In this document: positions 1-64,000 of the stretch, one piece after another
How positions within the stretch are numbered: the first letter of the stretch is position 1
Layout: each line of letters begins with the position of its first letter
DNA from: Cloacibacterium rupense
Lineage (GTDB): Bacteria; Bacteroidota; Bacteroidia; Flavobacteriales; Weeksellaceae
Reading direction: 5' to 3'
Length of the DNA stretch: 64,000 nucleotides
Assembly: GCF_014645495.1 (NCBI RefSeq)
Contig: NZ_BMLV01000006.1
Coordinates: 69,298-133,297, forward strand
Made by a program: the position numbers and the translations under genes
Notes under the pieces: model-generated
What the model saw: the letters and a program-made list of their open reading frames with translations, nothing else
Databases searched by the model: none
Told to the model about the DNA's origin: nothing

Positions 1-3000
1 GCAGAAGGAGTACTAGTGGTTGTTCCGTTGTAAGTAACTTTTATTTGACCTCTGTAAGCATAATTTGGATCTGCTAAAGGAAGGTTAAGATTATGAATTT
101 GATTGTATTTTACATTTTCAGAGCCTTCTATTGCATCTGGGCAACCATCATTATCCGAATCTACATCTAATGAATTGGGAATACCATCTCCATCTGTATC
201 AATACATTCACTAAAAACAAATTGTACATCATCTAAAAAATTGCCATAAGAAGCTCCTCCGACTGAACTTACCGACTGAAAAGCAATCGTGAGGTTGGTT
301 TGCCCTGCAACCACATTGTAACTCCCTGTATAGGTACCCCAAGCAGTATTACCATCACTCATGGTAGCAACAACTGGTGAAGCTAAAGCATTGGCCAAAG
401 ATGTTCCCATTCTTACATTGGCTACATCTACTCCACTTCTTCCCCTATGCTTAATAGACCAAGTGATAGTTCCTGCATTTCCACTCAGCGCAAAGTTTTG
501 ATACAAAGTAGATACTACATTGGCGTTTAATTCTACAAATTGATTGCCTTCTGCTGCTGGAACACCATTAAACCCAGACCTCCAGAATTCTATCAAACCA
601 TCTCCTGCAGTAGTCTGCCAGCCTCCTGCATTAACTTGATTCACCAAAGTCCACGTGGTAGAATTATAGGGTGCTAGGGTAATATTCGGAATTTCAAAAC
701 CTGCATTTCTAGAAGAGAAAAGATTACATTCTACAGTGTCTAAAATCCCATCATTATCATCATCTAAATCTGCTGCATCTGCTATACCGTCTTGGTCAGC
801 ATCTAATTGCTGAAATCCTGTAACAAAACTAAAAACTGCCCTATCTGGCAAATTCAAAGCATTAAATATAATTCTAGAACCCGCAATTAAATCAGGAACT
901 ATTTGGTTTACTGTTCCTGTGGTAAAATTACCATCGCCATCCAAATCAACTAAAATTCTAAAATCATTAACATTAGAAGTATTACCCGAGATGGTAAGTC
1001 CCGTCAAGTCAAAACGTAATGTAACATTTCCTATATCATTTCCTACAACTTGACTTGCTTGACTTACTTTCCATTCTCTAGTTAATCTTCTGGCATTTAA
1101 TGAACTGAGCGCAATAGGTAAGTCCGTGGCTTGTTCTGCTAGAGCAGTATTATCATGCCCTATCATTAAAAATTCTAAATTTTCTAAATTAGAGGGATTA
1201 CTCAACACGATATTTCCTTTGCCACTTTGCCCAGTTCCGTTACCACTACCTGTATTGATACTATTGGATTGTGGCTGATTTAATCCACTGACATCGTCTT
1301 TTCCTATCCCAAAAACATCATGCCAATAGCCCGCATTATTCCATATCGAACCTCCATTAGAATTGACATAACTGCCAATAGAAGAATCTAAAGTAATGCC
1401 ATATTTAATTGCCAAATAACTTTCTACATTTGCTTTTTCGCTAATAGTTTTTGCTGTGGGAAAAACAATAACCTCAGCCAGTAATCCATTTCCCTTCATA
1501 TGCCCAAAATCATTATTCCCATTATGATTACTTCCTCCAATCATCGGTCTAAAATTGATCACATCAAAATCTTGCTGACCATTCACGATGCTCCCATTCT
1601 TACCATTTACCCTCCCAGTACCAAAAGGAGTTTGAGTGCTTGCATCTAGACTTACAATATTAAATTTAATATTATTTAAACTAGTATCTTGTATATGAAA
1701 ACCTGCTCCTGCTCCTACAATACTATTTCCATTTCTAGACCATGCGCTGTTTTCATTATTCCCCCCAAAAAGCACAACTCCTGTATTTAAAGGAGATATT
1801 GAACTTCCAAGAAAATTAGATTGTCCGAATGAATTATCATCAAATTTATAAACTGCAAATGCGGTTACGTAATCTATATTGGTATTCCCGTCTAATCTAT
1901 TGGTAGGCAATGCACTGCTAAAACCATCATTATTAAAACTTACGGCTTGATTGAAATTAATCGCATTGGTATTATATGTTGGGGTACCTGTAACGGTAAA
2001 AGTGTTAACACCCGCTTGATCTACCCAGCCTATTAGGTTGGTTCCAGAACTAGTAACTCCCTCATTAGCTTTTAACCATAGGCTAGTTCCAGAAACTCCA
2101 CCAGGATTAATTGCTGATGGTACCGTTACTGTTATTATTGCTTCATCATAATCATTCTGTTGTATTTTTTTAGATATTCTATAGACTAAATTATAAACCC
2201 CTGATGGAGTTCCTGCAGCCACAACTACATTTCCCGTACTGGTATCGATGCTAATTCCTGAATTGGTAGTAGAAATCTGGGTAATATCTACATTGCCAGT
2301 GGTAGCTTGTCCGCCATTGTAGAGGTCATTTGCCAAAACAGAAGTTACACTAGTTGAACTAGGACTAACAGTAAACGCATCACTCACTGCTTGTAAAGGA
2401 CTAGAAACCGAAGGACAAATTATGGTTGGTGTTCCACCAGGCGCAGAACTTACCTTTTCTAGAGAAATATCATCTACATAATAATCCGTATTAAATAGAT
2501 TAGTCCCAGAAAGGTCTCCATTATACAATTCTATCTTTGCATCTTTATGGGTACAAGATATTGGCGTTCTAAAATAAAAAGTTATTTCACGCCATTGGTT
2601 ATTATTGGTAGTGAAAAGTGGTGAAGTTAACCTGCCTCCTCCTAGCAAATCATTACCCGAATAATCACTTAAACCAAACTCAACTTCCCCATTTGGATTG
2701 ACTACATAAACCCAAAGAGTAAGTTTATAAATAGAATTATCATCAAATGAAAAATTTCTTAAATAAAAAAAACCAGAGTTTGCCCCTCCATTATTTACCA
2801 CCATTACTGCACCATTAGGATTACCCGTATGGTCTGTTGTTGCAGGATGATTTAATGAAGACGAAGAACCAGATGGCGCAGGACCCGTCCAAAACCAATC
2901 AAAATTAGCTGGCCATGGATCCCCAATTCTTCTAGGGTCTATTACAGTATAATAATCTTCATCTATTCTTATTTTTGGAAAACTTGAAGTATCTGCAAAA

Positions 3001-3146
3001 GTAAAACCATTAACTTTTGGCATATAAGGACTCTCTACTCTAGAAGTAGTTTGACCAAAATCATCTTGAAATACTATCTGCGAATAAATATTTTGTGTTA
3101 AAAAACACAAAATTAACAGAACAATTAACTTAAAGTTGTTGCTCAT
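1..3146 (-). CDS. Giant secreted surface protein with calcium-loop repeats (5' part, runs off left edge)
   Basis: Reading frame from ATG at 3146 that stays open to base 1, giving 1,048 visible codons; the C-terminus is outside. Residues 1-23 are a signal peptide with a LIVLLILCFL core and likely cleavage after YSQ. Residues ~30-240 look like a beta-sandwich module (WREITFYFRTP, YYVDDISLEKV). Residues ~255-340 resemble a short cadherin-like repeat. A module starting near residue 350 with SLWLKANEG is a form common in Flavobacteriia surface proteins. Asp-rich thrombospondin type 3-like calcium loops lie near residues 780-807 (DADQDG, DDDNDG) and 978-1003 (DTDGDG, DSDNDG). Such proteins are usually exported by type IX secretion and attach to surfaces or polymers; the sorting domain would be outside the window, so that is inference. 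No enzymatic motif recognised. Confidence 0.85.
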   Translation of the reverse strand, partial: MSNNFKLIVLLILCFLTQNIYSQIVFQDDFGQTTSRVESPYMPKVNGFTFADTSSFPKIRIDEDYYTVIDPRRIGDPWPANFDWFWTGPAPSGSSSSLNHPATTDHTGNPNGAVMVVNNGGANSGFFYLRNFSFDDNSIYKLTLWVYVVNPNGEVEFGLSDYSGNDLLGGGRLTSPLFTTNNNQWREITFYFRTPISCTHKDAKIELYNGDLSGTNLFNTDYYVDDISLEKVSSAPGGTPTIICPSVSSPLQAVSDAFTVSPSSTSVTSVLANDLYNGGQATTGNVDITQISTTNSGISIDTSTGNVVVAAGTPSGVYNLVYRISKKIQQNDYDEAIITVTVPSAINPGGVSGTSLWLKANEGVTSSGTNLIGWVDQAGVNTFTVTGTPTYNTNAINFNQAVSFNNDGFSSALPTNRLDGNTNIDYVTAFAVYKFDDNSFGQSNFLGSSISPLNTGVVLFGGNNENSAWSRNGNSIVGAGAGFHIQDTSLNNIKFNIVSLDASTQTPFGTGRVNGKNGSIVNGQQDFDVINFRPMIGGSNHNGNNDFGHMKGNGLLAEVIVFPTAKTISEKANVESYLAIKYGITLDSSIGSYVNSNGGSIWNNAGYWHDVFGIGKDDVSGLNQPQSNSINTGSGNGTGQSGKGNIVLSNPSNLENLEFLMIGHDNTALAEQATDLPIALSSLNARRLTREWKVSQASQVVGNDIGNVTLRFDLTGLTISGNTSNVNDFRILVDLDGDGNFTTGTVNQIVPDLIAGSRIIFNALNLPDRAVFSFVTGFQQLDADQDGIADAADLDDDNDGILDTVECNLFSSRNAGFEIPNITLAPYNSTTWTLVNQVNAGGWQTTAGDGLIEFWRSGFNGVPAAEGNQFVELNANVVSTLYQNFALSGNAGTITWSIKHRGRSGVDVANVRMGTSLANALASPVVATMSDGNTAWGTYTGSYNVVAGQTNLTIAFQSVSSVGGASYGNFLDDVQFVFSECIDTDGDGIPNSLDVDSDNDGCPDAIEGSENVKYNQIHNLNLPLADPNYAYRGQIKVTYNGTTTSTPS

Positions 3147-3367
3147 CTAAATCTCGTTTTGTTGTAGTTTAATAGTTTACCATAACTCAATACACATCAT
3201 GAGTAATGAATTATGTTAACAAATATAACAAAAAAAAACTCAAAGTATTGAATATGAAAACATAATAGAAAAAATTAATAAATATTTCAAATTTTGGACA
3301 AACAACAAAAAAAAGCACGCTTATTTACATAAGGTGCTTAATTTTACTATAAAAAAACTTAGTTCTA

Positions 3368-3772
3368 CTATTTCACAGAAACATTCAGCGTAAATGCTGA
3401 TGGCTTAGTTCCTTTCATATTATATACTCTAATCTTGTATGCCCCTGTTTTGGTAAGCTTTCCTTCATAAGAGTTTCCTTCTATGCTTCCATTGTAAACA
3501 GCTTCATCATTAGAACCTGGTTCTAAAATATTAAAATAATCTCTTCCACTGTTGGCTTTTAGGCTCACTTTTAAGGTTTGACCTTCTTTGGCACTTACCA
3601 AATAATCTACCGCATCATTGGCTTTTAAAGTTCCTTTCAATAAGGTTGATGATTTTCCCGGCGCAAATTTCACAGTCTGTTTTTTTACCGTCTGTGCATT
3701 TACTGTAACTAAAGCAAAAATTAAAAATAAAGAAAATAATTTTGCTACGATAGGTTTTTTAATGTTTTTCAT
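3368..3772 (-). CDS. Secreted g-type lysozyme inhibitor-like (PPC-like) protein
   Basis: 134 residues with a signal peptide (1-26, cleavage after VNA). The mature part is one beta-sandwich module: a VKFAPGKSSTLLKGTLK start, then DYLVSAKEGQTLKVSL, a DYFNILEPGS turn, and GNSYEGKLTKTGAYKIRVY. This order matches the small pre-peptidase-like domain found in periplasmic inhibitors of g-type lysozyme and in many uncharacterised secreted proteins. By family it could protect peptidoglycan from host or competitor lysozyme, but the fold is also used for generic protein binding. It stands alone, 221 bp from the giant surface gene, and a shared role is not shown. Confidence 0.6.
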   Translation of the reverse strand: MKNIKKPIVAKLFSLFLIFALVTVNAQTVKKQTVKFAPGKSSTLLKGTLKANDAVDYLVSAKEGQTLKVSLKANSGRDYFNILEPGSNDEAVYNGSIEGNSYEGKLTKTGAYKIRVYNMKGTKPSAFTLNVSVK

Positions 3773-3905
3773 TTTGATTTGTTTTAATTAATAATTGTTT
3801 ATTTTGACGTTTTATATAATCACAAATTAAGTGCCAAAAATTATATTTGCCAAATTTTTTTAAAAATTTTTATCTTTTCTAGACCATCATTCTTTTGTGG
3901 TTTTC

Positions 3906-5000
3906 CTAATAGTCTGTATAACCTCTAGCACCCCCTCCTCCAAAAAGAGTATGAGTATCTTTTATTTCGGCTAACTCTAAATTATTTTTAACCCTCTCAG
4001 GATAATTGGGATTAGAGATAAACTTCCTTCCAAAGCCAATCAGATCTGCTAAATCCTGCACCAAAAGCTCTTCTCCTTGTTCTGGAGTTTTGTTCCCAGT
4101 TGCAATGATGGTATTTTTAAAAGTAGCTCTTAATTTTACACGAAAATCCAACGGAATCTCTGGCGCATCTTCCCAATCTGCCTCAGACAAATGCAAATAA
4201 GCGATATCTAGATGATTTAACTTTTCTGAAGCCAACATAATGGTCTCTAATATTTCAGGATCATCCATATCTTTAAATTTAATAAACGGAGACAATCTTA
4301 CCCCTGTTTTTTCTTTGCCAATAGCAGCTGCTATCGCTTGGGCTACTTTTAATAAAAATTGAATTCTATTTTCTCTGGTCCCTCCATATTCATCGGTTCT
4401 TTGGTTGCTATTGCTACGCAAAAATTGATCGATTAAATAACCGTTGGCACCGTGAATTTCAACCCCATCAAATCCAGCTTCTATGGCATTTTTAGAGGCT
4501 TGTACATAGTCTTGTGTGGTTTGTTCTATTTCTTCCAATGTCATTTCTCTAGGTTCTTCTACCGGTACAAAAGTAGCGTCACAATTGGGCGCACCATCAA
4601 AAATATAAACCGATGTTTCCTTTGCCAGAATTGCAGACGGCGCCACTGGTTGCAATCCATTGACTTTAGATGAAGACACCCTTCCTACATGCCAAAGTTG
4701 TAGAAATATTTTACCTCCTGCATCATGTACCGCTTTTGTAATCAACTTCCAACCAAGAATTTGTTCCAATGTATAAATCCCAGGTGTGTGGGCATAGCCC
4801 TGACCTTGTAGAGAAATCTGTGTAGCTTCTGTAATTATAAGGCCTGCACCTGCTCTCTGTACATAGTAAGTTGCCATCAATTCGTTGGGTACATTGCCCA
4901 GCGGTGTAGCTCTACTTCTGGTCATAGGTGCCATCACAAAACGATTCTCAAGAGATATTCCGCCTAATTGATATGCTGAAAAAATTTGTGATAAATCCAT
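3906..5000 (-). CDS. Old Yellow Enzyme family ene-reductase (FMN)
   Basis: 364 residues from ATG at 5000; an upstream in-frame TTG at 5018 overlaps the previous gene, and the MDLSQIFSAYQLG start fits the family better. FMN-dependent, NAD(P)H-using reductase of activated alkenes and nitro compounds (NemA/OYE type), cytoplasmic. Family marks in order: NRFVMAPMTRSRA near the N-terminus, LQLWHVGRVS, EIHGANGYLIDQFL carrying the His/Asn substrate-binding pair, NQRTDEYGGT, and the C-terminal GGGGARGYTDY. It lies 8 bp after the nitroreductase gene, so the two are almost certainly co-transcribed. Substrate unknown; quinones, electrophilic enones or nitro compounds are typical. Confidence 0.9.
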   Translation of the reverse strand: MDLSQIFSAYQLGGISLENRFVMAPMTRSRATPLGNVPNELMATYYVQRAGAGLIITEATQISLQGQGYAHTPGIYTLEQILGWKLITKAVHDAGGKIFLQLWHVGRVSSSKVNGLQPVAPSAILAKETSVYIFDGAPNCDATFVPVEEPREMTLEEIEQTTQDYVQASKNAIEAGFDGVEIHGANGYLIDQFLRSNSNQRTDEYGGTRENRIQFLLKVAQAIAAAIGKEKTGVRLSPFIKFKDMDDPEILETIMLASEKLNHLDIAYLHLSEADWEDAPEIPLDFRVKLRATFKNTIIATGNKTPEQGEELLVQDLADLIGFGRKFISNPNYPERVKNNLELAEIKDTHTLFGGGGARGYTDY

Positions 5001-5008
5001 GTTTATTT

Positions 5009-5665
5009 TTATTTCCAAGTAACTATTTCATCTAGTGTTCTTCTGGTTTTCTCTTTAGGCTCTACTACTCTATACCCGAAAGCCACCATATAAGAAATAC
5101 CAAATTGCTCGGTATCTACTCCTAATTTTTCTCTCAATATAACATCGGTAGTCGCTTGGTTAAAACCCTCTATAGGACAACTGTCTATCCCTATCATAGC
5201 AGCAGCGGTCATCATATTTCCTAAGGCTATATAACTTTGTTTAGAGGCCCAGTCAAACAATTTACGATCGTCACTCAAATCAAAATCAGTCTTCTGAAAA
5301 TCTTCATAAAACTTCCCCTTGCCTTTTACCACTTCCTCTGGCAGCTTCTGTACATTTTTCATAAAATCTAAGATGTAAGCAGAATCCCATTTTGTTAAAG
5401 GACTCTTCATTGTAAGTCCTATCACATAGTGGCTGGCTGTGTCTAACTTTTTAGTTGCTCCCCATGCATTTTCTTTCAACTGCTCTCTTAGATTTTTATC
5501 CTGTACCACAATAAAATGCCATGGCTCAAAACCAAAAGAACTGGGCGATAGTCTGGCTGTTTCTAGGATAAATTCTATATCTTCTTGAGGGATAATTCTA
5601 TTCACGTCAAACTCCTTGCAGGCATGACGAAATTGGTATGCTTCTAAAATTTCTTTTTTATTCAT
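5009..5665 (-). CDS. NAD(P)H-dependent FMN nitroreductase (NfsB-like)
   Basis: 218 residues, normal length for the oxygen-insensitive nitroreductase family (dimeric FMN flavoprotein reducing nitroaromatics and quinones). Visible marks: the N-terminal RHACKEFD stretch where FMN-binding arginine sits, RLSPSSFGFEPWHFIVV typical of family members, and GIDSCPIEGF plus VAFGYR towards the C-terminus. First gene of a two-gene unit with the ene-reductase; the divergent AraC-type regulator at 5759 is the obvious candidate controller. Together the pair suggests detoxification of electrophiles or redox-active compounds. Confidence 0.9.
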   Translation of the reverse strand: MNKKEILEAYQFRHACKEFDVNRIIPQEDIEFILETARLSPSSFGFEPWHFIVVQDKNLREQLKENAWGATKKLDTASHYVIGLTMKSPLTKWDSAYILDFMKNVQKLPEEVVKGKGKFYEDFQKTDFDLSDDRKLFDWASKQSYIALGNMMTAAAMIGIDSCPIEGFNQATTDVILREKLGVDTEQFGISYMVAFGYRVVEPKEKTRRTLDEIVTWK

Positions 5666-5695
5666 GGTATCAAATAATTAAATTAATTAACAATA

Positions 5696-5703
5696 CAAAA
5701 TTA
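5696..5703 (-). promoter_or_regulatory. Putative -7 element for the nitroreductase/ene-reductase unit
   Basis: On the minus strand the sequence reads TAATTTTG, a match to the Bacteroidota TAnnTTTG -7 box, about 30 bp before the ATG at 5665. No clear TTTG element at the right distance. It shares the 93-bp divergent region with the AraC-regulator promoter, so an operator there could control both sides. Confidence 0.4.
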
Positions 5704-5719
5704 TAACAAAAGCAATCTG

Positions 5720-5749
5720 TTTGATGAGTAAAAATTTATGTTATTTTTG
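5720..5749 (+). promoter_or_regulatory. Promoter of the AraC regulator (TTTG-N18-TATTTTTG)
   Basis: TTTG at 5720-5723, an 18-bp spacer and TATTTTTG at 5742-5749 form a good match to the Bacteroidota primary sigma-factor promoter. The predicted transcript starts only a few bases before the ATG at 5759, so the leader is very short. Confidence 0.6.
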
Positions 5750-5758
5750 TAAAAATAA

Positions 5759-6604
5759 ATGCTCATGCAGAGAATTGTAAATTTCAGAACCTTCAATGTT
5801 TTCAGTATAGAAAAAGATGTCTGGGATATCGATTATCACAACCATAATTTCTACGAAATCATCTTAATAGAACAAGGCGAAGGCATTCACCACCTCAATC
5901 AAGTGAAATTTAATTACAAAAAAAATGATGTATTTCTATTAACGCCTAGTGATGCGCATTCTTTTGAAATTCATCAAAAAACTAAATTTATCTATATAAA
6001 GTACACCGAACAATTTTTGCTTGATGCGCTGACTTTAGAAAACAATAAAAACTGGAAAGAAGCTTTGCAATTAACTTTATATCAAAAACCTTTGCTCTAC
6101 GAAAGTATCATTAAAGACGAAAAAGAAGCCGAAAATCTACTACAACTAGCAAAAATTCTGGAAATTGAATTCCAAAGCAAAAACACGTACAGCAACGAAA
6201 TACTGAAAAATCTATACGCCACTGTAATGACCATTATCGTAAGAAATCTCTACAAAAATGGTTCAGAAAAATGGGTAACCTTAGAAGGTGAAAAAATAGA
6301 AAAAATATTATCCTATATTAATATTTACACCCTAGATAATGACAAAATGAAGATAGAAAACCTGGCGAAACAATTTTTGATGTCCAAAAACTACATTAGC
6401 CTTTATGTGAAAAAAAATACTGGATTTTCTATCCAAAATCACATCATTCAAAATAAAATAACCATCGCTGAAAGACTTCTAAAACAAGGAAAACTAAATA
6501 TCAATGAAATCTCATCTCATTTGGGATTTAATGATGCCAGCCATTTTCATAAAATCTTTAAAAAATATAAAAACGTATCGCCTTCTGAATGGCGTAGTAA
6601 ATAA
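5759..6604 (+). CDS. AraC-family transcriptional regulator
   Basis: 281 residues. The N-terminal half is a cupin-like sensor (HNHNFYEIILIEQGEG, then LLTPSDAHSF), the common effector-binding fold of AraC regulators. The C-terminal ~100 residues form the double helix-turn-helix: LAKQFLMSKNYISLYVKKNTG, then EISSHLGFNDASHFHKIFKKY and the closing PSEWRSK. Starts at ATG 5759; a second in-frame ATG at 5765 is equally close to the promoter. It is divergent from the nitroreductase/ene-reductase pair, which suggests it controls that pair and perhaps itself. Effector not predictable from sequence. Confidence 0.9.
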   Translation: MLMQRIVNFRTFNVFSIEKDVWDIDYHNHNFYEIILIEQGEGIHHLNQVKFNYKKNDVFLLTPSDAHSFEIHQKTKFIYIKYTEQFLLDALTLENNKNWKEALQLTLYQKPLLYESIIKDEKEAENLLQLAKILEIEFQSKNTYSNEILKNLYATVMTIIVRNLYKNGSEKWVTLEGEKIEKILSYINIYTLDNDKMKIENLAKQFLMSKNYISLYVKKNTGFSIQNHIIQNKITIAERLLKQGKLNINEISSHLGFNDASHFHKIFKKYKNVSPSEWRSK

Positions 6605-6610
6605 TTGAAT

Positions 6611-7591
6611 TTAATTATTACCTTTCGCAATCTTACTAGCCAACCAACTTACATAGAACAACTGAAAACTGTGGTAAATCATCACAGGAAGCAAAAAGAG
6701 TACTTTTTGTGCCTCAGGAATCCCCAAAATCATCACAAACAAACTGCCATGTACCAATGATTTTTTAGAACCACAAAAGGTAGTAGTAATGGTATCTTCT
6801 CTGCTAAATCCTAATCGGTGAGAAAGCCAAGCTAAAATTTCATAAACCACAAAAAACAAGGCAATAACTCCTACTGCAATAACTACAAAAACAAAAGAAG
6901 GTACCGCTGCAAAAACGTTTTCTAAAAAGGCTTTAGAAAAACTTTCGTAAACAATCAATAGAATAATCAATCGATCAAATTCTGCTATTATTTTACCATA
7001 TTTTGAAATGATTTTTTTAAAAATAGGATTCAACAAAATTCCTAAAACAATAGGCAAAAGAACTTTTAATAACAGTTGTTGGATAATTTCAGTTTCGTTT
7101 CCTTCAGAATGATGAGCTTGCAGGAAAAATCCCATTAAAAGTGGCGTCATCAGAATCCCTATCAATCCTGAAATAGATGCATTAAATATAGCTGAAGTCA
7201 CGTTCCCCCTGGCAATAGAAACCATCACCACAGATGACGAAACCGTGGAAGGCAAACACGCCAAAAAGTACACCGAAAGCCAACTCTGGAAATAGACCGT
7301 TTCTCTAAAAAAAGGATAAAAAATAAGAACCAACAACGGAAACAATAAAAAGGTCCCCAACTGTACCACCAAATGAAGCTTCCAATTAGAAACATCTTTT
7401 ATCACTTCTTTTAGATTGAGCTTTAGCCCATACAAAAGAAAAATACCAGCAATTCCCCAATCGATGAAGGCTTCTAGATTGAAAATTCTTTGGTAAGAAT
7501 CTTCATAAGGAATCACTTTACCTGCAATCACCATCAAAACCAACAACAATAAGAATACGTTTTGCTTATCAAATATTTTCTTAAAATCCAA
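6611..7591 (-). CDS. Bile acid:sodium symporter family membrane protein
   Basis: 326 residues with about nine or ten hydrophobic helices, the BASS/SBF-like family architecture. Members move organic anions, sometimes sodium-coupled, across the inner membrane; bacterial substrates are mostly unknown. Family features: YGLKLNL after the second helix, the polar segment LACLPSTVSSSVVMVSIARGN that lines the transport core, and TTTFCGSKKSLVHGSLF late in the protein. The start is TTG at 7591: an in-frame stop lies just upstream and the next ATG is inside the first helix. It converges with the AraC gene, the two ends being 6 bp apart. Confidence 0.85.
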   Translation of the reverse strand: MDFKKIFDKQNVFLLLLVLMVIAGKVIPYEDSYQRIFNLEAFIDWGIAGIFLLYGLKLNLKEVIKDVSNWKLHLVVQLGTFLLFPLLVLIFYPFFRETVYFQSWLSVYFLACLPSTVSSSVVMVSIARGNVTSAIFNASISGLIGILMTPLLMGFFLQAHHSEGNETEIIQQLLLKVLLPIVLGILLNPIFKKIISKYGKIIAEFDRLIILLIVYESFSKAFLENVFAAVPSFVFVVIAVGVIALFFVVYEILAWLSHRLGFSREDTITTTFCGSKKSLVHGSLFVMILGIPEAQKVLFLLPVMIYHSFQLFYVSWLASKIAKGNN

Positions 7592-7606
7592 TTTCTATAT
7601 TTTTTT

Positions 7607-7614
7607 CAAAGATA
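7607..7614 (-). promoter_or_regulatory. Putative -7 element of the BASS transporter gene
   Basis: Minus strand reads TATCTTTG, an exact TAnnTTTG box, about 16 bp before the TTG start at 7591. No convincing -33 element seen. Confidence 0.45.
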
Positions 7615-7660
7615 AATCAACTTTAAAATCTAAAACAATACATTTCAGCCTCAATAAAAA

Positions 7661-8413
7661 TCAATGATGCTTCATCAATTCATCTGGCACATTGGTCGTA
7701 ACAAAATCTACCCCCATTTCTACCAATTTTTTGAAAATCACTTCATCATTCACCGTCCATACATTGGTGATTATTCCTAGCTTTTTAGCCTCAGAAATCC
7801 ATTCAGGGTGCTTTTCTACAAATACGCTATAGTGATAATCTATACCATCTAATCCTGCGTTTTTAACCTGCTCAGGAGACAAATTGCCTTCTAAATATTG
7901 TACAATGGCGTTAGGATTTTGTCTTTTAATTTCTTGACAAAGATGCAAACTAAAAGATATAAACTCACATTGATTTTCCAATTGATTTCTCTTCACCATT
8001 TCTAGGGTTTTCATAACCATTTCGTTTTCCAACTCTGGGGTTTTCCCTGGTTTTATTTCTACAATGAGCTTCACTTGTTTTGATTTTTTGCCTTGTTTCA
8101 AATATTTTTCCAAGGTTGGCAATGTTTCTCCGTTAGAAAGTTTCTCTTTTTCTAAATCTTTAAATAAAGTTTCAGAAATTTCTAAGGTATTGATATGTTC
8201 ATCATGATTCACCACCAAAACGCCATCTTTGCTCATTCGGACATCAAATTCACTTCCATAAATTTTTAATCCTTGAGCATTTTTAAGCGATTGAATAGAA
8301 TTTTCTGCCGTTGCTGGATGGGTCTTCCAAAAGCCTCTATGTGCAATAATCTGGGTCTGAGATGAACTGAAATTAAACATAACTATAGCGATTAATACAA
8401 TAAATCTTTTCAT
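7661..8413 (-). CDS. Secreted glycerophosphodiester phosphodiesterase-family protein
   Basis: 250 residues beginning with a signal peptide (residues 1-19, ending SSSQ). The mature protein opens with IIAHRGFWKTHPATAENS, the HRG...ENS signature of the GDPD TIM barrel, followed by GSEFDVRMSKDG (metal-binding acidic pair) and VVNHDEHI (catalytic His). The C-terminal VWTVND and GVDFVTTNVPDELM are also family marks. Family enzymes hydrolyse glycerophosphodiesters to glycerol-3-phosphate and an alcohol; the export signal suggests it scavenges lipid head groups in the periplasm. Divergent from the aldo/keto reductase gene. Confidence 0.9.
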   Translation of the reverse strand: MKRFIVLIAIVMFNFSSSQTQIIAHRGFWKTHPATAENSIQSLKNAQGLKIYGSEFDVRMSKDGVLVVNHDEHINTLEISETLFKDLEKEKLSNGETLPTLEKYLKQGKKSKQVKLIVEIKPGKTPELENEMVMKTLEMVKRNQLENQCEFISFSLHLCQEIKRQNPNAIVQYLEGNLSPEQVKNAGLDGIDYHYSVFVEKHPEWISEAKKLGIITNVWTVNDEVIFKKLVEMGVDFVTTNVPDELMKHH

Positions 8414-8433
8414 TTTTACTATTCTTTGCTCTA

Positions 8434-8441
8434 CAAAACTA
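8434..8441 (-). promoter_or_regulatory. Putative -7 element of the GDPD gene
   Basis: Minus strand TAGTTTTG, matching TAnnTTTG, about 20 bp before the ATG at 8413. Confidence 0.4.
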
Positions 8442-8566
8442 AGCAGTCTTTTTGAATTGGTATCATAAATTGATGTTAATTTATAACAATATTAAATTGA
8501 TAAAATACCATCGCTTTTTGAAAATTTCATACACTTCATCTCCAAAATTCATTGTTCAATTTTTCC

Positions 8567-8574
8567 TACCTTTG
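8567..8574 (+). promoter_or_regulatory. Putative -7 element of the aldo/keto reductase gene
   Basis: TACCTTTG, matching TAnnTTTG, 26 bp before the ATG at 8601. It supports that start over other readings of the region. Confidence 0.5.
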
Positions 8575-8600
8575 ATTGCGTATTCTTTAAATTTAATTCA

Positions 8601-9593
8601 ATGGAATCTCTTTCAAACATCAATGCCAATCGTTACCAATCAGAAGTTCAATACCGCTTTTGCGGAAAAACAGGATTGCTCCTCCCTCAACTTTCCTTAG
8701 GCCTTTGGCATAATTTCGGCGAAGTAGATGATGCACAAGAAGCCTTAAAAATGCTCTCATTTGCATTTGACCACGGAATTACTCATTTCGATTTAGCAAA
8801 CAACTACGGAACTCCTTTCGGAAGTGCTGAAAAAAATTTCGGACATATCCTTAAAAAACATTTTGCTGGCTATAGAGACGAAATGCTCATCAGCACCAAA
8901 GCAGGGCATAGAATGTGGGACGGCCCTTATGGAGATGGTGGCTCCAGAAAAAACTTAATGGCGAGTATAGACCAAAGCCTCAAAAGAATGCAATTAGACT
9001 ACGTAGATATTTTCTACTCTCACAGATATGATGAAAATACACCCATAGAAGAAACAATGAATGCTCTATCTGATATTGTAAAACAAGGTAAAGCTCTCTA
9101 TGTAGGCATCTCTAAATACCCTGAAGATAAAGCCCAAGAAGCTTATAAAATCTTAAAACAAAACGGCACCCCATGTACCATTTACCAAGGTCGATACAGC
9201 ATATTCTCTAAAGAAATAGAAACTGAGGTATTGCCATCTGCTGAAAAAAACGGAGTGGGATTCATTGGTTTCTCTCCCTTAGCTCAGGGATTGTTAAGTG
9301 ATAAATACCTACACGGTATTCCTGAAAAATCTAGGGCTGCCCTTTCTTATGGTTTTCTAAAAAAAGAACAAATTACCCAAGAAACGATTCTCAAAATTAC
9401 TCAACTTAATGCTCTGGCACAAAAACGTGGACAAACACTTGCTCAAATGGCTTTAGCATGGTGTTTCCAAAAAGAACAAGTGAATTCTGTAATCATCGGA
9501 ACCAGCTCTGTAAAACAATTACAAGACAATATTTCCGCACTCAAAAACCTCTCTTTTTCTAATGAAGAATTACAAATCATTGAGAATATTTAA
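8601..9593 (+). CDS. Aldo/keto reductase, YghZ-like (glyceraldehyde 3-phosphate reductase type)
   Basis: 330 residues. NADPH-dependent TIM-barrel reductase; YghZ-type members reduce L-glyceraldehyde 3-phosphate and methylglyoxal. Visible marks: LSLGLWHNFGEVDD, HFDLANNYGTPFGSAEKNFG carrying the catalytic Asp and Tyr, LISTKAGHRMWDGPYG (catalytic Lys; the MWDGPYG insert is typical of the YghZ branch), YVDIFYSHRYD (catalytic His), and the C-terminal VIIGTSSVKQLQDN nucleotide-binding loop. Full length, with its own promoter. Probably a cytoplasmic detoxification enzyme; the physiological substrate is inferred from the family. Confidence 0.9.
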   Translation: MESLSNINANRYQSEVQYRFCGKTGLLLPQLSLGLWHNFGEVDDAQEALKMLSFAFDHGITHFDLANNYGTPFGSAEKNFGHILKKHFAGYRDEMLISTKAGHRMWDGPYGDGGSRKNLMASIDQSLKRMQLDYVDIFYSHRYDENTPIEETMNALSDIVKQGKALYVGISKYPEDKAQEAYKILKQNGTPCTIYQGRYSIFSKEIETEVLPSAEKNGVGFIGFSPLAQGLLSDKYLHGIPEKSRAALSYGFLKKEQITQETILKITQLNALAQKRGQTLAQMALAWCFQKEQVNSVIIGTSSVKQLQDNISALKNLSFSNEELQIIENI

Positions 9594-9675
9594 TTTTAAA
9601 TAAACAAAATTACCAACCCAAACCAACTACTGTTTCCTTCTTTTTATTTATCTTTGGTTAACGATAACCATCTCT

Positions 9676-10449
9676 ATGAATACTACAGAACTAGAAACCC
9701 TCAAAAATCTTTCGCAGATGCTTATTGATAAATCTGCCGAATTAGATTACCTCGTCAATACCCAGAGAAAAATTCTCTCCTCTCTCTATATGACTTTGGT
9801 TGGAAATCTTAAATTAGAACTTCTAAATCTTCAGCTAGACATCCAATTTCTGCAAAGAAAAATTGAAGAAATTAACGCTTGTATCAATAAAAACGAAAAT
9901 CCAGACCTGAAACTCATAGACCTTAAAATCCAAATAGAATTAATAGAAACCAAAGAAAAAATTAATCAACAAACCGAATTATTAACAGCTGCCAAAGAAT
10001 TTTTACAAAATGTAAAACCTGTAGAAAACGAAAAAGAAATCAAATCCCTCTACAGCAAAATGGCTCATAAATTACACCCTGATGTAATCCCTGAATACAC
10101 AGAAGAGCATAAAATAGTTTGGGAACAAGTACAAAAAGCCTATCAAGAAAAAAATATAGAAAAATTAGAATCTCTACAATTGGTCTATGCTGACCTGCTC
10201 AATATCGAAATAAAACACACAGAAGAAAGCCTTGAAAAACAATTGCTAAAAGTAACATCTGAAATCAAAGAAATAGACCTAAAAATAGCTCAACTTTACC
10301 AAATTTTCCCTTTTGATATTGAAAAAAAACTATACAATGACGACTGGGTTTCTGAGCAAAATCAAGAAACCAATGAATGGATAAAACAACATCAAAATTA
10401 TTATCTACAACTCCAAAAAACATATCATCACTTAACCCATGGACTCTAA
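9676..10449 (+). CDS. Coiled-coil protein with a J-domain-like HPD segment
   Basis: 257 residues, cytoplasmic (no signal or membrane segment). Residues ~1-115 are long charged helices likely to form coiled coil. Residues ~119-177 (SLYSKMAHKLHPDV, then WEQVQKAYQEKNIEKLESL) look like helices II-III of a J domain, with the diagnostic His-Pro-Asp at 134-136, the loop by which J proteins stimulate Hsp70/DnaK. The usual helix I is not obvious. Residues ~180-257 are again helical. The gene overlaps the downstream HIRAN gene by 11 bp. A co-chaperone-like role is inference; no characterised family recognised. Confidence 0.75.
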   Translation: MNTTELETLKNLSQMLIDKSAELDYLVNTQRKILSSLYMTLVGNLKLELLNLQLDIQFLQRKIEEINACINKNENPDLKLIDLKIQIELIETKEKINQQTELLTAAKEFLQNVKPVENEKEIKSLYSKMAHKLHPDVIPEYTEEHKIVWEQVQKAYQEKNIEKLESLQLVYADLLNIEIKHTEESLEKQLLKVTSEIKEIDLKIAQLYQIFPFDIEKKLYNDDWVSEQNQETNEWIKQHQNYYLQLQKTYHHLTHGL

Positions 10450-10831
10450 TAAGCAACTAATCAATGTAAATCCCGGACTGGCACATCTCCTTGCAGGACA
10501 AAACTTTAATCTCGATGTTTTGCTTAAAGATATTTCTGTACTCAATACCGAAGTTGCAGGTACCTACTACCACCATCCCGAAAAATTTGCTCAAGACATC
10601 TCTCCAGAATCCATCATCACCTTAAAAAGAGAACCTCAAAACCAATTTGATGCACTGGCCATTGCCCTCTATTTCGGAGATTTAAAAATTGGCTACCTCC
10701 CAAAAGCAAAAAACGAAGTCATCGCCAATCTCATGGATGCCGGAAAGCAATTCTCCGCCAAAGTAAAACAAAAAACCATTCATTCTGACTATAATTTACA
10801 ACTAGACATAGAAGTTTTTATGAAAGGTTGA
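10439..10831 (+). CDS. Stand-alone HIRAN domain protein
   Basis: 130 residues. Residues ~35-128 are a HIRAN domain: LNTEVAGTYYHHP, then the signature TLKREPQNQFDALAIAL (residues ~61-77) and LKIGYLPKAKNEVIANLMD. HIRAN modules, best known from HLTF-type helicases, bind DNA ends or damaged DNA; bacterial single-domain forms are poorly studied. The ATG lies inside the last codons of the J-domain-like gene (11-bp overlap), a sign of translational coupling, so the two products probably act together. Confidence 0.85.
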   Translation: MDSNKQLINVNPGLAHLLAGQNFNLDVLLKDISVLNTEVAGTYYHHPEKFAQDISPESIITLKREPQNQFDALAIALYFGDLKIGYLPKAKNEVIANLMDAGKQFSAKVKQKTIHSDYNLQLDIEVFMKG

Positions 10832-10880
10832 TGACTATTTTTATAATAAATTTTAGAACAAAACATTTACCATATCAAAG

Positions 10881-11001
10881 GCATAGATAATGTATGGATA
10901 AAGCATAGATAGTGTATGGATAGTGCATGAAAAATGCATGGCAAATGTATAGCTCATGTATGGTTGAAGTATAGCTGATGTATGAATCATGTATGAAAAA
11001 A
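10881..11001 (+). repeat. 11-bp tandem array, eleven units
   Basis: The hexamer GYATRR (GTATGG, GCATAG, GTATGA and so on) recurs at 10881, 10892, 10903, 10914, 10925, 10936, 10947, 10958, 10969, 10980 and 10991, spaced exactly 11 bp each time. The five bases between hexamers vary. The period equals about one DNA helical turn and is not a multiple of three, so it is not coding. Confidence 0.85.
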
Positions 11002-11124
11002 AAAGACCCACTTCTACCAATCTATTCTCCTAGGTCAATTCATACAAAACCTACTCTAAACGACTCCCTAAAAATCATTCACCACGAATCCAAGAAAATC
11101 ATAATACAAATCAACAAAATTCCT

Positions 11125-11132
11125 TATTTTTG
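11125..11132 (+). promoter_or_regulatory. Putative -7 element of ffh
   Basis: TATTTTTG, a match to TAnnTTTG, 21 bp before the ffh ATG at 11154. The 11-bp array ends about 125 bp upstream. Confidence 0.45.
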
Positions 11133-11153
11133 CACATCTTAAAATCATAAACT

Positions 11154-12521
11154 ATGTTTAATAGTCTTCAGGACAAGCTAGATAAAGCGTTACAAAACCT
11201 ACAAGGACGCGGTAAAATTACAGAAATCAACGTAGCAGAAACGGTGAAAGAAATTCGCCGTGCATTGGTAGATGCCGATGTAAACTACAAAGTAGCCAAG
11301 GACCTTACCAAAAGAGTACAAGACAAAGCATTAGGTCAAAACGTACTTACCTCTATCACTCCTGGGCAATTAATGACCAAAATTGTTCATGATGAATTGG
11401 TAGAACTCATGGGTCGTACCCAAGAAGGAATCAACCTTTCGGCCAACCCTACCATCATCCTCATTGCAGGTTTACAAGGTTCTGGTAAGACCACTTTCTC
11501 TGGTAAGTTGGCTAATTACCTAAAGTCAAAGAGAAATAAAAAACCATTATTAGTAGCCTGTGATGTTTACAGACCTGCTGCAATAGACCAGTTAACGGTA
11601 TTAGCAGACCAAGTAGGGGTAACCATCTACAAAGAAATAGAAAACAAAAACCCAGTAGAAATCTCAGAAAACGCCATCCAATTTGCTAAAGAAAATAAGC
11701 ATGATGTAGTGATTATAGATACTGCAGGTCGTCTAGCCATAGACGAAAACATGATGAACGAGATAAGAAACGTTCACCAAGCAGTAAAACCTACCGAAAC
11801 ACTCTTTGTAGTAGATGCCATGACCGGTCAAGATGCAGTGAATACCGCTCTAGCCTTTAACCACGTTCTAGACTACAATGGGGTAGTTCTTACCAAATTA
11901 GACGGTGATACCAGAGGTGGTGCTGCGCTTACCATTCGCTCTGTAGTGAGTAAACCAATCAAATTTATCTCTACTGGAGAAAAAATGGAAGCCCTAGACC
12001 TTTTCTACCCAGAAAGAATGGCAGACAGAATCTTGGGGATGGGTGACGTGGTTTCCTTGGTAGAAAGAGCTCAGGAACAATTTGATGAAGAAGAAGCAAA
12101 GAAATTACACAAAAAAATCGCTAAAAACGAATTCGGTTTTGATGATTTCTTAAAACAAATTCAACAAATCAAGAAAATGGGTAACATGAAAGACCTTATG
12201 GGGATGTTACCAGGCGTAGGAAAAGCCATAAAAGATGTTGACATCAATGATGATGCTTTCAAACACATAGAAGCCATCATTCATTCTATGACACCAGACG
12301 AAAGAAGGAGACCTTCTATCATAGATATGAATCGTAAAAAAAGAATTGCCAGAGGTAGCGGTAGAAAATTAGATGAAGTAAACGCCTTGATGAAACAATT
12401 CGAACAAATGGGCAAAATGATGAAGATGATGCAAGGCCCACAAGGAAAACAACTGATGCAAATGATGGGCAAAGGAATGCCTAATATGCCAGGAATGGGA
12501 GGTAACCTTTTCGGCAAATAA
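11154..12521 (+). CDS. ffh: Signal recognition particle protein Ffh
   Basis: 455 residues, full length. GTPase subunit of the bacterial signal recognition particle, which binds signal sequences of nascent membrane proteins and targets ribosomes to FtsY. Order: N domain (1-95), G domain with P-loop GLQGSGKTT (~106-114), DVYRPAA, DTAGR, TKLDGDTRGG, then the methionine-rich M domain (from ~300) ending MMGKGMPNMPGMGG, which binds signal peptides and 4.5S RNA (RIARGSG motif). Own promoter and a strong terminator, so it is probably monocistronic. Confidence 0.98.
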   Translation: MFNSLQDKLDKALQNLQGRGKITEINVAETVKEIRRALVDADVNYKVAKDLTKRVQDKALGQNVLTSITPGQLMTKIVHDELVELMGRTQEGINLSANPTIILIAGLQGSGKTTFSGKLANYLKSKRNKKPLLVACDVYRPAAIDQLTVLADQVGVTIYKEIENKNPVEISENAIQFAKENKHDVVIIDTAGRLAIDENMMNEIRNVHQAVKPTETLFVVDAMTGQDAVNTALAFNHVLDYNGVVLTKLDGDTRGGAALTIRSVVSKPIKFISTGEKMEALDLFYPERMADRILGMGDVVSLVERAQEQFDEEEAKKLHKKIAKNEFGFDDFLKQIQQIKKMGNMKDLMGMLPGVGKAIKDVDINDDAFKHIEAIIHSMTPDERRRPSIIDMNRKKRIARGSGRKLDEVNALMKQFEQMGKMMKMMQGPQGKQLMQMMGKGMPNMPGMGGNLFGK

Positions 12522-12550
12522 AATGTAATTCAAATTATATAATAATCTAA

Positions 12551-12579
12551 AACGCTTCTATTTTCTAGAAGCGTTTTTT
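12551..12579 (+). terminator. Rho-independent terminator of ffh
   Basis: Stem AACGCTTCTA (12551-12560), loop, TAGAAGCGTT (12566-12575), followed by T residues. The A-rich left flank also gives a T-run on the minus strand, so it can serve the convergent beta-barrel gene too. Confidence 0.85.
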
Positions 12580-12584
12580 GTCTA

Positions 12585-13088
12585 TTATTTTAATCTATAT
12601 CCTAAGCCGATACTTAGATAATTGATTTTTGCAGAATAATTTGAAGACGAATTTTCTAGGTGGTTATTCAATTGTATAGAATATCTAGCCTCTAATAAAA
12701 ACTTATTATTGATATCATAACCTAATCCTAGCCCAAGTCCAAAATTTAACGCATTAAAACCCTCTGGAACCTCCTCAAGATCAAACATTAGTTGTGGCCC
12801 AGCTTGTAAATTAAATTTATCTGCTACATAAAACTTAGCAATCAGTGGAATTTGCAAAGCATTACCATCTTCATTTCCTATTAAATTTACTGCTGGTTGA
12901 AATTTAAATTTTTCATTCCCAAACTCACCAAATAAACCTACATAATATCCTGACTTTGTCTCAGAACCTTTCATATCCAGAAGTTTTACTTTAGCATTCA
13001 AAGACAAAAAACCTGCATTTACACCAAAATGTTGAGCATTCACCACTCCAAAAAGAGCTAATACTCCTACTAAAAATAGTTTCTTCAT
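12585..13088 (-). CDS. Outer-membrane beta-barrel (porin-like) protein
   Basis: 167 residues. Signal peptide MKKLFLVGVLALFGVVNAQ, then alternating amphipathic strands (LGLGLGYDINNKFLLEARY, LSIGLGYRLK with aromatic-rich C-terminus), the small 8-strand OMP beta-barrel family common in Bacteroidota. No catalytic residues. It is a tandem relative of the gene at 13157: the signal peptides are nearly identical although the barrels differ. A terminator lies between the two, so they are separate transcripts. Function unknown. Confidence 0.85.
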   Translation of the reverse strand: MKKLFLVGVLALFGVVNAQHFGVNAGFLSLNAKVKLLDMKGSETKSGYYVGLFGEFGNEKFKFQPAVNLIGNEDGNALQIPLIAKFYVADKFNLQAGPQLMFDLEEVPEGFNALNFGLGLGLGYDINNKFLLEARYSIQLNNHLENSSSNYSAKINYLSIGLGYRLK

Positions 13089-13112
13089 AATAATATTGGT
13101 TTTGATTAAAAA

Positions 13113-13138
13113 AAATCTCTCGCAATAACGAGAGATTT
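13113..13138 (-). terminator. Terminator of the upstream beta-barrel gene
   Basis: On the minus strand AAATCTCTCG, a six-base loop, CGAGAGATTT and then a T-run; it sits between the two beta-barrel genes. Confidence 0.8.
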
Positions 13139-13156
13139 GATTATTTTTCTGTTCAA

Positions 13157-13681
13157 TTATTTACCAAAAGTAAAAGCATAACCTAAGTTAATTGATGAAA
13201 TTGAATTTCCATCTTTACTCATTCCTTTATATCCTAAATAGAGTTCACTCGAATTAAATTTGTAACCAATTTTAGGTTGATAATAAATTGCACCTGAGTC
13301 ACCTCCATTACTTTCTGTGAAAAAAGCGTAGCCCAAATCTCCACCTATGAAGAAATTTGGAGAAATAGCGTATTCTGCAGTTGCAGCTAAAGGAATAATA
13401 CCATAACCTTCAGTTTCAACAGAAACAGTTCCATAACCTGGAAGAATATAGCTGTACGTTTTTCCTCCTGTATAATATGAATATCCTGTTGTAACACCTG
13501 CTTTAAAGTTTTCTGCCAAATCCCATACATAAGCAACATCTGCTCCAATATTAAGGTTTGATGAATCAGCTAAATCACCTACTGGTAATCCTACATGAGC
13601 TCCAATCTTAAAATTCCCTGTTGTTTGAGCATTCATAGCTCCAAAAAGTGCTAATGCACCTACTAAAAATAGTTTTTTCAT
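13157..13681 (-). CDS. Outer-membrane beta-barrel protein
   Basis: 174 residues. Signal peptide MKKLFLVGALALFGAMNAQ followed by strands rich in Gly and aromatics (HVGLPVGDLADSSNLNIGAD, FFIGGDLGYAFF, INLGYAFTFGK). Same broad family as the 12585 gene and partly similar in its first 20 residues, but with different strand lengths; the final Phe-Gly-Lys lacks the classic terminal aromatic. Probably a small channel or structural protein in the outer membrane. Has its own promoter and terminator. Confidence 0.85.
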   Translation of the reverse strand: MKKLFLVGALALFGAMNAQTTGNFKIGAHVGLPVGDLADSSNLNIGADVAYVWDLAENFKAGVTTGYSYYTGGKTYSYILPGYGTVSVETEGYGIIPLAATAEYAISPNFFIGGDLGYAFFTESNGGDSGAIYYQPKIGYKFNSSELYLGYKGMSKDGNSISSINLGYAFTFGK

Positions 13682-13705
13682 AATGTTATTAATTTAAATC
13701 ATGTA

Positions 13706-13738
13706 CAAAAGTAAAAATATTCTTTAAACATTAACAAA
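13706..13738 (-). promoter_or_regulatory. Promoter of the 13157 beta-barrel gene
   Basis: Minus strand TACTTTTG at 13713-13706 about 25 bp before the ATG, with TTTG at 13738-13735 separated by 21 bp, slightly longer than the optimum. Confidence 0.45.
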
Positions 13739-13807
13739 TTATTAACATTATTTTTTGTTATGTTAAATAAAATGAGGACTTTAAACTCATTGTGGAAATG
13801 TGGATAA

Positions 13808-14767
13808 CTACTCTTCTCTTTGTCTTTTTTCCTCTGCGTTGTAAGCCAAAATAATCTTTTTTACCACAGGATGGCGTACCACATCTTCTTCAGTAAGGTG
13901 TACAAAACCAATTTCGGGAACATTTTTTAAGATACGCATTGCTTCTTTCAGTCCAGAATGCATTTTCGGTGGTAAATCTACTTGCGAAGGATCTCCAGTG
14001 ATAATAAATTTAGCATTCATCCCCATTCTGGTGAGAAACATTTTCATCTGAGAATGGGTTGTATTTTGTGCTTCGTCTAGAATTACGAAGGCTTCATCTA
14101 ATGTTCTACCACGCATAAATGCTAAAGGCGCTACTTCTATCACCTTTTTTTCCATAAAACCTTCAAGTTTTTCATGGGGAATCATATCGCGCAGAGCATC
14201 GTATAAAGGTTGTAAATAAGGGTCTAATTTTTCCTTTAAATCACCTGGCAAAAAACCTAAACTTTCGCCTGCTTCTACTGCTGGTCTGGTTAGAATAATT
14301 CTTTTGACTTCTTTATCTCTAAGTGCACGAACTGCCAAAGCGACACTGGTATAGGTTTTACCGGTTCCGGCTGGTCCGATTGCAAAAACCATATCTTTCT
14401 TTTCAGATTCTTTCACCAGTTTCTTCAGATTGGTGGTTTTGGCTTTTATGACTTTACCATTTACGCCTTTTACAATAATATCTTGGTCAAAAACCAATTG
14501 TTTCTCTGCTTCATCTTTTATTTTTAAAATGCTTTCTAGCTCTTTCAATTCTATAGAGTTATTTTTAGAAATATAACTCACTATATCTTCTAATTTTTGC
14601 TTAAAAACATCTAAAGTTTCTTGGTTGCCCATCGCAAAAATAAATTGATCTCTGCCTGTAATTTTAAGGGTAGGAAAGCTAGATTTTATCAGATTAAAAA
14701 ACTGATTGTTAACACCATAAAAAATTTTGGTATTAATGCCGGAGATTTCATAGGTTAGTTCGTACAA
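13808..14767 (-). CDS. PhoH family ATPase
   Basis: 319 residues. PhoH-like P-loop ATPase/RNA-binding protein thought to act in RNA metabolism and stress. Marks: P-loop GPAGTGKT (131-138), TRPAVEAGESLGFLPGD, LDPYLQPLYDAL, Walker B VILDEAQNTT (~228-237), and ITGDPSQVDLP. The N-terminal ~90 residues are the usual accessory domain. The start is TTG at 14767: the upstream frame is closed by a stop and the next Met is residue 46. Divergent from the SAM hydrolase gene. Despite the name, nothing here shows phosphate control. Confidence 0.93.
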   Translation of the reverse strand: MYELTYEISGINTKIFYGVNNQFFNLIKSSFPTLKITGRDQFIFAMGNQETLDVFKQKLEDIVSYISKNNSIELKELESILKIKDEAEKQLVFDQDIIVKGVNGKVIKAKTTNLKKLVKESEKKDMVFAIGPAGTGKTYTSVALAVRALRDKEVKRIILTRPAVEAGESLGFLPGDLKEKLDPYLQPLYDALRDMIPHEKLEGFMEKKVIEVAPLAFMRGRTLDEAFVILDEAQNTTHSQMKMFLTRMGMNAKFIITGDPSQVDLPPKMHSGLKEAMRILKNVPEIGFVHLTEEDVVRHPVVKKIILAYNAEEKRQREE

Positions 14768-14810
14768 GATATTCTGTTTTTAAAAATTTTATCTTACCAA
14801 AAATAAGCAA

Positions 14811-14818
14811 TATCTTTG
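14811..14818 (+). promoter_or_regulatory. Putative -7 element of the SAM hydrolase gene
   Basis: TATCTTTG, an exact TAnnTTTG match, 28 bp before the ATG at 14847, with a T-rich -33 region. Confidence 0.5.
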
Positions 14819-14846
14819 TTTTTTCAAACATTTATTTCATTAAAAA

Positions 14847-15674
14847 ATGCCAATAATTACTTTAACTTCAGATTATGGAACAGTGGACCACAGAGTTGCG
14901 GCAATTAAAGGCAATATCATACAGCTGAATCCTGATGCCAGAATCATTGACATCACTCATGAGATAGGCGCATACAACCTGCTACAAACCGCATATATTG
15001 TAAGAAATGCTTATGTAAACTTCCCAAAAGAAAGTATCCATATCATTTCTGTGGACAGTTTTTTTCATAAAGACCGAAAAAATATTTTAGTAAAAGCAGA
15101 CGGTCATTACTTTATTTCAGCAGACAATGGTTTGCTCAGCCTTATTTTTTATGATTTAAAACCAGAAGCCATCTATGAAATCACCATCAATAACAGATTT
15201 GATGATGATGTGAAGTTTGCCAGTATAGATATCTATACACCTGTAGCGGCACACCTTAGCAATGGAGGTTTACCCGAACTTATTGGCAGAAAAATTAAGA
15301 ATTACAAAGAAATTACCTTCCCAAAACCTTATTTCAATGAAGCTGAAAAAATCTTGATTGGTGAAGTAATGTATATAGACAATTTTGGCAATTGTGTAAC
15401 CAATATTTCTAGAAATTTATTTGAAAAAACGGTGGTTAATTTTGAAAACTATGAAATTAACATCAGAAATATTTTACTCAAAAACATTCATAGAAAATAC
15501 ACCGATATCGTGACGGATTGGGAAAAAGAAACCGAGTATCACGGCAAAGCATCTGCTATTTTTAACGAACAAGATTTATTAGAAATCTCCATTTACAAAG
15601 GCACCAATAAAAACGGAGCCAATACTCTTTTCGGTTTAAAAGTAGGAGACAAAATTTATGTTCAGTTTGAATGA
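14847..15674 (+). CDS. S-adenosyl-L-methionine hydroxide adenosyltransferase (DUF62 family)
   Basis: 275 residues. Family related to chlorinase/fluorinase; ordinary members hydrolyse SAM to adenosine and methionine. Marks: N-terminal IITLTSDYGTVDHRVAAIKG with the SAM-contacting Asp, IIDITHEIGAYNLLQTAY, HIISVDSFF, FISADNGLLSLI, and in the second domain YIDNFGNCVTNIS. Head of a co-directional run towards hemJ, gldF and gldG. A halogenase role is unlikely in a housekeeping context like this. Confidence 0.9.
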   Translation: MPIITLTSDYGTVDHRVAAIKGNIIQLNPDARIIDITHEIGAYNLLQTAYIVRNAYVNFPKESIHIISVDSFFHKDRKNILVKADGHYFISADNGLLSLIFYDLKPEAIYEITINNRFDDDVKFASIDIYTPVAAHLSNGGLPELIGRKIKNYKEITFPKPYFNEAEKILIGEVMYIDNFGNCVTNISRNLFEKTVVNFENYEINIRNILLKNIHRKYTDIVTDWEKETEYHGKASAIFNEQDLLEISIYKGTNKNGANTLFGLKVGDKIYVQFE

Positions 15675-15761
15675 TGATGGATGATGGATGTTAGAAGATG
15701 GGTGATAAAAATTTTAATTAAAAATAAATCAAAAATCGTAAATCGTAAATCGTAAATTACT
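15675..15761 (+). repeat. Intergenic short-motif array (GATGGATG left half, AATCGTA right half)
   Basis: Directly after the SAM hydrolase stop come GATG-rich repeats (GATGATGGATGATGGATG), an AT hinge, then three perfect tandem AATCGTA units at 15734, 15741 and 15748, ending 7 bp before the hemJ ATG. Same left-half/right-half layout as the array at 16326. Confidence 0.7.
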
Positions 15762-16325
15762 ATGACTTATTTAATTATAAAAGCATTGCACATTATCTTT
15801 ATGGTTAGCTACTTTGCGGGTATTTTTTACCTTGTGAGGATTTTTGTGTATTATAAAGATACAGACGATTTTGAATCGCCGAAAAAAGAAGTATTAAGAG
15901 AACAATATGTTTTTATGGCTAGAAGATTATGGAATATCATCACCGTACCCGCATTTGTTTTGATGACCGTTTTCGGAATTTGGATGCTGTTTTATTACTA
16001 TCCTGAATTCCCATTATTAACGATAACTAATTCATTACATTGGTTTTACGTAAAAGCAATATTTCTAATCGGATTGTTCATCTATCATTACTGGTGTTGG
16101 AAAAAAGTTTTAGAAATTAAAAACCTCAACGGAAAAGAATTACCAACCGCCAATCTTAAATTAAGACAAAGCAACGAAATAGCTACATTCTTGCTATTTT
16201 TAGTAGTATTTGTAGCGATTTTAAAATCTCTTGCATTAGAATATTGGTGGCAATTAATTGTAGGATTTTTCGTTATAGTCTTTGTCATTATGATGACGGT
16301 AAAAATAGTGAATAAGAAAAAATAA
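15762..16325 (+). CDS. hemJ: Protoporphyrinogen oxidase HemJ
   Basis: 187 residues with four to five membrane helices. HemJ oxidises protoporphyrinogen IX to protoporphyrin IX in heme synthesis in many bacteria lacking HemY/HemG. Marks: IIKALHIIFMVSYFAGIFYLVRIFVYY with the conserved His of helix 1, FVMARRLWNIITVPAF, HWFYVKAIFLIGLFIYHYWC with the second conserved His, and LRQSNEIATFLLF. Other heme genes are not in the window. It lies between the SAM hydrolase and gldF, with short-motif arrays on both sides. Confidence 0.88.
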   Translation: MTYLIIKALHIIFMVSYFAGIFYLVRIFVYYKDTDDFESPKKEVLREQYVFMARRLWNIITVPAFVLMTVFGIWMLFYYYPEFPLLTITNSLHWFYVKAIFLIGLFIYHYWCWKKVLEIKNLNGKELPTANLKLRQSNEIATFLLFLVVFVAILKSLALEYWWQLIVGFFVIVFVIMMTVKIVNKKK

Positions 16326-16408
16326 ATTTTTGCTGGATGCAGGATGTTTGATGTAGGTTGAAATCCTTAGAAAACATCTAACACCTATCATCTAACACCC
16401 AACAAATT
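16326..16408 (+). repeat. Intergenic short-motif array (palindromic halves) before gldF
   Basis: Left half GGATGTTTGATGTAGGTTG (16342-16360) and right half made of CATCTAACACC and CATCTAACACCC (16374-16401) are imperfect reverse complements around an AT hinge. The right half ends 5 bp before the gldF ATG. Confidence 0.7.
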
Positions 16409-17137
16409 ATGATTGCTATACTAAAAAAAGAACTTTGGAGTTATTTCGGGAATTGGAGCGCGTGGATTATTATCGGGGCGTTTTCTTTTGTTTCCGCATT
16501 ATTTTTATTTTTTTTCGAGAACGATTTTAATATTCTCGACATCGGAACTGCCAGTTTACAAAGCTTTTTCATGCTTTCACCGTGGTTATTTTTGTTTATT
16601 ATTCCCGCATTGGCGATGAAATCCTTCGCAGAGGAACAACAAAACGGCACTTTACAATGGCTTTTTTCTCAACCACTTAAAATCTCCGAAATTGTTTCTG
16701 GGAAATTTTTATCCGTATTTTTGGTAGGGATTTTATGTTTATTGCCATCATTGGTTTACTTCTACTCTGTTTATGTTTTGGGCGTACCAGAAGGAAATTT
16801 AGATTTCGGAGCAACTTTAGGAAGTTGTTTTGGATTAATCATATTAATTGCCGCATTCTCGGCGGTTGGGATTTTGGCAAGTTCACTTTCTTCTAATCAA
16901 ATTATGGCATATTTGTTAGGCGTTTTCTTGAATTTCATATTATATTTCGGGATAGAACAATTGGCTAATTTCAAACTTTTGGGTGGCGCAGATTATTTGT
17001 TAAAAAACCTTGGTTTTTATCATCATTTCATGGCATTTACAAGAGGTCTCATTGATACACAAGATGTTTTTTACTTCCTTTTTGTAATTGGTTTAAGTTT
17101 GTTTTTGGCGAAGGTTTTTGTGGAGAAAAAGAAATAA
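16409..17137 (+). CDS. gldF: Gliding-associated ABC transporter permease GldF
   Basis: 242 residues, six hydrophobic helices. Membrane subunit of the Gld ABC transporter (GldA ATPase, GldF, GldG) needed for gliding in Flavobacteriia. Marks: N-terminal MIAILKKELWSYFGNWSAW, the coupling segment FAEEQQNGTLQWLFSQPLKISEIVSGKF typical of ABC-2 permeases, and HHFMAFTRGLIDTQDVFYF near the end. gldA is not in the window. Followed by gldG after 153 bp that hold a long palindrome. Confidence 0.92.
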   Translation: MIAILKKELWSYFGNWSAWIIIGAFSFVSALFLFFFENDFNILDIGTASLQSFFMLSPWLFLFIIPALAMKSFAEEQQNGTLQWLFSQPLKISEIVSGKFLSVFLVGILCLLPSLVYFYSVYVLGVPEGNLDFGATLGSCFGLIILIAAFSAVGILASSLSSNQIMAYLLGVFLNFILYFGIEQLANFKLLGGADYLLKNLGFYHHFMAFTRGLIDTQDVFYFLFVIGLSLFLAKVFVEKKK

Positions 17138-17141
17138 TTAG

Positions 17142-17274
17142 TTAACCGCAAAAGCAACAAAAGAATTGATTAAAAAATAAAGCAAACCAAAAGTAAAAAA
17201 AGAAAAATCTTACTTTTTTTTACTTTTGAAAAAACTTAAAAAACCACAAAAACTTTTGTCTCTTTTGCGGTTAA
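17142..17274. repeat. 133-bp palindromic element between gldF and gldG
   Basis: Perfect 13-bp inverted repeat TTAACCGCAAAAG (17142-17154) and CTTTTGCGGTTAA (17262-17274), extending inward with near-matching CAACAAAAG and CTTTTGTCT. A second nested pair, CAAAAGTAAAAAAAG around 17188 and TTTTTTACTTTTG ending 17228, gives a long imperfect hairpin. No reading frame inside, so it resembles a small dispersed palindrome rather than an insertion sequence. Confidence 0.8.
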
Positions 17275-17290
17275 AAATTTAAAATAAAAA

Positions 17291-18943
17291 ATGAAACAAA
17301 ATTTAAAATATATTATCCCTGCTATCATCCTAATTTTAGGCATTTTCGGCGTATTTTCTCATCGTTTTGATTTAACTGCAGAAAAACGCTATACCCTTTC
17401 TGATGCTACAATTGCTACCCTAAAATCGGTGAAAGAACCGCTAACCATAGATGTTTATCTGGAAGGAGATTTCCCAGCTAATTTTAAGCAATTGCAAAAC
17501 GAAACCAAATTCTTGCTAGAAGAATTCCGAAAAGTAAATCCCAAAATAGATTATAAATTTATAGACCCAATTGCTACCAAAATGTCTCAAGACACCTTAA
17601 TGGCAATGGGAATGCAACCATCGATGTTGCCTTATACCAAAGACGGAAAAGAAACCAAAGTTATTCTTTTTCCGTACGCTACACTTAAGTTCAAAAAATA
17701 TGGCACTTCTATTCCGTTGGTGATTTCTCAGGCAAACATAGACCTCACCGAACAATTGAATAAATCTGCAGAAAATTTAGAATATAATTTCGCTTCTAAC
17801 ATCAAATCCATCATTGCCGAAGAAAGAAAAAATGTAGGCGTTTTGGTAAACCAAGATGAACTGAGACCCGATGAATTCAGAGGTTTTATGGATATGACTT
17901 TAGAGAATTACAATGCAGGACCATTCATCCCAGAAAATAAAAAATCATTAACCATTAATGACCTTCCACGTCTGAAACAGATGCACGCACTGGTGATTGC
18001 TAAACCTAGAAAACCATTTTCTGATGAAGAAAAAGTAGTGCTAGACCAATACATTATGAATGGCGGAAAAACACTTTGGATGATAGATGCAGTAAATGCC
18101 GAAATGGACACCCTAATGACCAAAAGAAAATTAATGGCCTATCCTATAGATATTAATATGACTGATTTTTTCTTTAATTATGGCGTTAGAATTAATGCGC
18201 CTTTGGTTAAAGATTTTCAAAAATCTGCTCTGATAAGAGTAGAAGCTGGCGAAGTTTCGGGGAATCCTATTTACAAGAATCTGATTTGGCCTTATTACCC
18301 TATCGGAATTAACGAAAATAAAAATCCTATTTCTAGAAATATCAATCCTGTAAAATTTGAATTTCCGACTTCAATAGATACTTTAGGAAGAAAAAACATT
18401 AAAACCCATGTCCTTTTTGAGTCAAGTTCTAGAACGACACTCAAAGCAGTTCCTAATTATGTAGAACTCTCTGAAATGGCAAATCTAGACAGTCTTACCA
18501 TGATGGAAAAACCGAGTACTCCTAAAATTTTTGCGGTGAGTTTAGAAGGAAAATTCGGGTCTGCTTATGCTACAAGAAGTGAGAGAAATGCAGTTCCAGA
18601 TTTCCGAGCTGCTTCAGCTTATAACAAAATGATTATTATAGCAGATGGAGATATTGGTAGAAATCAGATGATGAAAGGTCAACCGCTACCTTTGGGTGCA
18701 GATATTCTTACTCAGCAACAATATGGCAATGAGCAGTTTTTGAGAAATTGTCTAGATTGGCTTTTAGATGATAGCAATCTCATAGATTTAAGAAACAGAA
18801 ATATAGAATCTCGCCTTCTAGACAGACGAAGAATAGACGAAGAAAAAAATAATTGGCAATGGTTTAATTTACTCACTCCACTTGCTATTTTAGGAATTTT
18901 GGGCGGAGTTTTCTTTTGGTTGAGAAGGAAAAAATTTGGGTAA
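17291..18943 (+). CDS. gldG: Gliding-associated ABC transporter substrate-binding protein GldG
   Basis: 550 residues: a short N-terminal membrane helix (IIPAIILILGIFGVF), a large extracytoplasmic region with the conserved opening RFDLTAEKRYTLSDATIATLKSVKEPLTIDVYLEG, and a C-terminal helix followed by LRRKKFG. Accessory component of the GldA-GldF transporter. The last part (IIADGDIGRN, QYGNEQFLRNCLDWLLDD) is typical of the family. Whether gliding itself occurs cannot be told, as other gld/spr genes are not present here. Confidence 0.93.
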   Translation: MKQNLKYIIPAIILILGIFGVFSHRFDLTAEKRYTLSDATIATLKSVKEPLTIDVYLEGDFPANFKQLQNETKFLLEEFRKVNPKIDYKFIDPIATKMSQDTLMAMGMQPSMLPYTKDGKETKVILFPYATLKFKKYGTSIPLVISQANIDLTEQLNKSAENLEYNFASNIKSIIAEERKNVGVLVNQDELRPDEFRGFMDMTLENYNAGPFIPENKKSLTINDLPRLKQMHALVIAKPRKPFSDEEKVVLDQYIMNGGKTLWMIDAVNAEMDTLMTKRKLMAYPIDINMTDFFFNYGVRINAPLVKDFQKSALIRVEAGEVSGNPIYKNLIWPYYPIGINENKNPISRNINPVKFEFPTSIDTLGRKNIKTHVLFESSSRTTLKAVPNYVELSEMANLDSLTMMEKPSTPKIFAVSLEGKFGSAYATRSERNAVPDFRAASAYNKMIIIADGDIGRNQMMKGQPLPLGADILTQQQYGNEQFLRNCLDWLLDDSNLIDLRNRNIESRLLDRRRIDEEKNNWQWFNLLTPLAILGILGGVFFWLRRKKFG

Positions 18944-18950
18944 TTTTTTG

Positions 18951-19022
18951 TAAAATCAATGATTTGTAAAGTCGTTAAATCGTTTTTATTTTTACGATTT
19001 TACAGATTTACAACTTTACGAT
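18951..19022. repeat. Inverted short-motif array between gldG and the DUF4268 gene
   Basis: Left part holds TGTAAAGTCGTTAAATCG and the right part CGATTTTACAGATTTAC, with further GATTT/TTACG copies; the halves pair around TTTTTATTTTTA. The two genes converge here, so it likely works as a bidirectional terminator. Confidence 0.65.
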
Positions 19023-19454
19023 TTAAACATCTTTTATAAACTCCTCATACTCCCAATAAACTAGTTCGAAGGCAGACATTTTTTCTACAAAAAACTCGAA
19101 AATATCTTGCCAAGTATTTTTATTGTAAATAGAAACGCCGTGTTTCTCTACCCAGAATCTAGAAATGACTTTTCCGTTTTCTAGAGTATAAAATTCGTCT
19201 TTGTAAAGTTCACATTTTAGTTCTTCTTCTAAAATACTTTCTAAAGACCAAAGCTTTTCGTAATAAGCATTTCGGAAAATTTCGTCTTTAATTTCAATAT
19301 CTAGAGAAACTTCAGCTTTTTTGTTGTCGCAATAGAATTTGAAGGCAAAATCTTTAATCTTGGTATCATACAAAATCCATTTTCTAGGAAAAGACTTCCC
19401 GAAACTAGTCCAAAATTCTTTTTTTATTTTTGCCGCTTCTTCTTTGCTGAACAT
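19023..19454 (-). CDS. DUF4268 domain protein
   Basis: 143 residues, cytoplasmic, rich in Glu, Lys and aromatics. The FWTSFGKSFPRKWILYDTKIKD start and AEVSLDIEIKDE through EKLWSLESILEEEL match the small Bacteroidota family annotated as DUF4268, whose function is unknown; some relatives are linked to restriction-like proteins, but this one has no catalytic motif that I can see. Upstream of its ATG is a stretch of short repeats. Confidence 0.75.
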   Translation of the reverse strand: MFSKEEAAKIKKEFWTSFGKSFPRKWILYDTKIKDFAFKFYCDNKKAEVSLDIEIKDEIFRNAYYEKLWSLESILEEELKCELYKDEFYTLENGKVISRFWVEKHGVSIYNKNTWQDIFEFFVEKMSAFELVYWEYEEFIKDV

Positions 19455-19484
19455 AATTGATGAATAATGATTGATAATTGATAG
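19455..19484 (-). repeat. Short-motif right half upstream of the DUF4268 gene
   Basis: On the minus strand TCAATTATCAATCATTATTC then ATCAATT directly precede the ATG at 19454: about three TCAAT-type units of 7-10 bp. Same position and strand sense as the right halves of the other intergenic arrays, but shorter. Confidence 0.5.
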
Positions 19485-19538
19485 AGTGCGAAAATAGGGA
19501 AAATTTGTATATTTGATTCAATCAAAAAATTAAAACCA

Positions 19539-20009
19539 ATGAAAAACTTCTTCTTTATCACTTTATTTTTAAGTTCGTTTCTTAATGCTCAAAGCTATTA
19601 CAAGAAAATTTCGGAGAAAAACATCAATACAGAAAGACAAACCGTTGCAAAGAATTTTATTCAGGATTTTCTAAAAAAATGCGAAGACAAAAACTATTCA
19701 AAATTCCAAAATTATAATTTAAGTAAAAGATTAGAAATGTTTTTCGATAAAACCTTAGAAAAAAATTGTCAGAAAAACAATGAAGAGCTAGGCAAAATAG
19801 AACTTCTAAATTTTGATTCTGCTTATCTCAATAAATATTCAGAAAATACAGATCCTTACGAATTGTTTGTATTCAATGCAAAAACAGAGAAAAATCCTGA
19901 GTTAAAATACATAAGCGTATGGATTTACCAAGATCAAAACTACCTCAGCGGAATTGTAATTACCAAAGAAAAACCATTAAATCCTAAAAAAAGTAATACA
20001 AAAGATTAA
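19539..20009 (+). CDS. Secreted protein of unknown function
   Basis: 156 residues: signal peptide MKNFFFITLFLSSFLNAQ followed by a charged, mostly helical first part (ERQTVAKNFIQDFLKKCEDKNY) and a mixed C-terminal part with paired Trp/Tyr (YISVWIYQDQNYLSGIVI). I do not recognise a family; the fold could be NTF2-like given the helix-then-sheet pattern, a weak inference. Its last 4 bp overlap the end of the convergent lipoprotein gene. Confidence 0.7.
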   Translation: MKNFFFITLFLSSFLNAQSYYKKISEKNINTERQTVAKNFIQDFLKKCEDKNYSKFQNYNLSKRLEMFFDKTLEKNCQKNNEELGKIELLNFDSAYLNKYSENTDPYELFVFNAKTEKNPELKYISVWIYQDQNYLSGIVITKEKPLNPKKSNTKD

Positions 20010-20446
20010 TGAACAGGAATGCTATCAATCGGTGTTCCTTGTTTGTAGATTTTGGTATAAATATGCTTGCCGTTTTCGTCATAAATTTTCCAAGGTCCAT
20101 CATAAAACCAATGTGTATTCAATTCATTTTCATCGGTTTTAGTTTGTCCTTTTTCTCTTAAAACCCCATTTTTATGATAGATTTTCACTTTAGAAATATT
20201 CTTTTTGAATCTTTCTTTTTGATAGACTTTGTCTTGATATTTGGTTATCCAAAGTCCAACTTTTTGTCCGTTTTTATATCTTCCTTTTCCTATTAATTCT
20301 CCTATATCAGAAGCGTACTTTTCTTCCCAAATGCCATTTCTCTGTCTCACGCCATTATTATCTTTGGCGTATTGATTTATTTTTCCCGTTTTTGCAGTAC
20401 AAGAAATTAGAAACAATAATATAAAAATAGAATATTGAATTTTCAT
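20006..20446 (-). CDS. Lipoprotein with MORN/YwqK-like repeats
   Basis: 146 residues. Lipobox FLISC puts the lipidated Cys at residue 16. The body has the repeating pattern of MORN/YwqK modules: RQRNGIWEEKY, GKGRYKNGQKVGLWITKY, KIYHKNGVLREKGQTK, WFYDGPWKIYDENGKHIY. Such repeats form beta-hairpin stacks on the cell surface; the YwqK antitoxin label in databases is mostly by similarity and I see no toxin partner. Converges with the 19539 gene (4-bp overlap). Confidence 0.75.
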   Translation of the reverse strand: MKIQYSIFILLFLISCTAKTGKINQYAKDNNGVRQRNGIWEEKYASDIGELIGKGRYKNGQKVGLWITKYQDKVYQKERFKKNISKVKIYHKNGVLREKGQTKTDENELNTHWFYDGPWKIYDENGKHIYTKIYKQGTPIDSIPVH

Positions 20447-20568
20447 TGGTTAAATTTTCACTAAAAGTAAAAAATTTGTTAGAATTTTCAATAAAAACAT
20501 TGAAGAAAATCAGTAAAAACCTACATAAATTGGAATAAATAGGACAAACTATTCATCTTAAGAATCCT

Positions 20569-20576
20569 TATCTTTG
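20569..20576 (+). promoter_or_regulatory. Putative -7 element of the HAD phosphatase gene
   Basis: TATCTTTG, an exact TAnnTTTG match, 22 bp before the ATG at 20599. Confidence 0.5.
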
Positions 20577-20598
20577 TAGTAGAAAATAATGCAAGAAG

Positions 20599-21258
20599 AT
20601 GGCAAAAAAATTGGTGATTTTTGATTTAGATGGTACTTTGCTTAACACGATTACAGACTTGGCTGTGGCAACCAATCAAGCATTAGAGCAATTGGGTTTT
20701 CCTACACATTCTGAAGATGCTTATAAAATTTTTGTAGGAAACGGAATTGACATTTTGTTTGAACGTGCGCTTCCCGAAACAGAACGTAATTCCGAAAACA
20801 TCTTAAAAATGAGAGCCTTATTTTTGCCTTACTATCAAATTCACAACAGTGATTTTACGGCTCCTTATTTTGGAATTTTAAATACTTTACAAACTCTGAA
20901 ACAAAACGGAATAAAACTAGCTGTTGCAACCAATAAATATCACGAGGCAGCCATAGAAGTAATTGATAATTATTTCCCTGAGATTGAATTCGATGTTGTT
21001 TTTGGGCATAGAGAAGGCTACCTACCAAAACCAGATCCTGCTATTGTTTTTGATATTCTAGAATTTTGTAAAATCAATGATAAAAGCGATGCAATATACG
21101 TAGGTGACACTTCTGTGGATATGCAGACTGCAAAAAATGCGGGTTTAGAAGCGGTAGGTGTAACTTGGGGATTCCGCTCGGAAAAAGAACTTAGAGCCTA
21201 TCATCCAGAATATATCATTCATAAAGCTGAAGAATTATTGGATATTGTTTTGGGTTAA
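20599..21258 (+). CDS. HAD-family phosphatase, phosphoglycolate phosphatase-like
   Basis: 219 residues. Haloacid dehalogenase fold: motif I FDLDGTLLNT (residues 8-17, nucleophile Asp), helical cap, motif II LAVATNK, Lys in the GYLPKPDP segment, and motif IV YVGDTSVDMQTAKNAG. Length and the YLPKPDP segment fit the Gph/PGP group that removes phosphate from 2-phosphoglycolate, but HAD substrates cannot be fixed from sequence. Starts at ATG 20599; an ATG ten bases upstream is out of frame. Confidence 0.85.
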   Translation: MAKKLVIFDLDGTLLNTITDLAVATNQALEQLGFPTHSEDAYKIFVGNGIDILFERALPETERNSENILKMRALFLPYYQIHNSDFTAPYFGILNTLQTLKQNGIKLAVATNKYHEAAIEVIDNYFPEIEFDVVFGHREGYLPKPDPAIVFDILEFCKINDKSDAIYVGDTSVDMQTAKNAGLEAVGVTWGFRSEKELRAYHPEYIIHKAEELLDIVLG

Positions 21259-21291
21259 AAAATGAAAAAAATCCAAACTAGAGCAACAAAA

Positions 21292-21314
21292 AAAGCGAAC
21301 TTTTGGTCCGCTTT
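21292..21314. terminator. Bidirectional terminator between the HAD gene and kbl
   Basis: Stem AAAGCGAAC / GTCCGCTTT around TTTTG with one mismatch. A seven-base T-run follows on the minus strand, so it mainly ends kbl and may help end the HAD gene. Confidence 0.7.
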
Positions 21315-21340
21315 AATTATTCATTTTTAATTCTTTAATA

Positions 21341-22537
21341 TTAAGAAATAACCCCTAGTTCTTTCCCTACTTTTTCAAAGGCTGCAATCGCTTTATCCAA
21401 ATGTTCACGAGAATGTCCCGCAGAAAGCTGAACTCTAATTCTGGCTTTTCCCTTCGGAACGACTGGGTAAAAGAAACCAATCACATAAACACCGTTTTCC
21501 ATCATTTTTTCTGCAAAAGTTTGAGCTAATTTCGCATCGTACAACATCACAGGAACAATGGCAGCATCACCATCAGGAATATCAAACCCTTTGGCTTTCA
21601 TTTCTGTGCGGAAATAGTCTGCATTTTCCATTACTTTATCACGAAGTGAAGTATCTTTAGAAAGCATTTCTAAAACTTTTAGCGCTGCACCTACAATACC
21701 TGGAGCTAGAGAATTAGAGAATAAATAAGGACGTGAACGCTGACGAAGCATGTCAATAATCTCTTTTTTGCCCGAAGTAAAACCACCAAGAGCGCCCCCA
21801 AGAGCTTTTCCTAAAGTAGAAGTAATGATGTCAACTCTACCCATCACTTCGTTGGCTTCGTGAGTTCCACGACCTGTTTTCCCTATGAAACCCGTTGCGT
21901 GAGAATCGTCAACCATTACCAAAGCATCATATTTTTCGGCTAAATCACAAACTCCTTTTAGGTCTGCAACAATTCCGTCCATAGAAAAAACACCATCTGT
22001 AACAATGATTTTGAAACGGTGATTTTGTTTAGAAGCTTCTATTAACTGAGCTTCCAAATCATGCATATTGTTGTTTTTGTATCTATATCTTGCTGCTTTA
22101 CAAAGTCTTACTCCGTCTATAATAGAAGCATGATTAAGTTCATCAGAAATTATGGCATCTTCTTCCGTAAAAAGAGGTTCGAAAACGCCACCATTGGCAT
22201 CAAAAGCTGCTGCGTATAAAATGGTGTCTTCTGTTCCTAAAAATTCAGAAATTTTGGCTTCTAATTCTTTGTGAATATCTTGAGTTCCGCAGATAAAACG
22301 CACCGAAGACATTCCGTAACCGTGACTTGCAATCATATCTTGTGAAGCTTTCATCACTTCAGGATGGTTAGAAAGTCCCAGATAATTGTTGGCGCAAAAA
22401 TTCAACAAAGATTTTCCATTAGCAACAATTTCGGCAGATTGCTGAGAAGTAATGATTCTTTCACGTTTGTAAAGACCATCATTCTCTATGTTTGTAAGTT
22501 CGTTTTGTAGGTGTTTTAGGTATTTTTCTGAAATCAT
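21341..22537 (-). CDS. kbl: Glycine C-acetyltransferase (2-amino-3-ketobutyrate CoA ligase)
   Basis: 398 residues from ATG at 22537, the standard length; a longer reading to 22603 would begin inside the upstream terminator and is rejected. PLP enzyme that splits 2-amino-3-oxobutyrate with CoA into glycine and acetyl-CoA in threonine breakdown. Marks: [35 protein letters not shown], the [17 protein letters not shown] cofactor-contact region, and [15 protein letters not shown] with the PLP-binding Lys. Threonine dehydrogenase is not in the window. Own promoter and terminator. Confidence 0.95.
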
Positions 22538-22559
22538 TTTTGAGATTTTTTGATTTTCA

Positions 22560-22567
22560 CAAATGTA
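22560..22567 (-). promoter_or_regulatory. Putative -7 element of kbl
   Basis: Minus strand TACATTTG, a TAnnTTTG match 23 bp before the ATG at 22537. A TTG lies 17 bp further up, within the loop of the preceding terminator. This supports the shorter kbl start. Confidence 0.5.
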
Positions 22568-22573
22568 ATAAAA

Positions 22574-22598
22574 AAAGCCTTCATCAACTGAAGGCTTT
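22574..22598 (-). terminator. Terminator of dacB
   Basis: Minus strand AAAGCCTTCA, five-base loop, TGAAGGCTTT and a T-run, directly after the dacB stop at 22617. Separates dacB from kbl. Confidence 0.85.
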
Positions 22599-22616
22599 AA
22601 CAATATATTCTAAATT

Positions 22617-24059
22617 TTACAAATTCACTACAGGTTCTAGAATGTACTCCATTTTAGATTTTACTTGTTCTACAGAACCTCTATAACCATTGATTAACAA
22701 AGAAAAAGTAAGTACTTTTCCACTTTTAGTTTTAATATATCCTGCTAAACATTTTACCCCGTTCAAAGTACCTGTTTTGGCAAAAATTTGTCCGTGATTG
22801 TCACTGGTTTTAAACATTCTTCTCAGTGTACCTGTTTCACCAGCAATAGGAAGAGATTTTAGAAAATCATCATAATATTTTTCTTTCATCACTGCTGCCA
22901 AAAACTTAACTTGAGAAATAGGCTTCACTTTATTACCTCTGGAAAGTCCACTTCCGTCGATTAAAGTCAAACCATCAAAATCATATTTTTTATCTTCTAA
23001 ATGTCTTACAATGGTTTCTCTACCCGATTCTAAAGACACATTTCCTGTTTTGTAAAAACCAACCGTTTTAAGCAAAGCTTCAGCCAAAGCGTTATCTGAA
23101 TGCTGATTGGTGTAATAAATAATATCTACCATTGTAGGCGAAGAATACTTGGCCAAAAACTCTCTTGGTTCAGGATTTGGGTCTGTAACTCTGGTTACTA
23201 CTTTTCCAGAGATTGGGATTTTACTTGCGATTAATTTTGCTCTCAAAGTATTTCCTAAAAGTGCAGGCGCTGCTGGTATACTTGTCACCAAACTATTGGC
23301 ATCAAATTTCTCTGTAAAAGCCATTTTATGCGTAAAAGGAGATTGATAGAAGTATCTTTTAGAAGTATCAAAAACAGACTTTGCTTTTACTGCAATTTTT
23401 TCAGCTTTTGGATCAACGGTAGAGGTATTACCAACAGGAAGGTAATAGTTATTATGCTCAATCCAAACAATTTTTTCTGGAAGTTCTAATCTAACATCTT
23501 GATAAACTGCAGTTTGAACAATGATATTTCCTGTAATCTTTTTAATCCCTGCTTCTTTAATTTTATCTAAATAATCTGCTGCAATTTGCGCAGTAGAAGC
23601 AGCACCAGCCTTACCAGAACCAATGGAAGGGTCACCACTACCGATGATGAATAAATCTCCGTTCAACGTACCTTCTGGTGTAATTTCACCAGAATATTCT
23701 AACTGAGTAATCCATCTGAATTTACCACCCAAAAGCGCCATAGAAGCATCTGTAGAAAGCAATTTGGTAGTAGAAGCTGGCACTAATGGCGTGTCTGAAT
23801 TATACTCTGTAATTACTTGTTTTTTATGAGTATCATATACTACAAAACCCCAATTTGCTGTTTTTAAAACAGGGTCGTTCTTCATCCTTTTGACATTTTC
23901 TTCGATTTGTTCTTTGGGCGAAAGCGCTACTTTTTCTACAGGAACTGCTTCTGCATTTTTATCTGAATTTATATCGGAAGGAACTGAAGGAACTTGTGCC
24001 AAAACAAGACCACAAAAAGCCAATGCTGAGGTAACAAAAAATTTGTTCAGTCTTTTCAT
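22617..24059 (-). CDS. dacB: D-alanyl-D-alanine carboxypeptidase/endopeptidase (PBP4, DacB-like)
   Basis: 480 residues with a signal peptide (1-22, ALAFCGLVLAQ). Peptidase S13: trims or cuts cross-links in peptidoglycan in the periplasm. Active-site motifs all present: SxxK as S96-T-T-K99 in PLVPASTTKLL, SxN in YYTNQHSDNALAEALL, and KTG in IFAKTGTLNGVKCLAGY. The long insert after the first motif is normal for class C PBPs. Monocistronic, with its own terminator. Confidence 0.93.
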   Translation of the reverse strand: MKRLNKFFVTSALAFCGLVLAQVPSVPSDINSDKNAEAVPVEKVALSPKEQIEENVKRMKNDPVLKTANWGFVVYDTHKKQVITEYNSDTPLVPASTTKLLSTDASMALLGGKFRWITQLEYSGEITPEGTLNGDLFIIGSGDPSIGSGKAGAASTAQIAADYLDKIKEAGIKKITGNIIVQTAVYQDVRLELPEKIVWIEHNNYYLPVGNTSTVDPKAEKIAVKAKSVFDTSKRYFYQSPFTHKMAFTEKFDANSLVTSIPAAPALLGNTLRAKLIASKIPISGKVVTRVTDPNPEPREFLAKYSSPTMVDIIYYTNQHSDNALAEALLKTVGFYKTGNVSLESGRETIVRHLEDKKYDFDGLTLIDGSGLSRGNKVKPISQVKFLAAVMKEKYYDDFLKSLPIAGETGTLRRMFKTSDNHGQIFAKTGTLNGVKCLAGYIKTKSGKVLTFSLLINGYRGSVEQVKSKMEYILEPVVNL

Positions 24060-24263
24060 TTCGTATGTAATTTACTTTTTAAATTTATAAATATTAAAAA
24101 TTAAGGTGAATAAACGTTTTCTCTATATTTTCAATATTTAAAGAGTATATTTCGATTCTATAATAGTCTTATTTTCAATTATTAACGAGGCAAAGTTATC
24201 AAATATTGCCATTTTTGCTTATTTAGCCATAGCTAAAACTATCCCAAGATAAGTTAAATTTTG

Positions 24264-26702
24264 TTAAACATCAACAAATGTTTCAATTTTTATGCTTTTG
24301 TAGGCTGTAATTTCATTGAATTCTTCAAATGACTTTAATACCATTTCTTTGTATTGTTGGTACTTTTTACCACGAGGAAGTTTCAATAAAATTTGATACT
24401 GATACAGCAAATTTATCCTACCAATTGGTGCTTTTTCGGGGCCTAAAATACATTGCAAAGGCAAATATTTTTGCAAAATAGAACTCAGAAATTGCGAAGC
24501 TCTGTTTACTTTGTCTTCTTTTCTGTGTTTTATTTCAATTAAAATTAATTTTACAAAAGGTGGATACAAAAACTGCTCTCTTTCTTTAAGAAAATGTTCA
24601 TAAATTTTAGCAGAATTTTCTTCTTTAATCAACTCAAAAAGTGGATGGTAAGGATTATACGTTTGTATGTAAATTTTGCCATTCCCCGAAATTCTACCCG
24701 CTCTTCCCGAAACCTGCGTAATCAATTGATAAGCACGTTCTTCTGCCCTAAAATCCTGAACATACAACAGAGAATCAGCCTTTGGAATCGCTACCAATTC
24801 TATATTATCAAAATCTAAACCTTTGGAAATCATCTGTGTTCCCACGATAATTTCGGCTTCTCCATTTTCTATTTTTTCGTAAAGTTTTTCGTAGGCAAAT
24901 TTCTTGCGCATACTATCCACATCCATTCTTTCTACATTGGCTTCTTTAAAGATTTTCAGTGTTTCTTCTTCTATTTGTTCCACGCCAATTCCTCTGGTAT
25001 TCAGGTTTTCGCTGTGACATTTTGGACAGAATTTTGGCTTTTGCGCTTTATGTCCGCAGTAGTGGCATTTCATTTCATTGGTCGCCTTGTGGTACGTCAT
25101 CACCACATCACAATTGCTGCAATAGGTAACATTTCCGCAAGTCTCACATTCTACAACATTGGCATATCCTCTTCTGTTGTGCAGAATAATGCTTTGCTTT
25201 TTATGTTGAAGATTTTCCGAAATTTTATCAATTAAAAATTCAGAAAAATGCCCAACTGATTTTTTGGTTTCTTGTGCTTCTTTGAAGTTGATGATTTCAT
25301 ATTTCGGAAGTGCTACTTCTCCGAATCTTTCACCCAAAAAAACATACTTTAATCTATCATTTTTGGAAGCGTAATAGCTTTCTACCGAAGGCGTGGCAGA
25401 ACCTAAAATCACTTTAGCATCATAAAATTTTGCTAAAACTTGAGCGGCATCTTTCGCGTTGAAATAAGGTTTTACTTCTTTGGGTTTATAAGCATTATCG
25501 TGCTCTTCATCTACAATAATTAAACCTAAATTCTGAAACGGGAGAAAAAGTGAACTTCTAGTGCCTATCAAAATTTTAATTTCGTTTCTCTTTATTTTTC
25601 TCCAAACCTCCACTTTTTCAAAATCAGACATTTTCTGATGATAAAAGCCCAATTCTTTTCCGTATTTTTTCTCTAATCTTTGGGTAATTTGTTTGGTAAG
25701 CGCAATTTCGGGAAGTAAGAACAAAACATTTTTGCCAAAACCGACTGTCTCTTCAATTTTTTCGAGATAAAGATGCGTTTTTCCAGAGCTGGTAACACCG
25801 TGTAGCAATGTATTTTTTCCTTCTTCAAAACCTTCATTAATTTCTGCTAAAGCTTTTTTCTGTGTTTCAGAAAGCTCTTCTATTTCTTCTATTTCACCTT
25901 CATAGGCTTCGATTCTGTCTTTCTGAAGGTAATATTCTACCACCAAATTTTTCTCTACCAAACCTCTTAAATGCGATGCATTAAAAACACCATCTTCGAA
26001 AAACTGAGATTTCCTTAACGGTTGATTATCTGTTTGTTGAGCCTGCAAAATCGTTAAAAATAAGTCTTTTTGTTTCTTGGCTTTGTTTAAATTTTGAAGA
26101 ATATCGGAAAGATTTACTAATATTTTTTCATCAATTTTGAGATAAGCAACTTCCTTCGCTTTGTATTTTTCAAAAATCTGTTCATCAATCAAAATATATT
26201 GCTCATCAATAAGCGTATTTACGGTTTTGATGATTTCCTTTTTCGGAATGAATGCTTCAATTTCTGATAAACTGACCAGCGTTTTCACTTCTAGAGCTTG
26301 AAGCAGATAGGTTTCATTAGCGTCTAAAACTTCCCAATCTATTTCTTTGTTAAGATTTCTTTTAAGATACGTTTCACTTTCTAACTTCAAAGAACTAGGG
26401 AAAGCAAAACGATAAATTTCGCCAATATTACAGAGATAATACTCTGAAAGCCAATTCCAAAATTGAAGTTGCGCTTCAGGAACGATGGCTTCTGCATCTA
26501 AAATAGAATGAATCTCTTTTGGGAGAAAAGTTTCTGGTTCGTTTTCGTGAATCTCGGCTACAATTCCTGTGTAGATTTTTTTACCACCAAAAGGAACGAG
26601 AACGCGCATCCCTAAAGCTAATTTTGGCAATAAATCTTTTGAAACTTTGTAGGTAAAAGTTCCTTTTAAGTTAAGCGGAAGAATAATTTGTGCGAAGGTC
26701 AA
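24264..26702 (-). CDS. priA: Primosomal protein N' (replication restart helicase PriA)
   Basis: 812 residues. DNA helicase that reloads replication at stalled forks. N-terminal DNA-end-binding domain (FAQIILPLNLKGTFTYKV), helicase with P-loop HGVTSSGKT and DEEHD, zinc-binding block with CETCGNVTYCSNCD and CHYCGHKAQKPKFCPKC, then IVGTQMISKGLDFDN, QVSGRAGR. All zinc cysteines present. The start appears to be TTG at 26702: the upstream frame stops within 18 bp and the residues match the family's N-terminus. Confidence 0.96.
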   Translation of the reverse strand: MTFAQIILPLNLKGTFTYKVSKDLLPKLALGMRVLVPFGGKKIYTGIVAEIHENEPETFLPKEIHSILDAEAIVPEAQLQFWNWLSEYYLCNIGEIYRFAFPSSLKLESETYLKRNLNKEIDWEVLDANETYLLQALEVKTLVSLSEIEAFIPKKEIIKTVNTLIDEQYILIDEQIFEKYKAKEVAYLKIDEKILVNLSDILQNLNKAKKQKDLFLTILQAQQTDNQPLRKSQFFEDGVFNASHLRGLVEKNLVVEYYLQKDRIEAYEGEIEEIEELSETQKKALAEINEGFEEGKNTLLHGVTSSGKTHLYLEKIEETVGFGKNVLFLLPEIALTKQITQRLEKKYGKELGFYHQKMSDFEKVEVWRKIKRNEIKILIGTRSSLFLPFQNLGLIIVDEEHDNAYKPKEVKPYFNAKDAAQVLAKFYDAKVILGSATPSVESYYASKNDRLKYVFLGERFGEVALPKYEIINFKEAQETKKSVGHFSEFLIDKISENLQHKKQSIILHNRRGYANVVECETCGNVTYCSNCDVVMTYHKATNEMKCHYCGHKAQKPKFCPKCHSENLNTRGIGVEQIEEETLKIFKEANVERMDVDSMRKKFAYEKLYEKIENGEAEIIVGTQMISKGLDFDNIELVAIPKADSLLYVQDFRAEERAYQLITQVSGRAGRISGNGKIYIQTYNPYHPLFELIKEENSAKIYEHFLKEREQFLYPPFVKLILIEIKHRKEDKVNRASQFLSSILQKYLPLQCILGPEKAPIGRINLLYQYQILLKLPRGKKYQQYKEMVLKSFEEFNEITAYKSIKIETFVDV

Positions 26703-26718
26703 TTTTTGAAAATATCTT

Positions 26719-26726
26719 CAAAAATA
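26719..26726 (-). promoter_or_regulatory. Putative -7 element of priA
   Basis: Minus strand TATTTTTG, 17 bp before the TTG start; implies a very short leader. Confidence 0.4.
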
Positions 26727-26830
26727 AGGATTTTAAATCATTAAAACAGCATTTAAAAATCAAGAAAAAAGCCATAAAAATTTCTTTATTTTAAATCTAT
26801 TTGCTACTTTTAAATTTTAAAATCAAAACC

Positions 26831-27487
26831 ATGGAAAACAATTATTTCAAAGAATTCGACAATGGAGCTTTAATGACTGAAAAAGAAATATTTACCAAAA
26901 TTTTCACACATCCTAAAGAAGCTTTGCAATATATACAAGAGAATAAATTTGAAAACTACTTAACGATTATTATTTTCTCATTAGGCATTTTTAGTTCTTT
27001 AGAAAGTATTCTCAGTAAAAATCAAAATGTACAAGGAGAAAACATAGTCTTTTATGTTTCTATGGCTATCATTTTTGGGGGATTATTCGGATGGATTTCT
27101 TTTTATCTAATTGGCTGGCTTACATATTTCACTGGAAAATGGATGAACGGAAAGGGAAAAACTTCTGATTTTGTCAGAGTTTATGCTTATTCTAGTCTTC
27201 CCAAATTATTTTCGATTTTTATTGTAATCTTACAAATTATTGTTTATCAATATTTTCTGAATGATTTTAGTGGTGAAAAAATAATGTGGAATTTCTATAT
27301 GATTCTTGTATACAGCTTAGCAGTATTACAACTTCTAGTATGGGCTTGGATTATAGTTTTGAACGTAATAGGAATTGCTGTCGTACAAAAATTTTCTTAC
27401 GGAAAAGCTATCCTCAATTACATAGCCTCTATCGCAGTAATTGTTACTCCTATTGTTTTACTAATTTTAATATTAACTTTACTATAG
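26831..27487 (+). CDS. Yip1-family membrane protein
   Basis: 218 residues from ATG at 26831 (MENNYFKEFDNGAL); a longer start at 26801 adds an improbable leader. Five hydrophobic helices after a soluble N-terminus (EKEIFTKIFTHPKEALQYI) match the bacterial Yip1 domain family. Motif-like polar turn YLIGWLTYFTGKWMNGKG between helices 2 and 3. Members are integral membrane proteins of unknown function. Ends at a terminator shared with the convergent proline dehydrogenase gene. Confidence 0.8.
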   Translation: MENNYFKEFDNGALMTEKEIFTKIFTHPKEALQYIQENKFENYLTIIIFSLGIFSSLESILSKNQNVQGENIVFYVSMAIIFGGLFGWISFYLIGWLTYFTGKWMNGKGKTSDFVRVYAYSSLPKLFSIFIVILQIIVYQYFLNDFSGEKIMWNFYMILVYSLAVLQLLVWAWIIVLNVIGIAVVQKFSYGKAILNYIASIAVIVTPIVLLILILTLL

Positions 27488-27493
27488 AAATAA

Positions 27494-27519
27494 AAAAAGC
27501 TGACAAACGCCAGCTTTTT
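27494..27519. terminator. Bidirectional terminator between Yip1-like gene and proline dehydrogenase
   Basis: A-rich flank, stem with GCTG (27499-27502) and CAGC (27511-27514) core extended by A/T pairs, then TTTTT. Works for both converging genes. Confidence 0.7.
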
Positions 27520-27537
27520 ATAAAACTATCTTTAATA

Positions 27538-28707
27538 TTAATTTCCTTTTCTTCTTTTTAATTCTTTTTTAAGGAGTGAAAGTTCTCTTCCTGTTTGGCC
27601 AGCAACCGATGTATTCTCTTGCGCTCTTCTGGTAAGATACGGAACTACATCTTTTACAGGACCGTAAGGTAGATATTTAGATGCATTGTATTTATTTTCG
27701 CCGAGATAATAAGTAATGTTATCACTCATCCCATACAATTGCCCGAAATGTAACCTTTCATCATCATGAGCTAAACCTAATGCTTTCATTTTATCAAGAG
27801 CTAATTCTGTAGATTTCTCATTATGTGTACCGAAAAATGCAGAGACTCTGTCAAGGTTTTCTATCACAAAATCTACTGCAGCATTGTAATTATCATCTGT
27901 AGCTTCTTTGGTCGGTTGTATTGGGTCTGGGTAATTCATTTCTGCGGCTCTTTCGCGTTCTTTTTCCATGTAAGCACCACGAACAAATTTGTAGCCTAAG
28001 AAATAATTTTTAGATTTTGCTCTCTCTAAATCTGCTTTCAAATATTCTATTCTACCCGTTCTGTACATTTGAATGGTATTCCAGATGTATGCTTTTTCTT
28101 GGTTGTATCTTTCCATCATTTCGTTTACCAAGTCATCTACAGCACCTTGCATCCAAGTTTCTTCTGCATCTATCATTAGAATCACTTTTTTCTCAAACGC
28201 CAACTGACAAACTTCTTCGTAGCGAGTTCTCACTCTTTGCCATTCTTCTTTTTCGGAATTGGTGAGTTCTTTACCCGCAGTTACTTCGGTATATAAGTCT
28301 AATCTTCCGAAACCTGTAGGCTTAAAAACCACAAAAGGGATGGCTGGATTACCTACTGCGAAATTGATATTTTCTTTAATTTCTTTACAAGTAATGTCAA
28401 AAGCTTCTTCTTCTTCTTTGCCTTCGATGGCGTAATCAAAAATGCTACCGATATGATGGTTAAACATTTTATCTACCACTTTCATACTCTGCTCACGCGT
28501 TTCGCCGCCACAAAATTGTTCGAATAAGGTATTTTTTACAATATCTTCTACCAACGGAAAATTATTCTTAATGGTAAAATTAAGCGCTCCAATTCCAATA
28601 TTTGTAAGGCTAGGATATTGTATAGCGGTAAACATCCACTTCGCTTTTTCTAGTTGAGCAGTGCTTCTATCTGCAAATGCAATCTTAGTATCGTTAAAAA
28701 TAGACAT
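27538..28707 (-). CDS. Proline dehydrogenase
   Basis: 389 residues from ATG at 28707 (MSIFNDTKIAFADRS), preferred over the ATG at 28737. FAD-dependent oxidation of proline to pyrroline-5-carboxylate on a TIM barrel at the membrane. Marks: FKPTGFGRL, VILMIDAEETWMQGAVDDL, NTIQMYRTGRIEYLK, YKFVRGAYMEKERERA, FFGTHNEKS, and the C-terminal YLPYGPVKDVVPYLTRRAQEN. This is the short monofunctional enzyme; the P5C dehydrogenase partner is elsewhere. Its upstream region is shared with the divergent aroB. Confidence 0.92.
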   Translation of the reverse strand: MSIFNDTKIAFADRSTAQLEKAKWMFTAIQYPSLTNIGIGALNFTIKNNFPLVEDIVKNTLFEQFCGGETREQSMKVVDKMFNHHIGSIFDYAIEGKEEEEAFDITCKEIKENINFAVGNPAIPFVVFKPTGFGRLDLYTEVTAGKELTNSEKEEWQRVRTRYEEVCQLAFEKKVILMIDAEETWMQGAVDDLVNEMMERYNQEKAYIWNTIQMYRTGRIEYLKADLERAKSKNYFLGYKFVRGAYMEKERERAAEMNYPDPIQPTKEATDDNYNAAVDFVIENLDRVSAFFGTHNEKSTELALDKMKALGLAHDDERLHFGQLYGMSDNITYYLGENKYNASKYLPYGPVKDVVPYLTRRAQENTSVAGQTGRELSLLKKELKRRKGN

Positions 28708-28815
28708 ATAAAATATTTGGTGCCCAAATTTAATCATTGTAAATCAAAACTGAAAATCTATTTAACATAAGATTTGTCATTTTTAAAAAGTATTCTTTAT
28801 TGTATAGAAGTTTCG

Positions 28816-28823
28816 TAAATTTG
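28816..28823 (+). promoter_or_regulatory. Putative -7 element of aroB
   Basis: TAAATTTG, a TAnnTTTG match 16 bp before the ATG at 28840. Confidence 0.4.
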
Positions 28824-28839
28824 TAAAAAAATGAAGTAG

Positions 28840-29883
28840 ATGATTTCAATTTTAGATGAAGAGTTCAGTTCTTTGAACCAATATATTACAGAACAAAACC
28901 CAAGTCAGATTTTTATTCTAGTCGATGAAAACACCCACGAATATTGTATTCCTACACTTCTAGCCAATCTGGAAACCGAAATTCCTTTCGAAATTATAGA
29001 AATAGAAGCTGGTGAAGATGCCAAAACCATTGCTACTGCAACTCAACTTTGGGAAATTTTAGCAGAATTCAAAGCAGATAGAAAGTCTCTTTTACTCAAT
29101 TTAGGAGGTGGTGTAATTACGGATATGGGAGGTTTTGTAGCATCTACTTATAAAAGAGGTGTTAAATTTCTAAATATTCCTACCACACTTTTGGCAATGT
29201 GCGATGCGTCTATTGGCGGAAAAACTGGCATAGATCATCAATTTTTAAAAAATATTGTAGGAACATTTGCCAATGCAGAACACATTCTCGTTTATCCTAA
29301 ATTTTTGGAAACATTAGCATTTGTAGAACTGAGAAGTGGTTTTGCAGAAATGCTAAAACATGGGTTAATTGCCTGTGAAAATCATTGGAATGACCTTATT
29401 GCATTAGAGGAAATCACCGCCGAAAATATTGCTCCACATATAGAAAATAGCATGATGATTAAGGAAAATGTGGTGGTAAAAGACTTCAAAGAAGAAAATA
29501 TAAGAAAAATTCTAAATTTTGGACACACCATAGGGCATGCAGTAGAAAGTCTTTTCTTGAAAGCAGACAAGATAATTCCGCACGGCGAAGCTGTAGCACT
29601 TGGTATGATTGCAGAGACACATTTGGCACATTTAGAAAACTTAATTCCAGAAGAAACAGCCACAGAAATTATCAAAAATATTAGAAGATTTTATCCTTAC
29701 ATTTCTATTGAAGAATTTAAAAATGAAGAAATCATCAGCCTAATGATTAATGATAAGAAAAACAACCACGGAAAAATCAATTTTTCTTTATTGACTAGCA
29801 TAGGTAAATGTAATTACGATTATAAAGTAAGTTCAGAAAACATAGAAAAAAGTCTAATTTTTTATAGAAATTTGAACAAATAG
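28840..29883 (+). CDS. aroB: 3-dehydroquinate synthase
   Basis: 347 residues. Second step of the shikimate pathway: cyclises DAHP to 3-dehydroquinate using NAD and a divalent metal. Marks: EAGEDAKT, LLNLGGGVITDMGGFVASTYKRG (NAD site), IPTTLLAMCDASIGGKTGID, FAEMLKHGLI with metal-binding Glu, and LNFGHTIGHAVE plus PHGEAVALGM with metal-binding His residues. Full length; monocistronic, terminator follows. Confidence 0.96.
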   Translation: MISILDEEFSSLNQYITEQNPSQIFILVDENTHEYCIPTLLANLETEIPFEIIEIEAGEDAKTIATATQLWEILAEFKADRKSLLLNLGGGVITDMGGFVASTYKRGVKFLNIPTTLLAMCDASIGGKTGIDHQFLKNIVGTFANAEHILVYPKFLETLAFVELRSGFAEMLKHGLIACENHWNDLIALEEITAENIAPHIENSMMIKENVVVKDFKEENIRKILNFGHTIGHAVESLFLKADKIIPHGEAVALGMIAETHLAHLENLIPEETATEIIKNIRRFYPYISIEEFKNEEIISLMINDKKNNHGKINFSLLTSIGKCNYDYKVSSENIEKSLIFYRNLNK

Positions 29884-29906
29884 ACCTTTACACATAAAAA
29901 AATAAG

Positions 29907-29937
29907 AGCTTGGTTTTCATCACCAAGCTTTTTTTTT
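29907..29937 (+). terminator. Terminator of aroB
   Basis: AGCTTGGT, loop, ACCAAGCT and nine T residues. Confidence 0.85.
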
Positions 29938-30010
29938 GTAGTATAATAATAAATCTTTGGCACGCAAATTGAAAATACTTCTACATCAAACAACAATTAA
30001 AAAAAATAAA

Positions 30011-30625
30011 ATGAGAAAAATATTTTTAGGATTAGGAATTGTAATAAGCGGTTTTGCTTTCTCACAACAATTTGGATTAAAAGCGGGACTTAACGTTTCT
30101 GACATCAACAACGGCGCTTCTGGCACTGATATGAAAGCCAAAACAGGTTTGTACGTTGGGGTTACAGCTACCATTCCTGTTTCAGAAGAATTCAGTGTAC
30201 AACCAGAGTTGATTTACAATCAATTAGGTGCTAAAACCAATTTATATGATTTCGGGGGAATTATTGGCAATGTTTCTACTACAACCAAGTTAGATTACAT
30301 TTCTCTGCCGGTAATGTTACAGTATAACTTCCCAAGTAATTTTTACGTAGAATTGGGGCCAGAATTTAGTTATATGGTATCAGCAAAACAAGGACTTAGC
30401 ACTTCTATCATTTCGCCATCTACAGATATCAATATGGATTATCTCAATAGATTAAATGTAGGAGCTGGTTTTGGAGCTGGATATAACTTGAACAAAAATA
30501 TAGGAATTAATGCCAGATATACTCTCGGATTAACCGGTCTAGGAAAAGACGGAAACGTAACAGATTATTTCTTAGACAGTGCCAAAAACAACAATTTACA
30601 AGTAGGTGTAAATTTCAAATTTTAA
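30011..30625 (+). CDS. Outer-membrane beta-barrel protein (PorT-like family)
   Basis: 204 residues from ATG at 30011 with signal peptide MRKIFLGLGIVISGFAFSQ; a longer frame start at 29957 would put charged residues before the signal and is rejected. Barrel strands: QFGLKAGLNVSDIN, GLYVGVTATIPV, FSVQPELIYNQLG, KLDYISLPVMLQYNF, FYVELGPEFSYM and the terminal LQVGVNFKF with the C-terminal aromatic. This is the OMP_b-brl_2/PorT-type family widespread in Bacteroidota. Flanked by terminators, so it is a single-gene transcript. Confidence 0.88.
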   Translation: MRKIFLGLGIVISGFAFSQQFGLKAGLNVSDINNGASGTDMKAKTGLYVGVTATIPVSEEFSVQPELIYNQLGAKTNLYDFGGIIGNVSTTTKLDYISLPVMLQYNFPSNFYVELGPEFSYMVSAKQGLSTSIISPSTDINMDYLNRLNVGAGFGAGYNLNKNIGINARYTLGLTGLGKDGNVTDYFLDSAKNNNLQVGVNFKF

Positions 30626-30656
30626 CACAATCCATATATAATTTTTCATACAACAA

Positions 30657-30684
30657 AAAACTCGGAAGTAATTTCCGAGTTTTT
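30657..30684. terminator. Bidirectional terminator between the beta-barrel gene and purF
   Basis: AAAACTCGGAA, loop GTAAT, TTCCGAGTTTT plus T-run (and A-run on the left), serving both converging genes. Confidence 0.85.
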
Positions 30685-30693
30685 TAATGATAT

Positions 30694-32178
30694 TTAGCTG
30701 AATAATTCGCTTTCTTTTGGTTTTGCTACGGGATATTTTTCTGTAAAACACCCGAAACAATGTTCATCCGAGCCTAAAATATTGATTAAATTTTCTACAC
30801 TCAGAAACTCTAAGCTATCTACTCCAAGATAATTTTTTAATTCATCTACTGACATATTTGCAGCAATTAGATCATCTTTTTTCGGAGTATCAATTCCTAA
30901 GAAACAAGGCGCAATTATAGGCGGAGAAACACTTCTAAAATGAATTTCTCTAGCGCCACTATCTCTCAAAATCTTCACCAATCTTTTCGATGTAGTTCCT
31001 CTCACTATTGAATCATCAATGATAACTACTGATTTTCCTTTAATTTCAGAAACAATTGGATTTAATTTAAGATTTACCACTCTTTCTCTCATTTCCTGAG
31101 ACGGAACTATGAAACTTCTGGCAATGTATCTATTTTTAATTAACGCAGGTCTAAAAGGAATTCCTGAAGCTTTAGAAAAACCAATAGCTGCTGGCACCCC
31201 AGAATCTGGAACACCTACTACCAAATCTGCTTTTACAGGAGATTGTTCCCAAATTTTCTCACCAGATTTTTCTCTAATTTCGTGTACATTAATGCCTTCT
31301 AAAGTAGTATCAGGTCTTGCAAAATAAATATATTCGAAAGCGCAAATTTTTCTCTCACAATCGTTTTTTACCAAGAAGCTTCTCAAACCATCTTCAGTAT
31401 CACTAGTATATACAATCTCACCTGGCAAAATATCTCTCACATATTGAGCTCCTACAGCATCTAAAGCGCAAGTTTCAGACGCACAAACATAAGTTCTTTC
31501 GTCTATCGCTCCTAAAACCAAAGGTCTAATCCCTTTAAAATCTCTAAAAGCAAAGAATTTATTTCGGGTTAATCCCACGACAGAATAAGCACCTTCTATT
31601 CTTTCCATTGTAGCTTTAATGGCACCACGAAGTCCCAAATCAAGATTTTTTTGAATTAATCTCAAAATTACCTCTGAGTCTGAAGTTGCTTTAAAAACTA
31701 CACCTTCTGCTTCTAATTCAGCTTTTAATTCTTTAGCATTAGTCAAATTTCCGTTGTGAGCAATAGAGAGAATCGGTTGGTCATATTCATTCTTAGCAAA
31801 AAACGGTTGGAAATTGTACTTCTTTTTATCACCAGCAGTCGTATATCGTGTATGACCAATCACGGCGTTTCCTAATAAAGATTCAGGATTAGGAATAGTT
31901 TTAAAAATATCTAAAACCAATCCTTCATCTTTCACGGTGATAATTTTTCCTTTAGAAGCAACAGAAACACCACATGCCTCCTGACCACGATGTTGTAATG
32001 CAAACAATCCGAACTGAGACAAAGAGAACGTATCTACTTCATTATCAGAATATAAACCAAAAATACCACATTCTTCTTTTGGAGCATCTAAGAATTCTTC
32101 TTCTTGAGTTCTAAAAAGATTTCTCCCGTAAAATTCTTGGCTGAATTGTTCTTGATATGTTAATTTTATATCTTTCAT
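30694..32178 (-). CDS. purF: Amidophosphoribosyltransferase
   Basis: 494 residues. First committed step of purine synthesis: glutamine plus PRPP to phosphoribosylamine. The catalytic Cys is residue 37 (KEECGIFGLY), so a 36-residue propeptide must be removed. Glutaminase part HRGQEACGVS, RYTTAG; PRPP loop VVIIDDSIVRGTTSKR. The C-terminal Cys residues (SPPIIAPCFLGID, HCFGCF) match the iron-sulphur type seen in Bacillus. Last gene of the purL-purC-purF run (55-bp gap from purC). Confidence 0.96.
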   Translation of the reverse strand: MKDIKLTYQEQFSQEFYGRNLFRTQEEEFLDAPKEECGIFGLYSDNEVDTFSLSQFGLFALQHRGQEACGVSVASKGKIITVKDEGLVLDIFKTIPNPESLLGNAVIGHTRYTTAGDKKKYNFQPFFAKNEYDQPILSIAHNGNLTNAKELKAELEAEGVVFKATSDSEVILRLIQKNLDLGLRGAIKATMERIEGAYSVVGLTRNKFFAFRDFKGIRPLVLGAIDERTYVCASETCALDAVGAQYVRDILPGEIVYTSDTEDGLRSFLVKNDCERKICAFEYIYFARPDTTLEGINVHEIREKSGEKIWEQSPVKADLVVGVPDSGVPAAIGFSKASGIPFRPALIKNRYIARSFIVPSQEMRERVVNLKLNPIVSEIKGKSVVIIDDSIVRGTTSKRLVKILRDSGAREIHFRSVSPPIIAPCFLGIDTPKKDDLIAANMSVDELKNYLGVDSLEFLSVENLINILGSDEHCFGCFTEKYPVAKPKESELFS

Positions 32179-32233
32179 TTATTATTTATATTCAAAGATT
32201 TTAACAAAAAAATCTATTATATCTGTCAAGAAA

Positions 32234-32953
32234 TTACTTTCCTAATACTTTTTTCAATCTTTCATAGATTTCTACGTAAGCTTCAGTAACTTCGCCTAAA
32301 TCACGTCTGAATCTATCTTTGTCTAATTTTTTCATCGTGTCTTTATCCCAAAGTCTGCAAGTATCAGGAGAAATTTCGTCTGCTAGAATGATTTTTCCAT
32401 CAGAAGTTTTGCCTAATTCGATTTTGAAATCTACCAAAATAATGTTCATTTTGTCAAACAACTCTTTCAATAACTCATTGATTTTGTTTGTCAAAGCATA
32501 CATTTCATCTAATTCTTCTTTGGTAGCAGCTCCTAAGAAAATGGCGTGATAATCATTAATTAGCGGATCACCCAATTCGTCCTTTTTATAGCAAATATCA
32601 AAAATGGTAACTGGAGATTTTACACCTTCTTCTACGCCTAATCTTTGCGCCATACTTCCAGCTGCATAATTTCTAACCACCATTTCTAGGGGAATGATGC
32701 TCACTTTTCTCACCAATTGCTCTCTTTCATTCAACTGTTTGATGAAATGAGTTGGGATTCCTTTTTCTTGTAAATATTCAAAAATAAGCGTAGTGATAGC
32801 ATTATTCATTTCACCTTTCAAATCGAAACTGCCACGTTTCTGTGCATTAAAAGCAGTAGCATCGTCTTTAAATTTTACAATTACTTCTTCTGGATTTTCT
32901 GTTGCGAACACTTGTTTTGCTTTACCTTCATAAAGCATTTCACCTTTATTCAT
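32234..32953 (-). CDS. purC: Phosphoribosylaminoimidazole-succinocarboxamide synthase
   Basis: 239 residues. Joins CAIR and aspartate using ATP (SAICAR synthase). Marks: [73 protein letters not shown]. Full length. Sits between purL (51 bp) and purF (55 bp), all in one direction, so probably co-transcribed. Confidence 0.97.
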
Positions 32954-33004
32954 TTTATTGAGATTTTTATTTTTAAACTGATTTATTTTATGGATTTTAA
33001 ATTT

Positions 33005-36000
33005 TTATTTAAAATATTCTACTCCGTTTCTGAAAATATTATGGTAATTAGCAGAAGGAATGTTTTTGAACAAGCCCTCTACAAATCGTTCAGGATGCCC
33101 CATTCTTCCGAAAATTTTACCACTTTCACTGGTAATCCCTTCAATTCCGAATAGAGATTGATTAGGATTGAAAGGCATTCCGTGAGCTACATTCCCATCA
33201 TTATCGATGTATTGTGTCGCAATTTGTCCTTTTTTGTACAAATCTAACAACACTTCTTCAGAAGCCATAAATCTACCTTCACCGTGAGAAATCGGGATGG
33301 TATAAACCTCACCTTTCATCCCTTTCAACCAAGGCGAATCATCATTGATAACTTTTACATCTACCATTTGAGAAATGTGTCTTCCGATAGAATTATGTGC
33401 AAGAGTTGGAGACGTTTCATCCAAATCTCTGATTTCGCCAAAAGGTAGTAAACCAGACTTTACCAAAGCTTGAAAACCGTTGCAAATTCCTAAAATCATT
33501 CCGTCTCTAGAAAGCAATTCGTGAACTGCATTTTTCATCTTTTCGTTCTTCAAAACATTTACAATAAACTTGGCAGAACCATCGGGTTCATCACCTGCAG
33601 AAAAGCCTCCAGAGAACACTAAAATCTGCGACTGTTTAATTTTTTCTACCCAAGCTTCTATACTTTCATCCAGCAATTGATGAGTTATGTTTTTTAGTGG
33701 TAAACTTTCTACAATAGCGCCTTCTTTTCTAAAAGCATTTTGCGTTTCGTACTCACAATTGGTTCCAGGGAAAATTGGTGCAAAAACTCTAGGTGAACCT
33801 ATTTTATGAGAGATGATATTGATAGATTTTTTTTCTGTACCGTTTAGATTTTCATCAAAATTAATCAAGATTCTCTCTTTTTCTTTGGTTGGAAAAAGAT
33901 TTTCAAACGTTCCAAAGTTTACCTCAAGTAATTTTTTGATATCAAATTCTAAATTACTGATTTTGAGAGTTTCTGAATTTTTAACCTCACCAATTAATTG
34001 AAGTAAATCATTGTCAAGTTTTTCTGTAGATTCTATAACCAATCCTCCAATATTTTTTTCGAGTAAGAATTTTTCATCTACTGAAACTTCCGCTCCAAGA
34101 AGATTCCCGAAACTCATTTTTGCCAACGCCACTGCTACTCCACCATCTTTAATCGTTTTTACAGAAACTACTTTTTTGTCCTGAATTCCTTGATAAATAT
34201 AATCAAATATTTCAATTAAATTTTGGTAATTTGGCAAGCCATCTTCTTGCAATTGATGATGAAAATGATAAATAAAATTACCAGCTTTTTTGAACTCTGG
34301 AGAAATAGTGTTTAATTTTTTTCCATCTGCACAAGCGAAGGAAATTAAGGTCGGTGGAACGTTGATATCTTGGTACGTTCCGCTCATAGAATCCTTACCT
34401 CCGATTGCAGCTAAACCAAGGTTCATTTGGGCGTCATAAGCTCCTAAAAGGGAAGCCAAAGGTTTACCCCATTTTTCAGGATTATTACCTAGTTTCTCAA
34501 AATATTCTTGAAAACTCAATCTGATATTTCTAAAATTTCCGCCCATAGCTACTATTTTAGCCACAGATTCTACAACAGCCAAACTCGCACCAATCATAGA
34601 ATTTTGTTTAGAAATTTCAGCATCAAAACCCCAACTTGCAAAAGATGCAGTTTCTACATTCTCAGCATTCAGTACAGGCAATGTTTGTACACAACCTTCA
34701 GTTTCAGTAGTTTGATATTTCCCTCCAAAAGGCAACGCCACAGTGGTAGCACCCACTGTAGAATCGAACATTTCTACCAAACCTTTTTGTGAAGCGACAT
34801 TCTTTTCTGCTAAAATGTTAAAGAAATTCACTTCGTTGAAAGTTACATAATTTGAGTTAATTTCCTGTAAATGAGTGATTTTAGCATCTTGTTTCTTGCT
34901 ACAACCACTTGTATCTAAAAATGCTCTGCTGAGATCTACAATTTTTTGTCCGTTCCAGAACATTTGCATTCTTCCACTGTCGGTAACTTTTGCTATTTCA
35001 ACAGCTTTTATATTTTCTGCTTCGCAGAATTTGATAAATTTATCTTTTTCGTTCGCTTCAATTACTACAGCCATTCTTTCTTGAGACTCAGAAATAGCAA
35101 GTTCTGTTCCGTTCAAACCTTCATATTTCAAAGGTAAAACATCAAGATTAATTTCCAATGAATCAGCAATTTCGCCAATAGCAACTGAAACACCACCTGC
35201 ACCGAAATCGTTAGACTTTTTAATCAATTTCGTTACTTCAGGATTTCTGAAAAGTCTCTGAATCTTTCTCTCTTCCACCGCATTTCCTTTCTGTACCTCA
35301 GAACTCATGGTATGAATAGAAGTTTCGTCTTGTTCTTTAGAACTTCCCGTTGCACCGCCTACTCCATCTCTACCTGTGGCACCACCTAAAACAATCACCA
35401 CATCACCAAGTGCTGGCTTTTCTCTTCTAACCCAAGATTTCGGAACAGCACCAGCTACGAAACCAACCTCCATTCTTTTTGCTTTATAACCATCGTCATA
35501 AATTTCTGAAACATGGGTTGTAGCCAAACCAATTTGGTTACCGTAAGAAGAATAACCATTTGCCGCTTGTTTAGAAATGGTTCTTTGAGGTAATTTACCA
35601 GGTAAAGTTTCAGAAATAGGTTCTAAAACGTCTGCCGCTCCAGTTAAACGCATTGCTTGGAAAACGAAAGCTCTACCAGACAATGGGTCTCTGATTGCGC
35701 CACCAAGACAAGTAGAAGCACCACCAAAAGGTTCAATTTCTGTTGGGTGATTATGCGTTTCGTTTTTGAACAATAAGTACCAAGGTTCTTTTTTACCGTC
35801 GAATTCCGCTTCAATTTCTATCGTACAAGCATTGATTTCGTCTGAAACCACTAAGTTTTCTAAATTTCCTGTTTTGTGAAAATATCTAGCAGAAACTGTA
35901 GCCAAATCCATCAAAGAAATAGGTTTTGCTTCTCTACCTAAAAATTTTCTTTTTTCTAGATAATCATTGAATATTTTTTCTAAAGTCTCTTTAAACTTTC

Positions 36001-36694
36001 CTTCAAACTGAATATCAGTTAATTCTGTTTCAAAAGTGGTATGACGACAATGGTCACTCCAATACGTATCGAGAACTTTCAGTTCGGTTTCGGTAGGATT
36101 TCTATTTTCTGATTTAAAATAATCTTGAATGAATTGCAAATCATCAAAACCAAATGCAAAACCGTGACTTTCGTAAAAATTGTTGAGTTGTTGAGTTGTA
36201 AATTCGTTGAATTGTTCGTAAGTAATAATTTTATCAGGAGTTTCCTCTGCTGGAATTTCTAAAATTTCGAGATTCTTTTCTTGAGATTCTACTTTATTGA
36301 TGAGTAGATTCTTAATCAATGGCAATTCTAACTCCGTAACACCTTGTAATTCAATCAATTTACCGCTTCTGACGATAGTTTTCTCATTTCCAGTCAATAA
36401 AGCGATGCATTGCTGTGCAGAATCTGCTCTTTGGTCATATTGACCGGGAAGAAATTCAGTAGCAAAATGCAAGGTTTTCACTGGGTTTTCTGTATGGAGA
36501 ATATCTACAACTGGGTCTACAAAGGTATTATTGACTACTTTTTCAAAATCCAATTCTTCTAAACCAAAAATATCATAGATATTAAAGACTTTCACCGATT
36601 GTATGTTCGGTAAAATAGATTTGATTTCATTCAAAATTTTAGGACTTTCTACATCGAAAACTCCTCTTTTTTCTACGAAAATTCTTCTGTTCAT
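33005..36694 (-). CDS. purL: Phosphoribosylformylglycinamidine synthase (large single-chain type)
   Basis: 1,229 residues from ATG at 36694; a TTG eight codons upstream is less likely. Converts FGAR, glutamine and ATP to FGAM. Order: N-terminal PurS-like region, synthetase with TYWSDHCRHTTFET, ETHNHPTEIEPFGGASTCLGG and GGATGRDGVGGATGSSKE, a second synthetase half (IGGKDSMSGTY), and a C-terminal glutaminase from ~residue 970 with FPGTNCEYE, SGGFSAGDE, LGICNGFQALV (nucleophile Cys) and GHPERFVEG. Single polypeptides are typical of Proteobacteria and Bacteroidota. Confidence 0.97.
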   Translation of the reverse strand: MNRRIFVEKRGVFDVESPKILNEIKSILPNIQSVKVFNIYDIFGLEELDFEKVVNNTFVDPVVDILHTENPVKTLHFATEFLPGQYDQRADSAQQCIALLTGNEKTIVRSGKLIELQGVTELELPLIKNLLINKVESQEKNLEILEIPAEETPDKIITYEQFNEFTTQQLNNFYESHGFAFGFDDLQFIQDYFKSENRNPTETELKVLDTYWSDHCRHTTFETELTDIQFEGKFKETLEKIFNDYLEKRKFLGREAKPISLMDLATVSARYFHKTGNLENLVVSDEINACTIEIEAEFDGKKEPWYLLFKNETHNHPTEIEPFGGASTCLGGAIRDPLSGRAFVFQAMRLTGAADVLEPISETLPGKLPQRTISKQAANGYSSYGNQIGLATTHVSEIYDDGYKAKRMEVGFVAGAVPKSWVRREKPALGDVVIVLGGATGRDGVGGATGSSKEQDETSIHTMSSEVQKGNAVEERKIQRLFRNPEVTKLIKKSNDFGAGGVSVAIGEIADSLEINLDVLPLKYEGLNGTELAISESQERMAVVIEANEKDKFIKFCEAENIKAVEIAKVTDSGRMQMFWNGQKIVDLSRAFLDTSGCSKKQDAKITHLQEINSNYVTFNEVNFFNILAEKNVASQKGLVEMFDSTVGATTVALPFGGKYQTTETEGCVQTLPVLNAENVETASFASWGFDAEISKQNSMIGASLAVVESVAKIVAMGGNFRNIRLSFQEYFEKLGNNPEKWGKPLASLLGAYDAQMNLGLAAIGGKDSMSGTYQDINVPPTLISFACADGKKLNTISPEFKKAGNFIYHFHHQLQEDGLPNYQNLIEIFDYIYQGIQDKKVVSVKTIKDGGVAVALAKMSFGNLLGAEVSVDEKFLLEKNIGGLVIESTEKLDNDLLQLIGEVKNSETLKISNLEFDIKKLLEVNFGTFENLFPTKEKERILINFDENLNGTEKKSINIISHKIGSPRVFAPIFPGTNCEYETQNAFRKEGAIVESLPLKNITHQLLDESIEAWVEKIKQSQILVFSGGFSAGDEPDGSAKFIVNVLKNEKMKNAVHELLSRDGMILGICNGFQALVKSGLLPFGEIRDLDETSPTLAHNSIGRHISQMVDVKVINDDSPWLKGMKGEVYTIPISHGEGRFMASEEVLLDLYKKGQIATQYIDNDGNVAHGMPFNPNQSLFGIEGITSESGKIFGRMGHPERFVEGLFKNIPSANYHNIFRNGVEYFK

Positions 36695-36723
36695 TTTTAT
36701 TTTTGTTTTGAACGCCAAGCGCG

Positions 36724-36731
36724 CAAAGATT
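36724..36731 (-). promoter_or_regulatory. Putative -7 element of the purL-purC-purF unit
   Basis: Minus strand AATCTTTG within TATAAATCTTTG, one base off TAnnTTTG, about 30 bp before the purL ATG. No purine riboswitch-like fold seen in this 140-bp gap. Confidence 0.35.
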
Positions 36732-36809
36732 TATAAAAAATTTCTTTGTTTTTAATGTTTTGAAATAATTACATTTAAAAATGTAAAAAGTATAATTTAA
36801 AAATTAAAA

Positions 36810-36832
36810 ATGCAGCCGAAAAAAGGCTGCAT
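36810..36832 (-). terminator. Terminator of purB
   Basis: Minus strand ATGCAGCC, loop TTTTTTC, GGCTGCAT and T-rich tail immediately after the purB stop, so purB and purL are separate transcripts. Confidence 0.8.
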
Positions 36833-36836
36833 AAAA

Positions 36837-38264
36837 TTATACTTTTAAATCTGATTCTAAGCCAATTAGGTGTTGATATTTTTCCACAATTGGTGAGATT
36901 TCATTCTTCACAAACTCTTCTGTCTGAATAGGAGCAAAGCCAATAAAATTTTTCGGGGCTAGAACTTCCATGAGTTTTGATTTATCAAATTTCAGAGAGT
37001 CATCATTCAAAATTCTTTCAATCAAATCATTTTCCTTGCCTTCCATTTTCACCTTTTTCGAGGCTTCCATAGAATGTACACGGATAATTTCATGTATTTC
37101 CTGTCGGTCACCACCAGCTTTCACCTCCTCCATAATGATATATTCAGTGGCCATAAACGGAAGTTCTTCCATGATATGCTTATGAATTCTGTTTTCGTAA
37201 ACCACAATTCCGTTCATGATGTTATTCCAAATCAATAAAATAGCATCAACCGCTAAAAACGCTTGCGGAATGGTTAAACGCTTGTTGGCAGAGTCGTCTA
37301 ATGTTCTTTCGAACCACTGTGTAGCCGCCACCATCGCAGAAGAATTTTGAAGAGAAATTACAAATTTTGCCAATGCAGAAATTCTCTCACTTCGCATAGG
37401 ATTACGTTTGTAAGCCATAGCAGATGAACCAATTTGATTTTTTTCGAAAGGTTCTTCTATTTCTTTAAGGTTTTGAAGTAGTCTTAAATCATTGGTGAAT
37501 TTATGAGCAGATTGTGCGATATTTGAAAGCAAAGACAAAACTTTTGCATCAATTTTTCTATCATAAGTTTGACCAGAAACACCAAAAACTTTTTCGAAAC
37601 CAAATCTTTTAGAAAGTTCTTTATCTAGATGTTTTACCTTGGTATAATCACCATCAAAAAGTTCTAAAAAACTTGCGGCAGTTCCTGTAGTTCCTTTTAC
37701 ACCTCTAAATCTAAGAGTTTCTAAGAAAAATTCTAATTCTTCGAAGTCTAAAAGCAAAGATTGAAGCCAAAGTGTAGCCCTTTTACCAACAGTAGTTAAC
37801 TGTGCTGGTTGAAAATGGGTAAAACCTAAAGTTGGCAAATCTTTGTATTGAAGGGCAAAATCAGAAACATTTTTGATAACGTTGACCAATTGTTTTTTCA
37901 AGATTTGTAAACCGTCTCTGATTTGGATTAAGTCTGTATTATCACCTACAAATGCCGAAGTAGCGCCTAAGTGAATAATAGGCTTTGCTAGTGGAGCTAC
38001 ATCACCATAAGCGTGAACATGCGCCATCACATCATGACGAAATTTTTTTTCGTAGTCTGCCGCTACTTTGTAATCTATATTTTCGGCTTGTTCTTTGAGT
38101 TGAGAAATTTGCTCTTCAGAAATATCAAGACCAAGGTCTTTTTCTATTTCAGCAAGGGCAATCCAAAGTTTTCTCCAGGTTTGGAATTTATTATCTGGTG
38201 AGAAATTAAAGAGCATTTCAGCACTGGAATAACGTTCTTCCAATGGATTTTTGTAGGAATTCAT
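36837..38264 (-). CDS. purB: Adenylosuccinate lyase
   Basis: 475 residues. Removes fumarate from SAICAR and from adenylosuccinate, so it acts twice in purine synthesis. Fumarase/aspartase superfamily: AHVHAYGDV, HLGATSAFVGDNTDLIQIRD, TLGFTHFQPAQLTTVGKRA with catalytic His, and the signature SSAMAYKRNPMRSERI (catalytic Ser loop). Close in length to vertebrate-type PurB (longer than the E. coli 456-residue form). Own promoter and terminator. Confidence 0.95.
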   Translation of the reverse strand: MNSYKNPLEERYSSAEMLFNFSPDNKFQTWRKLWIALAEIEKDLGLDISEEQISQLKEQAENIDYKVAADYEKKFRHDVMAHVHAYGDVAPLAKPIIHLGATSAFVGDNTDLIQIRDGLQILKKQLVNVIKNVSDFALQYKDLPTLGFTHFQPAQLTTVGKRATLWLQSLLLDFEELEFFLETLRFRGVKGTTGTAASFLELFDGDYTKVKHLDKELSKRFGFEKVFGVSGQTYDRKIDAKVLSLLSNIAQSAHKFTNDLRLLQNLKEIEEPFEKNQIGSSAMAYKRNPMRSERISALAKFVISLQNSSAMVAATQWFERTLDDSANKRLTIPQAFLAVDAILLIWNNIMNGIVVYENRIHKHIMEELPFMATEYIIMEEVKAGGDRQEIHEIIRVHSMEASKKVKMEGKENDLIERILNDDSLKFDKSKLMEVLAPKNFIGFAPIQTEEFVKNEISPIVEKYQHLIGLESDLKV

Positions 38265-38293
38265 TTTACTTTTTAGATTTACTTTTCAAGATG

Positions 38294-38326
38294 CAAAAGT
38301 ACAATTTTTTTTGAAGAAATTTCAAA
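38294..38326 (-). promoter_or_regulatory. Promoter of purB
   Basis: Minus strand TACTTTTG at 38301-38294, 29 bp before the ATG, with TTTG at 38326-38323 after a 21-bp spacer. Confidence 0.45.
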
Positions 38327-38369
38327 TTTTGTTTTCCACATTGATAGGTATTTATCTAAAAATTAGCTA

Positions 38370-39176
38370 CTACTTTCTTCCTTTGAAATATTTCATCGTA
38401 TCATAAACTCCGAAGACATTTTCCATCACCCAATCAAAAATTGGCAAAGGCAACAAACCTTGAGAAAGTCTTATAAACCAATATGGAAGTGGCATAGCCA
38501 AGATTTTTCTTTTATTTTCTATAGCTTTTACAATTTTTTCGGCGGTTGGTTCCGGCTCTAGAATAGGAATTAATTTGGATTGTACGCCATCGAACATCCC
38601 TGTATTGATGTAAAAAGGCATAATTGTGGTAATGGAAATCTCTTTTTTGAGTTGCTCCATTTCTAGTCTCAAACTGTCACTCCAGCCGTTCACCGCCCAT
38701 TTCGAAGCGGCGTAAACTGCCATTTTAGGATTCGAGATTAAACCTGCTGAAGATGCAATGTTACAAATAGCACCAGAATTGGTTTTCATCATCTCCGGTA
38801 AAAATTCTAAAGCAATATGCATCAATGCATTAGAATTAATCAACATGGTTTTTTGAATATCAAGATGTGTATTTTCATGGAAATATTTCCCTACAACAAT
38901 GCCTGCATTATTGATAAGAATATCTATTTTCCCAACTTCTGTTCTTACTTTTTGGGCATTAATTTTAATTTCGTCTAAAACAGAAACATCTACTTTATAT
39001 GTAGAAATTAGAATTCCGAATTTTGAAAATTCTTCTTTGGTTTTAGCTAAACCATCTTCATTAATATCCCAAATTACCAAATGAGAAATACCTCTTTCTA
39101 AAGATTTTCTCGCCATTATTTTACCAATACCTGAGGCGCCACCTGTAATTAAAACCTTTTTGTTCTTAAATTCCAT
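38370..39176 (-). CDS. Short-chain dehydrogenase/reductase
   Basis: 268 residues. Rossmann fold with TGGASGIGK (cofactor loop, ~11-19), LINNAGIVVG, catalytic Ser in CNIASSAG, and YAASKWAVNGW carrying the Tyr/Lys pair. The C-terminal extension with a hydrophobic stretch (MPLPYWFIRLSQGLLPLPIFDW) suggests a membrane-associated member acting on a lipid-like substrate. Divergent from the aldehyde dehydrogenase gene, with which it may share an aldehyde/alcohol pathway (inference). Confidence 0.87.
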   Translation of the reverse strand: MEFKNKKVLITGGASGIGKIMARKSLERGISHLVIWDINEDGLAKTKEEFSKFGILISTYKVDVSVLDEIKINAQKVRTEVGKIDILINNAGIVVGKYFHENTHLDIQKTMLINSNALMHIALEFLPEMMKTNSGAICNIASSAGLISNPKMAVYAASKWAVNGWSDSLRLEMEQLKKEISITTIMPFYINTGMFDGVQSKLIPILEPEPTAEKIVKAIENKRKILAMPLPYWFIRLSQGLLPLPIFDWVMENVFGVYDTMKYFKGRK

Positions 39177-39287
39177 ATCAATTTATTTTCTGTGTCAAGA
39201 TACTTCAGAAAAGCTTTCGTTTTGAAGAAAGTTTTACATTTTATTATTTTTAACATAAAATCTTTTAGCAACTCAAAAAAATATTGC

Positions 39288-39317
39288 TTTGAGAATATCT
39301 ACTTTATTTTATCTTTG
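39288..39317 (+). promoter_or_regulatory. Promoter of the aldehyde dehydrogenase gene (TTTG-N18-TATCTTTG)
   Basis: TTTG at 39288-39291, 18-bp spacer, TATCTTTG at 39310-39317; ATG at 39327. The best promoter match in the window. Confidence 0.65.
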
Positions 39318-39326
39318 TGAAAAACA

Positions 39327-40700
39327 ATGGCTAAAGATATGAATTACGCTGAAATTCTTCAAAAACAGAAAATATTTTTTAACTCACAGAAAACCAAAGA
39401 TTTAACTTTTAGAAAAACCCAACTTAAAAAGTTGAAACAACTGGTTAAAAACAACGAAAAACTTCTTTATGAAGCTATTTATAAAGATTTTAAGAAATCT
39501 GAGTTCGAAACTTTCGGCACCGAAATTTCATTTATTTACAAAGACATTGATTTTTATGTAAAAAACCTTACTTCTTTTGCAAAACCGAAAAAAGTAACCA
39601 CCAATATTGTAAACCAACTCGGAAGCAGCAAAATTTACCAAGATCCATTAGGAAATTGCCTTATCATAGGCGCTTGGAATTATCCTTACCAATTGACATT
39701 AACCCCAGTAATTGCTGCCATTGCCGCAGGAAATACTTGTATGATAAAGCCCAGTGAATTGCCCGAAAACACGATGAGAGCAATGGCAAAATTGATTAAT
39801 GAAAATTTTGATGCTGAATTTTTATACGTGGTAGAAGGCGGCATAGAAGAAACTACAGAAATTTTGAGACTTCGTTTTGACAAAATCTTCTTTACAGGAA
39901 GTCCGAAAGTTGGTAAAATTGTTTACAAAGCAGCGGCAGAACACCTGACACCAGTCACTTTGGAATTGGGTGGCAAATCTCCTGCTTTTATTACGGAAAA
40001 TGCAGATATAGATGTAGCAGCTAGAAGAATTGTTTGGGGAAAATTCATCAATGCGGGGCAAACTTGTATTGCACCAGATTATGTTTATGTACACGAAAAA
40101 ATCAAGGATAAATTTATACAAAAACTTATCTCTGAGATTAAAAAAAGAAACTACCACGAAAACGCGGAACACTATTGCCAAATTATCAACGAAAGAAATT
40201 TCGATAGATTAGAGAGAATGATAGACCGAGAAAAACTCATTTTCGGTGGTGAAATCAATAAAGAAACTCGCTATATCTCTCCTACTGTTTTAGATAATGT
40301 AACTTGGGAAGATGCAGTGATGCAAGAAGAGATTTTCGGACCTATTTTGCCAATTTTGAGTTACAACAATCTCTACGAAACCATTTTAAAAATTGTGAAT
40401 AATGAGAAACCTCTTTCTGCGTATCTATTCAGCAATGACAGCGATGAGCAAAAAATGCTTTTAGAACATCTAAGTTTTGGTGGCGGTTGTATCAATGATA
40501 CTTTAATGCACATTAGCAATGACAATTTACCTTTTGGTGGCGTTGGCAATTCTGGAATTGGCCATTACCACGGGAAATATGGGTTTGAAACTTTTTCACA
40601 TCAAAAAGCAGTTCTAGACAAGTCTATTTATCTAGAACCAGAGTTGAAATATCCACCTTATACAGATGGAAAGTTGAAAATTTTGAAAAAGTTGTTGTGA
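39327..40700 (+). CDS. Aldehyde dehydrogenase (class 3-like)
   Basis: 457 residues. Oxidises aldehydes with NAD(P). Marks: GAWNYPYQLTLTPVIAAIAAGN, KPSELPENT, FTGSPKVGKIV, catalytic Glu 213 in TLELGGKSP, catalytic Cys 247 in NAGQTCIAPDY, EEIFGPILPI, and the C-terminal FGGVGNSGIGHYHGKYGFETFSH. Short length and the lack of an N-terminal extension match the class 3/fatty aldehyde branch, which fits a neighbouring lipid-type SDR. The last codon overlaps the start of the next gene. Confidence 0.92.
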   Translation: MAKDMNYAEILQKQKIFFNSQKTKDLTFRKTQLKKLKQLVKNNEKLLYEAIYKDFKKSEFETFGTEISFIYKDIDFYVKNLTSFAKPKKVTTNIVNQLGSSKIYQDPLGNCLIIGAWNYPYQLTLTPVIAAIAAGNTCMIKPSELPENTMRAMAKLINENFDAEFLYVVEGGIEETTEILRLRFDKIFFTGSPKVGKIVYKAAAEHLTPVTLELGGKSPAFITENADIDVAARRIVWGKFINAGQTCIAPDYVYVHEKIKDKFIQKLISEIKKRNYHENAEHYCQIINERNFDRLERMIDREKLIFGGEINKETRYISPTVLDNVTWEDAVMQEEIFGPILPILSYNNLYETILKIVNNEKPLSAYLFSNDSDEQKMLLEHLSFGGGCINDTLMHISNDNLPFGGVGNSGIGHYHGKYGFETFSHQKAVLDKSIYLEPELKYPPYTDGKLKILKKLL

Positions 40701-40990
40701 TGAAGTTTTTAAATATTAAAAATGAACCTTATAAAAGTATTGCTCTAACTATTTTATTTTATGTAATTTACATAAGTTTGGGTTTGATTTTAGAAAAAAC
40801 ATCTCCAAGTGGACCTTGTACGCCTAGTTTTGGAATACTGATGTTGATATTTTTACCAATAGTTACTATAATTTTATTAATTATTTTTATAATAAATTAC
40901 TTTTACAACAATAAAAAGCACTTAAAAATTGGCATATTAATTCATATCCTGATTTTATTGATTTTTTCGGTATATTTTTTATTTGGTTAA
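40700..40990 (+). CDS. Small three-helix membrane protein of unknown function
   Basis: 96 residues starting at ATG 40700, whose A is the last base of the aldehyde dehydrogenase TGA; a GTG one codon earlier is the other option. Three hydrophobic segments (SIALTILFYVIYISLGLIL, GILMLIFLPIVTIILLIIFI, HILILLIFSVYFLFG) separated by a short ASP-free loop and a basic NNKKHLK turn. No family recognised. The TGATG overlap suggests translational coupling to the dehydrogenase. Confidence 0.65.
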   Translation: MKFLNIKNEPYKSIALTILFYVIYISLGLILEKTSPSGPCTPSFGILMLIFLPIVTIILLIIFIINYFYNNKKHLKIGILIHILILLIFSVYFLFG

Positions 40991-41040
40991 ATGTTTGAAC
41001 TCGAAAAACCTTTACAGAAAAGCAATTTCCGAAGGAAATT

Positions 41041-41625
41041 TTAGTAAAAGGCATACAAAATAATTGGTTTCTTTGAACCATCAATATATTTTTCTGCAAC
41101 TTTAAAAAAGTTAGGAGATAACATTGGGCAACCTAAACTTAAACAAGCTAAATTTTGAGTTTCTACATCTGAAATACAATAATACGGATGTATTACAATT
41201 GCTCTTTTGACAGCATTTGAATTGGTTTTATCCAAACCTATCAATCTGTATGATTTCCCAAAAGTACCTACGTATGAACTCCCAATTTGATATTTGCCTA
41301 AAGAAGATTGATAAGAATTTTTAACATTACTAAAAACTAAATCATTGCTTCCTTTGACCACAGAACCAGAACCGTGAGCAACAATTGCTTTTTCTAGTAT
41401 TTTGTCATTTTTTAAATCATAAATAAAAAACCGAAATTTGTTAGATGGTATTCTAAAATTGATGAAAATTGCCAAATCTTGATTATACTTCGTGTCTTTC
41501 ACAAAATTTTTAATTTGAACAATTTTTTCTGAAGGTATTGATTTACTTGAATTTTTAGAAACTTCCTGAGATTTAGAATCACAAGAAAACAATAGTAATA
41601 AAGAAAGGAAAACTAGATTTTTCAT
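41041..41625 (-). CDS. Murein L,D-transpeptidase-like lipoprotein (YkuD_2 type)
   Basis: 194 residues. Lipobox LLLFSC puts the lipid-bearing Cys at 15. The catalytic-like part ends with VIHPYYCISD, LACLSLGCPMLSPN, the SxGC motif of the YkuD-like family where Cys is the nucleophile and a His is upstream (AIVIHPYY). This matches the smaller murein L,D-transpeptidase catalytic domain family. Likely acts on peptidoglycan in the periplasm or outer membrane; activity inferred. Confidence 0.8.
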   Translation of the reverse strand: MKNLVFLSLLLLFSCDSKSQEVSKNSSKSIPSEKIVQIKNFVKDTKYNQDLAIFINFRIPSNKFRFFIYDLKNDKILEKAIVAHGSGSVVKGSNDLVFSNVKNSYQSSLGKYQIGSSYVGTFGKSYRLIGLDKTNSNAVKRAIVIHPYYCISDVETQNLACLSLGCPMLSPNFFKVAEKYIDGSKKPIILYAFY

Positions 41626-41683
41626 TGATTAGATTTAAAATTAAAACTCTATTTTCAATAAAAAATTATCCCTTAAAACAAAA

Positions 41684-41707
41684 AAAGTTGAAATCACTTT
41701 CAACTTT
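41684..41707 (-). terminator. Terminator of the thioredoxin-like gene
   Basis: Minus strand AAAGTTGAAA, loop GTGA, TTTCAACTTT and a T-run, just after the stop of the 41718 gene. Confidence 0.75.
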
Positions 41708-41717
41708 CAATTTTCAA

Positions 41718-42254
41718 TTATTTTTTAGGTTTCCAAGTTTCAAAAAACGATTTTACTTTTTCCAAACTGTAACCTTTTCCTTCTTCCAAGACCGCAGAAT
41801 CTTGCGTGTGAATTTGCTTGCCATTACCATCCAAAACTATAAAAACAGGATAACCATATTTGTCACCAGGATTTCCGTATTGTGCAAAAACCTTTTCGTT
41901 TTTATTTTTTGGTGAATAATTCAAATGATAATACACATAATTGTTATCTACCAAAGATTTCAATTCAGGTGTGGTCTGCACAAAATTATTGAATCTAAGA
42001 CACCAAATACACCAATTGCCACCAGCCTGAAGAATCACATTTTTATGCTCTTTTTTGGCTTTTTTCACCAATTCTGCAATTCTTGCTTCCGCATTTTCGG
42101 TTTCATTGTATGGTTTCGGGAGCGCTGCTTTTTCTTCTTCCGCTTTTTTCTTGGCTTCTAATTTTGCAGCATCTGCATCAGCTGTAGTTTGGGCAAAAGA
42201 AAATGCTGGTAATAATAGCGCAGCTAAAGCAAATTTAATTAAGGTTCTTTTCAT
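41718..42254 (-). CDS. Exported thioredoxin-fold protein
   Basis: 178 residues. Signal peptide (1-21, LLPAFSFAQ), a Lys/Glu/Ala-rich linker (AKLEAKKKAEEEKAALPK), then a thioredoxin fold with redox motif WCIWC in GGNWCIWCLRFN, and YGYPVFIVLDGNGK containing the cis-Pro. Thioredoxin_7/DUF255-like. Probably a periplasmic disulfide reductase or isomerase. The WCxWC form is unusual among thioredoxins but common in this branch. Confidence 0.85.
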   Translation of the reverse strand: MKRTLIKFALAALLLPAFSFAQTTADADAAKLEAKKKAEEEKAALPKPYNETENAEARIAELVKKAKKEHKNVILQAGGNWCIWCLRFNNFVQTTPELKSLVDNNYVYYHLNYSPKNKNEKVFAQYGNPGDKYGYPVFIVLDGNGKQIHTQDSAVLEEGKGYSLEKVKSFFETWKPKK

Positions 42255-42401
42255 ATAAAGTTTATTTTAATCCTTATCGACAATTTAATTTACATCAGTA
42301 CATTAAAATAGCCAAGTAATTTCATATTAATTTCACTATTTTTGATTTTATAAATATAATGTAATTTTTGATTTTGTAAATTTGCAAATTAATTTTGAAT
42401 T

Positions 42402-43304
42402 GTGAACCAAATACTATACCAAATACTCGTCCTATTTTCTAGATTACCTTTAAAAGTTTTATACTTCTTTTCAGATGTATTTTTCTTACTAAATTATTAC
42501 ATCATAGGATACCGAAAAAAAGTAGTTTTCGAAAACTTGAAAAACTCTTTTCCTGAGAAAACAGAGCCAGAACTAAGAAGAATTAAAAAAGAATTTTTTA
42601 GAAATTTTGGTGATTTTATGGTAGAAACGCTCAAGACTTTTACCATTTCTAGTGAAGAATTAGAGTCATTAGTAACCTATGAAAGTACAGAATTTTTCGA
42701 AAAAGCATTTCAAAAAAGAAAAAACGTAATCATATTAACCGGTCATACCTTCAATTGGGAGTTTACAACTCTAGTAGCGCAAAAACTACCTCAAGAAAAT
42801 TTCTATGCCATCTATAAAAAATTGCAAAGTGCCTTTTGGGACAAAAAAATTATAGAATCAAGAGGCAGATTTGGTTTCCAATTACTAGAAGCTAAAAATG
42901 TAATGAAACATTTTATAGAACAAAAAAATGATGGAAACTCGGTTTATGGTTTTCTATCTGACCAATCACCCCAGAGAGGAAAGTCACAATTTGGCGTTAA
43001 TTTCCTTAATCAAAGAACCCCAGTATTTACAGGATACAATAGGCTTCCAGAAAAAGATAATTTACTATTTTGTTTTGCTGAAATCATTAAAATTAAGAGA
43101 GGTAAATATCATATTAAATTTATAGAAATCTTACCTGAAAACGAAAAATTTGAAGAATTTGAATTGGTTGTTAAATTCAATCAATTGATAGAAAGAACCA
43201 TTAGAAAACAACCAGAAAACTGGCTTTGGTCTCACAAAAGATGGAAAAATGCGGATGAAATAACAGATGAAAAACTCTATCATGGAAAAGAATACCCAAT
43301 TTAA
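42402..43304 (+). CDS. Lipid A biosynthesis acyltransferase-like protein (LpxL/HtrB family)
   Basis: 300 residues. One N-terminal helix (LYFFSDVFFLLNYYIIGYRK), then the acyltransferase core: HTFNWE (HxxxxE/D catalytic pair, ~residues 115-120), FLSDQSPQRGKSQFGVNFLNQRTPVFTG with the binding-pocket motifs, and ENWLWSHKRWK at the end, all typical of LpxL-like late acyltransferases. Transfers acyl chains onto lipid A or a related lipid at the inner membrane. The start codon is GTG at 42402. The following glycosyltransferase begins 13 bp downstream, suggesting joint action in envelope lipid modification. Confidence 0.88.
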   Translation: MNQILYQILVLFSRLPLKVLYFFSDVFFLLNYYIIGYRKKVVFENLKNSFPEKTEPELRRIKKEFFRNFGDFMVETLKTFTISSEELESLVTYESTEFFEKAFQKRKNVIILTGHTFNWEFTTLVAQKLPQENFYAIYKKLQSAFWDKKIIESRGRFGFQLLEAKNVMKHFIEQKNDGNSVYGFLSDQSPQRGKSQFGVNFLNQRTPVFTGYNRLPEKDNLLFCFAEIIKIKRGKYHIKFIEILPENEKFEEFELVVKFNQLIERTIRKQPENWLWSHKRWKNADEITDEKLYHGKEYPI

Positions 43305-43316
43305 TTTTTATCAATT

Positions 43317-44279
43317 TTGAAAACAGCCATTGCAATACTCAACTGGAACGGAAAACATTGGTTAGAAAAATTTCTTCCCAATGTAATTTTACACTCTCAA
43401 GATGCTAACATTTATGTAATAGATAATGCCTCTACAGATGATTCTGTAACTTTTTTAGAAAAAAGTTTTCCGAGTGTAAAAATCATTAAAAATGAAAAAA
43501 ATACTGGTTTTGCGGGAGGTTATAATGAAGGACTGAAGCATATCTCAGAAGACATATATTGTTTACTGAATTCTGATGTAGAAGTAACTGAAAATTGGAT
43601 TGAGCCTATTTTAGAATTATTTAAAACTCAACCTGAAATTGCTGCCATTCAACCAAAAATTCGTTCGTTTGAAGCAGACCAATACTTTGAATTTGCTGGT
43701 GCTGGCGGTGGTTTAATCGATAATTTGGGATACCCATATTGTAGAGGACGAGTTTTTGAAAATCTAGAAGAAGACAAAGGCCAATACGATGACGAAACCG
43801 AAATATTTTGGGCTTCTGGTTGTGCACTTTTCATCAGAAAAGAAGATTATTGGTCTATGAATGGCTTAGATGAAAGATTTTTCGCGCATCAAGAAGAAAT
43901 AGATCTTTGCTGGCGATTAAAAAATGCGGGAAGAAAAATCTACTATTGTGGGAAATCTACTGTTTTCCACGTAGGAGGAGGCACACTAAATAAACAATCT
44001 CCACAAAAAACATATCTCAATATTAGAAATAATCTTTCGATGTTGCTCAAAAATTTGCCTTTTGCGGCGTTACTTTGGGTAATTCCAGCGAGATTAATTT
44101 TAGACGGAGTTGCTGGAGTTTATTTTGGGTTAAAAGATGGTTTTCCTCATCTTTGGGCCGTTATAAGAGCACATTTTGGATTTTATGCTCAAGCACCTAA
44201 AACTTGGAAACTTAGGAATACTTCTCAAATAAAAGATTATTACCAAACTAAATGGTTGATATTTAAGCATTTTCTTTAA
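43317..44279 (+). CDS. GT2 family glycosyltransferase
   Basis: 320 residues. GT-A fold: TAIAILNWNGKHWLEKFL, NASTDDS, NTGFAGGYNEGL, DxD-like LLNSDVEV (metal/nucleotide sugar), and acceptor-side ASGCALFIRKEDYWSMNG, FFAHQEEIDLCWRL. Resembles rhamnosyltransferase-like members that build cell-surface polysaccharides. The start is TTG at 43317; the family's N-terminal residues begin right there and no ATG is near. Co-directional with the acyltransferase (12-bp gap). Confidence 0.9.
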   Translation: MKTAIAILNWNGKHWLEKFLPNVILHSQDANIYVIDNASTDDSVTFLEKSFPSVKIIKNEKNTGFAGGYNEGLKHISEDIYCLLNSDVEVTENWIEPILELFKTQPEIAAIQPKIRSFEADQYFEFAGAGGGLIDNLGYPYCRGRVFENLEEDKGQYDDETEIFWASGCALFIRKEDYWSMNGLDERFFAHQEEIDLCWRLKNAGRKIYYCGKSTVFHVGGGTLNKQSPQKTYLNIRNNLSMLLKNLPFAALLWVIPARLILDGVAGVYFGLKDGFPHLWAVIRAHFGFYAQAPKTWKLRNTSQIKDYYQTKWLIFKHFL

Positions 44280-44280
44280 T

Positions 44281-44386
44281 TATAATTGATGATTGATAAA
44301 TGATGATTGATGAATAAAATTTTTGAAATCATATTACTTTTTCAAACTATTTCAAACAATATCAAACCATTTCAAACTATTTACTC
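44281..44386 (+). repeat. Intergenic short-motif array before the exonuclease gene
   Basis: Left half GATGATTGATAAATGATGAT with further copies (44287 on), AT hinge, right half of four exact 10-bp steps (TTCAAACTAT, TTCAAACAAT, ATCAAACCAT, TTCAAACTAT at 44341-44380), ending 6 bp before the ATG. Confidence 0.8.
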
Positions 44387-44941
44387 ATGAATTTCATCGC
44401 CTTAGATTTCGAAACTGCAACTCATGAAAGACATTCTGCCTGCGAATTGGGAATTTGTGTGGTCGAAAATTCTGAAATTGTGGAAACCAAATCTTGGCTT
44501 ATCAAACCACCTAGTTATCCTTATTTTAATCCTCATAACATTAATGTACACGGAATTTATCCTGAAGATGTAAAAAACGCGCCTACTTTTGACGAAATCT
44601 GGAGCGAAGTAGAAGAAACGCTCTACGGTAATCTTATGATTGCACACAATGCATCTTTTGATGCCAGTGTTTTGAGAGGATGCCTAGATTATTACGGAAT
44701 TTTCAAACCGAAAACCCAATATCTTTGTAGCATACAATTGGCAAAAAAATCTTGGAAAAATTTAGAAAGTTATGGTTTAAAAAACTTAGCCAATCATCAT
44801 CAAATTAAATTTAATCATCACCGAGCAGATGCAGATGCAGAGGTTTGCGCCAAACTATCACTTCTCGCTTTTGAGAGATTATTCATAACAGAAGACGAAG
44901 AAGTAAAAACAATTTTTAGTAAAAATCTGAAAACTTTGTGA
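44387..44941 (+). CDS. DEDDh 3'-5' exonuclease (DnaQ/PolC epsilon-like)
   Basis: 184 residues. Motif I IALDFETAT (Asp/Glu), motif II MIAHNASFDASVL, motif III NHHRADADAEVCAK with the His-x4-Asp pattern. This is the RNase T/DnaQ exonuclease fold, two-metal catalysis. The form (Phe-Glu-Thr-Ala-Thr start, no extra domains) is that of stand-alone epsilon-like exonucleases used in repair or proofreading. No polymerase nearby. Confidence 0.9.
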   Translation: MNFIALDFETATHERHSACELGICVVENSEIVETKSWLIKPPSYPYFNPHNINVHGIYPEDVKNAPTFDEIWSEVEETLYGNLMIAHNASFDASVLRGCLDYYGIFKPKTQYLCSIQLAKKSWKNLESYGLKNLANHHQIKFNHHRADADAEVCAKLSLLAFERLFITEDEEVKTIFSKNLKTL

Positions 44942-44947
44942 TTAAAA

Positions 44948-45334
44948 TCAATTACAAAGCACTTCCGAAACCAAATTAAATTTAGGAATATCAGATTGAA
45001 AAGTTTCCTTAGTCAATAAATTTTCAAACAGATAACTGCCTTGCATATTGCCAACACCAGAGCGCAAGATAACATTAGAAAAATAATTAAACTCTTCGCC
45101 AGGTTCTAAAGTTGGAGTAAGCCCAATGACCCCATCCCCATTAACTTCGGTAAACCCAAAACCCAAATCGTAGATTAGCCACCTTCTTTTGTGAAGTTTC
45201 ACGGCATCATTGCCAAGGTTTTTTATGGTAATATTATAGCGAAAAACAAAACGATTTTCTGCTGGAAAAGAATTCTTAACATCATATTCTGGAAATACAG
45301 AAATTCTGATATTGTTGGTAATGGCAGAGTACAT
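44948..45334 (-). CDS. apaG: ApaG family protein
   Basis: 128 residues from ATG at 45334 (MYSAITNNIRISVFP), the usual ApaG length; an upstream GTG at 45355 would add seven residues. Single fibronectin-like beta-sandwich: FVFRYNITIKNLG, LHKRRWLIYD, the GVIGLTPTLEPGEEFNYFSNV segment and MQGSYLFEN. In Salmonella it is linked to cobalt resistance and magnesium efflux, but the biochemical role is unsettled. Convergent with the exonuclease gene. Confidence 0.92.
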   Translation of the reverse strand: MYSAITNNIRISVFPEYDVKNSFPAENRFVFRYNITIKNLGNDAVKLHKRRWLIYDLGFGFTEVNGDGVIGLTPTLEPGEEFNYFSNVILRSGVGNMQGSYLFENLLTKETFQSDIPKFNLVSEVLCN

Positions 45335-45370
45335 TTTTAATAGTTTTTTATTCACAATAAATGTAGCAAA

Positions 45371-45396
45371 AATCCCGCCTAAAAATAAGCGGGATT
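45371..45396 (-). terminator. Terminator of sucB
   Basis: Minus strand AATCCCGC, loop TTATTTTTAG, GCGGGATT and TTTTT, between sucB and apaG. Confidence 0.8.
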
Positions 45397-45427
45397 CATT
45401 TATTTCATAAATAATTAATATTGACTA

Positions 45428-46660
45428 TTAAAGTTCAAGTGCTTTTCTTTCATCACCTCCCATTAAGATTTCCACAGGATTGTCTAGTGCTTCTTTTACA
45501 GCAACTAAGAAACCTACAGATTCTCTACCGTCAATAATTCTGTGGTCATAAGAAAGAGCTACATACATCATAGGTCTTATCACCACTTGACCTTTTACAG
45601 CCACTGGTCTTTCGATAATGTTGTGCATTCCTAAGATTGCAGATTGAGGCGGATTGATAATTGGCGTGGAAAGCATAGACCCAAAAACACCACCGTTGGT
45701 AATGGTAAATGTACCACCAGTCATTTCATCAATCGTTATTTTACCATCTCTAACTTTGGTAGCTAATTCTTTAATGCTAGCTTCTACACCTCTCAAAGTA
45801 AGATTTTCAGCATTTCTAAGTACAGGAACCATCAGACCTTTAGGGCCAGAAACCGCGATAGAGATATCACAAAAATCATTATTGATTTTGAAATCACCAT
45901 CTATCATTGCATTTACATCTGGATACATCTGTAAAGCTCTAGTAACTGCTTTGGTAAAGAAAGACATAAAGCCAAGACCTACGCCATGCTTAGCTGCGAA
46001 CTCATCTTTATATTGTTTTCTAATTCTGAAAATTTCAGACATATCTACTTCGTTAAAAGTAGTTAGCATAGCGGTTTCATTTTTTACTGAAACCAATCTG
46101 GCTGCTAATTTTCTTCTAAGAACTGAAAGTTTAGTAGTAGTTTGCGCTCTGCTTCCAGTATTAGAAACACCCATTGCAGGAACACTTGGAGTTGCTTTTT
46201 GTGCATCTTCTTTGGTAATTCTTCCGTCTCTACCAGTTCCTGAAACGCTAGCAGGCTCTATGCCTTTTTCATCTAGAATTTTTTTGGCAGCTGGCGATGG
46301 CGCGTTGGTTGCATAAGTAGCTGGTGCTGGTGTAGCTTTTGGAGCTTCAGGTTGAGGAGCTTCAACTTTTGGTTCTTCTTTTGCAGGTGCAGGCGCAGCT
46401 GTCTCTCCTGATGGCTTAGAAGCACTTCTATCGATTAAACAAACCACTTGACCTACTTTTACCACCTCACCTTCTTCTGCTTTTAGCGTAATGATACCGC
46501 TTTCTTCGGCAGGAAGTTCTAAAGTTGCTTTATCAGAATCTACTTCTGCTATCGCTTGGTCTTTTTCTACATAATCTCCATCTTTTACCAACCAAGTAGC
46601 AATTTCTACTTCTGTGATTGATTCTCCCGGAGAAGGAACTTTCATTTCTAATATTGACAT
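45428..46660 (-). CDS. sucB: 2-oxoglutarate dehydrogenase E2 (dihydrolipoyl succinyltransferase)
   Basis: 410 residues. Lipoyl domain (1-80) with [11 protein letters not shown] (lipoylated Lys), an Ala/Pro-rich linker (~85-120), a peripheral-subunit-binding domain ([13 protein letters not shown]) and the acyltransferase core ending [16 protein letters not shown] with catalytic His and Asp. Transfers succinyl from E1 to CoA in the TCA cycle. Lies 23 bp after sucA, clearly one operon. Confidence 0.96.
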
Positions 46661-46683
46661 TGTATGTATATTTTTATCTATTT

Positions 46684-49485
46684 TTAATCATTAACTGTTG
46701 TTATTGGTTTTATCAATTTTGCATTTTCAGCAGTAATCCCGAAAACACCATTGATCACTCCTTTTTGATTTTTGTCAAATTTCTTGTGGGTACCTGGTGC
46801 AGGGGTTCCACTAGAAACAGGTGAAACCACTTGAATGTTTTGATTTCTGAAATTACGCAGCATGAAAGTCCAAGCTCCCATATTTTCTGGTTCTTCCTGA
46901 GCCCAAACAAATTCTTTTCTGTTGTTGTATTTTTCTAAAATTTCGTTAATTCTTAAATTATCAAGCGGATATAATTGCTCTAATCTTACCAAAGCTACTT
47001 TTTCGTCATTTAATTCCTCTTTTTTAGCCAGTAATTCATAGTACAATTTACCTGAACAGAATACCAATTTTTCTACTTTTTTAGGATCTGCACTAGCATC
47101 ATCTATTACTGGTTGGAAGCTTCCGTTAGCCAATTCTTCTACACTAGAAACCACTTTAGGATGTCTTAGTAATGATTTTGGTGTCATTACTACCAATGGT
47201 TTTCTGAAAGGGAATTTCATTTGTCTTCTCAATAAATGGAAGTAATTGGCAGGTGTAGTACAATTAGCTACAAAAATATTGTGATTAGCACATAGCTCTA
47301 AGAACCTTTCTAATCTAGCAGAAGAGTGCTCAGCTCCTTGCCCTTCGAAACCGTGTGGTAAAAGCATTACCAAACCATTTTGTACTTTCCATTTTTCCTC
47401 AGCAGCTACCAAATATTGGTCTATAATGATTTGCGCTCCGTTTACAAAATCACCAAACTGTGCTTCCCAAATGGTCAATGTATTAGGAGAAGCCATAGCA
47501 TAACCATAATCAAAACCTAAAACTCCATATTCTGAAAGCAATGAATTATAAACATCAAATTTTTGATTTGAAACTTGTTTTAGAGGGATGTATTCTTCTT
47601 CACTATCTTCTGTTTTTACCACTGCGTGTCTGTGAGAAAAAGTACCTCGTTCTACATCTTCACCAGAAATTCTAACATTACTGCCTTCGATAAGAAGTGT
47701 GGCATAAGCTAGTAGTTCTCCCATAGCCCAGTCTAGAGCATTGTTTTCTACCATTTTTACTCTGGCTTCAAACAATCTAGAGATTTTATTGATGAATTTT
47801 TTATTTGAAGGTAAAGTAGATATCTTAACTGCTAATTCTTTAAGCTTTTCTACATCAAAACCTGTAGGATAATTAGCATAAATTTCTTCTATATTACCTC
47901 TTTTGTATGATTTCCAGTCGTCTTCCATAAAGACAGCCATTGTATTGATTTCTATTTCTTTGGCAGCTTCGAAGTTTTCGTCTAGAAGTTCTTTAAACTG
48001 TTGTTCCATTTCGGCTAAAACAGCATCAGAAACTACTCCTTCATCTTTGAGTTTTTTCTTATAAATTTCTCTAGGATTTGGGTGTTTTGCAATGATTTTG
48101 TACAAATTAGGTTGGGTAAATCTAGGTTCATCACCCTCATTGTGCCCATATTTTCTGTAACCTAATAAATCGATATAAACGTCTTTTCCAAATCTATTTC
48201 TATAATCTGCTGCAAATCTGATGGCGTGTACTACGGCTTCTACATCATCGTCATTTACGTGCATTACAGGAGAATCTGTCACTTTTGCAATATCTGTACA
48301 ATATACAGAAGAACGAGCATCTAGATAATTGGTAGTAAAACCTACTTGGTTGTTCACTACAATATGCACAGTACCACCGGTTTTATAGCCTTCTAAAGTC
48401 ATCATCTGAGCCACTTCATAGACCAAACCTTGGCCAGCAATGGCAGCATCTCCGTGAATAACGATTGGTAAAACTTTTTTAGAATCACCTTCAAAAACAT
48501 TATCTATTTTGGCTCTGCTAATTCCTTGAACTAATGCAGCTACAGTTTCTAAGTGTGAAGGATTGGGAACTAAGTTTATTCTAACCTCTTCACCTGCGGC
48601 AGTTGTAATTTTTTTAGAAGCACCGAGGTGATATTTTACGTCACCAGAAAATACATCTTCTTCGAATTCTTTTCCTTCGAATTCAGAGAAAATTTGTTTG
48701 TATGATTTTTGGAAAACATTGGTCAAAACATTCAGTCTTCCTCTATGAGCCATCCCTAGAATCACCTCATCTACTCCATGTACAGATGACCTAGAAATCA
48801 ATTGGTCTAATGCTGGGATTAGAGATTCGCCACCTTCTAGTGAGAAGCGTTTTTGTCCAACAAATTTGGTATGCAAATAATTTTCGAAGGCAACTGCTTG
48901 GTTTAATTTATGTAGAATTTCTCGTTTTTCAGAAGCTGATAATATAGGGCGATTTTCATCTTTATGAAGCCATTCTTTAATGAATTTTTTCTCCTCTACA
49001 TTATTGATATGCATATATTCTACCCCAATAGAATTACAATAAATTTTCTCTAAATGCACTATTATATCAGCCAATGTAGCAGGGCCTTTCATACCTGTTT
49101 CTATAGCGCAATTAAAAACCGTGGAGAGATCTTCTCTAGAAAGACCATAATTTTCAATGGATAAATCTGGCGTGTAAGTTCTTCTTTCTCTAACCGGATT
49201 GGTTTTGGTAAAAAGATGACCTCTTCTTCGGTAATCATAAATTAAATTAATTACTTTAAATTCTTTTTCTATATTCTGAGGTACATTTCCAGAAGTTATT
49301 GCTTGGGTAGCCAACTGCTGAACTGTAATCCCCGAATCATCACCATACATCTCTAAAGCGAAATCAAAACCTTGGAAAAACGCTTTCCAAGATGGTTCTA
49401 TAGAATCAGGAAATTTTAAATATTGTTGATATAAATCTTCAATAAACTGCGAGTGTGCCGCATTAAGGAATGAAAACTTGTCCAT
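46684..49485 (-). CDS. sucA: 2-oxoglutarate dehydrogenase E1 component
   Basis: 933 residues. Thiamine diphosphate enzyme that decarboxylates 2-oxoglutarate. N-terminal [19 protein letters not shown] docking segment, [22 protein letters not shown] (TPP/metal binding), [36 protein letters not shown] and the C-terminal [12 protein letters not shown]. Precedes sucB by 23 bp. Confidence 0.97.
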
Positions 49486-49531
49486 TTTAAACAGATTATC
49501 TGTGTATTATGATTAAAAAAACTGTATTTTA

Positions 49532-49539
49532 CAAAAGTA
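49532..49539 (-). promoter_or_regulatory. Putative -7 element of sucA-sucB
   Basis: Minus strand TACTTTTG about 47 bp before the sucA ATG. -33 element unclear. Confidence 0.4.
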
Positions 49540-49612
49540 ATAAAAAATGTGGACTGACAGCAGATGATTTTGGTAAATTAATATAGTTTTTAACTATTCT
49601 TTTCAATCGAAA

Positions 49613-50650
49613 TTATTTAAAAACGGGTAATGAGAGTTTTATTTTGACATCTGCTCTAGAATTAGGAGCTTCTATGAACATTTCTTGGAGTTCACCATTT
49701 CTCATACTGTCTTTTTTAGCTTTGTCTAGTAAAAGTTTTATTGCTTTGGTTCTGCCATCATATTTGCCTTGATAGTAAACAATATAGGATTCTGATGGGC
49801 TTACGGTTCTAAAACTAAAATTATTATCAGAAACACCTACCCTTTTTGACAGAGGAAGCCCATAATAATAAGAAACCTCTTTATTTTTATAACCATTTGG
49901 ATCGGTTATTAAAATAGGAGAACCAAACTCATCTTCTTTTTTATCTAAATCTTTTGTCACAAAATTATAAACCTTACCATGGTTAAGTTCTATATTTTTT
50001 ATGAGTTCACCTTTTTTATTAACACTAGATACATTAACACCTAACAATAGGAAGCCTTTTTGTTGCTCTACCATCAATGTATCATATTTAATATTTGACA
50101 ATAATATCTCTTTATCTACCTTGCCACTTAGAAGCTGTGAAAGATTCACCATCGATTTATCTATGGTGTTTACAACATAATCTTCTGACACCAAATTATA
50201 AGCACGGCCTAGAAAACTAGTTCTAGGTGTAGTGACATACCAAATGATTTTGGTAGTATTGTTATGAGGTACGAATTTAAGGTCTATCTTATAAGGACTA
50301 GGGCCATTAGCCTCATAAAGTTGGTATTTAAGAGAAGATAAATGATTCTCGTAACGAATAAAAAGGTCTCCGAAATCAGAATTAGATTTCATATTTTGGA
50401 AATTCATCGAACTTCCTTGCCCTTCATATGGAGTATAATATGAAAATTTGTATCCTTTTTTGGTCACAAAAAAATCATTCCATTGGGTAAAGTTTTGCAA
50501 ATTATTGAACTGAGGAAAAACTTTTTCTATTGGATATTTTACTTCGGTTTCTATCACAAAACTTTTAGACTCATCTACTAAAAACATAGATAATGAATAG
50601 ATACCAAAGAGTAGAATACCAAAGTAAATAAAAATTTTAAATCCCTTCAT
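49613..50650 (-). CDS. Membrane-anchored SRPBCC-like protein
   Basis: 345 residues: one N-terminal helix (IFIYFGILLFGIYSLSMFL), then residues ~30-175 that look like a START/SRPBCC fold (ETEVKYPIEKVFPQFNNLQNFTQWNDF, KIIWYVTTPRTSFLGRA). The C-terminal half (SFRTVSPSESYIVYYQG, AIKLLLDKAKKD) recalls the GyrI-like small-molecule-binding domain sometimes paired with SRPBCC. Possibly a periplasm-facing lipid or ligand binder. Stands between sucA and a small secreted gene; only 30 bp separate it from the latter. Confidence 0.65.
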   Translation of the reverse strand: MKGFKIFIYFGILLFGIYSLSMFLVDESKSFVIETEVKYPIEKVFPQFNNLQNFTQWNDFFVTKKGYKFSYYTPYEGQGSSMNFQNMKSNSDFGDLFIRYENHLSSLKYQLYEANGPSPYKIDLKFVPHNNTTKIIWYVTTPRTSFLGRAYNLVSEDYVVNTIDKSMVNLSQLLSGKVDKEILLSNIKYDTLMVEQQKGFLLLGVNVSSVNKKGELIKNIELNHGKVYNFVTKDLDKKEDEFGSPILITDPNGYKNKEVSYYYGLPLSKRVGVSDNNFSFRTVSPSESYIVYYQGKYDGRTKAIKLLLDKAKKDSMRNGELQEMFIEAPNSRADVKIKLSLPVFK

Positions 50651-50680
50651 TCAATAAAAAACAATTAATTCAACTAAAAA

Positions 50681-51085
50681 CTAATGAGCATGCTCATCTT
50701 CAGCATTACATAAACCCACAATCTTGTGGAAAACATCGTGTAAAGAAGTAAGTTCAGTTTTAATAAATTCATCAGAAGCATTGGCTTTTATTTTTTTATT
50801 AAGAGCTTTAGTTCCTTTTACCAATTCTTTAAGATTTTTTTTCACTTCTTTTTTATTGACAACATCAACCGGAATTTCAGATTTTTGAAAAGCGATAGCT
50901 TTTGCTTGCATTTCATCTATTTTAGATTTAATAGGAGCTAAATTACCTTCTTCTGCTGGGTGAAAAGTAGTGCTCATTATTTTATGAAAATCATTTTTTT
51001 CTTTCCAATCTTTCACTTGTGCAGATGCAAAAGTTGATACAAATAATAAAGCTAATGCTGCGAATAAAAATTTAATATTTTTCAT
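50681..51085 (-). CDS. Small secreted helical His-rich protein
   Basis: 134 residues with signal peptide MKNIKFLFAALALLFVSTFASAQ. Mature part is predicted all-helical, with DFHKIMSTTFHPAEEGNLAPIK, a Lys-rich middle and a C-terminal LHDVFHKIVGLCNAEDEHAH. Three His clusters, one Cys; no heme-binding CxxCH, so not a cytochrome c. Four-helix-bundle metal binder is a reasonable guess. Similar proteins occur in other Bacteroidota but remain unnamed. Probably co-transcribed with the SRPBCC gene downstream. Confidence 0.7.
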   Translation of the reverse strand: MKNIKFLFAALALLFVSTFASAQVKDWKEKNDFHKIMSTTFHPAEEGNLAPIKSKIDEMQAKAIAFQKSEIPVDVVNKKEVKKNLKELVKGTKALNKKIKANASDEFIKTELTSLHDVFHKIVGLCNAEDEHAH

Positions 51086-51125
51086 TTGTTATATTTTTTT
51101 ATGTTCTGGCAAATTTAGAATTAAA

Positions 51126-51158
51126 AATCGGGCTTGCAAAAATTTTACAAGCCCGATT
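51126..51158 (-). terminator. Terminator of glgC
   Basis: Minus strand AATCGGGCTTG, AT-rich loop, CAAGCCCGATT, T-rich tail; 20 bp after the glgC stop. Confidence 0.8.
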
Positions 51159-51176
51159 AGTAAATTTAAGAAAAGA

Positions 51177-52448
51177 TTAAGGAATTATAGTTCCGTCTTT
51201 TATTATTGCATCTTTTTTAATCACAATTACGCCATCTTTTATACAATAGGTATCAAATTCTCCGTCTTGTAAATGCTTATTTCCTATAATTCTGACATTG
51301 TTACCAATATGGCAATTTTTATCTAGAATGGCATTTTCGATATAACAAAATTTACCAACACCAATGCTTGGAATTCCCTTTTTCTCATTTTCTTCTATAT
51401 CTTCTATGGTTTGATAGTAATCTGCACCCATTATATAAGATCTAATTACGGTACTACCTTTATCTATTCTAGTTCTAATACCTACCAAAGTATGCTCTAT
51501 CTTATCTGCCATAATGATACATCCGTCCCCAAAAACAGCTTTATTCACAAAAGAACCATTAATTTTAGATGGAGGCAACATTCTAGCTCTGGTGTAGATT
51601 GGCGAAGAGCTAAACATATTAAATTTAGGAACTTCATTGGTTAAATCCATATTAGCTTCAAAAAATGAGCCGATAGTTCCTATATCTGTCCAATAACCTG
51701 TATATTGGTAGCTCAATGTAGTATATCCTTTACTGATGGCATTTGGGATTAATTCTTTACCAAAATCATCTCCTGGATCTTCTTGGAACATTTTTTTCAA
51801 AACTTTTTTATTGAAAACGTAAATTCCCATAGAAGCTAGGTATTCTCTTCCTTGATATTTCATTTCGTCTGACACTTCAGACTTCCAATCAGGCAACAAA
51901 TCAGAGGCTGGTTTTTCTATAAATGAGGTAATATGGCCTTCTTCGTTAGATTTTAAAATTCCAAAACCTGTAGCGTCTTTAGCATTTACAGGAATAGTAG
52001 CAATGGTAATATCACCTCCGTTTTTCACGTGGAAGTCTATCATTTCTTTAAAATCCATTTGATACAGTTGGTCACCAGACAATATGAGAATATAATCATA
52101 GTCATACTTTTCTAGATGTCTCATAGATTGTCTTACAGCATCTGCGGTACCCTGATACCAATTTTCATTTTCTGTACTTTGTTCTGCTGCTAAAATATCT
52201 ACAAAACCCTTACTAAAGATATCAAAATGATAAGTATTTTTGATATGAGAATTAAGCGATGCAGAATTAAATTGTGTAAGTACCATAATTCTATTAAAGC
52301 CAGAATTAAGGCAATTAGAAATTGGAATATCCACTAACCTGTACTTACCTGCAATAGGAACAGCAGGTTTAGAACGTTTGTCTGTAAGAGGGAACAACCT
52401 GCTTCCGCGTCCTCCTCCTAAAACAATTGAAATAACACTTGGTTTCAT
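51177..52448 (-). CDS. glgC: Glucose-1-phosphate adenylyltransferase
   Basis: 423 residues. Makes ADP-glucose from glucose-1-phosphate and ATP, the control step of glycogen synthesis. Marks: GGGRGSRLFPLTDKRSKPAVPIAGKYRLVDIPISN, GTADAVRQ, IEKP, and a C-terminal left-handed beta-helix (NAILDKNCHIGNNVRIIG). Third in the order glgB-glgA-glgC on the minus strand, 113 bp from glgA. Confidence 0.96.
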   Translation of the reverse strand: MKPSVISIVLGGGRGSRLFPLTDKRSKPAVPIAGKYRLVDIPISNCLNSGFNRIMVLTQFNSASLNSHIKNTYHFDIFSKGFVDILAAEQSTENENWYQGTADAVRQSMRHLEKYDYDYILILSGDQLYQMDFKEMIDFHVKNGGDITIATIPVNAKDATGFGILKSNEEGHITSFIEKPASDLLPDWKSEVSDEMKYQGREYLASMGIYVFNKKVLKKMFQEDPGDDFGKELIPNAISKGYTTLSYQYTGYWTDIGTIGSFFEANMDLTNEVPKFNMFSSSPIYTRARMLPPSKINGSFVNKAVFGDGCIIMADKIEHTLVGIRTRIDKGSTVIRSYIMGADYYQTIEDIEENEKKGIPSIGVGKFCYIENAILDKNCHIGNNVRIIGNKHLQDGEFDTYCIKDGVIVIKKDAIIKDGTIIP

Positions 52449-52561
52449 ATATGTTTTTGTTTTTGAATTTTTTTTAAATCTGAGAGTTATTATTTAAGTT
52501 TTGTTTTTCGAATATATTCTAACATTATATTAATCTAAAACTTCACATGATAATAACTTTT

Positions 52562-53971
52562 CTATTTTTTCTCGTATAAAGTTATGTATTTTTCTGCAGA
52601 ATTTTCCCATGAAAAATCTAAATTCATGATAACATTTCTCAGGTTTTTCATTAATTCTTTGTCCATATACACATACAGTGCTCTCTTAATAGCATGTACG
52701 GCATCATCAGAACCTGGGAAAGTATAATTAAGTCCATAACCGCCAGAAGCGATATCCTTTACCGTGTCTTTTAGACCACCAGTGTAGCGTACAATAGGAA
52801 TGGTACCATAGCGCATAGCATACATTTGGTTTAAACCGCAAGGCTCTACTCTAGAAGGCATTAACAAGAAATCTGAACTTGCATAAATTTTATGAGACAA
52901 ATACTCTTTGTAACCTAAATCTAATGCAAAATTGATATAAAATTCTTTTCTCAGTTCTTTTAAGGTATGTTCTAATTGAAGATTTCCAGAGCCTAAAACT
53001 ATGATATTAAGTTCTCCGCCTGTTTCTTGAACAGCTCTTCTGATAATATCAGGAAGCATATCTGCTCCTTTTTCTCCTGCAAATCTTCCTATGAATGAAA
53101 AAAGTGGTAAATCTGGATTTAGTCGATACTCTTCGCAGAGTTTTTCTTTACTTTTTCTTTTTCCTTCTGTAAAATCTGCTGAAGAAAAATTAAAATCTAG
53201 CATAGAATCAGTTGCAGGATTCCAAACTTCTACATCTATTCCGTTGATAATTCCATGCGCTTTTCTATGTTCTTGTCTTATCAATTCTTCTAGACCTTGA
53301 GCTTCTTCATAGAGTTCATCCATATAACCTTGAGAAACAGCAGTAAATTCGTGACAACATTTAATCATAGAAGCTAGCGGATTTATCCTACCTTTCCAAT
53401 CTAGAAGCCCCCATTTCCATGCATCAAAACGAGGCATATAATTAGACATTTGCCAATCCATACTTCCTTGATACTCACCATTATGTATAGTTCCTATGGT
53501 TTTCACCCCTTTCAAAAATTCAAAATCTGGACAATATTCTACCATAAAAGGCACCAAACCTACGTGAGAATCGTGACAATGTAGTACATCTGGACGAATT
53601 TGCATTGCAGAAAGCCAATGTAAAACCGCTTGTTGAAACGCGATAAACTGCTGACTTTCATCAAAATAACCATACACATTATCTCTGTCTAAAAGTCCTG
53701 GAATTTTCACCAAATACAATTCATATCCCAGAACATTGTGTTTCTCTTTCAGAACCAATACTTGATACATATGATGAATCTGATGTATAAAACCATCAAA
53801 AACCACTTCGAATTCATTTTCATGAACAAACGGCTTGTTGTACCACGGCATTACAACTTTTGCATCTACACCCAATTTTTTTTGATATTTAGGTAAAGCT
53901 CCTACTACATCTGCCAAACCGCCTACTTTAGCAACTGGAAAACATTCTACGCTTAAGTGAAATACTTTCAT
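52562..53971 (-). CDS. glgA: Glycogen synthase (ADP-glucose type)
   Basis: 469 residues, GT5 family GT-B fold. Extends the alpha-1,4-glucan from ADP-glucose. Marks: N-terminal KVGGL (15-19) in FPVAKVGGLADVVGALPKY, the HNGEYQG loop, FIGRFAGEKGAD and C-terminal PSRVEPCGLNQMYAMRYGTIPIVRYTGGLKDTV. Catalytic residues look intact. Middle gene of the glycogen set. Confidence 0.96.
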   Translation of the reverse strand: MKVFHLSVECFPVAKVGGLADVVGALPKYQKKLGVDAKVVMPWYNKPFVHENEFEVVFDGFIHQIHHMYQVLVLKEKHNVLGYELYLVKIPGLLDRDNVYGYFDESQQFIAFQQAVLHWLSAMQIRPDVLHCHDSHVGLVPFMVEYCPDFEFLKGVKTIGTIHNGEYQGSMDWQMSNYMPRFDAWKWGLLDWKGRINPLASMIKCCHEFTAVSQGYMDELYEEAQGLEELIRQEHRKAHGIINGIDVEVWNPATDSMLDFNFSSADFTEGKRKSKEKLCEEYRLNPDLPLFSFIGRFAGEKGADMLPDIIRRAVQETGGELNIIVLGSGNLQLEHTLKELRKEFYINFALDLGYKEYLSHKIYASSDFLLMPSRVEPCGLNQMYAMRYGTIPIVRYTGGLKDTVKDIASGGYGLNYTFPGSDDAVHAIKRALYVYMDKELMKNLRNVIMNLDFSWENSAEKYITLYEKK

Positions 53972-54041
53972 TTTAATTAAAATTTGTGTTTTGTATTATT
54001 GATGATTCATCATTAAAATTAAAAAATGAATCAAGTTTTTA

Positions 54042-55994
54042 TTACTTCTTGATGGTCGTTTTAGAATCAGTCTTTTTAATTTTCTTTTTCTCTGTTTGCT
54101 TCAAGATAAGACCAGAAAGAGGCGGCAAAGTAACAATCATAGAATTGGACTTGTTATTCCAACCGGTTTCTTCGTACCACTTAATTTCGGCTTTAATTCC
54201 GCTTCCTCCAAATTCTTTGTTATCAGAATTTAGGATAACTCTCCATTTTGTACCTTCTTCTATGCCAATTTTGTAATCAAAAGTTCTAGGCGTAAGATTG
54301 AGAACGGTCATTAAAATATCCTCTTCAGTTTTTCCTTTTCTTAAAAAAACATAGATAGAATTATCCTCATCATTTGCTTCAATCCATTCAAAACCATACG
54401 GATTAAAATTATTTTCTGAAAGTGCTTTTTCTTCCTTAAATATTAAATTAAGTTTTTTCACAAAATCTTGCAATCCTTTATGAATAGGATACTGCAAAAG
54501 ATGCCAATCTAAACTTTGGCTAAAATTCCATTCGTGAGTTTGCCCGAATTCTCCACCCATAAAAAGCAATTTATTGCCCGGATGCGCGTACATATAGGTG
54601 TACATTGCACGCAGATTAGCGTGTTTTTGCCATTCATCTCCCGGCATTTTAAAAATCAAACTGCTTTTTCCGTGAACTACTTCATCATGAGAAAGAGGCA
54701 ACATAAAATTCTCATTCAACATATACATGGTACTGAATGTAAGCTTATGATGATGATATTTTCTAGCGATAGGATCTTCTTTGAAATATTTCAGCGTATC
54801 GTGCATCCAACCCATCATCCACTTCATCCCAAAACCGAGACCGCCATCATAAATAGGTTTGGTTACTTTCGGGAAATCACTGCTATCTTCTGCTATGGTC
54901 TGTATATCTGGAAATTCTCTATAAACAATGGTATTCATTTCTTTAATAAAATCTATGGCTTCTAAATTTCGATTATCTCCATAGATATTAGGTTCCCATT
55001 CTCCTTCAGCTCTAGAATAATCTAACTCTAACATAGAACGAACCGCATCTACACGCAAACCATCTGCGTGGTATCTGTCTAACCAAAAACAAGCATTAGA
55101 AATTAAAAAAGATTTCACTTCATTTCTTCCGTAATTGAAGATATGAGATTTCCAATCTGGGTGAAAACCTTTTCTAGGGTCTTCGTGTTCGTAGAGAAAA
55201 CTTCCATCAAAAAAATGCAAACCATTAGCATCTCCCGGAAAATGAGATGGCACCCAATCTAAAATTACTCCGATATCATTTTTGTGCAATTCTTCAATTA
55301 AGTACATCAAATCTTGTGGACCTCCAAAACGTGAACTTGCAGCAAAAAAACCTGTAATTTGGTAACCCCAACTTGGGTCATATGGATATTCCATCACGGG
55401 CATAAATTCTACATGCGTAAAATTCATTTCCTTAACATAAGGCACTAGTCTATCAGCGATTTCTCTATAAGTGAAAAATTTATTCGGATCATCTACACCT
55501 CGCATCCAAGAAGCCAAATGAACTTCGTAAACAGACATTGGGGCATCTAGAGAATTTTTTTGGTAGCGATTTGCCATCCAGTTTTTATCATCCCATTCAT
55601 AATAGGTGGTATTGACAATAGAACCAGCATTGGTAGAATTCTCCCATTGTAACGCATAAGGATCGCCTTTTTCTAGATAATGACCACTGTAAGCTTTGAT
55701 ACCATATTTATAAACATCTCCCCAATCTAAACCTTCTATAAAACCTTCCCAAATCCCCGAATTATCCCATCTCCATAATAATTGATGCGTATGAGAATTC
55801 CACCCATTAAAATTTCCAATTACAGAAACTTCTTTCGCATTAGGTGCCCATACCGCAAAGTAAACACCATTTCTTCCCTCTTTTTGGACTTTATGAGAGC
55901 CCATTTTTTCGTAAAGTTTAAAGTGCTTTCCCTCTTTGAAAAGATGAATATCAAAATCGGTAAAGAGGGTAAAAGGTTCTACTTGATGAGACAT
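54042..55994 (-). CDS. glgB: 1,4-alpha-glucan branching enzyme
   Basis: 650 residues, GH13. Adds alpha-1,6 branches to glycogen. N-terminal CBM48 (VSVIGNFNGWNSHTHQL), barrel motifs DWVPSHFPGD, DGLRVDAVRSML (nucleophile Asp), TIAEDSSDFPKV (acid) and LSHDEVVHG, and a C-terminal beta domain ending with a Lys-rich tail. First gene of the glg set, divergent from the esterase at 56253, which has a related glycogen-binding-like N-domain. Confidence 0.96.
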   Translation of the reverse strand: MSHQVEPFTLFTDFDIHLFKEGKHFKLYEKMGSHKVQKEGRNGVYFAVWAPNAKEVSVIGNFNGWNSHTHQLLWRWDNSGIWEGFIEGLDWGDVYKYGIKAYSGHYLEKGDPYALQWENSTNAGSIVNTTYYEWDDKNWMANRYQKNSLDAPMSVYEVHLASWMRGVDDPNKFFTYREIADRLVPYVKEMNFTHVEFMPVMEYPYDPSWGYQITGFFAASSRFGGPQDLMYLIEELHKNDIGVILDWVPSHFPGDANGLHFFDGSFLYEHEDPRKGFHPDWKSHIFNYGRNEVKSFLISNACFWLDRYHADGLRVDAVRSMLELDYSRAEGEWEPNIYGDNRNLEAIDFIKEMNTIVYREFPDIQTIAEDSSDFPKVTKPIYDGGLGFGMKWMMGWMHDTLKYFKEDPIARKYHHHKLTFSTMYMLNENFMLPLSHDEVVHGKSSLIFKMPGDEWQKHANLRAMYTYMYAHPGNKLLFMGGEFGQTHEWNFSQSLDWHLLQYPIHKGLQDFVKKLNLIFKEEKALSENNFNPYGFEWIEANDEDNSIYVFLRKGKTEEDILMTVLNLTPRTFDYKIGIEEGTKWRVILNSDNKEFGGSGIKAEIKWYEETGWNNKSNSMIVTLPPLSGLILKQTEKKKIKKTDSKTTIKK

Positions 55995-56252
55995 ATTTTC
56001 ATTTGTTTATTTGGTGAATTCAAAAATTGAAATTAAGAAATTTTTCTTTAGCAATTTAAACATTTTTATTAACTAAAACAATTAATAAAACCAACTCTTT
56101 TGATTAAATTAACATTTTCAATAAATAAAAACAATTAACCATTATTTAACAATAAAATAAAGTTTTTCTTAACTAATTTATTTTAAATTTTGTCATTCAA
56201 TATTTTTTTATAAATTTAATCTTTAATAATGATTTGAGGAAAAATTTTAACT
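55995..56252. promoter_or_regulatory. Divergent AT-rich control region between glgB and the esterase cluster
   Basis: 258 bp, more than 80% A+T by eye, with many short ATTAA runs. It must hold promoters for glgB (minus) and the esterase (plus); I cannot pick exact boxes. A weak Shine-Dalgarno-like GAGGAA lies 17 bp before the ATG at 56253. Confidence 0.5.
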
Positions 56253-57377
56253 ATGAAGTTCTATTTAAGAAGTGCGGAAATTGATGAAAGACCTATCTAT
56301 ATTACTGGAAATTTCAATGATTGGAATCCTAGAGACAACAACTTTGTCTTAGAAAAAGATTCTAAAATTGAAGACTTGTATTTTATAGAGATTAAAGACG
56401 AAAAACTACCAGATCTCATAGAATTCAAATTTACAAAAGGAGGTTGGGAAAGCGTAGAAATAGACCGTTACGGAAATGTAACACCCAACAGAAAAATTGA
56501 AAAATCCAAAAAGAACAGCAAAAATTCTGTTGAAAAATGGAGACTCAATTGGGGGCCTTTCAAAAAAGAGTTTTTCCCGATTGTAGAATTGATTTCGGAG
56601 AAATTTTTTATGCCTCAACTCAATAAATCCAGAAAAGTTTGGGCACTTTTACCTTTTGATTATCACAAAACAAACAAAGAATATCCTGTTTTGTACCTTC
56701 AAGATGCACAAAATCTATTTAATGAAGGCTCAGAATTCGGAAATTGGGAAATTGACAAAAAACTCTCTATCCTCTCCGAATACGGACGTGGAGACATTAT
56801 TATCATCGCCATAGAAAACGGAAAAGACGATAGAATTAAGGAATATATTTTAGATAAATCTTCGCTTACAGACAATGCAGAAGGCAAAAAATACATCAGA
56901 TTTGTAACAGACACGCTGAAACCTTATGTAGATTCTGTTTACAGAACCAAACAAGAGCGAGAATTTACAGGAATCGGCGGCAGTTCTCTTGGTGCTTTAA
57001 TCAGTATTTATGGTGGCTTTTTGTATCCTGAAGTGTATTCTAAATTACTAATTTTTTCGCCGTCGCTTTGGTTAAATCCTGAAAATAATTTTCAATTGTT
57101 GAATTTTAGCAATCATTACAAAACCAAAGTTTATCTATACGGAGGCGAAAAAGAAGGCTCTAAAATGGTGGAAAGAATTCATCTTTTTGAAGATGCCTTA
57201 ATGAACTGGGAGAAAACGCAATCGCTTGATTTTGAAACCAAAGTAAGCATTAATTCTGAAGGCGAACACAACGAATTTTATTGGTCACAAGAATTTCCTA
57301 GAGCAATAGAATGGTTGTTTTTCGACAGCAAAGAAGATCCCACAAAAATTGCGAAAAAAGAAATCACCGAAAGCTAA
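56253..57377 (+). CDS. Esterase with N-terminal glycogen-binding-like (CBM48/E-set) domain
   Basis: 374 residues, no signal peptide. Residues ~1-85 form a CBM48/AMPK-like module (YITGNFNDWNPRDNNFVLEKD) similar in pattern to the N-domain of GlgB across the divergent promoter. Residues ~110-365 are an alpha/beta hydrolase of the esterase D/feruloyl-esterase type (VWALLPFDYHKT, YPVLYLQDAQNLF, nucleophile elbow GGSSLG with Ser 245, LIFSPSLWL, and His in EGEHNEFYW). First gene of the amidoligase cluster, 32 bp from the aminopeptidase gene. An ester of a glucan-linked or small molecule is a possible substrate. Confidence 0.82.
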   Translation: MKFYLRSAEIDERPIYITGNFNDWNPRDNNFVLEKDSKIEDLYFIEIKDEKLPDLIEFKFTKGGWESVEIDRYGNVTPNRKIEKSKKNSKNSVEKWRLNWGPFKKEFFPIVELISEKFFMPQLNKSRKVWALLPFDYHKTNKEYPVLYLQDAQNLFNEGSEFGNWEIDKKLSILSEYGRGDIIIIAIENGKDDRIKEYILDKSSLTDNAEGKKYIRFVTDTLKPYVDSVYRTKQEREFTGIGGSSLGALISIYGGFLYPEVYSKLLIFSPSLWLNPENNFQLLNFSNHYKTKVYLYGGEKEGSKMVERIHLFEDALMNWEKTQSLDFETKVSINSEGEHNEFYWSQEFPRAIEWLFFDSKEDPTKIAKKEITES

Positions 57378-57409
57378 TTTTATTAAATTTTAATTATTTG
57401 AAATAAAAA

Positions 57410-58825
57410 ATGATAGAAAAAATCAACATACAATCAAAAACCGAAAAAAATTATTCTCAAATCTTTGAGTTTATCTCTGAAGAAACTTGGGAAACTAAAA
57501 AAGATATTTTTGACAAAAACACTTCTCTTTTCTTCAGCGGAAAAAAGAATGAAACCTTTGTTTTAATTAAAGATGAAATCACTCATTTCCTCATCGGAAC
57601 AGGAAAATCAACCGCCAAAAACCACGAAATTAAATCTGTTGCACAAAAATTTGCTTATGATTTTCGTAATAAAATCTCTGCAACTCCTACGCTACTTTTA
57701 GCAGACAATTTAGAAAAAGAAAGCATTGTAAAAGGTTTATTTTTAGGAACGTATGAATATCCTTTTTCTCAAAATCATCTCTTTTTTAATGATGATTTTT
57801 CATTAGAATTTGATAATTTTACAGAAAATATCTCTAAAAACACATTATCTCTTTGCAACGGACAATTCGCGGCGATGGATTGGCTTAATAAACCTGCCAA
57901 TTACAAAAAAGTTCTGCATATTTCAGAATTCTTAAAGAATATTTCAGAAAAATATAGCTTAAAATACTCTTGTTTTGATAGAAAAAAATGCGAAGAACTG
58001 GGTTTAGGTGCGTTTCTATCTGTAAATCAAGGAAGTAGCCAAGAAGCAGCTTTCACCATTTTAGAATACAACTGCGGAATTGAAAACGCAAAAACTGTAG
58101 GTTTGGTAGGAAAATGTGTGCTTTTCGACACAGGAGGAATTTCCATAAAACCTTCTGCCAATCTGCATTATATGAAATCTGATATGGGAGGTGCAACTGC
58201 TGTAATCGGAGCATTAATTACCGCAGCGGAAAGAAAAACGCCTGCAAATATTATCGCTATTTTACCCATTACGGACAATGCGGTTGCCAACAATGCGTAT
58301 TTACCCAGCGATGTAATTAAAGCCTACAATGGAAAAACCATAGAAGTTCTAGACACCGATGCAGAAGGTAGAATGACGCTTGCAGACGGACTTTCGTACT
58401 TGTCTAAAAATTATAAAACAGATGTTTTACTAGATTTAGCCACACTTACAGGAAGTTCGGTAAGAATGTTCGGTTATACTTGCGGAGCGCTTTTCAGCAA
58501 TGATAAAAATTTAAAAAATGCTCTAGAAAATGCGGGTGATAAAACCAATCAAAGGCTTTGGAATCTACCACTTTGGGACATTTGGAAAGACGAAATCTCT
58601 TCTGATGTGGCAGATTATAAAAATATTTCGATGAAACCTTTCGGAGATTGTATTGTAGCAGCTAAATTTTTAGAACAATTTATAGAAAATCACCCAAGTT
58701 GGGCACATCTAGACATTGCTGGAGTAGCTTTTGGGAATGTTTCTTATGCCAAAGAAAAAGCTGCAACTGGTTACGGAGTAGAATTATTAACAGAATTTTT
58801 AGAAACATTGGAAGTTGGAAGTTAG
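57410..58825 (+). CDS. Leucyl aminopeptidase family (M17) metallopeptidase
   Basis: 471 residues. C-terminal catalytic domain has all the dinuclear zinc ligands and catalytic residues of PepA: K235 and D240 (VGKCVLFDTGG), K247 (SIKPS), D258 (SDMGG), D317, E319 and R321 (DTDAEGR). The N-terminal ~170 residues are divergent. Members remove N-terminal residues from peptides; in this cluster it may process the ligase product. It is followed by a GAAGTTGG/TCAAAC array. Confidence 0.9.
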   Translation: MIEKINIQSKTEKNYSQIFEFISEETWETKKDIFDKNTSLFFSGKKNETFVLIKDEITHFLIGTGKSTAKNHEIKSVAQKFAYDFRNKISATPTLLLADNLEKESIVKGLFLGTYEYPFSQNHLFFNDDFSLEFDNFTENISKNTLSLCNGQFAAMDWLNKPANYKKVLHISEFLKNISEKYSLKYSCFDRKKCEELGLGAFLSVNQGSSQEAAFTILEYNCGIENAKTVGLVGKCVLFDTGGISIKPSANLHYMKSDMGGATAVIGALITAAERKTPANIIAILPITDNAVANNAYLPSDVIKAYNGKTIEVLDTDAEGRMTLADGLSYLSKNYKTDVLLDLATLTGSSVRMFGYTCGALFSNDKNLKNALENAGDKTNQRLWNLPLWDIWKDEISSDVADYKNISMKPFGDCIVAAKFLEQFIENHPSWAHLDIAGVAFGNVSYAKEKAATGYGVELLTEFLETLEVGS

Positions 58826-58904
58826 AAGATGGAAGAAATCAAACAATATCAAACATTTCAAACAACATCAAACCATATCAAACCATATCAAACAAAAATA
58901 AAAT
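58826..58904 (+). repeat. Intergenic TCAAAC array between the peptidase and the first ATP-grasp gene
   Basis: TCAAAC occurs at 58839, 58849, 58858, 58868, 58878 and 58888, stepping 10, 9, 10, 10, 10 bp, ending 11 bp before the ATG. A GAAGTTGG/AGAAGATGG left half starts in the last codons of the peptidase gene. Confidence 0.8.
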
Positions 58905-60110
58905 ATGAACACATTTGTATGCATTTCAAGTTATTATAAAGGATATGATTTTATGGACGAGTGTAAGAAACTCGGCATTAAAGTCATTCTCATCACTTCA
59001 GAAAATTTAAAAGAAAAAAATTGGCCTTGGCACGCAATAGACGAGGTTTATTATATGCCAGAAACAGAACCTTTTACTTGGAATTTGGATCATTTGGTTC
59101 AAGGTTTTCAATATTTAATGAAAAATAATAAAATCGATTCTGTGGTGGCTTTAGATGATTTCGATGTAGAAAAAGCAGCGATGATTCGTGAGACGTTCAG
59201 AATTCCAGGAATGGGACAAACCACGCACAGATATTTCCGTGATAAGTTGGCAATGAGACAAATGGCGAAAGATTCCGGCATTAACATCCCTGCTTTTACC
59301 GCAATTTTTAATGATGAAATTCTACACGAATTTACACAAAATCACCCTGCACCTTGGGTTTTAAAACCTCGTTCAGAAGCTTCAGCTAGTGGAATTAAGA
59401 AAATTCATTCTACGGAACAACTTTGGGAAATTGTAAATAATCTAGGCGAAGAACGTTATAAATTTTTACTAGAAACCTTCAAACCTGGAGATGTTTTCCA
59501 CGTAGATTCTTTGGTTTACAAAAAGGAAATTGTATTTACTTCTTGTTCACAATACCTTAATACACCTATGGAAGTTTCGCACGAAGGTGGTGTTTTTCGT
59601 ACCAAAACTTTAGGTGCTTATTCTGATGAATTCAAGGCATTAGAGAAAATTAATGCTCAAGTTTTAGAGAAATTTGGGTTGGTAAATGGAGCTACTCACA
59701 CCGAATTTATTCGCGGAAAAGAAGACGGAAAATACTATTTTCTAGAAACTTCGTCTAGAGTTGGTGGCGCTCACATTCCTGATATGGTAGAAGCTTCTAC
59801 TGGAATTAACATTTGGAGAGAATGGGCAAAAATAGAAAACGCTCTCATTAATAACGAACCTTATAAAATTGCAGAACCAACCGGTTTTTATGCAGGTTTA
59901 ATCATTTCTTTAGCTAAAGATTTACATCCTGATTTACAAGATTTTACCACCGAAGAATTGGTAAAAACGTTACCGATTGATTATCACGTAGGTTTGGTTT
60001 ATAAATCTGGAGAAAAAGAAAGATTAAATGAACTTCTAGAAAATGCTGCCAAAATTATTGTAGAAAAACATTTGAGTATTATGCCTCCAAAAGATAAACC
60101 AACCACGTAA
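58905..60110 (+). CDS. ATP-grasp ligase (carbamoyl-phosphate synthase L-like)
   Basis: 401 residues. Preceding Rossmann-like domain (~1-100), then the ATP-grasp fold: WVLKPRSEASASGIKKI (ATP-binding Lys 154 and flexible loop), FKPGDVFHVDSLV, and THTEFIRG, FLETSSRVGGAHI (E267, E281 as likely metal ligands). ATP-grasp enzymes join a carboxylate to an amine through an acyl-phosphate. The usual E-x-N at 281-283 is E-T-S here, so the metal site is altered or shifted. Substrates cannot be deduced; its position argues for peptide- or conjugate-building. Confidence 0.87.
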   Translation: MNTFVCISSYYKGYDFMDECKKLGIKVILITSENLKEKNWPWHAIDEVYYMPETEPFTWNLDHLVQGFQYLMKNNKIDSVVALDDFDVEKAAMIRETFRIPGMGQTTHRYFRDKLAMRQMAKDSGINIPAFTAIFNDEILHEFTQNHPAPWVLKPRSEASASGIKKIHSTEQLWEIVNNLGEERYKFLLETFKPGDVFHVDSLVYKKEIVFTSCSQYLNTPMEVSHEGGVFRTKTLGAYSDEFKALEKINAQVLEKFGLVNGATHTEFIRGKEDGKYYFLETSSRVGGAHIPDMVEASTGINIWREWAKIENALINNEPYKIAEPTGFYAGLIISLAKDLHPDLQDFTTEELVKTLPIDYHVGLVYKSGEKERLNELLENAAKIIVEKHLSIMPPKDKPTT

Positions 60111-60224
60111 ATAAAAGGTTCGATGTAGTTTGAATTTGTTTGAAAGTTCGATTTAGTTGTAAACTCCAAACCCTCAAACAAATTCAAACAATTCAAACAA
60201 TTCAAACAATTTTAAACCATATAT
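60111..60224 (+). repeat. Intergenic GTTTGA/TCAAAC array
   Basis: Left half GTTCGATGTAGTTTGAATTT and further GTTTGA copies, right half TCAAAC at 60174, 60184, 60193, 60202 and TTAAAC near 60212, spaced 9-11 bp; the two halves are complementary around a short hinge. Confidence 0.8.
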
Positions 60225-60938
60225 ATGTCGCACATAGAACATCACAAATATTATTCGCATATTTTAAACAGAGACGTAAAAATAGAAGTTACGGGAACTT
60301 ATGGTTATCCTGTGATAATGTTCCCTACTTCTAAAGGACAATACACCCAAAATCACGATTTCGGGTTGAATGACAGTATTTCATTTTTGGTAGATTCTGG
60401 GAAAATTAAATTGTACAATGTAGAAACTTTTGACAACGAAAATTTATATGCTAATTGGCAAAATCCTCAACAGAGAATTTGGCTTTATGAACAATACGTT
60501 CAGTTTTTGATTCAAGAATTTGTTCCTTTTATCCAAAAAATGCACAGTTGCCATAGAGTTGCCGTTGCAGGAGCAAGTTTTGGAGGTTTCCACGCTGCTA
60601 ATTTTGCGTTTAGATTTCCTGATGTAGTATCTCATTTATTTGCACTTTCTGGTGCTTTTTCTTGCAGAAGTTTAGTTGACTATCACCAAGATATGTTGGT
60701 TTATTTCAATTGTCCAGAAGAATTTTTACCAAATGATGAAGGCTGGAAATACAATCATATGCACATTGTTTTGAGTACTTCTGATGAAGATATTTGCTTA
60801 GACAAAAACATCAGAATGTCTAAAATATTAGGCGCAAAAGGAATCAATCATTGGTATGACGAACAAAAATGGATAAAACACGATTGGCCACTTTGGAGAA
60901 TGGTTTTCCCTAGATTTATGGGAACATTCTTTTCATAA
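60225..60938 (+). CDS. Esterase-family alpha/beta hydrolase
   Basis: 237 residues. Nucleophile elbow GASFGG (Ser 118), FPTSKGQYTQNHDFGL near the N-terminus, and LFALSGAFS after the elbow; matches the esterase D-like family, distinct in sequence from the 56253 protein. Cytoplasmic (no signal peptide). Sits between the two ATP-grasp genes, so its product or substrate is likely linked to the ligase pathway, for example thioester or ester release. Function inferred only. Confidence 0.85.
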   Translation: MSHIEHHKYYSHILNRDVKIEVTGTYGYPVIMFPTSKGQYTQNHDFGLNDSISFLVDSGKIKLYNVETFDNENLYANWQNPQQRIWLYEQYVQFLIQEFVPFIQKMHSCHRVAVAGASFGGFHAANFAFRFPDVVSHLFALSGAFSCRSLVDYHQDMLVYFNCPEEFLPNDEGWKYNHMHIVLSTSDEDICLDKNIRMSKILGAKGINHWYDEQKWIKHDWPLWRMVFPRFMGTFFS

Positions 60939-61009
60939 GCAATGAGTAATTAACAAAAAGATTTAACAACTTAATAAATCAACGATTTTAAAAAAATTAA
61001 AAACATATT

Positions 61010-61954
61010 ATGAAAAAAGTAGGAATTTTATTCGGAATGGAAGATACATTTCCGTGGGCATTTATAGACAGAGTAAACCAGCTAGGAAACGGCGAAGTAG
61101 TAGCTGAAGCTGTACAAATAAATGAACTAAACCAAGGCGAAGATTATGGTTATGCCGTAATTATCGACAGAATTTCGCAAGATGTGCCTTTTTACAGAGC
61201 TTATCTCAAAAACGCAGCGCTTAACGGAACTTACGTCATCAACAATCCTTTTTGGTGGAGTGCAGACGAAAAATTCTTCAACAATTGCTTGATGACAAAA
61301 ATAGGCATTCCTGTTCCTAAAACTTATCTTTTGCCATCTTACGAAAGACCAGATGATACTACAGAAAAGTCTTTCAGAAATTTACAAGTGATTAATTGGG
61401 AGAAAATTTTCTCAGAAATAGGCTTTCCTGCTTATATGAAACCATTTGCAGGAGGCGGTTGGAAAAGCGTTTATAGAGTAGAAAATCCAGATGATTTATT
61501 TGCAAAACACGCAGAAACAGAACAATTGGTAATGATGCTTCAAGAGGAAATCGTTTTTGAAGATTATTACAGAGTGTATTGTTTAGGCAGAAAATACGTT
61601 CACATTATGCCTTATGAACCTAGAAATCCGCACCATTTAAGATATGTAACAGAATCGAAATATTCTGGAGAACAACTAGAAAACATCTTAAAAACCATTC
61701 ACGATTACACGATAAAAATGAATGAAGCACTTGGTTATGATTTCAATACTGTAGAATTTGCTGTAAAAGACGGAATTCCTTATGCGATTGATTTTTGTAA
61801 TCCAGCTCCAGATGCAGACATAAATTCTGTAGGACAAGCCAATTTTGATTGGATTGTAGAAAACGCAGCAAAATACGCCATCGAAAAAGCAAAAGAACAC
61901 AAAGATGGTGCTCAAAATATTGATTGGGGAAATTTTGTAAAAGGGAAATTTTAA
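61010..61954 (+). CDS. ATP-grasp ligase (RimK/D-Ala ligase-like)
   Basis: 314 residues. N-terminal domain (VGILFGMEDTFPWAFIDRVN), then the ATP-grasp domain with MKPFAGGGWKSVYRV (Lys 144), LQEEIVFEDYYRVYCLG, NTVEFAVKDG (E249) and the metal-binding AIDFCNPAPDAD (D261, N264). Only distantly like the 58905 ligase, so it should catalyse a different condensation. Follows the esterase by 71 bp, without an obvious repeat array in that gap. Confidence 0.87.
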   Translation: MKKVGILFGMEDTFPWAFIDRVNQLGNGEVVAEAVQINELNQGEDYGYAVIIDRISQDVPFYRAYLKNAALNGTYVINNPFWWSADEKFFNNCLMTKIGIPVPKTYLLPSYERPDDTTEKSFRNLQVINWEKIFSEIGFPAYMKPFAGGGWKSVYRVENPDDLFAKHAETEQLVMMLQEEIVFEDYYRVYCLGRKYVHIMPYEPRNPHHLRYVTESKYSGEQLENILKTIHDYTIKMNEALGYDFNTVEFAVKDGIPYAIDFCNPAPDADINSVGQANFDWIVENAAKYAIEKAKEHKDGAQNIDWGNFVKGKF

Positions 61955-62092
61955 TTGAGTTCGAGGTGGTTTGATGTAGTTTGAATTGTTTGATTTAGTT
62001 ACAAATTTCAAACAATTTCAAACCTTAAAACAATTTCAAACCTTAAAACAGTTTCAAACCATCAGAAAAAAATTTTCAAAACACAAAAATAT
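61955..62092 (+). repeat. Intergenic GTTTGA/TCAAAC array before the GCS2 gene
   Basis: Left half GTTCGAGGTGGTTTGATGTA and GTTTGAATTGTTTGATTTAG (61958-61999); right half TCAAAC at 62008, 62018, 62036 and 62054 with TTAAAAC in the intermediate 9-bp steps, close to the array at 60111. Confidence 0.8.
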
Positions 62093-63202
62093 ATGGAAGA
62101 AAAACACAAATTTACAATTGGTATAGAAGAAGAATATCAAATAATAGATATAGAAAGCAGAGATTTGGTTTCTCACGTTTCTAAAATTATTGAAGGCAGC
62201 CATGCTACACTTCACGAAAAACTCAAAAACGAAATGCATGAGTCTGTAGTAGAAATGGAAACCAGCATTTGCCAAAACATAAAACAAGCCAGAGAAGAAA
62301 TGTACTCTCTAAGAAGACATTTAGTAGAGTTGGCAAAATCTCATAACTTGAGAGTTTCTGGCGGCGGAACTCACCCTTTTTCTGATTGGAAACTTCAAAA
62401 TATCACCACGAAAGATCGTTACGACATCATTGTAAATGATATGGGAGATGTAGCTCGTTCTAATCTTATTTTCGGTTTGCATGTTCACGTTGGAGTTCCT
62501 AACAGAGAAGAAGGCATTAAAATCCAAAATATTGCAAGGTATTTTTTACCTCATATTTATGCTCTTTCTACTTGTTCACCATTTTGGGAAGGCAGAAACA
62601 CCGGATTTAAATCTTATCGACAAAAAGTATTTGCAAAATTTCCTAGAACAGGCATTCCAAGTTATTTTAATTGTTGGGCAGATTTTGAACAATATGTAAA
62701 TATTCTTGTAAAAACAGGAACCATTGATAATGCTAAAAAAATATGGTGGGATCTAAGGGTACATCCCATTTATCCAACTATAGAATTTAGAATCTGTGAT
62801 ATGCCACTTAGATTAGAAGAAACACTCTGCCTAGCTGCTCTTATGCAATGTATTGTTGCTAAAATTTACAAACTTCATCAGCAGAATATAAGTTTTAGAA
62901 GTTATAGAAGAATTCTAATTGCAGAAAACAAATGGAGAGCTTCTAAAATGGGAATAGATGCGGATTTAATAGACTTCGGAAAAGAAATAACCGTTCCTTA
63001 CAACGCTCTATTAGAAGAATTATTAGAATTCATAGATGATGTGGTAGATGATTTGGATTGCCGAAAAGAGGTAGAATATGCCCGCGAAATTGTAAAAATG
63101 GGTACAGGTGCAGATAGAAAACTTAATGTTTATAAAGAAACTGGTGACCTGAAAAAAGTGGTAGACTATATGATTGCCGAAACAGAATATGGTCTATTTT
63201 AA
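62093..63202 (+). CDS. Carboxylate-amine ligase, GCS2 family (YbdK-like)
   Basis: 369 residues. Glutamine-synthetase-like fold of the gamma-glutamylcysteine ligase 2 family (COG2170). Marks: FTIGIEEEYQIID (metal-binding Glu residues 12-14), VSGGGTHPFSDW (~88-99), FGLHVHVGVPNREEG (His 130, 132), and LRVHPIYPTIEFRICDMPLRLEE (~221-243). Related enzymes couple glutamate or similar acids to amines with ATP; E. coli YbdK has weak glutamate-cysteine ligase activity. In this cluster it is the third amide-bond-forming enzyme. Confidence 0.92.
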   Translation: MEEKHKFTIGIEEEYQIIDIESRDLVSHVSKIIEGSHATLHEKLKNEMHESVVEMETSICQNIKQAREEMYSLRRHLVELAKSHNLRVSGGGTHPFSDWKLQNITTKDRYDIIVNDMGDVARSNLIFGLHVHVGVPNREEGIKIQNIARYFLPHIYALSTCSPFWEGRNTGFKSYRQKVFAKFPRTGIPSYFNCWADFEQYVNILVKTGTIDNAKKIWWDLRVHPIYPTIEFRICDMPLRLEETLCLAALMQCIVAKIYKLHQQNISFRSYRRILIAENKWRASKMGIDADLIDFGKEITVPYNALLEELLEFIDDVVDDLDCRKEVEYAREIVKMGTGADRKLNVYKETGDLKKVVDYMIAETEYGLF

Positions 63203-63220
63203 GAATCAATTTGTTTTATT

Positions 63221-63228
63221 TACTTTTG
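63221..63228 (+). promoter_or_regulatory. Putative -7 element before the glutamine amidotransferase gene
   Basis: TACTTTTG, a TAnnTTTG match 16 bp before the ATG at 63244. It suggests an additional internal promoter late in the cluster. Confidence 0.4.
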
Positions 63229-63243
63229 CAAAAATTCAAAAAA

Positions 63244-64000
63244 ATGACAGAGATAAAATTGGCATTGCTAGATATGAACAACAATCATCCTAATCAAGGA
63301 ATGAGGAATATCCGTGAAATTTCAGCAGCATTTCAAAAAAATTCTGAGTTTGAGGTGAAAATTGAATATTTCGATGTTCGTTATAAAAACGAAATGCCAA
63401 ATGTATCAGATTTTGATATTTTTATTTCATCTGGTGGACCAGGAACTCCGCACAAAGAAGGCCTTGATTGGGAAGAAAAATTTTCAAATTTTTTAGATGA
63501 AATTCTAGCTTTCAATAAAAAAAATGAACAAAAAAAATTCTTATTTCTTATCTGTCATAGCTTCCAATTGGCAAGCATTCACTGGGAAATTGGCAATGTT
63601 TGCAAAAGAAGGTCATATTCTTTCGGAATTATGCCCATTCACAAAACAGATGAAGGAGACGAAGAATTTTTATTCCAAAATCTACCAGACCCGTTTTTTG
63701 CTGTAGATTCTAGAGCTTATCAATTAATAGAACCAAACTATGAATCTATCTATAATTTGGGTGCAAAATTGGTAGCGATAGAGAAGTTTCGTCCACACGT
63801 TGCTCATTTAGAAAGAGCCATTATGGCGATTAGATTTTCTGATGAAATTTTCGGGACTCAATTCCATCCAGAAGCAGATCCTCTCGGAATGATGGAAAAT
63901 CTAAAAGATGAAGCCAACAAAGAAGCAATGATAGAAAACTACGGCTTAGAAAAATACCACGAAACGCTAGATAGAATAAATGATGAGGATAAAATTGTAC
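63244..64000 (+). CDS. Class I glutamine amidotransferase-like protein (3' end outside window)
   Basis: 252 visible codons from ATG 63244, open to the right edge. Opening IKLALLDMNNNHPNQGMRNI; SSGGPGTPH oxyanion-type loop; nucleophile Cys 104 in LICHSFQLA; HAHLERAIMAIRF-like region and GTQFHPEADP with the catalytic His/Glu. The elbow is C-H-S-F-Q, whereas class I amidotransferases normally have C-x-G-x-Q. Could release ammonia from glutamine for a partner, or hydrolyse a gamma-glutamyl product of the GCS2 enzyme 41 bp upstream. C-terminus unseen. Confidence 0.85.
   Translation, partial: MTEIKLALLDMNNNHPNQGMRNIREISAAFQKNSEFEVKIEYFDVRYKNEMPNVSDFDIFISSGGPGTPHKEGLDWEEKFSNFLDEILAFNKKNEQKKFLFLICHSFQLASIHWEIGNVCKRRSYSFGIMPIHKTDEGDEEFLFQNLPDPFFAVDSRAYQLIEPNYESIYNLGAKLVAIEKFRPHVAHLERAIMAIRFSDEIFGTQFHPEADPLGMMENLKDEANKEAMIENYGLEKYHETLDRINDEDKIV

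Follow-up and report, generated by a model that had tools for sequence, protein, structure and literature searches.

The window, the whole stretch of 64,000 nucleotides that was analysed, ends in a row of genes on the plus strand, which the initial annotation had described as a co-directional set of seven. All seven frames are present on one strand, close to where they had been placed, and profile matches bear out the family calls: two PF00756 esterases, an M17 peptidase, an ATP-grasp, a RimK-like ATP-grasp, a GCS2 ligase and a class I glutamine amidotransferase (GATase). The seven genes stand, but the cluster does not stop with them. The seventh, GAT, coding for a class I GATase-like protein of 279 aa (63244..64000), is truncated at the window edge and would end at about 64083, and beyond it lies an eighth and last co-directional gene, AG3 (~64170-65351, past the window edge; G000:C6:133467-134645), coding for a third ATP-grasp of 393 aa with a predicted GspS/YgiC/glutathione-synthetase fold. 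A terminator-like hairpin lies 3' of AG3 (~65394-65411; L002:11692-11709), detected in a scan that found 9 such sites versus 4.5 in shuffles (sd 2.0). At the other end, the divergent glycogen genes glgC, glgA and glgB (51177..55994, minus strand; named from the look of their sequences) adjoin the cluster and are not counted among the genes of the pathway discussed here. Two modules are joined at this locus, est1-M17-AG1 and est2-AG2-GCS2-GAT-AG3.

The first module begins with est1 (56253..57377), an open reading frame with a PF00756 esterase match and an N-terminal extension of ~120 aa starting with GNFNDW; S245 and H339 are at least 98% conserved among 60 relatives. The following gene (57410..58825; PF00883, 1.5e-100) codes for a leucyl-aminopeptidase-like M17 peptidase, whose nearest solved relative is 8pz0. 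An intact zinc site had been claimed for this peptidase, and K235, D240, K247, D258, D317, E319 and R321, which we take to be the metal and catalytic residues, are indeed at least 98% conserved among 64 relatives. AG1 (58905..60110) is assigned to the ATP-grasps by Pfam, and its best PDB matches, 4wd3 (1.9e-14) and 3vot (2.6e-10), are both named L-amino acid ligase. It has a Ser at the position usually taken by a metal-binding Asn in ATP-grasps.

The second module starts with est2 (60225..60938), a PF00756 esterase/alpha-beta hydrolase by Pfam match, presumably COG4947, in which S118, D189 and H219 are at least 98% conserved among 103 relatives. AG2 (61010..61954) has no Pfam match, and its NCBIfam rimK_fam score (6.8e-8, 32.2 bits) is below the curated cut-off of 143.4; therefore, we describe it as having a RimK-like fold and do not file it as RimK. 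Its predicted structure is confident (pLDDT 92.6) and matches RimK (Z 22.1) and ArgX/LysX (Z 21.0-21.4), which places it among the ATP-grasps. GCS2 (62093..63202) is a carboxylate-amine ligase of the YbdK superfamily, scoring 536.9 bits on NF010039 (cut-off 371) and 308.3 on TIGR02050 (cut-off 176.4), with the YbdK structures 1tt4 and 1r8g as solved relatives. GAT matches the class I GATase profile of Pfam (37.4 bits, cut-off 22.8), and Cys104, His208 and Glu210, which we assume to form the catalytic triad of this class, are at least 98% conserved among 103 relatives. The initial annotation had counted three unrelated ligases; three are present in the window, but the wording was loose, as they comprise two ATP-grasps and GCS2.

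Because RimK and the carrier-protein ligases LysX/ArgX are the top structural matches of AG2, one might read the locus as a tagging system, in which AG2, like RimK, would modify a peptide or protein and the hydrolases would take the tag off again. We consider this improbable, as no small gene for a carrier or tag was seen to recur among open reading frames of at least 90 aa in the loci read, and the other ligases look like small-molecule ligases.

The confident AG3 model shares its full-length fold with the E. coli peptide-spermidine ligases YgiC/YjfC and with glutathionylspermidine synthetase, GspS (Z 25.9, 25.6 and 25.3), and matches the (homo)glutathione synthetases of human, yeast and soybean (Z 23-25, identity 12-13%) and the fungal E-64 ligase Cp1B (Z 22.4, identity 12-13%), which places AG3 among the ATP-grasps as well. 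In AG3 a Gln replaces the Asn of the usual Glu-x-Asn motif. With 17.4 bits, AG3 stays below the gathering score of the glutathionylspermidine synthase family PF03738 (29.3), the fold nevertheless being shared, and YgiC weakly matches one AG3 region (profile positions 246-318; E 0.032, hhalign probability 76.9%). The fold does not fix the substrate of AG3, since YgiC is reported to be without GspS activity (PMC12506659). Cp1B shows that this fold can serve for making pseudodipeptides too (PMC12568646).

Gene order, on which the initial annotation had staked its claim beforehand, was kept in relatives. In 56 of 80 AG2 loci all eight genes occur in order, and 20 more carry the five-gene module est2-AG2-GCS2-GAT-AG3, so that the gene set is not a matter of chance. 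These 80 loci were the best of 591 confirmed ones (AG2 identity 71-81%), and thus represent close relatives. Farther afield the association loosens: AG2 was the sole cluster gene nearby in 13 of 56 diverse AG2 loci, which, like 20 AG1 and 20 AG3 loci, were hand-picked from the match lists. Among the distant AG1 loci opened, est1-M17-AG1 was found as a unit in 6 of 20 and M17-AG1 in 2 more, and in the other 12 AG1 has no M17 gene and no module-type est1 beside it.

Co-distribution was followed in 247 genomes of the window's phylum, which the named relatives among the AG2 loci indicate to be Bacteroidota. AG2 matched in 90 genomes at E <= 0.001, reduced to 86 by removing G102, G117, G231 and G271 (E ~4.7e-5 or weaker; the rest <1e-40), and AG3 in 74, reduced to 73 by removing a 25-residue match in G102. 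The E cut-offs were <= 1e-30 for GCS2, 1e-10 for GAT, 1e-20 for the permuted ligase described below and 1e-30 for AG1; the AG1 search covered every one of the 86 AG2 genomes and, of the 161 others, 74. Both AG2 and AG3 were present in 70 genomes, AG2 only in 16, AG3 only in 3, and neither in 158. In 13 AG2 genomes without AG3, a circularly permuted ATP-grasp adjoins AG2, and AG3 or the permuted ligase is thus present in 83 of the 86 AG2 genomes. The solved relative of the permuted ligase is 3n6x, named putative glutathionylspermidine synthase, which is also among the fold matches of AG3. The two ligases occur complementarily, and neither was found in three genomes whose AG2 is the most divergent (32-43% identity). 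Within the 16 families holding both states, 53 genomes combine AG2 with AG3 or the permuted ligase, versus 35.1 expected, a count as high as 53 arising in 0 of 100000 shuffles.

The same counts speak to another alternative, that two or more unrelated operons merely adjoin at this locus. The two modules are separate in the other loci opened, and of the 52 genomes with both AG1 and AG2, just 9 have the two within 12 kb of each other, as such an arrangement would predict. However, these 52 are drawn from the 86 AG2 genomes, and AG1 was present in 0 of the 74 tested genomes lacking AG2; moreover, AG2 and AG3 are unlinked in 29 of the 70 genomes with both, and still occur together. Pairs were counted as unlinked when on different contigs or separated by >12 kb, and a few of them may be contig breaks (e.g. 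G121). Mere adjacency is therefore very unlikely, and a shared pathway for the ligases is strongly supported by the kept order, the co-distribution of unlinked genes and the occurrence of AG1 solely with AG2 in the genomes tested. The stand-alone ligases, with their kept order and co-distribution, form an NRPS-independent amidoligase cluster. AG2 is strictly paired with its partner ligase, as is AG1 with AG2, also where the genes are far apart, and this makes a defined enzyme set out of a loose 'amidoligase cluster'.

The divergent glg genes are suggestive of a role in glycogen metabolism. In many Weeksellaceae loci they adjoin the cluster, glg genes also occur close to AG2 (L155, L172) and to AG1 (L211), and the start of est1 is glycogen-binding-like. 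However, glgC was found in 23 of 26 genomes with AG2 and in 20 of 24 without, hence there is no association, and we rejected the link as hardly credible.

Not all parts of the cluster travel together. AG1, AG2, AG3 and GCS2 were found together in only 35 of the 247 genomes, indicating that parts are dispensable. GCS2 is missing from 5 of the 70 genomes with AG2 and AG3, and GAT from 27 of the 73 with AG3, thus a gamma-glutamyl step would not be universal. An M29 peptidase subfamily, present in only three of the 247 genomes (G110, G148 and G263), occupies the operon slot of GAT in two of them, and GAT was not found in any of the three. As a general replacement for GAT it was dismissed, since it would explain few of the 27 genomes. 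Elsewhere, an M14 peptidase lies next to AG1 and an M42 peptidase adjoins GAT-AG3. These differing peptidases next to the ligases (M17 here; M29, M14 and M42 in other genomes) fit the earlier idea of a peptide-like product with hydrolases that recycle it. In plasmid records neither AG2 nor AG3 had a match in searches at E 1e-5 and 1e-3. Relatives of est2 occur in 14 plasmid records, of which four were opened, all non-Bacteroidota, with an ATP-grasp adjoining in three and absent from the Thiodictyon record; relatives of GCS2 occur in 72, and an annotated partner ligase was absent in the three opened.

The initial annotation had also considered a thiol as product. BshC, for bacillithiol, was found in 242 of the 247 genomes (237 over the cut-off), with 84 of 86 among AG2 genomes versus 158 of 161 among the others, and this near-universal presence led us to discard replacement of a low-molecular-weight thiol. 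A related possibility is a glutathione-like gamma-Glu-X-Y cycle, in which GCS2 would make gamma-glutamyl-X, AG3 would add the third residue in the way of the eukaryotic glutathione synthetase, GAT would remove gamma-Glu, M17 would split the dipeptide and the esterases would cut S- or O-acyl conjugates. YbdK is the closest of the solved proteins to GCS2, and the fold of AG3 matches the (homo)glutathione synthetases, which would suit such a cycle. Against this, AG1 and AG2 would be left without a role, GCS2 is absent from some genomes with AG2 and AG3, and, judging from BshC, no thiol is missing. We therefore regard the cycle as rather unlikely.

The cluster might also run in the catabolic direction, amines or dipeptides being gamma-glutamylated, processed and then freed by GAT, in the manner of PuuA/PuuD acting on putrescine. 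Gamma-glutamyl hydrolases occur among class I GATase-like proteins, and the presence of M17 in the operon and, in certain other genomes, of an M29 or M14 peptidase would agree with this. However, a breakdown route would carry four ATP-consuming ligases, and none of the eight genes codes for an oxidase, dehydrogenase, transaminase or transporter, which makes it less probable still than tagging.

Our preferred reading, which we hold to be reasonably probable, is that the eight genes make up one NRPS- and ribosome-independent pathway that both makes and turns over a small peptide or peptide-amine conjugate. We infer the chemistry, order and direction of its steps as follows. The stand-alone ligases would each add one unit after converting a carboxylate to an acyl phosphate, as is usual in these families. 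GCS2 would form an amide, probably gamma-glutamyl, AG2 (RimK/LysX type) and AG1 (L-amino-acid-ligase type) would add amino acids, and AG3, or the permuted ATP-grasp in other lineages, would couple a final amine or amino acid to the C-terminal carboxylate. GAT would most likely take off the gamma-glutamyl or amide group, the peptide would be trimmed by M17, or elsewhere by M29, M14 or an amidohydrolase, and the esterases would release an acyl group. Family membership is what suggests the gamma-glutamyl step, the order of coupling and what the GATase and the esterases do. Against the reading as a whole speak the Ser of AG1 and the Gln of AG3, the genomes in which GCS2, GAT or both partner ligases of AG2 are missing, and the diverse loci in which AG2 or AG1 lacks its cluster neighbours.

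More tentatively, Bacteroidota may share an undescribed, widespread metabolite, possibly a peptidyl-polyamine or a short branched peptide, built by a core of AG2 and a GspS-fold ligase, the latter from either of two interchangeable families; GCS2 and AG1 would attach further units, each with its cognate hydrolase. If so, such a metabolite would open a new class of small molecules, ranking with glutathionylspermidine. The core pair of AG2 and either GspS-fold ligase is present in 83 of the 247 genomes, about a third. A single comparative metabolomics experiment could reveal the product of such a defined enzyme set, and the ligases would be candidates for biocatalysis, as has been shown for Cp1B.

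Amidoligase clusters as a kind are already known. In the literature on amidoligases, YbdK, YgiC/YjfC, GspS and Cp1B, searched largely outside subscription papers, we found no description of this cluster. Iyer and colleagues reportedly predicted amidoligase gene neighbourhoods in 2009 on much the same idea, ATP-grasp and GCS2 ligases with peptidases, and the exact set may be included. Compared with individual systems, AG1 matches the L-amino acid ligases (4wd3; BL00235, 3vot) by sequence, but lies far below NCBIfam cut-offs. AG2 has its fold in common with RimK and LysX/ArgX, yet identity is 14-18% and NCBIfam cut-offs are missed; LysX/ArgX work with a carrier protein, and no gene for one was noticed among open reading frames of at least 90 aa in the loci read. 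GCS2 belongs to the same family as YbdK by the cut-offs, but here sits in a many-gene pathway; gamma-glutamyl:cysteine ligase activity of YbdK is named in the title of a reference in PMC2588565. AG3 is likened to YgiC/YjfC and GspS by fold and a weak sequence match, at 10-15% identity, and the coupling at a C-terminal carboxylate that we propose for it is the same as that of the glutathione, glutathionylspermidine and YgiC/YjfC ligases.

The end of the window falls inside an operon-like run that, according to the gene calls, comprises eight co-directional genes. These encode the PF00756 esterase est1 (56253-57377), an M17 leucyl-aminopeptidase-like peptidase (57410-58825), the ATP-grasp ligase AG1 (58905-60110), a further PF00756 esterase, est2 (60225-60938), the ATP-grasp ligase AG2 (61010-61954), a GCS2 ligase (62093-63202), the class I GATase-like protein GAT, which crosses the window edge (63244 to about 64083), and a third ATP-grasp ligase, AG3, outside the window (about 64170-65351). 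A hairpin scan, based on consensus matching only and returning 9 sites versus 4.5 in shuffles, placed a terminator-like hairpin and T run 3' of AG3 (11692-11709 of L002, the window's locus extended past its edge). The glycogen genes glgC-glgA-glgB (51177-55994) are divergent from est1, an arrangement shared by many Weeksellaceae loci. The start of est1 (56253-56600), where Pfam reports no domain, contains the stretch GNFNDWNP, reminiscent of N-terminal domains of the glycogen-binding or enterochelin-esterase type.

The families that the initial annotation had assigned to seven of these genes were upheld by Pfam and NCBIfam. GCS2 is a YbdK-type carboxylate-amine ligase based on NCBIfam and solved relatives, AG1 matched solved L-amino acid ligases in a sequence search, and the putative catalytic residues of GAT, M17, est1 and est2 show conservation of 98% or more across 60 to 103 relatives. 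AG2 has no match in Pfam, and its structural model (47 sequences, pLDDT 92.6) shows the RimK/LysX/ArgX fold (Z 21-22, rmsd 2.8-3.0 across 254-266 residues). AG3 stayed under the cut-off for every Pfam family listed, and its model (25 sequences, pLDDT 92.0) matched YgiC (Z 25.9, rmsd 3.5, 343 residues), YjfC, GspS, human glutathione synthetase (Z 24.6) and the fungal E-64 ligase Cp1B (Z 22.4), a fold family extending to Z 19.5, beneath which values drop to Z 12.8 and then to about 7. YgiC and YjfC are called peptide-spermidine ligases in a title within the reference list of PMC12568646, and this is also the RefSeq name of YgiC. According to PMC12506659, YgiC lacks glutathionylspermidine synthase activity, thus an AG3-type fold does not fix the substrate.

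Among the best 80 of 591 confirmed AG2 loci, all eight genes were found in order at 56, with carriers including Chryseobacterium, Epilithonimonas, Elizabethkingia, Halpernia, Soonwooa and Cruoricaptor. The order est2-AG2-GCS2-GAT-AG3 was present at 20 further loci, including three of Kaistella (L053, L065, L072) where M17 and AG1 are present and est1 is not in place, and 4 of the 80 showed less than this, two of them on short contigs. The five-gene form occurs in Flavobacteriaceae and in Cytophagales such as Emticicia. The arrangement was looser in 56 more diverse, hand-chosen AG2 loci, with the five-gene order in 12 (8 with nothing more), AG2 as the sole cluster gene in 13, and the remainder intermediate. 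Within the window's own genus (G000-G006) AG2 is patchy, being near-identical in G002 and G004, with weak matches only in G001 and G003, and no match in G005 and G006.

To what extent the ligases occur together was counted in 247 genomes of the phylum, of which 86 contained AG2, 73 AG3, 79 GCS2, 59 GAT and 14 a circularly permuted ATP-grasp. AG2 and AG3 were both present in 70, AG2 only in 16, AG3 only in 3, and neither in 158 (Fisher p 9e-42, related genomes not being independent), and in 29 of the 70, spread over 11 families, the two genes were unlinked. Within the 16 families that contain genomes with and without AG2 alike, AG2 occurred with AG3 or the permuted ligase 53 times versus 35.1 expected, and none of 100000 within-family shuffles was as extreme. 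AG2 accompanied GAT in 58 of 59 genomes and GCS2 in 70 of 79. The neighbouring glycogen gene glgC, taken as a control, showed no association with AG2, being similarly present in genomes with (23/26) and without AG2 (20/24) from six of these families; glg genes also lie near AG2 at the distant loci L155 and L172, and near AG1 at L211.

AG1, tested in all 86 AG2 genomes and 74 of the 161 others, was present in 52 of the former versus none of the latter (p 2e-19). It lay at most 12 kb from AG2 in only 9 of the 52, and 20 distant AG1 loci that were opened showed est1-M17-AG1 in 6, M17-AG1 in 2 and neither in 12. Thus, two modules that in other genomes are apart or partly dispersed are fused in the window operon. 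AG2 with AG3 or the permuted ligase was found in 83 genomes, AG2, AG3 and GCS2 in 65, and all three plus AG1 in only 35, which counts against a rigid pathway.

The permuted ATP-grasp (PF14403-like) adjoins AG2 in 13 genomes from 7 families, all 13 of them lacking AG3; the fourteenth genome, G192, combines AG3 with a weaker, unlinked permuted copy. The solved relative of the permuted ligase, the putative glutathionylspermidine synthase 3n6x, also matches the AG3 model in fold (Z 23.2), and a direct sequence comparison of AG3 and the permuted ligase was not significant (hhalign probability 2.6%). In view of this complementary occurrence and shared structural match, the second core ligase seems to comprise two distant families of one fold. 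Neither was found in G065, G142 and G215, which carry the most distant AG2.

Single genomes or small groups of them carry peptidases of differing families next to the ligases. M29 replaces GAT between GCS2 and AG3 at L150 and L168 (a genome search found no GAT in either genome), an M14 carboxypeptidase is encoded upstream of AG1 (L204, L205), and M42 upstream of GAT-AG3 (L213). In several genomes of two families, an Amidohydro_3 protein abuts or overlaps AG3 (L224:5957-7423, L226:5392-6837, L227:8240-9763 and L231:6002-7465, by Pfam; L230, by position). A relative of est2 adjoins an ATP-grasp in Peptoclostridium, Sinorhizobium and Pararhizobium, forming two-gene units in Bacillota and Alphaproteobacteria (L189:6791-8756, L191:6735-8750, L232:3825-5753), so pairing of a ligase with an esterase extends beyond this cluster. 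The Peptoclostridium ATP-grasp is 23% identical to AG1, and the opened Thiodictyon locus has no ATP-grasp alongside its est2 relative. An aromatic amino acid lyase (PF00221) lies directly 3' of AG2 in two distant genomes (L163:8002-9498, L165:10550-12082).

The cluster is best read as a relay in which stand-alone ligases would assemble a short peptide or a conjugate of peptide and amine, and cognate hydrolases would trim or recycle the product. As its fold suggests, AG3 would cap the C-terminus with an amine or amino acid, possibly a polyamine, given that the enzymes nearest to AG3 in fold attach spermidine to peptides. A simple thiol tripeptide is a less likely product, because the bacillithiol synthesis enzyme BshC is nearly equally frequent with (84/86) and without AG2 (158/161), and the search for GCS2 found none in five genomes with AG2 and AG3 (G092, G119, G213, G233, G267). 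The exact eight-gene set was not found described in searches, largely of open-access papers, on amidoligases, COG4947, YbdK, glutathionylspermidine synthase, Cp1B and YgiC/YjfC; as a kind, NRPS-independent amidoligase clusters with peptidases are already known.
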